35,560 bases of DNA from Desulfovirgula sp. Lineage in GTDB: Bacteria > Bacillota > Desulfotomaculia > Desulfotomaculales > Desulfovirgulaceae. The notes beneath the pieces were generated by a model. The model saw only the letters and a list, made by a program, of their open reading frames with translations. It made no database searches and had not been told where the DNA came from. Position numbers and translations under genes: made by a program. The stretch covers positions 1 to 35,560 of the forward strand of contig DYEX01000011.1 of assembly GCA_020725525.1 (NCBI GenBank), read 5' to 3'. Of this stretch, positions 1-35,560 are shown one piece after another (position 1 is the first letter of the stretch; each line of letters starts with the position of its first letter).

Positions 1-477
1 CAGTTTGTCGGCGCTGGCCCCGGGGATTTCATGAATAGTTACAAAAATACCCTGTTCGGGCCAGCACTCATAGTCGTACCTGCCTCCCCAGGCGGTCTTC
101 TTGGTTAAGGGGAAATCCAGGTAAGGTCCCTGCCAGCGGGAGTTAAGTCTATCTCGATATTCCTGCTCCGTCAAGCCCATAGCCGCGATTGTATCAGCCC
201 TATAAGTAACAGTGTCCGGGTTTACTCCCAAGCCGGGATCCTGGTGCCAGGGGTCCGGGTCAGCCGGGAAGAAACCCACATCGGCATAAAAGGCCAGTAC
301 CGCCGACTTTAAGGCGGTCATATCCTGAATTGTTCTGGAAATTTTAGACTTCTCCACTGCTCTAAAAGCATTGGGGGCGATGATGGCGGCCAGGATGCCG
401 ATGATGGCGATGACCACCAGCAGCTCCACCAGGGTGAAGCCGCGATTGTTGCGGCGCAGGATCGGCAAACCGAACAT
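1..477 (-). CDS. Type IV pilin / GspG-like pseudopilin, 3' end cut by window edge
   Basis: A class III signal peptide opens the protein: a short basic leader, then NNRG|FTLVELLVVIAIIG with Glu at +5 of the mature form, so the prepilin peptidase encoded by pilD here should cut after Gly13. The hydrophobic helix is followed by a GspG-like pattern (WQGPYLDFP at about 121-129, then AWGGRYDYE), as in major pseudopilins or Gram-positive pilins. 159 codons are visible without a stop, so the C-terminus lies outside the window. ATG at 477 is preceded by GAGAGGATGTG. It is the last visible gene of the pil locus, 156 bp after pilA, and its first 77 coding bases almost duplicate those of pilA. Pilin or minor pseudopilin cannot be decided from the sequence. 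Confidence 0.9.
   Translation of the reverse strand, partial: MFGLPILRRNNRGFTLVELLVVIAIIGILAAIIAPNAFRAVEKSKISRTIQDMTALKSAVLAFYADVGFFPADPDPWHQDPGLGVNPDTVTYRADTIAAMGLTEQEYRDRLNSRWQGPYLDFPLTKKTAWGGRYDYECWPEQGIFVTIHEIPGASADKL
371..447. repeat. 77-bp near-identical copy, pilin N-terminal coding segment (copy 1)
   Basis: Encodes the prepilin cleavage site and hydrophobic helix of the partial pilin. It matches 1061-1137 in pilA at 74 of 77 positions, while the rest of the two genes differs strongly. This suggests duplication with selection on, or gene conversion of, the assembly helix. Confidence 0.85.
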
Positions 478-575
478 CAATGGCTCACATCCTCTCACGG
501 GAAAAGAGGATCCGTTGCACTACTTGACCTAAACCGGAACAGGGCACACGGCAGGTTACGGCGAGGCTATGTGCC

Positions 576-597
576 GCCGGCGCCGGAAGGCGCCGGC
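576..597 (-). other. Strong GC hairpin between the two pilin genes
   Basis: A perfect 9-bp inverted repeat (GCCGGCGCC and GGCGCCGGC) with a 4-nt loop lies downstream of pilA. No T-tract follows on either strand, so it is not a standard intrinsic terminator. It may protect the 3' end of pilA mRNA or reduce read-through into the second pilin. Confidence 0.6.
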
Positions 598-633
598 AGG
601 ACCATAGATAGGGCCATTAAGAGTAATAAGAAG

Positions 634-1158
634 TTACTGCACTTGCCCATCAGCTGAGATCAAAATATTAACATCAGGCGTTGTGCCGGTACTATATCTA
701 ACAATTCCTTTGGTCCCATCTTTCGTTCCATCTAAGTCAGCATCAATTCGCTCGGCTGCGCTCGAAGGAACACTCTTGATTGTCAGATATCGCTCAGTTG
801 TATTACTATCCCCGTCAAAGTTTACACCTGAATCCTTATTGTACTCATAGCTATTACCCCACGGGTTCTTGCTCGGCCAGCGCTCCAGGTAGGGGCCGTT
901 CCAGCCATTTACGCCATCGGATTGCACAAACCCTGTGTTAGATGCTCCGTCATTTGGCCACTGGCCGGTGTCGGTATAGTAGTTCAGCGCCGCCGCTTTA
1001 ATTGCCTTGTAATCCGCCTCTGCCGCCGCCACCTTGCCCTTTTCAATGGCCTTGAAGGCGTTGGGGGTGATGATGGCGGCCAGGATGCCGATGATGGCGA
1101 TGACCACCAGGAGCTCCACCAGGGTGAAGCCGCGGTTATCCTTGAGTTTTTTGCGCAT
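634..1158 (-). CDS. pilA: Type IV major pilin / GspG-like pseudopilin PilA
   Basis: 174 aa. The leader MRKKLKDNRG ends at the prepilin peptidase site (Gly10|Phe11), followed by FTLVELLVVIAIIGILAAI with the conserved Glu at +5. The helix drives polymerisation into the pilus core. Further on, WNGPYLERWP and NPWGNSYEY recall GspG-type pilins, and a C-terminal loop rich in Asp (DADLDGTKDG) could bind calcium as in GspG. ATG 1158 is chosen over upstream in-frame codons because GGGGAGG stands just before it and the leader then has normal length. A good sigma-A promoter sits directly upstream, so it can be transcribed independently of pilC, as expected for the abundant subunit. Confidence 0.93.
   Translation of the reverse strand: MRKKLKDNRGFTLVELLVVIAIIGILAAIITPNAFKAIEKGKVAAAEADYKAIKAAALNYYTDTGQWPNDGASNTGFVQSDGVNGWNGPYLERWPSKNPWGNSYEYNKDSGVNFDGDSNTTERYLTIKSVPSSAAERIDADLDGTKDGTKGIVRYSTGTTPDVNILISADGQVQ
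1061..1137. repeat. 77-bp near-identical copy, pilin N-terminal coding segment (copy 2)
   Basis: Partner of 371-447 with three mismatches; codes for the same processing site and helix in pilA. Confidence 0.85.
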
Positions 1159-1186
1159 AGTTTTTTCCTCCCCAAAAAGTAGTGTC

Positions 1187-1215
1187 TTAATAAAACAAGA
1201 AACAAGGGTTGTCAA
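1187..1215 (-). promoter_or_regulatory. Sigma-A-type promoter of pilA
   Basis: Minus strand TTGACA (1215-1210), 17-bp spacer, TATTAA (1192-1187), about 30 bp upstream of the pilA ATG. The -35 box is overlapped by the 18-bp palindrome at 1211-1228. Confidence 0.7.
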
Positions 1216-1228
1216 TTAAATAATTGAC
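1211..1228. promoter_or_regulatory. Palindrome over the pilA -35 box, possible operator
   Basis: GTCAATTAAATAATTGAC has perfect 8-bp arms around AA and includes most of the -35 hexamer of the pilA promoter. Such placement suits a dimeric regulator that blocks or recruits polymerase. The regulator is unknown. Confidence 0.5.
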
Positions 1229-1237
1229 CTGGAAAAG

Positions 1238-1277
1238 GTGCCTAAACGGCCGGTTAGAGTATGTAAGAACACCTTTG
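1238..1277 (-). terminator. Possible weak terminator after pilC
   Basis: On the minus strand AAAGGTG pairs with CACCTTT around an inner CTAA/TTAG hairpin, followed by a short TTTCC. Together with the separate pilA promoter it suggests partial uncoupling of pilC and pilA. Confidence 0.35.
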
Positions 1278-1288
1278 AAACCGCCGCC

Positions 1289-2524
1289 CTACTTCCCCAG
1301 CCCCTGCATCATGCTGGTGAACATGGGCAGGAGCACCGAAAGGACGATGAACCCCACTATGCCGCCCAGGAAGACAATCAGCACCGGCTCCAGCACGCTG
1401 GAGAGGCGGCCCACGGTGATGTTCACTTCCTGGTCGTAAAAGGCGCCGATGCGGACCAGCAGCGCGTCCAGGCTGCCGGTTTCTTCCCCCACGGCAATCA
1501 TGCGGATGACCAGCGGGGGGAAGATGCCGCTCTCTTCCAGGGGGCCGGCCAGGCCCTGTCCCTCCCGCACGCTCTCCTGTGCCCTGGACACGCCGGCCGC
1601 CACCACCTGGTTGCCGGCGGTTTTCTTCACCACTTCCAGGGCCTGGATGATGGGCACCCCGCCTTTGAGCATGGCGGCCAGGGTACGGGCGAAGCGGGCA
1701 ATGATTATTTTTTTCAGCACCGGCCCGAATACGGGTATTTTCAGGACCAGGCGGTCCCACATCTCCCGGCCCCGGGGCGAGGCCCGCAGGCGCTGGAAAC
1801 CGAAAGCAACCATAAGCGGAAACAGCGGGAGGAGGTACCAGTAGCGCCCCACCAGGCTGCTGGCTCCCATCACCACCCGGGTGGGCAGGGGCAGGGGCAC
1901 ACCCAGGTTCTGGATGGTGTTGATGATGGGGGGCAGGACGAAGGTGAGCACGAAGGTGAGGATGACCACGGCAAAGCCCAGGACCATGGTGGGGTAGGTG
2001 AGGGCCGACTTCACCTTTTCCCTCACCTCGTGTTCCCTCTCAAAATGGCCGGCCAGGCTCTCCAGCACCTCGTCCAGCACACCGCCCACTTCCCCGGCCT
2101 CCACCATGCTGATGAAGATCTCGGGGAAGACCGACGGGTAGGCGCCGAAGGATTCGGCCAGGGAGTGGCCCTGCTCCAGGCGGGCGGTCACCCCGCGCAC
2201 CACCTCTTTGAGCACCCGGCCCTCCACCTGCAACTCCAGGATGCGCATGGCCCCCACCAGGGGCACGCCGGCGCTGACCAGGGTGGAGAGCTCGCGGCAG
2301 AAGAGGGCCAGCTCCCTCAGCCTGACCCCACGCCGGAATGAAGGCAGCCGCAAAGTCAGGCTGACGCCCCCCCGCACGGCCCGGATCTGCACGGGGATGA
2401 GCCGCTGGCCCTGCAGTATCCTGGCCGCCTCTCTCGGCCCGCCGGCTTCCAGCCGGCCGGAAACCACCCTGCCGGTTAAATCCCTGGCTCGATAGGCATA
2501 GACGGGCAAAGCTCCCCTCACCAC
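1289..2524 (-). CDS. pilC: Type IV pilus inner-membrane platform protein PilC
   Basis: 411 aa, the usual size of the T2SS-F / PilC family. Two homologous cytoplasmic T2SSF domains (about 70-195 and 275-395) alternate with three hydrophobic segments (about 168-195, 220-240 and 375-400). The protein forms the membrane platform on which the PilB and PilT ATPases act to add or remove pilin. The start is unclear: GTG 2524 and GTG 2521 follow GGGAG too closely, and TTG 2509 would give MPVYAYRARD, the family's usual N-terminus, also with non-ideal spacing. It is the first gene behind the c-di-GMP riboswitch and its terminator, so its synthesis should depend on the switch. Confidence 0.95.
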   Translation of the reverse strand: MVRGALPVYAYRARDLTGRVVSGRLEAGGPREAARILQGQRLIPVQIRAVRGGVSLTLRLPSFRRGVRLRELALFCRELSTLVSAGVPLVGAMRILELQVEGRVLKEVVRGVTARLEQGHSLAESFGAYPSVFPEIFISMVEAGEVGGVLDEVLESLAGHFEREHEVREKVKSALTYPTMVLGFAVVILTFVLTFVLPPIINTIQNLGVPLPLPTRVVMGASSLVGRYWYLLPLFPLMVAFGFQRLRASPRGREMWDRLVLKIPVFGPVLKKIIIARFARTLAAMLKGGVPIIQALEVVKKTAGNQVVAAGVSRAQESVREGQGLAGPLEESGIFPPLVIRMIAVGEETGSLDALLVRIGAFYDQEVNITVGRLSSVLEPVLIVFLGGIVGFIVLSVLLPMFTSMMQGLGK

Positions 2525-2531
2525 CTCCCGG

Positions 2532-2559
2532 AAATAAAAATCCAGGCGACGCGCCTGGA
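2532..2559 (-). terminator. Riboswitch-associated intrinsic terminator before pilC
   Basis: Minus strand: 8-bp stem TCCAGGCG / CGCCTGGA with loop CGT, then TTTTTATTT, ending a few bases before the pilC Shine-Dalgarno. It lies directly downstream of the c-di-GMP aptamer and is its likely expression platform. The bases forming the foot of the stem can instead pair with the very 5' end of the transcript. Confidence 0.88.
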
Positions 2560-2564
2560 AGTAC

Positions 2565-2673
2565 GTGCCGGAAAGTTCGGCAGCCCGGCTGCCATGGCGG
2601 CTCGCACCGCTTTAGGCCCGCAGCTTTGCGCCCCTGCCTTTCGGCAGGTTTGCCTCTTTTCGCTTTGCCGCAC
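2565..2673 (-). promoter_or_regulatory. Cyclic-di-GMP-I (GEMM-I) riboswitch controlling pilC
   Basis: The minus strand carries the GEMM-I signature in order: AGAGGCAAACC (near 2657), a GAAA tetraloop hairpin (TGCC-GAAA-GGCA), GGGGCGCAAAGC, GGGCCTAAAGC (tetraloop receptor arm), and CATGGCAGCCGGGCTGCCG (to 2578). This matches the Vibrio Vc2 layout. The base before CAAACC that contacts the ligand is G, as in c-di-GMP-specific members; the cGAMP variants of Geobacter have A. One deviation is GGGGCGC where GGGACGC is usual. The ends GUGC/GCAC and GGAAG/CUUCC extend P1. Flanked by its own promoter and by a terminator next to pilC. Confidence 0.94.
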
Positions 2674-2686
2674 TCTTCCTAAAACT

Positions 2687-2716
2687 ATCTTAAACGGGAG
2701 CCGCCCTACCAGTCAA
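2687..2716 (-). promoter_or_regulatory. Sigma-A-type promoter for riboswitch-pilC transcript
   Basis: Minus strand TTGACT (2716-2711), 18-bp spacer, TAAGAT (2692-2687). The predicted start near A2680 begins the RNA with AGGAAG, exactly the strand that can pair with the foot of the terminator stem. Lies 16 bp after the pilT stop. Confidence 0.72.
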
Positions 2717-2732
2717 TAACCAGCTGGTTGAT

Positions 2733-3818
2733 TTAAATCATTTTTGACAAATTCTCGACATCGGCCGCCCGTGCCAGGGCCTCCTCCCTGCCGATCACCC
2801 CTGCACGGACGAGGTTTCTTAAAGCCATATCCAGTGTCTGCATACCGTACCTGGCCCCGGTCTGCAGGTGGGAGACAATCTGGTGGGTCTTCCCCTCCCG
2901 GATGAGGTTGCGGATAGCCGGCGTGGCCACCAGGATTTCCAGCGCCGCCACCCGGCCGGGGTGGTCCCTGCGGGGCAGCAACTGCTGGGCAATCACTCCT
3001 TCCAGGGCGCCGGCCAGCTGCAGCCGGACCTGCTGCTGCTGGTGGGGCGGGAAAACGTCGATGATGCGGTCGATGGTCTGGGCCGCGCTGGTGGTGTGCA
3101 GGGTGGCCAGCACCAGGTGACCGGTTTCGGCGGCGGTGATGGCCGTGGCAATGGTCTCCAGGTCCCGCATCTCCCCCACCAGGATGACGTCGGGGTCTTC
3201 CCGCAGGGCCGCGCGCAGGGCGGCGGCAAAAGAAAGGGAGTCCCGGCCGATTTCCCGCTGGTTGACCAGGCCCTTCTTGTGCCGGTGGACGTACTCGATG
3301 GGGTCTTCCAGGGTGATGATGTGCAGGCGGCTTTCGCTGTTGATGAGGTCGATCATGGCCGCCAGGGTGGTGGACTTGCCGCTGCCCGTGGGCCCGGTAA
3401 CCAGCACCAGGCCCCGGGGCCGCCTGGCCAGGTGGGCCACCACCTCGGGCAGGCCCAGTTCATCGAAGGTGGGGATGCGCTCCGGGATGAGGCGGATGGC
3501 CAGGGCCACCGTACCGCGCTGCTTGAAGGCGTTCACGCGGAAGCGGCCCACTCCCGGGATGGCGTAAGACAGGTCGCTCTCGCCCACCTGCATGAACTGC
3601 TGGAACCGGTCCCCGGAAATCAGCTGGCGGGCCAGGGCCTCGGTATCCCCGGCGGTGAGGACGGGCAGATCCTCCACCCCCGGCACGGCCCGGGCACCCA
3701 GCTCGTCGGCGGCAAAAAGTTTCCCGTGAACCCGGAAGACGGGCGGGCGGCCGACAGTGAGGTGGACATCGGAAGCTTTCAGCTCGAAGGCCAGCTTTAA
3801 AAGTTCATCGGCATGCAT
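2733..3818 (-). CDS. pilT: Type IV pilus retraction ATPase PilT
   Basis: 361 aa, typical length. N-terminal PAS-like part (1-105), then a RecA-like ATPase with Walker A GPTGSGKS (142-149), the Asp box HIITLEDPIEY (166-176), Walker B DPDVILVGEMRD (208-219) and the His box LATLHTTSA (238-246). The C-terminal AIRNLIREGK motif is diagnostic for PilT and needed for retraction in other species. The hexameric cytoplasmic motor removes pilin subunits at the PilC platform, powering twitching or DNA uptake. ATG 3818 has GGAAGGTG upstream. It follows pilB by 25 bp and lies outside the riboswitch-controlled unit. Confidence 0.96.
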   Translation of the reverse strand: MHADELLKLAFELKASDVHLTVGRPPVFRVHGKLFAADELGARAVPGVEDLPVLTAGDTEALARQLISGDRFQQFMQVGESDLSYAIPGVGRFRVNAFKQRGTVALAIRLIPERIPTFDELGLPEVVAHLARRPRGLVLVTGPTGSGKSTTLAAMIDLINSESRLHIITLEDPIEYVHRHKKGLVNQREIGRDSLSFAAALRAALREDPDVILVGEMRDLETIATAITAAETGHLVLATLHTTSAAQTIDRIIDVFPPHQQQQVRLQLAGALEGVIAQQLLPRRDHPGRVAALEILVATPAIRNLIREGKTHQIVSHLQTGARYGMQTLDMALRNLVRAGVIGREEALARAADVENLSKMI

Positions 3819-3843
3819 TCCGCCGCAACACCTTCCTTTTCCG

Positions 3844-5541
3844 TCACCACTCGTTATAGGCCACGCGCATCACTTCCGCTATGGTGGTGATCCCCTGCCG
3901 GGCCTTGTCTATTCCATCTTCCTTCAGGGTGACCATTCCCTCGGCCACCGCCTTTTCTTTGATCACATCGGCAGAAGCTTTTTTATTTACCAGCTCCCTG
4001 ATGGCCCGGGTCACGGGCAGCACCTCCTGGATGCTCGTCCGCCCCCGGTAACCGGTGTGGTTGCAGTGGTGGCAGCCGGTGGCCCGGTAAAGGGTCACCG
4101 GCTCACCGGGCGGCAGGTCCATAAAAATCCTCTCCGGCGCATCTTCCGGGAGCTGGTAGGGCTCCCGGCAGCGGGGACAGAGCAGGCGCACCAGGCGCTG
4201 GGAAACCACGCCCACCACCGAGGAGGCCACCAGAAAGGGCTCCACCCCCATATCGATGAGGCGGGTCAGGGCACCCGCGGCGTCGTTGGTGTGCAGGCTG
4301 CTGAGCACCAGGTGGCCGGTGGTAGCCGCCCTCACCGCGATCTGGGCCGTCTCCCCGTCCCTTATTTCGCCCACCATGATGATGTCCGGGTCCTGGCGGA
4401 GGATGGAGCGCAGGCCGGCGGCAAAGGTAAGCCCGGCTTTCACGTTGATCTGGGTCTGGTTGATCCCCCGCAGAAGGTACTCCACCGGGTCCTCTATGGT
4501 CACAATATTGCGCTCCGGGGAATTCAACTGGGCCAGTACCGCGTACAGGGTGGTGGTCTTGCCGCTGCCGGTGGGCCCGGTGACCAGGATCATGCCGGAT
4601 GTGCGATGGATTACCTCTGCAAAACGCTCCAGGTTGTAGCGGTGGAATCCCAGCCGGTCAATGGGCAGGATCCGCCCGCTTTTAAGCAGCAAACGCAGGA
4701 CCACCTTTTCCCCGTGGACCGTAGGCAGGGTGGATACCCTCACATCTATTTCCTGTTCTCCATACTTAACCTGAAACCGGCCGTCCTGGGGGAGGCGCTT
4801 TTCGGCAATGTCCAGGCCGGCCAGGATCTTGATCCTGGTAGTAAGGTTGGAGCGGATATGCCGGGGCAGAGTAAGGGCTTCCCTCAACAACCCATCCACC
4901 CGGTAACGCACCAGCACCCGGTCCTCCTGTGGTTCAATATGAATGTCGCTGGCCTTATCCGCCACCGCCTGGGCAATGATGGTGTTGACCAGGCGCACCA
5001 CCGGTGCTTCCTCCGGGGGCACCTCATCCCCCGCCGCCAGGGTGAGGGTCTGGATTTCCCGCTCCTCCGGGGCGGCCGGCTGGCCGAAGGCCTGCTCCAC
5101 AAAGGTAAGGCCGAATACCTTCTGGAGGACGGCGTCGATTTCCTCTTCCCGGGCCAGCACCGGTTCCACTTCCAGCCCGCTGGCCAGGCGGATGTCGTCC
5201 AGGGCAACCAGGTTCAGGGGGTCGGACATGGCTACGATCAGCCGCCGTCCCTCTTTTTTCACGGGCACCACCTTATGCCGGCGCAGGACGGCCTCGGGGA
5301 GAGATTTGATCAGCACGGGGTCGACTTTGTCCATCAGGGTAATCTGGGGAATGCCCAGCTGCATTTCCAGGGTGTTCAGGATGTCCTGCTCCGTGACCAG
5401 GCCCAGGTTGATGAGAACCCGGCCCAGGCGCTCCCCGGTCTGCTTTTGCACCTCGAGCGCCTGGTTCAACTGCTCCCGGGTAATCAACCCGGTCTGCAAA
5501 AGGAGGTCCCCCAGGCGCTTTCTGGTGTAAACAGCGGCCAT
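3844..5541 (-). CDS. pilB: Type IV pilus extension ATPase PilB with MshEN c-di-GMP motifs
   Basis: 565 aa. The N-terminus holds two tandem 24-residue MshEN motifs: R9-L-G ... Q32 (with GLI at 18-20) and R38-L-G ... Q61 (with GLV at 47-49). This is the c-di-GMP-binding element known from MshE and PilB. The core has Walker A GPTGSGKTTT (322-331), Asp box TIEDPVEY, Walker B DPDIIMVGEIRD (384-395) and a zinc-binding tetracysteine C455-x2-C458 / C490-x2-C493. It drives pilus extension at PilC. ATG 5541 is preferred over GTG 5556: it has GGGGTGG upstream, follows the pilD stop by 2 bp, and the protein then begins just before the first motif. Confidence 0.96.
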   Translation of the reverse strand: MAAVYTRKRLGDLLLQTGLITREQLNQALEVQKQTGERLGRVLINLGLVTEQDILNTLEMQLGIPQITLMDKVDPVLIKSLPEAVLRRHKVVPVKKEGRRLIVAMSDPLNLVALDDIRLASGLEVEPVLAREEEIDAVLQKVFGLTFVEQAFGQPAAPEEREIQTLTLAAGDEVPPEEAPVVRLVNTIIAQAVADKASDIHIEPQEDRVLVRYRVDGLLREALTLPRHIRSNLTTRIKILAGLDIAEKRLPQDGRFQVKYGEQEIDVRVSTLPTVHGEKVVLRLLLKSGRILPIDRLGFHRYNLERFAEVIHRTSGMILVTGPTGSGKTTTLYAVLAQLNSPERNIVTIEDPVEYLLRGINQTQINVKAGLTFAAGLRSILRQDPDIIMVGEIRDGETAQIAVRAATTGHLVLSSLHTNDAAGALTRLIDMGVEPFLVASSVVGVVSQRLVRLLCPRCREPYQLPEDAPERIFMDLPPGEPVTLYRATGCHHCNHTGYRGRTSIQEVLPVTRAIRELVNKKASADVIKEKAVAEGMVTLKEDGIDKARQGITTIAEVMRVAYNEW

Positions 5542-5543
5542 TT

Positions 5544-6305
5544 TTAACCACCCCACAGGTTCAGATACCAGGAAATAACCTTATCCCCTGTCAACACGGC
5601 CAGCATGGCCCCCGATGAAAGAAACGGGCCGAAGGGGATGGCCGTTTTAAGGGTTCTCCCCGTCCTGAGCGCCCATAAAACCCCCACAACTGCGCCCAGC
5701 AAAAACGCCAGGAACAGGGCCACCAGGGTCTCCTGCCAGCCCAGGTACCATCCGATGGCAAAGGCCAGCTTCACGTCCCCACCGCCCATGCCGCCCCGCG
5801 AAAAAAGGGCCACGATCAACAATATTCCGCCCCCCAGCACAGAGCCCCAGAAGCCGTCTTTGAGAGCCCCCGCACCCTGGAGGGCGGCCAGGGGTATGCC
5901 GGCGGCCAGGGCAAACAGGGTGAGCCGGTCGGGGATGATCCGGTGGTCCAGGTCTATGAAGCTGGCCGCCACGAGGACGGAAAACAGGACCAGCAGGCCG
6001 GCAGTATGAACGTGCAGGCCGTGTTCCCGGGCAATCAGCAGGAAGCCGCCCCCGGTCAAAAGCTCCACCAGGGGGTAGCGGGGGGAAATCGCCCCGCTGC
6101 AGTGACGGCACCGGCCCCGCAGGAAAAGATAGCTCAGCACGGGGATTAAATCCAGAGGGCCCAGGCGTGCGCCGCAGGCCGGGCAGTGGGAAGAGGGCGC
6201 CAGCAGGGACATCCCCCGGGGCAGGCGGTAAATGCATACGTTTAAAAAGCTGCCGATACAAAGGCCGAGGAGGAAAGAAAAGAACCAGAACCAGGCCAGC
6301 GGCAA
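5544..6305 (-). CDS. pilD: Prepilin peptidase / N-methyltransferase PilD
   Basis: 253 aa membrane protein. After a first hydrophobic helix comes the DiS_P_DiS region with C41-x2-C44 and C66-x2-C69, associated with N-methyltransferase activity in full-length enzymes. The A24 aspartyl protease part has the paired catalytic aspartates in FIDLDHRIIPD (D118/D120) and GGGDVK (D177), with about seven further hydrophobic segments. It cleaves the pilin leaders after Gly and methylates the new Phe. The start is TTG 6305 with AAGGAGAGG seven bases upstream. First gene of the pil cluster, 14 bp after aroB, so probably co-transcribed with the shikimate genes; 2 bp before pilB. Confidence 0.95.
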   Translation of the reverse strand: MPLAWFWFFSFLLGLCIGSFLNVCIYRLPRGMSLLAPSSHCPACGARLGPLDLIPVLSYLFLRGRCRHCSGAISPRYPLVELLTGGGFLLIAREHGLHVHTAGLLVLFSVLVAASFIDLDHRIIPDRLTLFALAAGIPLAALQGAGALKDGFWGSVLGGGILLIVALFSRGGMGGGDVKLAFAIGWYLGWQETLVALFLAFLLGAVVGVLWALRTGRTLKTAIPFGPFLSSGAMLAVLTGDKVISWYLNLWGG

Positions 6306-6319
6306 GTGACAACCTCTCC

Positions 6320-7423
6320 TTAAAATTTTAACTTTTGATTATAGCATAAACGCAAAACCCGCTCCACCGCTTCTTCCGGCACGTCCCGGACGATCTCCAC
6401 CCGGCCTATTTCCACCGGCAGGACGAAGGTAAGCCGCCCGGCCAGCACTTTCTTGTCCCGGCGCATGGAGGCCAGCAGGTCGCCGGTAGATAGTTCCGGT
6501 GGTATTTCTACCGGCAGCCCGGCCCGCCGGATAAGGTTGATTACCCGCGCGGCGTCTCCTTCCGGAAACATCCCCAGGGCCACCGCCAGCCGGGCCGCCG
6601 CCGCCATCCCGGTGGCCACCGCCTCCCCGTGGCGGTATGTGGTGTAGCCGGTGAGGGCCTCCAGGGCGTGGCCCAGGGTGTGGCCGAAGTTGAGGATGGC
6701 CCGGCGGCCCTGTTCGGTTTCATCCTCCTGCACCACCCGCGCTTTAATGCGGCAGGAGACAGCCACGGCATGGGCGAGGGGTTCCGCCTCCAGGGCCAGC
6801 AGGCGCTCCAGGTTCTCCTCCAGCCAGGCAAAGAAGACCTGATCGGCAATGACGCCGTACTTGAGCACCTCGGCCAGGCCGGCCCGCACTTCCCGCGGGT
6901 CCAGGGTCTTCAGCACATCCAGGTCGGCCAGGACCAGCCGGGGCTGGTAGAAGGCGCCGATGATGTTCTTACCCCGGGGGTGGTTGACGGCCACCTTGCC
7001 CCCCACGCTGGAGTCCACCTGGGCAAGCAGCGTGGTGGGCACCTGGATGAAGGGCACGCCCCTTAGGTAGGTGGCGGCCACAAAACCGGCCAGGTCCCCC
7101 ACCACCCCGCCCCCCAGGGCCACCACGGGGCTCCGCCGGTCCAGCTCGCGGGTGTAGGCCAGGTCGTAGAGTTTTTCGGCCGTGGCCAGGCTCTTGTATT
7201 CCTCCCCGTCGGGTATCTCCGCCCGGACCACCTCAAAACCGGCATACCTGAGGGCAGTTTCAGCCGCCGCGCCGTAAAGGGAGCCCACCACGGGGTTGGT
7301 AACGAGGAGAACCCGGGGAGTTAATTTGAGAACTTTCAGGTACTCCCCCAGCCGGGGCAGCAGGCCGGTGTCAATATAAATGGAGTAACTGCGGGTGCCC
7401 AGATTTATGTAAACTTCCTGCAT
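6320..7423 (-). CDS. aroB: 3-dehydroquinate synthase AroB
   Basis: 367 aa, normal size. Converts DAHP to 3-dehydroquinate using NAD and a divalent metal. Visible motifs: the nucleotide-binding GGGVVGDLAGFVAATYLRG region (about 104-122), the PTTLLAQVDSSVGGK segment (about 129-143), RGKNIIGAF, and the metal-ligand helices with LAEVLKYGVI and FGHTLGHALE. ATG 7423 has AAAGGAC upstream. Fifth enzyme gene of the run yqeG-aroE-aroC-aroK-aroB, all minus strand with short gaps, giving four of the seven common shikimate-pathway steps in one unit. Confidence 0.97.
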   Translation of the reverse strand: MQEVYINLGTRSYSIYIDTGLLPRLGEYLKVLKLTPRVLLVTNPVVGSLYGAAAETALRYAGFEVVRAEIPDGEEYKSLATAEKLYDLAYTRELDRRSPVVALGGGVVGDLAGFVAATYLRGVPFIQVPTTLLAQVDSSVGGKVAVNHPRGKNIIGAFYQPRLVLADLDVLKTLDPREVRAGLAEVLKYGVIADQVFFAWLEENLERLLALEAEPLAHAVAVSCRIKARVVQEDETEQGRRAILNFGHTLGHALEALTGYTTYRHGEAVATGMAAAARLAVALGMFPEGDAARVINLIRRAGLPVEIPPELSTGDLLASMRRDKKVLAGRLTFVLPVEIGRVEIVRDVPEEAVERVLRLCYNQKLKF

Positions 7424-7477
7424 TGATGATGTCCTTTCTTCGGTATCCCTTTATGTTCTTCAGGGTTTAGCCCGGTT

Positions 7478-7996
7478 TCAAACAATTCCGCGTTCCTTCA
7501 GATAAGCGATGATCATCTCCACCGCCTCGTCGATGGTGTGCCGGCCGGTATCCACGGTGAATTCCGCCACCGCGTAGGCGTCTGCCCGGGCGGCCAGCAG
7601 TTCTTTGATCCGGGTCAGGATGTCCCCCGGGCCGTTTAGCAGGGGCCGGTTACGCTTGCGCTTCACCCGCCGGTAAATTACCCCGGGGTCGGCCACCAGG
7701 CCGATGAGCACGCCGTTTTGCTGCAGTGCCCGCACATTTTCGGGGTTCAGCACCACCCCGCCCCCGGTGGCCACCACCAGGTTTTCCCTGGCGGCTACCT
7801 TCTTCACCACCAGGGCCTCCTCCGAACGGAAACGGATCTCTCCCTCCCGGGCAAAAATCTGGGGAATGGTTTTGCCGGTGACCCGCTCTATCTCCTCGTC
7901 GGTATCCACAAATTCCCGCCCCAGGCGGGCGGCCAGGCGCCGGCCGACGGCACTTTTCCCCGTACCCATAAAACCGATCAGGACAATATTTTTCAT
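7478..7996 (-). CDS. aroK: Shikimate kinase AroK
   Basis: 172 aa. Phosphorylates shikimate at the 3-OH with ATP. N-terminal P-loop GFMGTGKSAVG (about 8-18), the shikimate-contacting DTDEEIE (about 32-38), GEIRFRSEEA with the substrate Arg, GGGVVLNP, and the LID region RVKRKRNRPLL. ATG 7996 is chosen because GGAGAGGAA precedes it and the P-loop then stands at the expected distance; a longer frame to 8062 would add an unrelated leader overlapping aroC. 54 bp before aroB, 37 bp after aroC. Confidence 0.96.
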   Translation of the reverse strand: MKNIVLIGFMGTGKSAVGRRLAARLGREFVDTDEEIERVTGKTIPQIFAREGEIRFRSEEALVVKKVAARENLVVATGGGVVLNPENVRALQQNGVLIGLVADPGVIYRRVKRKRNRPLLNGPGDILTRIKELLAARADAYAVAEFTVDTGRHTIDEAVEMIIAYLKERGIV

Positions 7997-8033
7997 TTCC
8001 TCTCCACCGCCACACTCCCGTCCTGCCGAAAAA

Positions 8034-9308
8034 TCACCATATCCTGCTCTTGAGATAATCAAGATATTGCTGGTAATTTGCTTTCATTTCCTGCAGGGTG
8101 TCGCCGCCAAATTTCTCCACGCAGGCCGCCGCCAGCTCCCAGGCCACCACCGCCTCGCCCACCACGCAGGCGGCCGGTACGGCACAGACATCGGAGCGTT
8201 CCACCGAGGCAGTGAAGGGTTCTTTTGAAATCAGATCCACGCTGCGTAAAGGTTTATATAAGGTGGGGATGGGTTTCATGGCCGCCCGCACGATCAGGGG
8301 CTCACCGTTGGTCACGCCCCCCTCCAGGCCGCCGGCCCGGTTGGTGCGGCGGTAAAAACCCCTCTCCCGGCTGTAAAATATCTCATCGTGCACCTGCGAA
8401 CCGGGCAGGGCGGCACCGGCAAAACCCAGCCCGATCTCGACCCCTTTGATGGCCTGAATGCTCATCAGCGCGCCGGCCAGGCGCCCGTCCAGGCGGCGGT
8501 CCCAGTGTGCATAGCTGCCAAGGCCGGGAGGCAGGCCGTAAACCCTGATCTCAAAGACACCCCCCAGGGAGTCCCCGGCTTCCCGGGCCCGGTCGATTTC
8601 ACGCATCATCGCCTCTGCCGTCTCCCGGTGGAGGCAGTAAACGGGGGAAGCATCCAGAATCTCCCGCAGCCGGCGCAGGTCCACGCCCGGGGACCCGCCC
8701 GGCCGGCCGGGCCCGCATCCACCCTCTTCCTCCGCTTCATCCGGCCCATTACCGGCCCCACCCGGAGGAGTGGGCGGCATTTCCCGGATTAAGTCCAGTT
8801 CCGGTGCCGCTACCGGCCCGATGCGCACCACATGACCGATGATCTCTATGCCCAGTTCCTCCAGAAGACGGCGGGCCACACTGCCGGCGGCCACCCGGGC
8901 AGCCGTCTCCCGGGCGCTGGCCCGTTCCAGCACGTTGCGGATATCCCGGTGACCGTATTTTAAAGCCCCGGCCAGGTCGGCGTGGCCCGGCCTGGGCCTG
9001 GTGACCACCCGCAGGTCGAGCCGGGCAGCAGCGCCGGGATCCATGATCTCCTGCCAGCTGGCCCAGTCCCGGTTTTCGATATACAGGGCCAGGGGGCTGC
9101 CCAGGGTGAAACCACCCCTGACCCCGGCCAGAAAACGCACCCGGTCCTGCTCGATCCGCATGCGGCCGCCCCGGCCGTAGCCGCCCTGCCGGCGGGCCAG
9201 CTGCCGGTTTACATAATCTTCCGGCAGGGCCAGCCCGGCGGGTAACCCTTCAATGATGGCCGTTAAAGCAGGGCCATGTGATTCTCCGGCAGTTAAATAG
9301 CGCAACAT
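8034..9308 (-). CDS. aroC: Chorismate synthase AroC with a hydrophilic insert
   Basis: 424 aa, about 30 more than the usual 390 of Firmicute chorismate synthases. Converts EPSP to chorismate with reduced FMN. Family motifs: [18 protein letters not shown] at the N-terminus, [22 protein letters not shown] with the catalytic His (about 104-124), [18 protein letters not shown], and the C-terminal [20 protein letters not shown]. The extra length is a Gly/Pro/Glu-rich segment at residues 178-208 (bases 8777-8685), between the Rossmann-like half and the conserved [12 protein letters not shown], probably a surface loop. ATG 9308 has AAGGGGGAA upstream. Confidence 0.96.
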
Positions 9309-9393
9309 GCGGATCGTTCCCCCTTATTTCAACAAACTCTTCTGCAGGTCATCCACCCGGGGTGGTGGGCGCTCTTACGTGCCGCGAGCAGGA

Positions 9394-10350
9394 TCAAAAA
9401 GGCAGCGCCCGGCGCATTACTTCCACCGGGGCCTCCTCCCCGGTCCACAGTTCAAAGGCCAGTACCCCCTGGTACAGCAGCATCCCCAGGCCGTTATATA
9501 CCCGGGCGCCGGAACGGGCGGCCCGTTCCATAAAGAGGGTGCGCGGCGGGTTGTAAACCAGATCCACCACCGCCTGTCCCGGCCGCAGGCAGTCAAAAGG
9601 GAAATCCGGGCAGGTGTCTTCCCGGGGGTGCATGCCCAGCGGCGTGGTTTGAACGACCAGATCCGCCAGGGCAACCAGTTCTTTGATATTGCCGTTATTT
9701 GTATCCAGAACGAAAGTGCCCTCTCCCTCTTCAGGATCATGGCCGCCCGGCGGCTTCCTCTCGAGTCGTTCAGGCAAAACCCGGTCATCTTTCGCCGGCC
9801 AGGGTACGGCCCATGCCCGGGCGGGTGTCTCCTCGTTAATCAGGGCGGCCAGTTCTGCCGCCCGGGAAAGGGTGCGGTTGGCCACCAGCACCTGCTTAAC
9901 CCCGGCCAGGGCCAGGTGGACGGCCACCGCCCTGGCCGCGCCCCCGGCTCCCAGGAGCAGTACCCGTTTGCCGGCAGGATTAAACCCGGCGTCATCAGTC
10001 AGAAAGCGCACAAAACCGGCCCCGTCGGTATTGTGTCCCACCAGGTACCCGTCCCGGTGAACAATGGTGTTCACCGCCCCGGCCAGCCGGGCCCCGGCGG
10101 TCAACTCGTCAAGATATGGTATAACCTTTTCTTTATGGGGCACGGTCACATTGACCCCGGCCAGGTTCAGCGCCCGGATCCCGGCCACCGCCCTTTCCAG
10201 CTCCCGGGGGTGCACGGCGAAGGCCACGTAGACAAAATCCAGGCCCAGATGCCTGAAGGCCGCATTGTGCATGGCCGGCGAAAAGGAATGTTCCACCGGA
10301 AAGCCGAAAAGGCCGCAAACCCTGGTGCGACCGCTAATCAGTTCGCCCAT
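9394..10350 (-). CDS. aroE: Shikimate dehydrogenase AroE with a hydrophilic insert
   Basis: 318 aa; typical AroE has about 280. Reduces 3-dehydroshikimate with NADPH. Shikimate contacts HSFSPAMHN (21-29), catalytic Lys in NVTVPHKEKV (about 67-76), Asp in HNTDGAGF (about 106-113), glycine-rich GAGGAARAVA (134-143) and NRT (158-160). After the NADP domain begins, about 36 charged residues (184-219; bases 9801-9694, with PPGGHDPEEGEG) interrupt the fold before ADLVVQTTPLGMHP. ATG 10350 is chosen for AGGTGG five bases upstream; GTG 10359 lacks a spaced site. yqeG-aroE adjacency is as in Bacillus. Confidence 0.95.
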   Translation of the reverse strand: MGELISGRTRVCGLFGFPVEHSFSPAMHNAAFRHLGLDFVYVAFAVHPRELERAVAGIRALNLAGVNVTVPHKEKVIPYLDELTAGARLAGAVNTIVHRDGYLVGHNTDGAGFVRFLTDDAGFNPAGKRVLLLGAGGAARAVAVHLALAGVKQVLVANRTLSRAAELAALINEETPARAWAVPWPAKDDRVLPERLERKPPGGHDPEEGEGTFVLDTNNGNIKELVALADLVVQTTPLGMHPREDTCPDFPFDCLRPGQAVVDLVYNPPRTLFMERAARSGARVYNGLGMLLYQGVLAFELWTGEEAPVEVMRRALPF

Positions 10351-10385
10351 GGGGACCACCTGTCCTGAAATAGTACTCGCCTGGG

Positions 10386-10408
10386 GTTTGCACGTGCTTG
10401 CTCCGTTC
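10386..10408. repeat. Dispersed repeat fragment, copy C
   Basis: 23 bases (starting GTTTGCACG, ending GCTCCGTTC) match 27392-27414 with two C/T differences. Lies in the 78-bp gap between yqeG and aroE, followed by an A/T-rich stretch. Confidence 0.6.
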
Positions 10409-10428
10409 GGGTATCTATTTTTTAGTAG

Positions 10429-10950
10429 CTAGCGGGCCAGCGTGCCACCCGGCTTTTGTCGATTCAAACGGCAAAGAATTAATTTTTCCAGCCGGCGGCT
10501 GAAGAGCCGTGTGGCCCAGAATTCACGACCGGGAAGGGGAGCCACCAGGATGGTATAGAGGCCCAAACGGTTGCCGCCCAGCACATCGGTAAAAATCTGG
10601 TCACCAATGAAGGCAGTCTGGTCGGGGGCCACCCCGAGCAATTTCATGGCTTGAATGAAAGGACGCCTGGCGGGCTTAACCGCCCGGTAAACCGCCGGTA
10701 TGGCCAGGCTTGATGCCAGCGTTTGAACCCGCGCCGGGGAATTATTTGACACAATACAAAGCTTGAACCCGTGTTTTTTGGCCTTCTTTATCCACTGCAC
10801 TATCTCGCCGGGACAACAATCCTGATCTCTGGGAACAATGGTGTTGTCCAGATCCAGAAGAATGGCGCAAATACCCTTTTTTTGCAGTTCAGCCAGGTCG
10901 ATATCGAAAAGTTTAGCCACATACAGCTTGGGGTAAAGCAGCTTGAACAT
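10429..10950 (-). CDS. yqeG: YqeG-family HAD phosphatase
   Basis: 173 aa. HAD superfamily motif I DLDNTIVP (about 31-38) with the nucleophile and acid aspartates, motif II VSNNSP, a Lys in AVKPARRPF for motif III, and motif IV FIGDQIFTDVLGGN. This is the YqeG / phosphatidylglycerophosphatase-like group (TIGR01668); members related to yeast Gep4 act on PGP, but the bacterial substrate is unsettled. ATG 10950 has GAGGAGAA upstream; the longer frame to 11007 only overlaps the end of mobA. Placed 22 bp after mobA and ahead of aroE. Confidence 0.9.
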   Translation of the reverse strand: MFKLLYPKLYVAKLFDIDLAELQKKGICAILLDLDNTIVPRDQDCCPGEIVQWIKKAKKHGFKLCIVSNNSPARVQTLASSLAIPAVYRAVKPARRPFIQAMKLLGVAPDQTAFIGDQIFTDVLGGNRLGLYTILVAPLPGREFWATRLFSRRLEKLILCRLNRQKPGGTLAR

Positions 10951-10972
10951 TCTGTTCTCCTCTACATAAAGG

Positions 10973-11656
10973 CTAATCCAGCAGTTGCAATGCATTCTCC
11001 AGATCACGGGGTGTATTAATATTCATAAACACTTTATCAACGCCGGCAAAATCCGACAAGTCCCCGCGCTCAATATATTTTACCCGCACGGCGGAAAAAA
11101 AGTCCACTACCCTCGCCCGCAAACCCTTGCGTAAAATCGACTCGACAGGCTCAAGGCAACCCCTGCCGTAAACGGCAAAAAGGGGCTCCAGGTAAGGGCC
11201 GTCCCGCACCACCACCACATCATACCCCGGTGCCTGGCGGGCCAGGTAAAGGGCCAGTTTGGGATCGACAAAGGGCATATCACAGGCCACCACAAATATG
11301 TAGGGGGTGGCGACGGCTGACAGGGCGGCATGAATGCCGGACAGCGGCCCCCGGCCGGGGTAAACGTCCCTGATGACCGGCAGGCCCAGGTAATTATAGC
11401 TGGCGGGGTCGTTACTGACCAGGATCACCCGGGGAAAGGCTTCCCGCACCCGGGCCACGACCCGGTCCAGCAACCTTTCCCGGCCGAAGGGAAGCAGCGC
11501 CTTGTTGGCACCCATGCGGTTGCTGCCCCCACCCACCAGGACTACCCCCGTAACCGTTCCGGCATAACAGCGATCACCGCCCACGGCCGGCATGCTGCAT
11601 TCAGACGGGGGACCGGCAGGTCCCACCCCTTCCCCATGCTTCATTCTCATCCCCAT
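10973..11656 (-). CDS. mobA: Molybdenum cofactor guanylyltransferase MobA
   Basis: 227 aa. Adds GMP from GTP to Mo-molybdopterin to form the guanine dinucleotide cofactor used by formate dehydrogenase and DMSO-reductase-type enzymes. Signature VLVGGGSNRMGANKALLPFG (about 38-57), the GTP-sensing RDVYPGRGPLSGIHAAL, and metal-binding VVACDMPFVDP. The first 35 residues are outside the usual domain, so one of the later in-frame starts is possible; ATG 11656 has only GGGAAA. 12 bp after cobK. The AOR nearby binds molybdopterin without nucleotide, so MobA probably serves another enzyme. Confidence 0.9.
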   Translation of the reverse strand: MGMRMKHGEGVGPAGPPSECSMPAVGGDRCYAGTVTGVVLVGGGSNRMGANKALLPFGRERLLDRVVARVREAFPRVILVSNDPASYNYLGLPVIRDVYPGRGPLSGIHAALSAVATPYIFVVACDMPFVDPKLALYLARQAPGYDVVVVRDGPYLEPLFAVYGRGCLEPVESILRKGLRARVVDFFSAVRVKYIERGDLSDFAGVDKVFMNINTPRDLENALQLLD

Positions 11657-11668
11657 TTCCCGGTCAGG

Positions 11669-12433
11669 CTATCCCAGATACCGCTGTACCAGACGGAGTA
11701 CCTGGTCGTATGTATAAACCATATTATTTTCCGCCGGTGGTGTGCGCTTGATGATTACCACCGGCAGCCTTAAGGCCAGGGCGGCCTTGATTTTGGTGTC
11801 GGTGGTGCTGCCGCTATCCCTGGTTACAATGACATCCGCCCTGTAGGCCTGAAAAATGGCCCGGTTAAAACGGGTGGAAAAAGGTCCCTGCAGGGCCACG
11901 ATATCCCGGGGCAAAAAGCCTAAATCCTGGCATTTTTTTATTATGCGATGGTCCGGCAGTACCCTGACCACCAGCCGTTTTCCCTTCATGACCGGAGAAC
12001 GCACAAAAAGTTCCAAATTATTGCTGCCGGTAGTGAGAAAAATAGTATCTCCAAGCCGGGCGGCTGCATGTACCGCTTCATTCCAGGAATCCACGGGGTG
12101 AATAAGCGGATCATCCGGCAGGGTGGTTTCCTCACGCTGATAACGGACATATGGCACCTGCAAATTACTGCAGGCCGCCCGGGCCAGCTCGGACAGAGGG
12201 CCCGGGAAAGGGTGGGTGGCGTCCACCACCAGGCGAATACCGCGCTGCTTCATCTGCCCGGCCAGATCAGCCACACTTTCCGGGGCCGGCAACACCTCCA
12301 CCGCCCCACCCATACCGGCCAGGGTACCCCCATAGGCTGTCAGGGCGGTAGCCAGTACCGGATAACCACCGGCGCTGATTAAAGACATTAATTCCCGCGC
12401 TTCCCTGGTCCCATAAAGAACTAAAATCATCAT
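11669..12433 (-). CDS. cobK: Precorrin-6A / cobalt-precorrin-6A reductase (CobK/CbiJ)
   Basis: 254 aa. NAD(P)H-dependent reductase of corrin-ring synthesis. N-terminal MMILVLYGTREARELM dinucleotide fold, DATHPFPGPLSELARAAC (about 85-102) with the family's D-A-T-H-P-F motif, LTTGSNNLELF, and the C-terminal VTRDSGSTTDTKIKAALALRLPVV. ATG 12433 follows GGAGTGAGT; a frame to 12511 would add 26 unmatched residues. No other cobalamin gene is nearby and no cobalamin riboswitch is visible, so it is an isolated member of the pathway. Transcribed divergently from sigK. Confidence 0.93.
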   Translation of the reverse strand: MMILVLYGTREARELMSLISAGGYPVLATALTAYGGTLAGMGGAVEVLPAPESVADLAGQMKQRGIRLVVDATHPFPGPLSELARAACSNLQVPYVRYQREETTLPDDPLIHPVDSWNEAVHAAARLGDTIFLTTGSNNLELFVRSPVMKGKRLVVRVLPDHRIIKKCQDLGFLPRDIVALQGPFSTRFNRAIFQAYRADVIVTRDSGSTTDTKIKAALALRLPVVIIKRTPPAENNMVYTYDQVLRLVQRYLG

Positions 12434-12786
12434 ACTCACTCCAGGAACATACTTCGACCTGAGATTCACCAAGTCCTGCTGGTGCACCGGCGAAATCCTC
12501 CGGACAGGCACAGTAAATTCGACTGTTCCATAATATTATCTACTGATGTAAGTATTCAGCGAACCCGGTTGGGTGCGGCCCAGCACTCACCCAAATATGA
12601 CTCTGCTTCCGGTGTTTCAGGTTTAATTGACAAATCAGGTGCCGGGAAGAGTTTATATCCCAGTGAGTGCCGGGTCCTCACTCTCTCCAGTGCTTCGCGC
12701 CGACAGCACCGCACCCTAGTCAGTGCGGTTTTGCTGAACATTCACCTACTGATTACCCGGTGCAGCCGGTTCTGGGGGGATGGCGC
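12434..12786. other. 353-bp divergent intergenic region with imperfect inverted repeat (repeat copy A)
   Basis: Lies between cobK (minus) and sigK (plus). CCAGCACTCACCC at 12580-12592 and GTGAGTGCCGGG at 12663-12674 form an imperfect inverted repeat. It uses the same core as the element at 27393-27538, and GAACCCGGTT at 12561-12570 is also shared with it. No confident promoter for sigK was identified; CATAATATTA at 12530 only loosely recalls sporulation -10 boxes. The tail carries the sigK ribosome binding site. Confidence 0.55.
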
Positions 12787-13500
12787 GTGTTTTCCGGCCT
12801 CTGGGCTTTGCTCTGCCTGTCCCTGGTCAACGGTTTACTGCTCCTGGTTTCCTATATGGCCAGTAACATTTTCCCACAGCCGTTGTCCGAGGAAGAAGAA
12901 GCACACTACTTAAACCTGGCTGCCCGGGGAAACGAAAAGGCCCGGGCTGTTCTGGTTGAACACAACCTGCGCCTGGTGGCCCACATAGTGAAAAAATATG
13001 AAGGGACGGGAGAGGATGCAGATGATCTCATCTCCATCGGAACTATCGGTCTCATCAAAGCCATCAATTCTTTTGACCCCCAAAAAGGAGCACGCCTGGT
13101 CACCTATGCGGCCAGATGCATAGAAAATGAGATCCTCATGCATTTGAGACTGATCAAAAAAATACGCCAGGAGGTCTCTTTATACGATCCCGTCGGTGTA
13201 GACAAGGAAGGAAACGAAATTACGCTCATCGAAATCCTGGGCACCCACCCGGAAGTAGTAACCGAAATAGTTGAAAACCGGTTTGAACTAAAACACTTGC
13301 TGGAAAGAATTGGCCGGCTAAGCCCCCAGGAAAAAAAGGTTCTGACCCTGCGGTTTGGTTTAAGCAGCGGCGTCCGTGCAACTCAGCGGGAAGTCGCCCG
13401 GAAGCTGGGAATATCCAGGTCCTATGTGTCCCGTATTGAAAAGAGAGCCCTGTACAAGTTAACCCGGGAGTTGAAGAAAGAAAGCCCTCCTGCACCATAG
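12787..13500 (+). CDS. sigK: RNA polymerase sporulation sigma factor SigK (pro-sigma-K)
   Basis: 237 aa. Late mother-cell sigma factor. The first about 20 residues (FSGLWALLCLSLVNGLLLLVSY) form a hydrophobic pro-sequence like that of Bacillus pro-sigma-K, which the SpoIVFB protease removes. Region 2 contains EHNLRLVAHIVKKYEGTGED and DLISIGTIGLIKAINSF, then YAARCIENEILMHLR. Region 4 has TQREVARKLGISRSYVSRIEKRAL. GTG 12787 is chosen because GGGGGG stands eight bases upstream and it matches the pro-sigma-K N-terminus; an upstream ATG at 12667 would add unrelated sequence. The gene is whole, with no skin-type interruption. Plus strand, flanked by minus-strand genes on both sides. Confidence 0.96.
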   Translation: MFSGLWALLCLSLVNGLLLLVSYMASNIFPQPLSEEEEAHYLNLAARGNEKARAVLVEHNLRLVAHIVKKYEGTGEDADDLISIGTIGLIKAINSFDPQKGARLVTYAARCIENEILMHLRLIKKIRQEVSLYDPVGVDKEGNEITLIEILGTHPEVVTEIVENRFELKHLLERIGRLSPQEKKVLTLRFGLSSGVRATQREVARKLGISRSYVSRIEKRALYKLTRELKKESPPAP

Positions 13501-13521
13501 AAAATTTTCCGTAGGGGTCGT

Positions 13522-13549
13522 AAACCTTTACCCAAAACAGGTTTTTTTT
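13522..13549 (+). terminator. Intrinsic terminator of sigK
   Basis: AAACCT / AGGTTT stem with an 11-nt loop, directly followed by more T (eight T in all from 13542), 20 bp after the sigK stop and before the convergent AOR gene end. Confidence 0.7.
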
Positions 13550-13567
13550 GTTAATTCGCAATGGTTA

Positions 13568-15313
13568 TCAGTTCATCAGTTTCTCCAACGCCCGGCAGTA
13601 CCGGTTCAGGAGATCGTTCAAGGTTTGCTCACTCAGGTACCTGCCCATGGCGGGTGTTGCAAAAAGCCGGCGCGGGAAGCGTATTGACCGGTAATCAAAT
13701 CCCATTTCCCGCTTCAGCCGTACCTTCATCCTGAGAATTTCCCGGCCCAGCCGGCGCAAAGCCTCCCCATCAAAGTCCAGGCCGATGGACCGCAGCGCCC
13801 GGACGGTTGTAGCCTCATCGTAAACGCCGCGAGCAAAAAGGCAGATGCACAGGCTGTTTAGAACATTGCGCCAGCATTCTTCGGCCAGAAGGTGATCGAC
13901 TATCGCGTCGGGAGCAACCTCTCCTCCTGACCTCTGGTCGATCCCGTACCCATCGTTGCACAGGTGCGAGTGGCGGGCTCCAACAGCATGACCGAGAAGG
14001 TAACCGTAACCTGTATGATACCCTGCCATCTCGTGGCCGCCCAGCAGCAGCGCAAAATCCTCTCCCCCGTAACAGCGAACCGCAGCGGCAAGCCCCTGGG
14101 CCAGCGTCCTGTAAAAATCGTTGGGCTGGGCCACCAGGTTATTTACCGCCTTCAGATAAGCTTCCGTATTACCGAAGGCAAGGTCGACACCAGGTTCGCC
14201 CCGCGGCAGCAGGCCTTTTTGACGCGCCTCGGTCGCCCAGGCCAGCAGGACACCTGTGGAAATGGCATCCAGTCCCAGCAGTTCCACCTTTTCTATCAGT
14301 TTCAGGATATCGTCCATGTCACCGATACCCAGAAGGGAGCCCAGAGCGTATATGAGTTCGTAGTCGTAGGCAAGGGTGACTGACTCATACTCGTAATCCG
14401 GCGCAAACTGCCGTCGCAGCAGGGCGATGTGAATGCAGCCCACCGGGCAGCCGGTACAGGCAAGCTTCCGCATCAGTCTCTGGGCCGCGAAGGCTTCCCC
14501 ACTTATTGCCTCCGCGTTTTCAAAACTACTCGCCTGCAGGTTTCTGGTCGGCAGCGCACCCAGGCCGTTCAGCACGCTTACGTTTGCCGCCGTACCCAGA
14601 CCGTGGTACTTATACATGATGTCCGTACGGACGACGCGTTCGTAGATATCTTCATAGGCTTCCCGGTAGGCTTTGGGATATTTAATTGGATAGCTGAGTT
14701 CCCCGTTTACCACGACGGCTTTAAGATTTTTGCTGCCCAATACCGCACCGAGACCGAGCCGGCCGAAATGGCGAAAGGTATCTACATTTACGCACGCAAA
14801 AGCCACACCCCGTTCACCGGCGGGGCCGATACGGATAATGCTCCGGTGGCCCCGGCCCGGTTCCCACTCCCGCAGCAACCGGCCCGTGTCGTCCACCGAA
14901 AGCCCCCACAGCCCGCGCCCATCCTGAAACCGGACACCATCGGGGGAAAGAACAAGGTAGGCAGGCTTTGGCGCCCGCCCGGTAATTATAACCGCGTCAT
15001 ACCCTGCAAACCGCAGGGCGAATGCAAGGCGCATGCCGGCGTAACTCTCCCCCCATTCACCGGTCAGGGGAGAGCGGAAAACAGCCACCGTCTTGGTAGC
15101 CAGGGGAAAAACCGTGGTAAGGGGGCCTATGGCCAGGATAACCGGCTGGGAAGGATCCAAAGGCGGCAGTTTTGGATCAACCTTTTCGGCAAACAACCGG
15201 GTACCCACACCTATGCCCCCGAGGAATGTTGTGAGGTCAGGGCGTTCTTCTACAATATAATGTTGTTTTGTCAGGTCCACCTGCAACACGCGGATAGTTT
15301 GCCGATCAAGCAC
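13568..15313 (-). CDS. aor: Aldehyde:ferredoxin oxidoreductase (tungstopterin, AOR family)
   Basis: 581 aa, family length about 600. Oxidises aldehydes to acids, or reduces acids, with ferredoxin, using a W(Mo)-bis-pterin and one [4Fe-4S] cluster. The N-terminal domain (LGGIGVGTRL, the ATKTVAVFRSPLTGEWGESYAG pterin contact region, IRIGPAGE) is followed by cluster ligands C286-x2-C289-x3-C293, and the fourth near C489 (NSLCICLFARG). Also present: FGRLGLGAVLGSKNLKA. GTG 15313 follows GGAGGAGGCGGG and overlaps the ferredoxin stop by 8 nt, so the two are translationally coupled. Substrate unknown. Confidence 0.93.
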   Translation of the reverse strand: MLDRQTIRVLQVDLTKQHYIVEERPDLTTFLGGIGVGTRLFAEKVDPKLPPLDPSQPVILAIGPLTTVFPLATKTVAVFRSPLTGEWGESYAGMRLAFALRFAGYDAVIITGRAPKPAYLVLSPDGVRFQDGRGLWGLSVDDTGRLLREWEPGRGHRSIIRIGPAGERGVAFACVNVDTFRHFGRLGLGAVLGSKNLKAVVVNGELSYPIKYPKAYREAYEDIYERVVRTDIMYKYHGLGTAANVSVLNGLGALPTRNLQASSFENAEAISGEAFAAQRLMRKLACTGCPVGCIHIALLRRQFAPDYEYESVTLAYDYELIYALGSLLGIGDMDDILKLIEKVELLGLDAISTGVLLAWATEARQKGLLPRGEPGVDLAFGNTEAYLKAVNNLVAQPNDFYRTLAQGLAAAVRCYGGEDFALLLGGHEMAGYHTGYGYLLGHAVGARHSHLCNDGYGIDQRSGGEVAPDAIVDHLLAEECWRNVLNSLCICLFARGVYDEATTVRALRSIGLDFDGEALRRLGREILRMKVRLKREMGFDYRSIRFPRRLFATPAMGRYLSEQTLNDLLNRYCRALEKLMN

Positions 15314-15725
15314 CGTTACCCGCCTCCTCCACCATGGCCAGTACCTCATGGGGACAGAAACGGGCACAGGCGCCGCACTGTATGCACACAATCGGCCTGG
15401 ATTCTTCCTCGTCGAAGGTGATAACCCGCGCCACGCACCCCTCAGCGCACTGGCGACAACCGTTACATTTGCCGGAGATATAGGTCACGCCGCCACCTTT
15501 TCTGGGCAACAGTGCTCCGGTGGGACAAACAGCCGCACAGGGTGCGTCCCGGCAGCCGCGGCAAATATCTGCCTGCAACCGTGACTGCAGGCCGCCGCGG
15601 CTGCGAATCTGCACCGCACTCTTGCGGAGCGAAAAACTCTTGTGAACCACGCGGGCACAGGCCAGCATGCAGGAGTAGCAGGCTATACACCGGTTGATGT
15701 TTAAAACGGTTAAAACCCGAGCCAT
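15306..15725 (-). CDS. Four-cluster [4Fe-4S] ferredoxin-like partner of AOR
   Basis: 139 aa with sixteen cysteines in four ligand sets: C13/16/19/23, C55/58/63/67, C87/90/93/97 and C114/117/120/124. This is the DmsB/HycB-type electron-transfer subunit pattern with four [4Fe-4S] clusters. No signal peptide, so cytoplasmic. It overlaps the AOR gene by 8 nt and is probably its electron acceptor or the link to ferredoxin or a membrane complex. ATG 15725 (MARVLTV) has GGGGAG six bases upstream; the ATG two codons earlier is too close to that site. Confidence 0.92.
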   Translation of the reverse strand: MARVLTVLNINRCIACYSCMLACARVVHKSFSLRKSAVQIRSRGGLQSRLQADICRGCRDAPCAAVCPTGALLPRKGGGVTYISGKCNGCRQCAEGCVARVITFDEEESRPIVCIQCGACARFCPHEVLAMVEEAGNGA

Positions 15726-15766
15726 ACACATCTCCCCAAAAGTCGTTGTTGTGGTATAACAGCCAT

Positions 15767-15836
15767 AAGGGAAACCCCCTTAGGTTATTTTTTGTTGGCT
15801 ATAAAAAAGAATTTGCCAGAAAAGGAGGTTTCCCTT
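15767..15836. repeat. 15-bp inverted repeat with 40-nt spacer
   Basis: AAGGGAAACCCCCTT (15767-15781) and AAGGAGGTTTCCCTT (15822-15836) are inverted copies matching at 14 of 15 positions. They lie between the 58-aa gene and the ferredoxin gene, close to the latter's start. The spacer is A/T rich with runs of T and A. Could be a long-loop terminator, an operator pair, or a mobile-element remnant. Confidence 0.6.
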
Positions 15837-15891
15837 CTTATTTCTCATTCTTTTTCGCCGTTCCTTAGTTTTTCTTCTTGGGAAGCAATCT

Positions 15892-16068
15892 TCACTTTAA
15901 TTTAGCCCGACCCCGGCCCATTTTCGCTTTCGCTTTCACCGCACTGCGGAGAAGTTTCTTCAATACGGCCACATCCTTAATTTCCCGAACCCTGGGCTGG
16001 ATATATTTTCTTCCCCGGGATCCGGAATCCTGCCACGGTTGTTCTATTCCGTCTGTGTCAATCCTCAT
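15892..16068 (-). CDS. Small basic hypothetical protein coupled to the DUF554 gene
   Basis: 58 aa, start MRIDTDGIEQPWQD, ending with a very basic KAKAKMGRGRAKLK. Its ATG stands one base after the TAA of the DUF554 gene, and AAGG within that gene's last codons can serve as ribosome binding site, so translational coupling is likely. No domain recognised. The Lys/Arg-rich tail suggests RNA, DNA or membrane-surface binding, but this is inference. It could also be a fortuitous frame; comparison with related genomes would decide. Confidence 0.5.
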   Translation of the reverse strand: MRIDTDGIEQPWQDSGSRGRKYIQPRVREIKDVAVLKKLLRSAVKAKAKMGRGRAKLK

Positions 16069-16069
16069 T

Positions 16070-16765
16070 TTAATACTGCCTTGTCATTTCAATAACGGCT
16101 GTGATAATGGCCGCAATAAAAATGGCGGGTAAAAGGTTTCCCACTTTAATCCGGGCAGCCTTGATCAAATTCAACCCAATGGCCACAATGAGGAGGCCAC
16201 CGGTGGCGGTAAGCTCGGCCACCACCCAGGGGCTTAAGCCTGCACCGGCAACACGGGCGGCAAGCGTTATAGCACCCTGGTAGAGAAACACCGGAATAGC
16301 GGAAAAAAGCACCCCGATGCCCATAGTGGAGGCAAAAATTGCGGCGGCGATACCATCCAGCATGGCCTTGGCGATCAGGGTTTTGGGGTTGCCGGTCAGC
16401 CCGTCCTCGATGGCACCCATTACGGCCATGGCGCCAACGCAAAAAATCAGGCTGGCAGTAACAAAGGCATAAGCCATGCCGCTCTCCCCGGGGCGGCCAA
16501 ATCTGGCCTCGATGCGTTTCCCCAGGGACTCCAGCCTGCCCTCAATGTCCAAACCGGCTCCCACCACACCGCCCAGCGCAAGGCTGCCGATAACAATAAG
16601 CGGGTTCCTGGTTTGCAGGGCCATCTGAGCACCGATCAGGATGACGGCCAGCCCGAGCCCCTGTATGACCGTATCACCCACCCTTTGCGGTATACCTTTT
16701 TTAAGTAAGGCACCGAGCAACGCACCTGCACAAATAGCTGCCGCATTAATTAATGTGCCAACCAA
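16070..16765 (-). CDS. DUF554 (YdfK-like) integral membrane protein
   Basis: 231 aa with about six or seven hydrophobic segments rich in Gly and Ala. Family-typical motifs: the N-terminal LINAAAICAGALLGALLKKGIP, GLGLAVILIGAQMAL, FCVGAMAVMGAIEDGLTGNP (a polar patch within the membrane), KAMLDGIAAAIFAS and TGGLLIVAIGLNLI. The family's substrate is unknown; a small-molecule or ion transporter has been suggested from topology only. TTG 16765 is used as start, with AAAGGGG about ten bases upstream; no ATG fits the family N-terminus. Confidence 0.88.
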   Translation of the reverse strand: MVGTLINAAAICAGALLGALLKKGIPQRVGDTVIQGLGLAVILIGAQMALQTRNPLIVIGSLALGGVVGAGLDIEGRLESLGKRIEARFGRPGESGMAYAFVTASLIFCVGAMAVMGAIEDGLTGNPKTLIAKAMLDGIAAAIFASTMGIGVLFSAIPVFLYQGAITLAARVAGAGLSPWVVAELTATGGLLIVAIGLNLIKAARIKVGNLLPAIFIAAIITAVIEMTRQY

Positions 16766-16829
16766 CTACAATAGCCCCTTTCCGGTCAAATAAGTTCGCC
16801 ATATTCGAACAGGGTTCCTGCCAGAATGG

Positions 16830-16866
16830 AAAAAAAAGAACCGGCCTTTCGCATTGGGGCCGGTTC
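16830..16866 (-). terminator. Intrinsic terminator on minus strand upstream of DUF554 gene
   Basis: Perfect 9-bp stem GAACCGGCC / GGCCGGTTC with 11-nt loop, followed on the minus strand by eight T. On the plus strand only CCTTT follows. It lies 65 bp before the DUF554 start and downstream of no minus-strand gene except trxA, which already has a terminator, so it may end an antisense or leader RNA. Confidence 0.75.
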
Positions 16867-16895
16867 CTTTAAGGAAATCCCGACTATGGTGTGCA

Positions 16896-16901
16896 TATAA
16901 T
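16896..16901 (+). promoter_or_regulatory. Possible -10 box for the Sec-glutaredoxin gene
   Basis: TATAAT preceded by TGTGCA, 67 bp before the GTG start. No clear -35 is seen at 16-18 bp, so the assignment is tentative. Confidence 0.4.
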
Positions 16902-16968
16902 TTATCCCGGGCTCAAAAAATAGAATTACCCGCAGGGGAAAAATCTATCCACCGGGAGGTATTGTAAA

Positions 16969-17205
16969 GTGACTACGGAACCCGTAACGGTGTTTACCAC
17001 CCCCACCTGACCCCATTGCCGCACGGTGAAAGAGTTTCTTTCCCAAAAGGGCGTGAAATTCACGGAAAAGAACGTGGCCGAGGACGAAATGGCCCGCAGT
17101 GAAATGGTACGCAAAACCGGCCGCCTGGCCGTGCCCACCATTACCGTGGGAGAACGGGTGGTGGTGGGGTTCAACCGGGGGGAACTGGAAAAATTGTTGC
17201 ATTAA
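16969..17205 (+). CDS. Selenocysteine-containing glutaredoxin-like protein (UxxC, YruB type)
   Basis: 79 codons with one in-frame TGA at 17008-17010. Read through as Sec, the 78-aa product has VTVFTTPT-U14-PHC17 where glutaredoxins have TCPHC or TCPWC, the cis-Pro segment LAVPTITV (Pro56), and the family's closing VGFNRGELEKLL. Everything both before and after the TGA fits the YruB/NrdH-like glutaredoxin family in one frame, so loss of function is less likely than recoding. GTG 16969 has GGGAGGT with 8-nt spacing. A stem-loop 18-32 nt after the UGA fits the bacterial SECIS model. Small thiol/selenol redox enzyme, cytoplasmic, convergent to trxA. The Sec machinery (selA, selB, selC, selD) lies outside the window. 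Confidence 0.88.
17028..17042 (+). promoter_or_regulatory. Candidate bacterial SECIS stem-loop
   Basis: GAAAG-AGTTT-CTTTC: 5-bp stem with a 5-nt loop, the loop starting 23 nt after the UGA at 17008-17010. It has a G within the first two loop bases, as the bacterial SECIS model requires for SelB binding. It lies inside the coding region. The stem is short and A/U rich, so experimental support matters. Confidence 0.6.
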
Positions 17206-17213
17206 ATGCAGGG

Positions 17214-17270
17214 AAAAATGGCGGTGACCATCCCTCCTGCGGCAGGCACCCCGCAGGACAGGTCACCGCC
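17214..17270 (-). terminator. Bidirectional-type terminator between Sec-glutaredoxin and trxA
   Basis: 10-bp stem GGCGGTGACC (17220-17229) / GGTCACCGCC (17261-17270) with a second inner hairpin (CCTGC / GCAGG). On the minus strand ATTTTT follows, ending trxA. On the plus strand GTTCCGGCTTT follows, which may weakly end the glutaredoxin transcript. Confidence 0.78.
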
Positions 17271-17331
17271 GTTCCGGCTTTGAGTTTAAATTTAAACCAT
17301 ATCCTGTCCCTTTCGAGCCGGTAAATCCGTT

Positions 17332-17649
17332 CTACAGCAGGCTTTCAAGCTTTTTAGCAAGGACCCCCTTGGGAGTATAGCCGACCATCTGGCCGACCAC
17401 CTGTCCGGCCTTAAACATAATTAACGTGGGAATGCTCATGATACCGTAACGGCCGGCCAGGGCCCGGTTTTGATCCACATTTACCTTGGCCACCTTTACC
17501 CGGCCGGCAAATTCGGCGGCCAGTTCATCAATGATGGGAGCCATGCTGCGGCAGGGACCGCACCAAGGCGCCCAGAAATCCACCAGTACCGGCAGGCTGG
17601 ATTGTAAAACTTCGCTGTCAAAATTGCTTTCATTCAATTCCAGGGCCAT
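17332..17649 (-). CDS. trxA: Thioredoxin TrxA
   Basis: 105 aa, classical thioredoxin. Active site W-C30-G-P-C33 in [11 protein letters not shown], buried Asp24 in LVDF, cis-Pro74 in MSIPTL, and the end [16 protein letters not shown]. Reduces protein disulfides with electrons from thioredoxin reductase, which is not in the window. ATG 17649 with GGAGTG about 12 bases upstream. Last of a minus-strand run ferredoxin, FmdB protein, trxA; convergent with the Sec-glutaredoxin gene, so two dithiol/selenothiol redox proteins are paired end to end. Confidence 0.96.
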
Positions 17650-17684
17650 AAAATTTTCACTCCTATCCTGGTTGATGGATTAAG

Positions 17685-17701
17685 AAGGGCTGCCAGCCCT
17701 T
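17685..17701 (-). terminator. Short hairpin between fmdB-like gene and trxA
   Basis: 7-bp stem AAGGGCT / AGCCCTT with 3-nt loop followed on the minus strand by CTTAAT; a weak terminator or processing site between the two genes. Confidence 0.45.
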
Positions 17702-17714
17702 GAAATTAAATACC

Positions 17715-17912
17715 TCACCCACCAGCCGAACCAAAACTGCTTTGCCCGCCACCGCAACTGCCGCCCTTTATGCGAACGGCACAGCCGGTAATCAACTGGC
17801 GTACATCCCGGCTCTGACACTGGGGACAGGTAACCTTGTCCCGGTCATCAATTCCCACCAGAACGGTAAATTTGTGACCGCAACTGTTGCACTGGAAGTC
17901 GTAAATGGGCAT
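17715..17912 (-). CDS. FmdB-family zinc ribbon protein
   Basis: 65 aa. Starts MPIYDFQCNSCGHKF with C8-x2-C11, and a second pair C29-x2-C32 in VTCPQC, forming the rubredoxin-like zinc ribbon of the FmdB/CxxC_CXXC_SSSS family, followed by a Gly/Ser-rich tail. FmdB was first named as a putative regulator of formamidase, but most members have no proven role. ATG 17912 has GGGGAGGTG upstream. Lies 37 bp after a small ferredoxin gene. Confidence 0.9.
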   Translation of the reverse strand: MPIYDFQCNSCGHKFTVLVGIDDRDKVTCPQCQSRDVRQLITGCAVRIKGGSCGGGQSSFGSAGG

Positions 17913-17949
17913 CTGTATACACCTCCCCAAATATGTTTATACTTCATCA

Positions 17950-18123
17950 TCAGGCAACCGTTATGGCTCCGTTGGGGCAGATAAAAACGCATTCTTCACA
18001 ATCCCGGCATAACTGAGGGTCAACCGTCGCCAGCCTGGCTGCAACGGTTATCGCCCGGTAAGGGCAGATGTGAGCACAGGCTCCACAGCCGGCACAGAGT
18101 TCTTTCACTACAAAGACTGGCAA
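17950..18123 (-). CDS. Small 2[4Fe-4S] ferredoxin
   Basis: 57 aa, below common length cut-offs and with a TTG start. Two clusters in clostridial style: C10-x2-C13-x2-C16-x3-C20-P and C39-x2-C42-x2-C45-x3-C49-P, each followed by AIT. TTG 18123 has GGGGAGG nine bases upstream and puts the first cluster at the normal distance. Low-potential electron carrier in the cytoplasm. It has its own sigma-A-like promoter and is followed by the FmdB protein and trxA. Could also be called a 4Fe-4S binding protein; the partner is not evident here. Confidence 0.9.
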   Translation of the reverse strand: MPVFVVKELCAGCGACAHICPYRAITVAARLATVDPQLCRDCEECVFICPNGAITVA

Positions 18124-18209
18124 GGGCAGGGGCCTCCCCTTGTTGTCCTACTATAACATTTTTTCGTTTTCAATATACCACTTAAAATATATATAAATAT
18201 GTTCACCAT

Positions 18210-18239
18210 AGTTTACCATTACTGCGAACAGGCAGTCAA
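18210..18239 (-). promoter_or_regulatory. Sigma-A-type promoter of the ferredoxin gene
   Basis: Minus strand TTGACT (18239-18234), 18-bp spacer, TAAACT (18215-18210), about 85 bp before the ferredoxin TTG; the leader is very A/T rich. Confidence 0.6.
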
Positions 18240-18255
18240 GCTCCCCGTTAGCGAC

Positions 18256-18307
18256 GAAAAAGCAAAAGGGAACGGCACATGCTTGAGAACAAAACCGTCT
18301 CCCTTTT
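18256..18307 (-). terminator. Intrinsic terminator of the triple-HTH regulator
   Basis: Minus strand AAAAGGGA plus ACGG pair with CCGT plus TCCCTTTT around a 19-nt loop, one bulged base, followed by GCTTTTTCG. The 5' arm overlaps the gene's stop codon. Confidence 0.7.
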
Positions 18308-19074
18308 CAGCATAGATCCGCACGCTTAAAAAGCTGAATAAAATTCAGGACAAACTGGAGCTCTTTCTGGGTGAGGTTGCATACCAGGCTCAACACCGAC
18401 TGCACGTTGGGGTGCATGAGCAGCTCGCGCAGCTCGGGGTTCATGAGACTGAGCATCTGATCCACTGCCCCCGGTTCCATAATAAAGTAGCACGGAGAGA
18501 CACCCATCACCTCGGACAGTTTTTCCAGCGTTTTGAGGGAAGGCTGCACTTTTCCCTGCTCGATCTGGCCAATTAACCCGGCTGTAACCCCCGCCAGGTT
18601 GGCCAGCTGGGCCTGGGTAAGCCCGTATTCTTCCCGGAGGGCCTTCAGCTTGTGACCCAGAGAACCCTCCTGCCCCATGATGGAAGTGGGTGGCACTTCC
18701 AGTGCCTCGGCAATACGCTTTAAAGTGCTCAAAGCAGGGTAAACGGTGCCCCGCTCGATTTCACTCAAGTAAGACAGGGAGATGCCCGCCCGGTTGGCCA
18801 GTTCCTGCAGGGAAAGGTTTTTTTCGCTGCGCATGATGCGAATTTTATCACCCAGGGAAAGGCCGCTGTCCGCAACATCTCCTTCAATGAGCTGCGCCCT
18901 GGGTACATTCAAAGCAGCGGCCAGCTTCTCAATGGTTTTTAAAGATGGTCGCTTCGAACCCCGCTCGATTTCGCTCAAATATGATAGGGAAAGATTCGCC
19001 CGCCGGGCCAGATCCTGCAATGTATACCCCCGCTCCTCCCGCAGGGCACGGATTTTTTCCCCCTTGACAATCAT
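18307..19074 (-). CDS. Transcriptional regulator with three tandem XRE/HTH_3 domains
   Basis: 255 aa with three full Cro/CI-type helix-turn-helix domains at about 5-62, 75-132 and 138-197, then a helical C-terminal part of about 55 residues without a known sensor domain. Domains 1 and 2 share SLSYLSEIERG with matching surroundings even at DNA level, so they arose by recent internal duplication; domain 3 (TAGLIGQIEQG) is more divergent. Such a protein could contact three half-sites or dimerise through one domain. ATG 19074 has GGGAG nine bases upstream. Own promoter upstream, so probably autoregulated. Target unknown. Confidence 0.9.
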   Translation of the reverse strand: MIVKGEKIRALREERGYTLQDLARRANLSLSYLSEIERGSKRPSLKTIEKLAAALNVPRAQLIEGDVADSGLSLGDKIRIMRSEKNLSLQELANRAGISLSYLSEIERGTVYPALSTLKRIAEALEVPPTSIMGQEGSLGHKLKALREEYGLTQAQLANLAGVTAGLIGQIEQGKVQPSLKTLEKLSEVMGVSPCYFIMEPGAVDQMLSLMNPELRELLMHPNVQSVLSLVCNLTQKELQFVLNFIQLFKRADLC

Positions 19075-19105
19075 CCCCAACACTCCCGAGTCAAATTATA
19101 CTTTT

Positions 19106-19134
19106 ATCCTACTATACCTTCACTAAGCAGTCAA
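19106..19134 (-). promoter_or_regulatory. Promoter region of the triple-HTH regulator
   Basis: Minus strand TTGACT (19134-19129), 17-bp spacer, TAGGAT (19111-19106). Downstream a TATAAT (19100-19095) is followed by a second TTGACT; these repeated boxes may be operator sites. Confidence 0.55.
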
Positions 19135-19167
19135 CGCATCAGGTACAAATGTTGAAGCCGCCGGCAC

Positions 19168-20868
19168 TCAGGCCGGCGGCAGGGTCAGGATTTTCTCCAT
19201 AATTTCCCGGAACACGGGGGCTGCCGTTTCTCCTCCGCTGATGCCTTCCCGCACCAGAACCGTAACCACATAACGGGGTTTGTGCAGGGGAGCATAACCG
19301 GTAAACCAGGCATTCACCTTACCCCGGCCGTCCACCTGGGCAGAGCCGGTCTTGCCGGCACTGCCGTAACCGGGCACATAGGCCTGTCGGCCGACACCTT
19401 CAGTGGTCACCAGTTCCATCATTTCCCTCATCCGGGCGGCAGTAGACGCCGGAATGGCCCTGTGATTGGGCCCCGTAGGGAAAGAGCGGGTCACCTGATC
19501 GGCGTCGTTGCGCAACTCCCGCACCAGACGTGGTTGAATATACACACCGTCGTTAACGATAACACCCATCATGGCCGTAATTTGTACCGGAGTGGCCAGC
19601 ACCGGCCCCTGGCCCAGGCTGCTGTTTACCAGGTTATGGGGAGCAGCAACCAGCTGCCAGTTCTGCCGCCCATCCCGGGGTACAGGATAACCGGTAATCG
19701 TCTGGTTATCCAGACCGAAACGGCCAGCGTAGTCGATCAGTTTCCCGGCCCCCAGTTTTAATCCCACCCGGGCAAACACCGGGTTACATGATTCAGCAAA
19801 TGCCCGGCGAAAAGTTAAGTCGCCGTGGCCAGGACCATACCAGCACCGCACCGGCTGGTCCAGACTCCCCCGGCAGTGAAACTGGCTGTCCGGTTCCACG
19901 ACCCCTTCCGCCAGGGCGGCAGCGGCCACCACCACCTTGAATACTGAACCGGGGGTAAACAGGGCCGTAGTTTGATCGGTGAAGGTACCTGTCTCGCCCA
20001 GAGTAATGTACCCGGCCAGGCCATCGGGACGGGGATCGTAACCGGGGCGGCTGGCCAGGGCCAGAATATCGCCTGTATGGGGATCCATCACCACCACTGC
20101 CCCTTTTTTCACCCGCCGGTCCATTATTTCCTCCACCACCCGCTGGACCCTGGCGTCCAGGGTGGTAACCAGGTGTTGCCGTCCCGGGTCCACCGCCCGG
20201 AGATCCACCGCCAGGCCCAATCCCGGTATGGGCCTGCCGGCGGCATCAACAAAGAGCCGCGCGGCACTTTTGGGCCGGGTGGCCTTGAGTTCACCTTCGT
20301 AATATTTTTCCAGGCCAGCCTGGCCGACCCAGTCGCTCAAACTGTAGCTCTTCCGGCTGCTCACACTTAACACGTCCAGCGCTTCTTTCGACTGGACCCG
20401 TCCCAGATAACCCACCACCCCGGCGGCCAGGGGTGTGGGGCCGTAGCGCAAATGCACCGGCAGGACTAATATTCCCGGCCAGTGATGCTCCCGGATGGCC
20501 CTGGCTTGGTCAGGCGTAAGGGGAAAGGGCAAATAACAGGGCGGACCATTAAAATATGGCTCTATTTTCTTCACCGGTAACTCCAGAATGCCGGCCAGGG
20601 AGGCAATGACGGCGGGCCTGTCCGTAATTAACCGGGGGAAAACCACCACCCGGTTGACATCAACACTGCCGGTGAGGGGTTGCAACCGGCGGTCCAGAAT
20701 TTCACCCCGGGGGTACTCTTCCAAAACTACCGTCTCGGTTTCCCTTTCCAGGGCTAAAAAGGCATACTTACTCCCCCGGCCCAGTTGAATGACGGCCAGG
20801 TGGACAATCAACAGGGCAAAACCAAACAGGAAAAGGGAAAAAAGGATTACCAATCGCCTTCCCTGCAC
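19168..20868 (-). CDS. Class B penicillin-binding protein (transpeptidase, PbpI/FtsI-like)
   Basis: 566 aa. One N-terminal membrane anchor (LVILFSLFLFGFALLIVHL), a PBP dimerisation domain, then the transpeptidase: S308-VFK311 in TPGSVFKV with the acylated Ser, S360-C-N362, and K506-T-G in SAGKTGSAQ. Cross-links peptidoglycan outside the membrane. No PASTA domains are visible, unlike many SpoVD/FtsI proteins. The position after the U32 gene matches Bacillus pbpI (yrrR). GTG 20868 follows AGGATGTGG; TTG 20898 would add ten residues without a ribosome binding site. A 9-bp GC hairpin (19157-19180) spans the stop codon. Confidence 0.9.
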   Translation of the reverse strand: MQGRRLVILFSLFLFGFALLIVHLAVIQLGRGSKYAFLALERETETVVLEEYPRGEILDRRLQPLTGSVDVNRVVVFPRLITDRPAVIASLAGILELPVKKIEPYFNGPPCYLPFPLTPDQARAIREHHWPGILVLPVHLRYGPTPLAAGVVGYLGRVQSKEALDVLSVSSRKSYSLSDWVGQAGLEKYYEGELKATRPKSAARLFVDAAGRPIPGLGLAVDLRAVDPGRQHLVTTLDARVQRVVEEIMDRRVKKGAVVVMDPHTGDILALASRPGYDPRPDGLAGYITLGETGTFTDQTTALFTPGSVFKVVVAAAALAEGVVEPDSQFHCRGSLDQPVRCWYGPGHGDLTFRRAFAESCNPVFARVGLKLGAGKLIDYAGRFGLDNQTITGYPVPRDGRQNWQLVAAPHNLVNSSLGQGPVLATPVQITAMMGVIVNDGVYIQPRLVRELRNDADQVTRSFPTGPNHRAIPASTAARMREMMELVTTEGVGRQAYVPGYGSAGKTGSAQVDGRGKVNAWFTGYAPLHKPRYVVTVLVREGISGGETAAPVFREIMEKILTLPPA

Positions 20869-20922
20869 AATTCCACATCCTGCGCCATTTTTATCCAATA
20901 GAATGGCCCGGTGAATGAATGA

Positions 20923-22146
20923 TTATTCCTTTTCCCGGCGGCGCAAAAGGCTCCAGGGCAGAACGGGGCGTGGTAAGGAAAGAAAAACCTTTTGCCGTGG
21001 GTGGAGGGCCGCATCAATGGAGACCATTTCTTCATTATATAAGCCGGCCACTACAAAGGTGAAGGTCTGTCCGCCGGGAAGCAGCACCTCCAGCTCTTCA
21101 CCCCGGGCAAAACGGTTCCGTTGTTCCACCAGGGCCAGCCCCCTGGCGGGGTCATAATCCCGTACCACACCAACAAAAGTATAGGGCCGGCGGTAAAGGG
21201 AATCCACCGCACCCTGGGCGGCTTTTGCCGTCGTACCGGTGAAAAAACCGGATGTGTATTCCCGGTGGCTGACCTTGCCCAGTTCTTCCAGCCACCGTGT
21301 CTGAACCTGAAAGCGGGCCGGATCTGCCCGGCAGGCATCCAGGGCCTGGCGGTAGACACTGACCACCGTGGCCACATAATGCACGCTTTTCACCCGGCCC
21401 TCAATTTTTAAGCTGTCAACTCCGGCCTCCACCAGCTGGGGAATATATTCCAAAAGACAGAGGTCCCGGGAACTTAAAATATAGGTGCCCCGGCAACCCT
21501 CCTCCACGGGAAAGTACTCCCCCGGCCGCTTTTCTTCCACCAGGGCATAGCGCCAGCGGCAGGCCTGGGCACAGTCCCCCCGGTTGGCATCCCGCCCGGT
21601 CATGTAGTTGCTTAACAGGCAGCGTCCGGAATAGGAGATACACATGGCTCCGTGGACAAAAACTTCCAGAGGCACCTGCACCTGCCGGCGAATTTCCCGA
21701 ATTTCCTCCAGGGTAAGCTCCCGGGCCAGGACAATCCGGGATACTCCCTGTTGCTGCCAGAAACGGGCGGCCAGCCAGTTGGTGGTATTGGCCTGGGTGC
21801 TCAGGTGTACCGGCAGCCGCGGGGTGGTTTGCCGGACCAGAACCAGCACGCCGGGATCGGATACAATCACAGCATCCACCCCGATTTCCTCCAGTTGCCG
21901 TAAGTACGCGGGCAGGTCATCCAGATCCCGGTTGTGGGCAAAAATATTCACCGTAACATAAGCCTTCACTCCCCGGGCATGGGCGTATTCCACTCCCCGG
22001 GCCATTTCCTCCAGGGTAAAGTTCCCGGCCCTTTCCCGCAGACCGAACTGCTTTCCACCCAGGTAAACGGCATCGGCGCCGTAAATCACGGCTGCCTGCA
22101 ATTTTTCCAGATCCCCGGCCGGAGCCAGGAGTTCCGGAACAGCCAT
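20923..22146 (-). CDS. U32 family protein, tRNA uridine-34 hydroxylation type (TrhP/YrrO-like)
   Basis: 407 aa. Begins MAVPELLAPAGDLEKLQAAV and has the U32 signature EVFVHGAMCISYSGRCLLS with its cysteines (about 170-188), then DCAQACRWRY giving further cysteine ligands, and KIEGRVKS. Formerly called collagenase-like peptidases; the Bacillus YrrN/YrrO and E. coli YegQ relatives are needed for prephenate-dependent 5-hydroxyuridine formation in tRNA, with an Fe-S cluster. Role here is by family and by synteny with yrrO (mltG upstream, PBP downstream). ATG 22146 with AAGGTGA; a longer frame to 22260 overlaps mltG. Confidence 0.88.
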   Translation of the reverse strand: MAVPELLAPAGDLEKLQAAVIYGADAVYLGGKQFGLRERAGNFTLEEMARGVEYAHARGVKAYVTVNIFAHNRDLDDLPAYLRQLEEIGVDAVIVSDPGVLVLVRQTTPRLPVHLSTQANTTNWLAARFWQQQGVSRIVLARELTLEEIREIRRQVQVPLEVFVHGAMCISYSGRCLLSNYMTGRDANRGDCAQACRWRYALVEEKRPGEYFPVEEGCRGTYILSSRDLCLLEYIPQLVEAGVDSLKIEGRVKSVHYVATVVSVYRQALDACRADPARFQVQTRWLEELGKVSHREYTSGFFTGTTAKAAQGAVDSLYRRPYTFVGVVRDYDPARGLALVEQRNRFARGEELEVLLPGGQTFTFVVAGLYNEEMVSIDAALHPRQKVFLSLPRPVLPWSLLRRREKE

Positions 22147-22177
22147 ACCAGAATCACCTTCATTTACTGCCCTTATC

Positions 22178-23206
22178 TTAGCGTATGTATTTTCGCTTAT
22201 TAGCGTTATGCTCGTCCAGGGTACTGGCAAAAGCATGGGTACCGTCAGGTCTGGCCACATAATACAGGTAACTGGTCTTGACCGGCTGCACGGCCGCCAG
22301 CAGGGAGGCTTCCCCCGGACAGGCTATGGGGCCTGGAGGAAGACCCCTGATCAGGTATGTGTTATAGGGGGAATCCACCTCCAGATCCTTATAGTACAGT
22401 TTTGCCCTGTGACTGCCCAGGGCATACTGTACCGTGGCATCGACCTGTAAAGGCATGTTCAACTTTAAGCGGTTAAAAATAACGCCGGCTATTAACGGGC
22501 GTTCCCGGTCCACCCGGGCCTCCCGTTCCACCATGGAAGCTATGATTACCGCCTGGTGCAGGGTCAAACCAGCGGCCTTTGCCTTCCGGTAGTAATCCAT
22601 TTCCTTTAACTTTTGAGCAAAACGGGACAGCATGAGGTCAATAATCTCATGGGCGCTGGCATCACTTCCCACCCGGTAGGTATCGGGGAAAAGGTACCCT
22701 TCCAGCCGGTTGGGCCCCGGGGGGAGCCCCTGTAAAAAGGGATAGTCAAACCTGTCCCCGGCGGCAGCAGCCAGGAAATCCTGCCGGGTTACCAGTCCCT
22801 CCCTTTCCAGCAGTTCCGCTATCTGCTTTAAGGTAAATCCCTCGGGAACGGTGAAAACACGGTCGCCGGCCGGTCCTTTAACCAGTTCGTTGACAATTTC
22901 GGGCAGGGACTGGGCAGTATGGAAAGTATAGCGACCCGCCTTGAGCTTCCCGTCCACCCCTTTAAGACGGGTATAAAAGTTAAAAAACCAGGCACTGTGC
23001 ACCAGTCCCTGTTCATGTAGAATCCGGCCGATGACACTGCTGGAAGCGGACTGGGGAACAGTTATTACTACGGTCTGACCCCCGCCCAAAGCTGCCGGCG
23101 AAAGCATACCGAAAATGTAAGTAACTGCACAGAGCCCTAAAAGGATCATACCGCCCGCAATCAACCGCGTTTTTTCTTGTCTCAAGACACTTTGCAAGTA
23201 CTTCAT
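22178..23206 (-). CDS. mltG: Endolytic murein transglycosylase MltG
   Basis: 342 aa. N-terminal cytoplasmic tail, one membrane helix (about 14-36), a LysM-like subdomain (VPEGFTLKQIAELLEREG) and the YceG catalytic domain with LEGYLFPDTY (168-177) and catalytic Glu227 in ASMVEREA; later NTYLIRGLPPGPI. Cuts nascent glycan strands at the outer face of the membrane and so sets their length. ATG 23206 with AGGTAGC upstream. Corresponds to Bacillus yrrL in the conserved alaS-yrzL-yrrK-yrzB-yrrL order; trmR (yrrM) and yrrN are missing here. Confidence 0.95.
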   Translation of the reverse strand: MKYLQSVLRQEKTRLIAGGMILLGLCAVTYIFGMLSPAALGGGQTVVITVPQSASSSVIGRILHEQGLVHSAWFFNFYTRLKGVDGKLKAGRYTFHTAQSLPEIVNELVKGPAGDRVFTVPEGFTLKQIAELLEREGLVTRQDFLAAAAGDRFDYPFLQGLPPGPNRLEGYLFPDTYRVGSDASAHEIIDLMLSRFAQKLKEMDYYRKAKAAGLTLHQAVIIASMVEREARVDRERPLIAGVIFNRLKLNMPLQVDATVQYALGSHRAKLYYKDLEVDSPYNTYLIRGLPPGPIACPGEASLLAAVQPVKTSYLYYVARPDGTHAFASTLDEHNANKRKYIR

Positions 23207-23327
23207 TTTGCTACCTGCCTGTCTTAATTACCACATTATACATCAATTCCCGTATCGAAACAATGGCTCAAAAACGGGGAAAGGTACCCACAAACGGACA
23301 ATAACCTTTAGAGATATTGTTCAAAAT

Positions 23328-23356
23328 GAAAAAGGGCGGCCGGTCGTCCCGGCGCC
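23328..23356 (-). terminator. Intrinsic terminator after the VanW-family gene
   Basis: Minus strand 8-bp GC stem (GGCGCCGG / CCGGCCGCC with one bulged C) followed by CTTTTTC, 30 bp after the stop. Confidence 0.72.
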
Positions 23357-23385
23357 GGAGCAACCACGGACTACCGTCGCTCGCA

Positions 23386-24951
23386 TTACGGGGAACCGCC
23401 CGGGGGGACCTGATCAGGTACACGTCCATTATCCCCGGGAGATTGCTGTTCCGGTGTCCGGGTGTCGCCATCTGAAAGCTCCGGGGATTGCTCCGGTGGC
23501 TTGATATCCTCGCCGCCTGAAGAGGATGTCACTCCAGGGGAATCACCCGCTCCGGGTGGTTTCTGATCCGTCCGGGGTTTCTGGTCCGCCGGAGGCGGGG
23601 GAACCACCGGTCCGCCACCCGGTTCTCCGATACCGACAGCCACCACCTGGTTCACCGGTTTATAAAAACTGCCGGGTAGTAATTCCGTGTGCAACCGGCC
23701 GTTTTCCCTCACCACTCGCTCGGTCACTACCCGGTATCCCCGGGCCCCCTTTTGTTTGACCACCTGCTCGCCCTGTGCTAAATTGGGGTCGGGTTCCCGC
23801 ACCACCCTGGGCTCCAGAACCTCCGTTACCCGGGTGCGGATCTCCACCGGCACCCTGTAATCGGTATTCCCATAAATTTTAATAGTAAGCCGGTTTCCAT
23901 TTACGGCGGAACGGATGTAAATATAACTTTCAGTGTTGTTGCGGAACCGGAAATCAATGGCTCCATAGACGACCGTGGCATCCCGCCCGATGGGAACATA
24001 GGGGACGGGCAGGGAATGGTTGGTGCGCTCCAGCACCTCCAGGCCGGCCAGCAGGACTGCATTGTACAGGGTGCTGCTTACCTGGCACACTCCTCCCCCA
24101 AGGCCATCCACCAGCTGGTTGTTGACAATCACCTTGGCGTTTTTATAGCCGGCTTCCGAACTCCTGGGCCCGACCACTTTATTGAAGGAAACCTCCTGCC
24201 CCGGCGGAACCAGCAACCCATCAAGGGCCGCAGCGGCCACACGAATGTTGTAAGCCCGGTCGGTGTAGGAAGCGTCAAAGCTGGTGGTATAGGAAGCTAG
24301 AAGACCTTTAAGCCCCATAGCCTGGACCTCTTCCGTGGTGGTCTGGGGCTTCACATGCACCATGTTAAGCTGAATTTCCGGTTTTTTACCGGCAGCAATG
24401 GCGGAGAGCAAATCCCGGTAAGCCCGTTCTTCGTCCACCTTCATGCCGTCATGGCCGGGAATGATTTCAATGCGGTCATCGGGCAAAACCCGAAAGGCGG
24501 CATCCCGGGGCGGGGTGGTGATTTCTCCGGCCAGGGCGTTTAGTTTCTGATTGAACTTCTCCCGGCTGAGAACCACCATGACCGGGAGCTCAAATCCTTC
24601 CCTTTTGATTTGCCACTGCCTGTACCACTGCAGCCACCAGTTTTCTTCCCGGCCGGCCTGCAGGGCTCTGGCGATCATGGCCTGTGTATCGAGGCGCAGG
24701 CCAATTTCTGGTGGGGAAAACGCCCAGGTGCGGTCCCGGTAACGAAAAACCAGCGGGGTGGTATTTAGTTTTTCTTCCAGGGAAGCCAGCGCCCGCCGGC
24801 ACCCCTCCCTGTCCATACCGGACAGATCTATACCTCCCGCCCGGACGCCCGGAACCACCTGCTCGCGACCGTAAACAGAGGCGGCACCAACAGCCCCAAC
24901 AACCAGAAAAACACCGATGATAAAGCCGATGATCACCGGATAAGTCCTCAT
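23386..24951 (-). CDS. VanW family envelope protein with G5 domain
   Basis: 521 aa. N-terminal membrane helix (about 5-27), a peptidoglycan-binding-4-type region (YGREQVVPGVRAGGIDL ... IEIIPGHDGMKVDEERAY), then the VanW domain (SYTTSFDASYTDRAYNIRVAA, PPGQEVSFNKVVGPRS, GGGVCQVSSTLYNAVLLAGLEVLERTNHS), then a G5 domain (about 370-440: TRVTEVLEPRVVREPDPNLAQGE). The last about 80 residues are Pro/Gly/Asp/Gln-rich and unfolded in appearance. Exported and membrane-anchored; VanW function is not known, while G5 domains often bind cell-wall sugars. ATG 24951 with GGGGGAG. Stands between yrzB and mltG, where Bacillus has nothing. Confidence 0.9.
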   Translation of the reverse strand: MRTYPVIIGFIIGVFLVVGAVGAASVYGREQVVPGVRAGGIDLSGMDREGCRRALASLEEKLNTTPLVFRYRDRTWAFSPPEIGLRLDTQAMIARALQAGREENWWLQWYRQWQIKREGFELPVMVVLSREKFNQKLNALAGEITTPPRDAAFRVLPDDRIEIIPGHDGMKVDEERAYRDLLSAIAAGKKPEIQLNMVHVKPQTTTEEVQAMGLKGLLASYTTSFDASYTDRAYNIRVAAAALDGLLVPPGQEVSFNKVVGPRSSEAGYKNAKVIVNNQLVDGLGGGVCQVSSTLYNAVLLAGLEVLERTNHSLPVPYVPIGRDATVVYGAIDFRFRNNTESYIYIRSAVNGNRLTIKIYGNTDYRVPVEIRTRVTEVLEPRVVREPDPNLAQGEQVVKQKGARGYRVVTERVVRENGRLHTELLPGSFYKPVNQVVAVGIGEPGGGPVVPPPPADQKPRTDQKPPGAGDSPGVTSSSGGEDIKPPEQSPELSDGDTRTPEQQSPGDNGRVPDQVPPGGSP

Positions 24952-25042
24952 TTTCTCCCCCCCAGTCTTAAGACGACATAAAGGGTAAAAAAGTTCCGCC
25001 TGACGACTATGATTTTAAACGTCCCGCACGTATTTTTAAAAT

Positions 25043-25081
25043 AAAAAAGCTGGATGATCCAGGTGTCCCCTGTCCCCAGCT
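25043..25081 (-). terminator. Intrinsic terminator after the DUF1292 gene
   Basis: Minus strand AGCTGG / CCAGCT stem, with an alternative inner CTGGA-TCA-TCCAG hairpin, directly followed by TTTTTTATTTT, 33 bp after the stop. Confidence 0.75.
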
Positions 25082-25114
25082 CTTCATCACCTTCAGCCGG
25101 CTGCCCCGTCCCAA

Positions 25115-25408
25115 TCAGGAATCCTCACCGGCTATCATTTCCTCCCAGTAATCGGCTACCTTTTCCCACTCCTCGTCATCTTCAATATCGACCAGGATTT
25201 CGTTGCCGTCCTCATCCTGTTCAAACTTCAGGATAATGGCCTCGCCCTCATCATCCCCCTCATCGTCACCAGTTTCCTCCAGGGGGAGCAAAATGGCGTA
25301 TTTGGAGCCCTCCAGATGTACGATATCGATAACCTCAAAATCCTGCTCCTGGCCGTCTTCATCAACAAGTGTGATTACCTCTTCCAGTTCAAGCTCTTGT
25401 TCGGGCAT
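25115..25408 (-). CDS. yrzB: DUF1292 acidic protein (YrzB-like)
   Basis: 97 aa, strongly acidic. Core pattern EVITLVDEDGQEQDFEVIDIVHLEGSKYAILLP (about 10-42), then an acidic linker and AIILKFEQDEDGNEILVDIEDDEEWEKVADYW, as in DUF1292. Function not known; conserved next to ruvX in Firmicutes, as here. ATG 25408 with GAGGTGAGG upstream. It has its own promoter and terminator, so it can be expressed as a single gene. Confidence 0.9.
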   Translation of the reverse strand: MPEQELELEEVITLVDEDGQEQDFEVIDIVHLEGSKYAILLPLEETGDDEGDDEGEAIILKFEQDEDGNEILVDIEDDEEWEKVADYWEEMIAGEDS

Positions 25409-25439
25409 ACCCCTCACCTCTTTTTAACAAGTTGTGCCT

Positions 25440-25469
25440 ATTCTATATCAAGAGCAACCTTTTTGTCAA
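25440..25469 (-). promoter_or_regulatory. Sigma-A-type promoter of the DUF1292 gene
   Basis: Minus strand TTGACA (25469-25464), 18-bp spacer, TAGAAT (25445-25440), 31 bp before the ATG. Confidence 0.75.
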
Positions 25470-25550
25470 GAAACCGGTAGCCCTACGGCCTGACCAAAAT
25501 CCAACGATTGCTCTCCTGCTCTCAACCGTGAGAATTAAAAAAGCTTATAG

Positions 25551-25994
25551 TTAATTTTCCCCATTTCCGGCCTTTTTATTCCGGGAATCCAGGTAGCCCT
25601 GCAAGATAACTGCCGCGGCCATTTTGTCAATGACTTTCTTTCGCCTGGCCCGGCTGACATCGGCAGCCAGTAAAACCCTTTCCGCACTGACGGTGCTGAG
25701 GCGCTCATCCCATGTTTCCACCGGCAGGCCCAGTTCGGCACTGATCTGGCGGGCAAAATCAAGCACCATCTGACCCTGCCTGCCGAGGGTACCGTTCATA
25801 TTACGGGGCAAGCCCACCACTATTTTTTCCACCTGGTAATCCTGAACCAGTTTTTTTAATTCCGCCATTACGTGGCCTTCTGGCCGGTTCCGGCGGACGA
25901 CCCCTATTCCTTGCGCCGTCCAGCCCAGGGGATCGCTTACCGCCACCCCAATGGTTTTTTCTCCTACGTCCAGTCCCAGTATACGCAAACTCAA
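25551..25994 (-). CDS. ruvX: RuvX / YqgF-type pre-16S rRNA nuclease (Holliday junction resolvase-like)
   Basis: 147 aa. RNase H-like fold: RILGLDVGEKTIGVAVSD with catalytic Asp9, KIVVGLPRNMNG (about 70-81), and DERLSTVSAE with the second acidic site (about 109-118), ending KKVIDKMAAAVILQGYLD. Family members process the 5' end of 16S rRNA; a role in recombination was proposed earlier. TTG 25994 is chosen because GAGAGG lies nine bases upstream and the catalytic Asp is then at the normal position; the longer frame to 26093 overlaps the aldo/keto reductase gene. Bacillus counterpart yrrK. Confidence 0.93.
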   Translation of the reverse strand: MSLRILGLDVGEKTIGVAVSDPLGWTAQGIGVVRRNRPEGHVMAELKKLVQDYQVEKIVVGLPRNMNGTLGRQGQMVLDFARQISAELGLPVETWDERLSTVSAERVLLAADVSRARRKKVIDKMAAAVILQGYLDSRNKKAGNGEN

Positions 25995-26032
25995 AAAGTC
26001 ATTCCTCTCTTTCCCATGGTCATGGATGAGCC

Positions 26033-26980
26033 TCAGATAACCTTGATGCAGAAGTCCGGACAAACTGCGCCACAATAGCCACATAAGCGGCAAGTCGAGG
26101 GATCAACCACCGCCCGGCCGCCGTCCAGGGACAGCGCTCCCGCCCCGCATCTTTCCACGCAACGCCCGCAACCGTTACACCACTCCTCAATGTGCAAACG
26201 GCGTTCCTGCCCTCCCACCATGGCCCGCAATGCCGGGGGAACCGGCAGCCCGTTGAAAACCGCCACGTTGAAATCAACTTCCGCCGCCGTCCGCATTCCC
26301 ACGGCCACACTGGCCAGCTGGGGAATACCGAGAACAAAGGCCAGGGCTTCCTGTGCCCCGGGTATGAGATGCCCCCCGCCCAAAGCCTTCATGCCGTAAA
26401 GACCTTTGCCGAAGACGGCCGCCTCGGCAATGGCCGCCAGCATATCCTCCCGCGTCCCTCCCTGAATGCCAATGCCCGCTATGTTGATAATGGGATGAAT
26501 GATGTCAAATTCACCTATGCGGGCCGCGGCCCGTACACCCTCTACACTGTGGGTGGAAATGCCAATGGCTCGTACCAGTCCTTCTTTTTTGGCCTTTAAT
26601 AAATATTCCACCGCTTCCCAGTGTCCCCGGATGGTCAGGGCCGATTCCTGCTCGTGGAGAAGAAAAATATCGATATAATCCCTCTGAAGGGTTTTTAAGG
26701 CCTCCTCCAGGCTTTGCCGCATTCCCTCCCGGGTATAAGCATAGGATTTGGAGGCAATCACCACCTCCCCGGGCCAATCCCTGATGGCTTCGTAAATATA
26801 GGGATAGGTCTGGTAACACTCGGCCGTATCAATAAAATTAACGCCTGCTTCCAGTGCCCGGCGGATCACCGCTGCCCCCTTATCCACCGGGAGGGCGGCC
26901 TGCAGGGGCCCAACCGTAAGGGCACCGAAACAAAGGCGGGACACTTTTATCCCCGTTTGACCCAGGACCCGGTACTCCAA
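26033..26980 (-). CDS. Aldo/keto reductase with C-terminal 2[4Fe-4S] domain
   Basis: 315 aa. AKR barrel start EYRVLGQTGIKVSRLCFGALTVGP, FIDTAECYQTY with Asp and Tyr, VVIASK with Lys, YIDIFLLHE with His, GLVRAIGIS. The last about 55 residues hold two cluster motifs, C-x2-C-x2-C-x3-C in EEWCNGCGRCVERC and in CRLCGYCGAVC. Such fused AKRs are common in anaerobes and may pass electrons between ferredoxin and a carbonyl substrate; substrate unknown. TTG 26980 with AAGGAAA upstream. Inserted between ireB and ruvX, where Bacillus has none. Confidence 0.92.
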   Translation of the reverse strand: MEYRVLGQTGIKVSRLCFGALTVGPLQAALPVDKGAAVIRRALEAGVNFIDTAECYQTYPYIYEAIRDWPGEVVIASKSYAYTREGMRQSLEEALKTLQRDYIDIFLLHEQESALTIRGHWEAVEYLLKAKKEGLVRAIGISTHSVEGVRAAARIGEFDIIHPIINIAGIGIQGGTREDMLAAIAEAAVFGKGLYGMKALGGGHLIPGAQEALAFVLGIPQLASVAVGMRTAAEVDFNVAVFNGLPVPPALRAMVGGQERRLHIEEWCNGCGRCVERCGAGALSLDGGRAVVDPSTCRLCGYCGAVCPDFCIKVI

Positions 26981-27006
26981 AAATGTTTCCTTCTTTCTAA
27001 AAACCT

Positions 27007-27276
27007 TTAAATAGCTTCTGCATCCTTCAAATAGCTTCTCACCAGCTCTTCCAGGAGTTCGTCCCGTTCCAGCCGCCTGATTTTGCTGCGGGCGTTGTTG
27101 TGGCTGGTAATATAAGCCGGGTCCCCGGACAATAAATAGCCTACAAGCTGGTTGATCGGATTGTATCCCTTTTCCTTCAGCGCGGCATACACTGAAAGCA
27201 GTATTTCCTTCGCCTGGTTTACTTCCTCCGCTTCAACCTTGAACATAACGGTATTTTCGGAAGTTTCCCTGCTCAC
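27007..27276 (-). CDS. ireB: IreB family regulatory phosphoprotein (DUF965, YrzL)
   Basis: 89 aa. Carries the family core [52 protein letters not shown]. In Enterococcus IreB is a small protein phosphorylated by the PASTA kinase IreK and affects cephalosporin tolerance. GTG 27276 (MSRETSEN) follows GGGGGG at eight bases; TTG 27282 is too close to it. Neighbour of alaS as in Bacillus (yrzL). Thr residues near the N-terminus (T5, T9) are possible phosphosites, inferred from the Enterococcus protein. Confidence 0.93.
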
Positions 27277-27592
27277 GGCCAAAGCCCCCCTTTTTAAGAA
27301 TATAACCCCCTCGAGGATCTATATTCGTTGGTCCAACCCTTTTTCCTCTATTGTCAATAAACTACTGCCCTGAAAATAGCACCTGCCTGCCGTTTGCACG
27401 CGCTCGCTCCGTTCCCCAGCACTCACCCGGCACTCACCGGTTCCAGGTACCTGCGCAGCAACTTAAGCCGTATATCGTTAGCAGTAATTACTATCAGAGA
27501 ACCCGGTTAAGGTGAGTGCTGGGTCGCTTCGTGCAAAACGACGGCCATTTTCCTCCCCTGTTGGTGGCTTTGAAAGCGTCATGGGTGTCGAC
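27277..27592. other. 316-bp gap between alaS terminator and ireB with repeat copy B
   Basis: No gene. Holds the inverted-repeat element 27393-27538, a TTGACA at 27357-27352 (minus) without a good -10 at the right distance, and GTTGGTCCAAC (27327-27337), a small perfect palindrome. The ireB promoter is not identified with confidence. Confidence 0.5.
27393..27538. repeat. About 146-bp element with split terminal inverted repeats (copy B)
   Basis: Left end TTTGCACG, 15 bases, CCAGCACTCACC; right end GGTGAGTGCTGG, 7 bases, CGTGCAAAA. Arms are exact inverted copies. The left end recurs at 10386-10408; the CCAGCACTCACC core and GAACCCGGTT recur at 12561-12674. MITE-like or a structured intergenic repeat. 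Confidence 0.6.
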
Positions 27593-27615
27593 AAAAAAAG
27601 CGGGGCAAAGCCCGC
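27593..27615 (-). terminator. Intrinsic terminator of alaS
   Basis: Minus strand GCGGGC-TTT-GCCCCGC (one bulge) followed by seven T, immediately after the alaS stop. Confidence 0.88.
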
Positions 27616-30252
27616 TTAGTTCCTTAACTGTCCTGCCGCCACGGCATAGGCCTTCTGCAGCGCCTCCTGGAGACGGGAGGGATCCTTGCCCCCGGCCTGG
27701 GCCATATCCGGCCGCCCGCCGCCGCCTCCACCAACAATGGAAGCCACTTCCTTGATCAGCTTGCCGGCATGCAAGCCCCTGGGCAGCAGATCCCTGGTCA
27801 CGGCAGCCACCAGATTGACCCGTCCTCCTACCGGACTGGCCAGCAGGATTACCGCAGAACCCAGGCGTTCCCGCAACAGGTCCACCATTGCCCGCAGGCT
27901 GTCCATATCCGGAGCGTCAGTTCTGGCGGCCAGGAATTTGGCGCCGTCCAGGTCCTTCACCTGATCCAGCAAACTCTGCACTTCGTAACGGGCCAGCCGG
28001 GCACGCAACCCTTCGCTTTCCCGTTCCAGTTCTTTTACTTCCTTCACCAGGGACTCCACCCGGTGCACCACTTCAGCCGCTGAAGCCTTCACCAGGGCCG
28101 CGATCCGGGACAGCTGCTCCTCCCGGGCCCGCACATAACGCAACGCTCCTGCACCGGTTACGGCCTCCACCCGGCGTAATCCGGCACCCACACTGCTTTC
28201 ACTAATTAACTTGAAAAGCCCGATTTCAGCGGTGGACCGGACATGGGTACCGCCACAAAGCTCCAGGCTGAAATCCCCCATCTTCACCACGCGGACCTGT
28301 TCACCGTACTTCTCGCCAAAGAGGGCTGCCGCTCCCATGGCCTGCGCCTCTTCCAGGGAGGTGATGAAGGTCTGGACCGGGAGGTTTTCCAGCACCACCT
28401 GGTTGACCATTTCCTCGACCCGGTGCAGTTCTTCAGCGGACACCGGAGCATAATGGGTAAAGTCAAAACGCAGGCGCTCGGGCTCCACTAAAGAACCGGC
28501 CTGGTTTACATGAGGGCCCAGCACTTCCTTCAGGGCTTTATGCAGCAGGTGGGTGGCCGAGTGATTGCGGGCCGTGTCGCGACGGCGTTCACCGTCTACA
28601 GCCACCAGCACGCTGTCGTCTTGCTTCAAAAAACCGTTCTGCACTTTGCCCCGGTGAACAATGAGTCCCTCTACCGGACGGGAAACCCCTGTGACCTGCA
28701 CCTGGAGTTCCGGGGCGCTGACCCGGGCGTGGTCGGATACCTGCCCGCCGGATTCGGCATAACAGGGAGTTACATCCAGGATGAACTCCACCTCCTCACC
28801 GGCAACTGCCTTATCCACCAGCCGTCCTTCTTTAAGCAAGGCCAGAACCCTGGCCCGGGCTTCCAGGGTATCATAGCCCACAAAACGGGTTTCCCCCAGC
28901 TTATCCCGCAGTGACCGGTAAAAAGCACCCTGCTCCGAAAGGTATTCCGTTTCCTGGCGTGCACTGCGGGCCCTTTCCCGCTGCTCCTCCATGGCCCGGG
29001 AAAAACCTTCTTCATCTACAGTTAAGCCTTCCTCGGCAGCCATCTCCCGGGTTAACTCCAGGGGGAAACCGTAGGTGTCGTAGAGACGGAAGGCATCCTC
29101 GCCCCCTATGACCGTACGTCCGGAAGCCCTGGCCTCCTGAACCAGACGGTTCAAAATTTCCGTACCCTGGGCCAGAGTTTCCCCGAAACGCTCTTCTTCA
29201 CTGCGAATTACCTTCAGCACATGTTCTTTATTGACAGGCAGCTCGGGATAGGCGTCGGCCATCTGGTTGATTACCGCCCCGGCTACCTGATACAGGAAGG
29301 GCTCGTGCAGCCCCAGTACCCGTCCAAAGCGCACCGCCCGGCGCAACAGCCGCCGGAGCACATAACCCCGACCCTCGTTGGAAGGCAGGGCCCCGTCGGA
29401 AATGGCAAAAGTCACCGCCCGGCAGTGATCGGCAATCACCTTCAAGGCCATGTCTGTTTTGCCGCCGGCACCGTATTTTACGCCCGCCAGGCTGGCCGTA
29501 AAATCCATGACCTCCCGGAACAGGTCGGTATCAAAGTTGCTGGGCACTCCCTGCAGCACGGAAGCCACCCGCTCCAGGCCCATGCCGGTATCAATGCCCT
29601 TACTGGCTAAAGGTGTATAATTGCCGGCCTCATCCCGGAAAAACTGAATGAATACCAGGTTCCAGATCTCCAGGTAGCGGTCACAGTCACAACCCACCCC
29701 GCAGTCGGCGGAACCGCACCCCCGCTCTTCTCCCAGGTCAACGTAGATCTCCGAACAGGGGCCACAGGGACCAACACCAATTTCCCAGAAGTTGGTGTCC
29801 TTACCCATGCGCACAATGCGTTCGGCCGGAACACCCACCTCCCGGTGCCAGATGTCAAAGGCCTCGTCATCGTCCAGGTAAATGGAAATCCACAATTTCT
29901 CCTCCGGCAGGCCCAGAACCCGGGTGGTGAACTCCCAGGCCCAGGGTATGGCCTTTTCTTTAAAATAATCCCCAAAGGAGAAATTGCCCAGCATCTCAAA
30001 GAAGGTATGATGCCGGGCCGTACGGCCAACCGATTCAATATCCGGCGTACGGAGGCACTTCTGGCAGGTGGCTACCCTCCGCACCTCCGGTTTGGCGGCA
30101 CCCGTGAAATAAGGTTTAAAGGGTACCATCCCCGCCGCCGTCCACAAAAGGCTGGGATCGTTGGCGGGAATTAAGGAAGCGCTGGGTAGAATGCGGTGCC
30201 CCCTCGCTTCAAAAAATTTAAGAAATTTTTCCCTGATCTCCTTCCCGGTCAC
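27616..30252 (-). CDS. alaS: Alanyl-tRNA synthetase AlaS
   Basis: 878 aa, full length. Class II aminoacylation domain at the N-terminus (RILPSASLIPANDPSLLWTAAGMVPFKPYF; GRTARHHTFFEMLGNFSFGDYF), tRNA-recognition region, editing domain with the zinc ligands HSATHLLH (about 566-573) and CGGTH (about 667-671), and the C-terminal C-Ala/oligomerisation domain (GGGGGGRPDMAQAGGKDPS). Charges tRNA-Ala and clears Ser or Gly mischarging. GTG 30252 with GGGAGGT nine bases upstream. A near-consensus promoter gives a leader of only about 70 nt, too short for a T-box. Confidence 0.98.
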   Translation of the reverse strand: MTGKEIREKFLKFFEARGHRILPSASLIPANDPSLLWTAAGMVPFKPYFTGAAKPEVRRVATCQKCLRTPDIESVGRTARHHTFFEMLGNFSFGDYFKEKAIPWAWEFTTRVLGLPEEKLWISIYLDDDEAFDIWHREVGVPAERIVRMGKDTNFWEIGVGPCGPCSEIYVDLGEERGCGSADCGVGCDCDRYLEIWNLVFIQFFRDEAGNYTPLASKGIDTGMGLERVASVLQGVPSNFDTDLFREVMDFTASLAGVKYGAGGKTDMALKVIADHCRAVTFAISDGALPSNEGRGYVLRRLLRRAVRFGRVLGLHEPFLYQVAGAVINQMADAYPELPVNKEHVLKVIRSEEERFGETLAQGTEILNRLVQEARASGRTVIGGEDAFRLYDTYGFPLELTREMAAEEGLTVDEEGFSRAMEEQRERARSARQETEYLSEQGAFYRSLRDKLGETRFVGYDTLEARARVLALLKEGRLVDKAVAGEEVEFILDVTPCYAESGGQVSDHARVSAPELQVQVTGVSRPVEGLIVHRGKVQNGFLKQDDSVLVAVDGERRRDTARNHSATHLLHKALKEVLGPHVNQAGSLVEPERLRFDFTHYAPVSAEELHRVEEMVNQVVLENLPVQTFITSLEEAQAMGAAALFGEKYGEQVRVVKMGDFSLELCGGTHVRSTAEIGLFKLISESSVGAGLRRVEAVTGAGALRYVRAREEQLSRIAALVKASAAEVVHRVESLVKEVKELERESEGLRARLARYEVQSLLDQVKDLDGAKFLAARTDAPDMDSLRAMVDLLRERLGSAVILLASPVGGRVNLVAAVTRDLLPRGLHAGKLIKEVASIVGGGGGGRPDMAQAGGKDPSRLQEALQKAYAVAAGQLRN

Positions 30253-30327
30253 AACACTTTACCTCCCGTTTAACAAAGAAAAAACGCTCCTAGCCGGTGC
30301 AAAAGAAGCCCATCATATTTCGGAGTA

Positions 30328-30357
30328 ATTATACAAAAAGTGCCTGTACGGTGTCAA
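30328..30357 (-). promoter_or_regulatory. Sigma-A promoter of alaS
   Basis: Minus strand TTGACA (30357-30352), 18-bp spacer, TATAAT (30333-30328): both hexamers perfect. Confidence 0.9.
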
Positions 30358-30388
30358 GGGAGTGGCTTTGATCTGGTTTTAACCATTA

Positions 30389-30418
30389 AAAGAAAAAGTG
30401 AGGAAGTTCCTCACTTTT
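30389..30418 (-). terminator. Intrinsic terminator of the YtxH-like gene
   Basis: 12-bp stem AAAAGTGAGGAA / TTCCTCACTTTT followed on the minus strand by TCTTTT. The stem overlaps the stop codon. Its symmetry lets it act for either strand. Confidence 0.82.
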
Positions 30419-30605
30419 AGCGGATCATCTCACTGACTCTGCCGGTTACTCCCCGGAGTATCCGTTGAGTCCTGGACCCGGAACGGGTGCCCCGCACAAT
30501 GCGGAAAATACCCCTGTGCTCCGGTTTTCTCTGTGGGGGGGCCATTAGAACACCGATCACCGCTCCCAGTACACTGCCGGCAATAACACCGCGCCAGAAG
30601 CCCAT
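30417..30605 (-). CDS. Small YtxH-like membrane-associated protein
   Basis: 62 aa. Begins MGFWRGVIAGSVLGAVIGVLMAPPQRKP: a single glycine-rich hydrophobic helix ending in APP, followed by a strongly basic region (RGTRSGSRTQRILRGVTGR). This is the layout of the YtxH/GvpP-like family of small stress-linked membrane proteins with unknown function. ATG 30605 has AAGGTGGTG upstream; a GTG at 30620 is too near its own site. It follows the zinc-ribbon gene by 30 bp and ends in a strong terminator before alaS. Confidence 0.7.
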   Translation of the reverse strand: MGFWRGVIAGSVLGAVIGVLMAPPQRKPEHRGIFRIVRGTRSGSRTQRILRGVTGRVSEMIR

Positions 30606-30635
30606 ACGCACCACCTTCACCCCCCTGACGAAAAA

Positions 30636-30809
30636 TTAAAGGAGGAATTCGTTATGCGGATCAAAGGCTACCAGGCTGCCGTCTTCAGCCAGTTCGTAAA
30701 TCTGTACGCCTTCTTTATTGATGCGGTATTCCACGCAACAATCCCAGCAGTAATACTGGTCCTGGCCCACTTTCCCGGTGGCTTTACCACCACAAACCGG
30801 GCAATTCAA
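30636..30809 (-). CDS. Small zinc-ribbon protein
   Basis: 57 aa with a TTG start, easily missed. MNCPVCGGKATGKVGQDQYYCWDCCVEYRI: C3-x2-C6 and C21-x2-C24 (plus C25) form a zinc ribbon, followed by a short strand-rich part IYELAEDGSLVAFDP. TTG 30809 has GGAGG nine bases upstream. Between mnmA and the YtxH-like gene on the same strand. Such ribbons bind nucleic acid or protein, but no function is known for this one. Confidence 0.85.
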   Translation of the reverse strand: MNCPVCGGKATGKVGQDQYYCWDCCVEYRINKEGVQIYELAEDGSLVAFDPHNEFLL

Positions 30810-30925
30810 ATAACTTCGCCTCCTGTATCATCCTTTACACCTGCATTATGCCCGGCCGGGGCAAAAAAAATACGCCTCACGGCCCGCCATTTGTCGCAAC
30901 AAGCCCTAAAAGCTGGAAATAATTT

Positions 30926-32017
30926 TTATTGTTGCCCCCTCCGGGCAATGATGCCCCCGCCGACAACGCATTCACCCTGATAATAAACCACCGACTGACC
31001 GGGAGTGATGGCCCGCTGAGGGCTGTGAAAACGAACCAGCACCCGGCCGTTCTCCAGGGGGCTGATTACCGCCGGTGCCGGCCGGGAGTTATAACGGATC
31101 TGTGCCGATACCTCCATTGGTTCGGCCAGTTTTTCGACCAGAATAAAATTATTATCTTCGGCCACCAGTTCATCCCCCAAAATGGCCCGTTCCGGTCCCA
31201 GCACGACGGCGTTGCGCCCGGGGTCGATGTCCACCACATAGAGCCTCTGCCCTGCCGCTATACCCAAACCCCGGCGCTGGCCGATGGTATAAAAGGGTAT
31301 GCCCCGGTGCAGTCCAATGACATTACCCTGGAGGTCGAGGAAAGGTCCCGGCTTGATTTCCGCCCCCGCCCGTTCTTTTAAAAATTTATGGTAATCGTTA
31401 TCGGGAATAAAGCAGATCTCCTGGCTTTCAGGCTTTTCCGCCACCGGCAGTTTTCTTTCCGCCGCCATGCGGCGCACCTGCTCCTTGGTATAGTCGCCTA
31501 AAGGCATCAGGGTATGGGCCAGCTGCTCCTGGGTCATGTTGTACAGGACATAGGTCTGGTCCTTGCGGGCATCGGCCGCCCGTTTCAAAACATAACGCCG
31601 CCGCTCATTATCGTAAACTATCCGGGCATAATGGCCGGTGGCCACATAACTGGCTCCCAGGGAACGGGCCTTGTGCAGCAGGCTTTCGAATTTAATATAG
31701 CGGTTGCAAGCAATACAGGGGTTGGGGGTCCGCCCCCGCAGGTATTCTTCACAGAAATAACGTACCACCCTGTCTTCAAAAACACCGCGGAAATTGAGCA
31801 CGTAGTAGGGTATGCCCAGCCGGTCGGCCACCCGGCGGGCATCCTCAACGGCGGCCAGGGAACAACAGCCCACATGTTCCCCGGCCACCTCGGTTACATT
31901 GGGGTCCCAGATTTGCATGGTCACCCCGACTACTTCATAGCCCCTTTCAACCAAAAGGGCGGCGGTGACTGAACTGTCCACGCCGCCGCTCATGGCCACA
32001 ACAACCCTTGGCTTCAT
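30926..32017 (-). CDS. mnmA: tRNA-specific 2-thiouridylase MnmA
   Basis: 363 aa. PP-loop SGGVDSS (10-16) for ATP, catalytic Cys101 in TPNPCIAC and Cys202 in ESQEICFIP, RKDQTYVLY, and GQRRGLGIA in the C-terminal tRNA-binding part. Inserts sulfur at position 2 of U34 in tRNA Lys, Glu and Gln, using sulfur from a cysteine desulfurase; nifS two genes upstream is the obvious donor. ATG 32017 has AGGTGA upstream and starts with the PP-loop at the right place; GTG 32026 is less likely. 12 bp after nifU. Confidence 0.97.
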   Translation of the reverse strand: MKPRVVVAMSGGVDSSVTAALLVERGYEVVGVTMQIWDPNVTEVAGEHVGCCSLAAVEDARRVADRLGIPYYVLNFRGVFEDRVVRYFCEEYLRGRTPNPCIACNRYIKFESLLHKARSLGASYVATGHYARIVYDNERRRYVLKRAADARKDQTYVLYNMTQEQLAHTLMPLGDYTKEQVRRMAAERKLPVAEKPESQEICFIPDNDYHKFLKERAGAEIKPGPFLDLQGNVIGLHRGIPFYTIGQRRGLGIAAGQRLYVVDIDPGRNAVVLGPERAILGDELVAEDNNFILVEKLAEPMEVSAQIRYNSRPAPAVISPLENGRVLVRFHSPQRAITPGQSVVYYQGECVVGGGIIARRGQQ

Positions 32018-32029
32018 CCAATTCACCTA

Positions 32030-32401
32030 TTAACTCTTCTTTTTGCCGAGATAATCCTGGATGGCCGCATGCAGGGCATCGGCAGCCAGGTTGGAACAGT
32101 GCATTTTCTGGGGAGGCAGCCCGCCCAGGGCCTCGGCCACCTGCTTGTTGCTCACCTGCATGGCCTCTTCCAGGGTCTTCCCCTTGACCAGCTCGGTAAC
32201 CATACTGCTGGTGGCAATGGCCGCCCCGCAGCCAAAAGTCTTGAACTTAATGTCCTCGATAATATTATTTTTTACTTTTATATAGATTTTCATGATATCC
32301 CCGCATACCGGATTGCCCACCTGGCCCACGCCGTCGGCATCGGCAATTTCTCCCACATTGCGGGGGTTGGTAAAATGATCCATTACCTTTTCGGAATACA
32401 T
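32030..32401 (-). CDS. nifU: Fe-S cluster scaffold protein NifU/IscU
   Basis: 123 aa, the N-terminal scaffold domain only. Starts MYSEKVMDHFTNPRNVGEI and has the three ligand cysteines C33 (GNPVCGD), C58 (FGCGAAIA) and C102 (KMHCSNLAADAL) and the LPPQK segment at 95-99. Builds [2Fe-2S]/[4Fe-4S] clusters from sulfur passed on by NifS. ATG 32401 is fixed by the family N-terminus; the ribosome site GGGGAGG is 12 bases away, rather far. 17 bp after nifS. Confidence 0.96.
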   Translation of the reverse strand: MYSEKVMDHFTNPRNVGEIADADGVGQVGNPVCGDIMKIYIKVKNNIIEDIKFKTFGCGAAIATSSMVTELVKGKTLEEAMQVSNKQVAEALGGLPPQKMHCSNLAADALHAAIQDYLGKKKS

Positions 32402-32418
32402 CGCTTTGCTAACCTCCC

Positions 32419-33645
32419 CTATGCCCGGCAGGCATGACTGATCCGGCAACCGTTACAGCGGTCGGAAAGGGCAAATTCCGTCTCCTGATCCAGGGGAGAC
32501 ATGGCCCGCAACCTTTCCACAATTGGAGGCATGACCTCCAGGAAGTAGTCGATATCTTCTTCTGTATTATCCCTGCCCAGAGTAATGCGGATGGAACCGT
32601 GGGCCACTTCGTGGGGGATGCCCATGGCCAGCAATACGTGGGACGGTTCCAGAGAACCGGAAGTACAGGCGGAGCCGCTGGAAGCGGCAATGCCCTGCAG
32701 GTCCAGGCTTAAAAGCATGGACTCGCCTTCAATAAACTCAAAACAGAAGCTGGCATGGTTGGGCAGGCGTTTGGTGGGATGACCGGTAAGGCGTACATGA
32801 TCTATTTTACTGGTAACCTCACGTATGAGCTTGTCCCGTAACCTGGTAAGACAGGCAGACTCCTGCTCCATGTTGGCGATGGCCAGCTCTGCTGCCTTGC
32901 CCAGGCCAATAATACCGGGGGTATTCTCCGTTCCGGCACGGCGCAGGCGCTCCTGGGCACCGCCATGGAAGAGGGTCTGTCTCCAGCGGGTACCTTTACG
33001 GATGTAAAGGGCGCCAGCGCCTTTGGGACCATAAATCTTATGGCCGGAGATGGTCAAAAGGTCCACATTCAACTCATCCACATTGACGGGAATCTTACCA
33101 AAACTCTGCACCGCATCGGTATGGAAGATAATGCCCCTTTCCCTGGCCAGGCGCCCGATTTCGGCAATGGGCATGATGGTACCCACTTCGTTGTTGGCAT
33201 GCATGATGGTAATTAAAATGGTTTTGTCGGTAATGGCGGCGGCCACGTCTTCCACGCTGACCATGCCGTACTGGTCTACCGGCAAAATGGTAACGGTAAA
33301 TCCCTGCTTGCCCAGGGCCTTCACGGTATTGAGGACGGCATGGTGTTCCACGGCGGAAGTAATAATGTGGTTGCCGCGGTTGCGGTTGGTGTAGGCCACT
33401 CCATGGATGGCCATGTTATCGGCTTCCGTACCGCCGCTGGTGAAAACAATTTCGGCGGGATTGGCGCCAATGGCCGCAGCCACCTTTTCCCTGGCTTCTT
33501 CCATCGCCTTCCGGGCCTCCCGCCCAAAGTAGTGCAGGCTGGTGGGGTTGCCGAAATTATCCTTCAAAAAGCGGCACATTTCCTCCACCACTTCCGGGTG
33601 CACGGGAGTGGTGGCACTGTGGTCGAAATAGACTCGACGGGTCAT
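32419..33645 (-). CDS. nifS: Cysteine desulfurase NifS/IscS with Cys-rich tail
   Basis: 408 aa. PLP enzyme that takes sulfur from cysteine. His101 (SAVEHHA), PLP-Lys203 in SGHKIYGPKG, persulfide Cys327 in SSGSACTSG, start MTRRVYFDHSATTP. The last about 25 residues beyond the usual end (after ERLRAMSP) carry RCNGCRISHAC, with C397, C400 and C406, not part of the normal fold. ATG 33645 with AAGGAGG eight bases upstream. Supplies sulfur both for NifU clusters and for MnmA. Confidence 0.96.
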   Translation of the reverse strand: MTRRVYFDHSATTPVHPEVVEEMCRFLKDNFGNPTSLHYFGREARKAMEEAREKVAAAIGANPAEIVFTSGGTEADNMAIHGVAYTNRNRGNHIITSAVEHHAVLNTVKALGKQGFTVTILPVDQYGMVSVEDVAAAITDKTILITIMHANNEVGTIMPIAEIGRLARERGIIFHTDAVQSFGKIPVNVDELNVDLLTISGHKIYGPKGAGALYIRKGTRWRQTLFHGGAQERLRRAGTENTPGIIGLGKAAELAIANMEQESACLTRLRDKLIREVTSKIDHVRLTGHPTKRLPNHASFCFEFIEGESMLLSLDLQGIAASSGSACTSGSLEPSHVLLAMGIPHEVAHGSIRITLGRDNTEEDIDYFLEVMPPIVERLRAMSPLDQETEFALSDRCNGCRISHACRA

Positions 33646-33664
33646 GCACTGGCCTCCTTTTTGG

Positions 33665-34102
33665 TCAAAGCTCCTTTGTTTGATGCATCTTTTCAGCCTC
33701 ACGGCACATATCGGCCAGGCTGATGGAATCCAGTACCCCGGCGATACTGTCCCGCACACGGGCCCAAACGGTACGGCTAATGCAGTAATCAGCCTGGTCG
33801 CATTCCTTTGGATCTACTTCCTTGACGCACTCCACCGGCGCAATGGGTCCCTCCAGGGCCCGGATTATATCTCCCACCTTGATTTTCTCCGGCTCCCGGG
33901 CCAGGATATACCCTCCCTGGGCTCCCCTGACACTTTTGACCAGACCGGCCTTGCGGAGCCTGGCAATCAACTGCTCCAGATAGTGTTCGGAGAGGCTTTG
34001 TCTCTCGGCCACGCTCTTTAAGGGTATGGGCTCTGTCCCATAATGCTGGGCCAGATCGAACATGGCCTTCAAACCATAATGCCCCCTGGTGGACAGGCGC
34101 AA
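33665..34102 (-). CDS. iscR: Rrf2-family Fe-S regulator, IscR-type
   Basis: 145 aa. Winged helix MRLSTRGHYGLKAMFDLA, SEHYLEQLIARLRKAGLVKSVRGAQGGY (about 38-65) of the Rrf2 family, then cysteines C92-x8-C101-x5-C107, the likely cluster ligands, as in IscR. It stands where Bacillus has cymR, which lacks such cysteines; so this protein likely senses Fe-S status and controls nifS-nifU-mnmA. TTG 34102 with GGGGGAGG seven bases upstream. A strong promoter and two operator-like sites lie directly upstream, implying autoregulation. Confidence 0.92.
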   Translation of the reverse strand: MRLSTRGHYGLKAMFDLAQHYGTEPIPLKSVAERQSLSEHYLEQLIARLRKAGLVKSVRGAQGGYILAREPEKIKVGDIIRALEGPIAPVECVKEVDPKECDQADYCISRTVWARVRDSIAGVLDSISLADMCREAEKMHQTKEL

Positions 34103-34137
34103 ACCGTCACCTCCCCCGGGTTATGAATCCATGTTCA

Positions 34138-34160
34138 AATCATACTAAATTACTCGGATT
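34138..34160 (-). promoter_or_regulatory. IscR-type operator candidate downstream of the iscR -10 box
   Basis: Minus strand contains CCGAGTAATTTAGTATGA, close to the IscR type 1 pattern of two half-sites (GACT ... AGTC) around an A/T centre. It starts 11 bp after the -10 box. A related inverted copy is at 34208-34224. Confidence 0.5.
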
Positions 34161-34170
34161 TCATGGGATG

Positions 34171-34200
34171 ATTTTAACATATCTCATCAAGCGGTGTCAA
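34171..34200 (-). promoter_or_regulatory. Sigma-A promoter of iscR-nifS-nifU-mnmA
   Basis: Minus strand TTGACA (34200-34195), 18-bp spacer, TAAAAT (34176-34171), about 70 bp before the iscR TTG. Confidence 0.85.
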
Positions 34201-34207
34201 TGAAAAC

Positions 34208-34224
34208 CGAGCAAAATACTAAGA
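34208..34224 (+). promoter_or_regulatory. Second operator-like site upstream of the iscR -35 box
   Basis: CCGAGCAAAATACTAAG on the plus strand resembles the minus-strand site at 34138-34160 (CCGAG at one side, AGTAT/ATACT at the other), so the promoter is flanked by two similar boxes. Confidence 0.4.
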
Positions 34225-34225
34225 A

Positions 34226-35512
34226 TTACTCTTTCTCCTCCCCCTGCCCGGAAGGCTCGTAAAACACCGCACCGGTTAATTCCGGAGGAAGGTACTGCTG
34301 GGGCACATGGTGGCCGGGGTAGTCGTGGGGGTACTTGTAGCCCTTCCCGTGACCCAGGGCGGCAGCACCGGGATAACTGGCGTCCCGCAGGTGCATGGGC
34401 ACCGGGTGGGACCTTTCCCTTTCCACCACAGCCATGGCCCGGTCAATGGCCCGGATCACGGAATTGCTTTTCGGTGCCCTGGCTATATACAGGGCGGCTT
34501 CGGCCATGATGATGCGTGCTTCCGGCATTCCCACCCGCTCCACGGCCTGGGCCGCCGCCGTGGCCACCAGGAGGGCCCGGGGATCGGCCAGGCCCACATC
34601 CTCGGCGGCATGGATCATCATGCGCCGGCAGATAAAGTTTGGATCCTCCCCGGCGTAGAGAAGGCGTGCCAGCCAGTAGACGGTAGCCTGGGGATCGGAG
34701 CCCCGCATGCTTTTGATGAAGGCGGAAACCACATCGTAATGTTCATCTTCCCGGTCGTATTTGAGCACCTGGCGCCCGCAGGTCTGCTCGGCCACCGCCA
34801 GGTCAATGCGCCGTATGCCTTCTGCATCGGGAGGAGTGGTCACCACCGCCATTTCCAAAAAATTCAGGGCGGCCCGGGCATCCCCGCCAGCCGTGCGCAC
34901 GAGGTGCTGCAACGCCTCCGGTTCAATCTCCACCCGGTATTCCCCCAGTCCCCGTTCCTTATCGGCAAGGGCCCGCTGCAGGATGCGGTAAATGGCTTCA
35001 TTGGAGAGGGGTTCCAGGCGGTAGAGCTGTGAGCGGCTTAACAGGGGGCGGTTGACGGTAAACATGGGGTTTTCCGTGGTGGACCCGATCAAGGTAATTA
35101 AGCCGTTTTCCACCGAGGGGAGGAGGGCGTCCTGCTGGGCCTTATTGAAGCGGTGGATTTCATCTATGAACAGGATTGTTTTTTGACCGTAATAGGCCCG
35201 CCGGTCCCTTGCCTCCTGGACCACCCGGCGGATGTCGTTTACCCCGGCCATCACCGCGTTGAGACTGACGAAATGCGCCCGGCTCATGCGGGCGATGATG
35301 CGGGCCAGGGTGGTTTTCCCCGTCCCCGGCGGGCCCCAAAGGATGATGGAACGCAGCTGGTCGGCTTCGATGGCCCGGCGCAAGGGCGTGCCCTTGCCCA
35401 CAACGGCAGCCTGCTCCTCGAATTCATCCAGGGTGGTGGGGCGCATCCGCTCGGCCAGGGGAGCCTCCCGCTCCAGCGTGTGCTCCAGGGACCGGGTGAA
35501 CAGGTTGTCCAT
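34226..35512 (-). CDS. rarA: Replication-associated recombination protein RarA (MgsA)
   Basis: 428 aa AAA+ ATPase of the clamp-loader clade. Walker A GPPGTGKT (60-67), Walker [10 protein letters not shown], sensor 1 LIGSTTENP, sensor 2 [11 protein letters not shown], then the C-terminal tetramerisation region ([36 protein letters not shown]). Acts at stalled replication forks with SSB. ATG 35512 with GAGGTGAG nine bases upstream. A TATAAT on the minus strand (35539-35534) is a possible -10 box; any -35 would fall in the A-run or beyond the edge. rarA next to the Rrf2 gene matches Bacillus yrvN-cymR. Confidence 0.96.
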
Positions 35513-35560
35513 TGAAAACTCACCTCTGACTAGATTATACTAAAAAAAAAAAAAAAAAAA

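Follow-up and report, generated by a model that had tools for sequence, protein, structure and literature searches.

The window, by which we mean the whole 35,560-nucleotide stretch of Desulfovirgula sp. DNA that was analysed, very probably carries at 16969-17205 (forward strand) a gene for a dithiol-type (UxxC) selenoprotein glutaredoxin, in which, as we infer from comparison with related genomes, SelB would direct selenocysteine (Sec) into position 14 at an in-frame TGA.

Reading frame, protein family and predicted fold

The gene had first been proposed from the letters of the window alone, and the coordinates given in that sequence-only reading for the start, the TGA and the stop proved exact, as did its count of 64 codons in the frame after the TGA. 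The features are as follows.

16954-16960, forward strand: ribosome-binding site GGGAGGT (from the sequence)
16969-16971, forward strand: GTG start codon (from the sequence)
16969-17205, forward strand: predicted selenoprotein glutaredoxin gene of 78 residues (GTG start, in-frame TGA as Sec14, TAA stop)
17008-17010, forward strand: TGA predicted to be read as selenocysteine, first position of UPHC (same codon in 50 of the 58 matches in the order)
17017-17019, forward strand: TGC, predicted resolving Cys17 of UPHC (C17 invariant in 13 aligned proteins)
17025-17044, forward strand: putative bacterial SECIS hairpin GG-U-GAAAGA-GUU-UCUUUC-CC (synonymous-codon conservation and recoding test)
17134-17136, forward strand: CCC, Pro56 (P56 invariant in alignment A1)
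17203-17205, forward strand: TAA stop codon (from the sequence)

The translated frame, VTTEPVTVFTTPT-U-PHCRTVKEFLSQKG...LLH, comprises 78 residues, and its UPHC motif would have Sec where CPHC has its first Cys, and keeps the second Cys. A GGGAGG or AGGAGG, read by eye, lies 7-9 bases 5' of the likely start in nine sequences of the family; in one of these nine (L027) the spacing of the ribosome-binding site fits the second of its two ATGs. Genes of this kind are easily missed by annotation because the open frame 3' of the stop codon is short, and gene finders would cut them at the internal stop.

Read with C at the TGA, the window protein matches PF00462 (Glutaredoxin) over the full profile (positions 1-60 of 60, E 6.4e-19, 68.4 bits, cut-off 22.9), and its top NCBIfam model is TIGR02196 (GlrX_YruB) at 87.3 bits, which is 1.25 short of the curated cut-off of 88.55. 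All 13 aligned members match TIGR02196, which gives the lowest E-value of all families (1.1e-28). The earlier description of a complete, YruB-like glutaredoxin is upheld by the full-length Pfam match and by the top-ranking model. Among the UXX-star models, the window protein scores 62.6 bits against NF041212 (curated cut-off 66) and 34-37 bits against NF041114, NF041211 and NF047338 (cut-offs 72-100), and so reaches none of them. An AlphaFold2 model built on the alignment of 13 sequences predicts a thioredoxin-type fold (pLDDT 92.8) with the corresponding strand and helix order E H E H E E H, in which residues 6-10, encoded 5' of the TGA, form the first strand; Pro56 occupies what we take to be the cis-proline position of thioredoxin folds. 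The closest solved structure found with Foldseek is cGrx1 (7c10), at 55-56% identity, a TM score of 0.88-0.90 and an rmsd of 0.9.

Conservation of the TGA and selection on both sides of it

The gene with its TGA is present in all six genomes of the genus and in all nine of the family. At the level of the order, a search with a threshold of E at most 1e-15, in which every match was examined, returned 58 matching places, spread over 53 of the 113 genomes covered. The TGA is present in 50 of these places, from 47 genomes, and stands at codon 14 in all 50. The remaining eight contain no stop codon and consist of seven with TGT or TGC at codon 14 (L041, L097-L101, L103) and one decayed copy (L029), so that homologues carry TGA, TGC or TGT at exactly the codon where the sequence-only reading had placed the nucleophilic Cys. 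A class-level search over 113 genomes (under the same handles where listed) found nothing beyond the order search. Among 23 loci of named relatives, 20 have TGA and three (L074, L075, L077) have Cys codons. Judged by its named relatives, the host most probably belongs to Desulfofundulus: the window protein shares 94% identity with that of Desulfofundulus thermosubterraneus and 91% with that of Desulfofundulus australicus, and the genes of these two species (L055, L056) are identical, over the stretch compared, to genes of two genomes in the window's genus. A sequencing error at 17008-17010 is excluded in practice, because named relatives that were sequenced independently, by others, share the same TGA.

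Selection was estimated from 65 sequences, from which nine duplicates were dropped to leave 49 with TGA and seven with Cys. Across nine family sequences, the 10 codons preceding the TGA gave a pN/pS of 0.158 and codons +13 to +63 one of 0.157, compared with 1.05 in a frame-matched control stretch further upstream; for the 49 distinct TGA sequences, the values were 0.169 (the eight codons ahead of the TGA) and 0.344 (codons +13 to +63). In the family, purifying selection is thus equal on the codons 5' and 3' of the TGA, and both parts therefore code one protein, which excludes a pseudogene. A decayed gene or an error, that is, a Cys glutaredoxin whose TGC or TGT was turned into TGA by mutation or misreading, is the default interpretation of an in-frame stop, and one truly decayed copy is known in a relative (L029); we nevertheless give it next to no weight here, given the shared position of the TGA in 49 distinct sequences, the matching pN/pS values on either side in the family and the 20 of 23 loci that carry it in named, separately sequenced relatives, the other three coding Cys. 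The two sides of the TGA also bear on a second reading, by which the UGA terminates a 13-residue leader and the 64-codon stretch is translated separately or never, as with a regulatory stop or selenium sensor. Bacterial UGA/SECIS sites may in principle terminate at low selenium, but the leader codes the first strand of the predicted fold, its protein-level constraint in the family is the same as that on the rest, and a product of the post-TGA stretch would be left without the active-site nucleophile, which makes this reading very improbable beside a single Sec-containing protein.

Second copies were seen in some genomes. That of L029, around 1500-1675 of its locus (G006:C86), matches residues 21-78 only, the active site being absent. 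Those of L102, L103 and L104 (in G091, G092 and G090, respectively) are diverged glutaredoxins that share 44-46% identity with that of the window; two of the genomes have TGA and the third TGT, possibly another Sec/Cys switch.

Selenocysteine machinery and the hairpin downstream of the UGA

The genome of the window (3.24 Mb, 99.99% complete) was searched for selA, selB, selC and selD, a check that the sequence-only reading had itself named as its refutation test, and all four are present. On contig C102, selA (636.7 bits) lies directly 5' of selB (375.6 bits, cut-off 242.25); a tRNA-Sec with anticodon TCA is found on C59 (74.9 bits, gathering cut-off 47), and selD scores 405.7 bits and has an in-frame TGA of its own. 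This selD (L052, G000:C148:2016-2939, reverse strand) is itself a predicted selenoprotein, reading KAAGUAAKVGP. Two further tRNAs score above the tRNA-Sec cut-off and are called tRNA-Cys and tRNA-Ser by ARAGORN. The former, a 94-nt tRNA-Cys(GCA) at L010:1500-1593 (G000:C85:26578-26671, forward strand; 52.6 bits), has an acceptor stem of 8 bp and a long variable arm when folded, and the order contains DNA similar to it in 50 of its 113 genomes. This tRNA matches the description of selC* tRNA-Cys, reported from anaerobic Firmicutes and others in a review (PMC7609411).

Across the order, selA was detected in 107 of 113 genomes, including 44 of the 47 with a TGA copy (the other three, G037, G068 and G099, are 64-84% complete) and five of the six whose glutaredoxin copies are Cys only; it therefore does not separate TGA carriers from Cys carriers. 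In one genome that is 72% complete, the selA match (G060:C56:46414-46899, reverse strand) covers profile positions 133-294 only and contains one internal TGA, as a fragment or a decaying selA.

The stem-loop with an AGUUU loop that had been noticed 3' of the UGA was located at 17028-17042, with the core GAAAG-AGUUU-CUUUC, and extends via a bulged U to 8 bp with a GUU loop, the apical G standing 23 nt from the UGA; in loop, stem and spacing it agrees with the published features of a bacterial SECIS. The 24-nt segment of the window has a minimum free energy of -7.1 kcal/mol, which slightly misses the threshold of -7.5 given in PMC13188914, and in the 60 nt from the UGA on, the minimum-energy fold is an alternative structure other than the hairpin. 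Across TGA genes the hairpin-forming stretch takes the form GUGAAAGA-GUU-UCUUUCAC; in the window's genus, where the serine codon is TCC instead of TCA, a GG/CC clamp lies beneath the bulged U.

Constraint on the hairpin was assessed in 38 sequences, of which three duplicates were dropped to leave 34 TGA genes and one Cys gene. The sample took eight of the 23 named-relative loci (L055, L056, L068-L071, L073, L076) and omits 12 TGA loci with repeated protein rows, the Cys loci L074, L075 and L077, the Cys paralogues L002, L023-L025 and L030, and the decayed L029. Among the 34 distinct TGA genes, mean synonymous identity reached 0.75 for codons +6 to +12 and lay at 0.40-0.52 for the other blocks counted (0.44-0.45 for codons +21 to +63). 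Within the hairpin, Val is coded by GTG in 34 of 34 cases, Glu by GAG in 33 of 33 and CTT is used in 32 of 34; the stem codons for Lys (+7) and Ser (+11) vary. Single codons beyond it are also well kept (+16 AAA, +31 GAA, +49 CAG), and synonymous conservation is concentrated in the hairpin. When the same genes were recoded synonymously, the summed energy of the real sequences was -252.9, compared with a null mean of -45.7 and a lowest value of -80.5 among 500 nulls. Taken singly, 32 of the 34 genes were equalled by 3.4% or less of their recodings (2.6% for the window) and two, L069 and L073, by 9%. In a scan with 8-codon windows, the mean z was -3.44 at codon +6 and ranged from -0.65 to 0.47 from codon +8 on. 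The rows of both synonymous tests are related to one another, and their sums are therefore not independent trials.

The aligned hairpin positions pair in 91.3% of cells, and in 41-74% when slid. Covariation showed no excess, since the columns hardly vary: shuffled alignments paired in 91.1% of cells, 116 of 500 shuffles were as high as the observed value, and the covariation score was matched by 39 of 500; RNAalifold likewise predicted no consensus structure and no pairs for the hairpin. Covariation and RNAalifold being unsupportive, we base the case for the hairpin on synonymous conservation, the recoding test and the comparison with Cys homologues. We conclude that the hairpin sequence is constrained in TGA genes, as a putative SECIS.

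Homologues were also compared at position 14, another check proposed beforehand. The hairpin is kept in the genes with TGA there and weaker in some, as in the distant L102 (-3.2), L096 (-4.8) and L080 (-4.9). Of the seven Cys genes that the order search returned intact, five (L097-L101) lack the hairpin and show no fold in the corresponding 24 nt, though L097 retains the peptide VKEFL; with an identity of only 40-48% and an origin in two genera, these five leave divergence as a confounder of the absence. Another distant Cys gene, L103, folds weakly (-5.2). At L041:1501-1719 (G093), in a genome with selA, TGT replaces TGA in a gene 77% identical that keeps the whole hairpin at -9.2 kcal/mol; it is probably a recent Sec-to-Cys reversion carrying a fossil SECIS. 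The comparison set thus comprises 49 distinct Sec genes with a near-fixed hairpin, one close Cys gene that keeps it and five distant Cys genes without it.

These observations also bear on whether a suppressor tRNA or near-cognate readthrough places Cys or Trp, instead of Sec, at the UGA. The tRNA-Cys of L010, a second tRNA-Sec-like molecule in the genome, could be taken to favour such decoding, but its GCA anticodon has no pairing with UGA, while a dedicated tRNA-Sec(TCA), SelB and a constrained hairpin are present, and the five Cys homologues without a hairpin fit dependence on SelB, with divergence as a confounder. We judge readthrough of this kind highly unlikely compared with the insertion of selenocysteine.

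Possible redox partner and comparison with known systems

In the mechanism that we propose, SelB with Sec-tRNA-Sec would bind the hairpin just 3' of the UGA at 17008 and insert selenocysteine at position 14. By analogy with the family, the Sec14 selenolate would attack disulfides or other oxidised thiols and Cys17 would resolve the mixed selenenylsulfide, after which the oxidised Sec-Cys pair might be re-reduced by thioredoxin reductase, a low-molecular thiol or a ferredoxin-linked reductase. The title of the Sec-glutaredoxin study of Kim et al. 2011, as cited in PMC13188914, gives selenoprotein MsrA as the target. As a candidate partner, MsrA (PF01625) was not detected in the one genome searched, that of the window, with controls detected in 12 of 14 cases, and the partner here would therefore be another. 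The Sec-glutaredoxin is thus separated from MsrA in this genome, and its physiological partner can be searched for afresh.

Operon and neighbour logic was also tried for the partner and rejected, the neighbours being variable and none indicating one across the window and 20 named loci. With genes named from a reading of the sequence, the window shares with five other loci a thioredoxin gene downstream on the opposite strand; six loci have shikimate-dehydrogenase-like and MobA-like genes on the upstream side, and in 14 loci besides the window a gene for a helix-turn-helix protein follows the glutaredoxin. Elsewhere in the window, a c-di-GMP-I riboswitch (2576-2664, reverse strand, 81.7 bits) lies beside apparent type IV pilus genes, and a large gene resembling tungsten aldehyde ferredoxin oxidoreductase (13568-15731, reverse strand) adjoins a ferredoxin-like gene, both sets of genes being named from their open reading frames.

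A wider proposal, which we offer tentatively and regard as rather unlikely to hold as a whole, is that of an order-wide Sec-glutaredoxin with a partner other than MsrA, together with a lineage-specific SECIS of two interchangeable forms (one with GUG/CAC fully paired, the other with a G-C clamp beneath a bulged U), a co-adapted local SelB, and natural Cys reversions with a fossil hairpin.

Sec-containing glutaredoxins (UxxC) are a family already known, and the window gene is very probably a new member of it. The UXX-star proteins (NF041212, NF041114, NF041211, NF047338) are likewise small glutaredoxin-like selenoproteins, named for their first-position Sec, whereas the window protein falls below all four cut-offs and keeps the second Cys (UPHC). 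From the YruB family (TIGR02196), its top NCBIfam model, it differs in its score, 1.25 bits below the cut-off, and in having Sec in place of Cys. The structural neighbour cGrx1 (PDB 7c10, 7c12, 7c13) is presumably the Sec-glutaredoxin of Clostridium (Alkaliphilus) oremlandii studied by Kim et al. 2011. It has CPHC, TVKEFLS and VVVGF in common with the window protein, beyond the identity and rmsd to 7c10 given above, and differs in that the title of its study points to MsrA as the target, a protein for which the window's genome gave no match.

A survey of 2006 names Moorella thermoacetica, Alkaliphilus metalliredigenes and Geobacter sulfurreducens as hosts of Sec-glutaredoxins in its table passages (PMC1794560), where the glutaredoxin row of the family table bears the number 3 (the column heads lie outside the passage) and Desulfotomaculum reducens is listed without a glutaredoxin; the selenoprotein glutaredoxin is also treated in PMC13188914. 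A literature search that included Desulfotomaculum, Pelotomaculum and Desulfofundulus, and that covered few subscription papers, gave no report of this gene there among the papers listed. By description, the UxxC glutaredoxins of Moorella, Alkaliphilus and Geobacter in the survey resemble the present group in belonging to the glutaredoxin family, in their UxxC motif with Sec first and in their anaerobic hosts with the Sec trait. The present group differs in spanning 47 of the 113 genomes of one order with a near-fixed hairpin, and what it adds to the known family is this breadth within a single order, the hairpin itself and Cys forms both with and without it.
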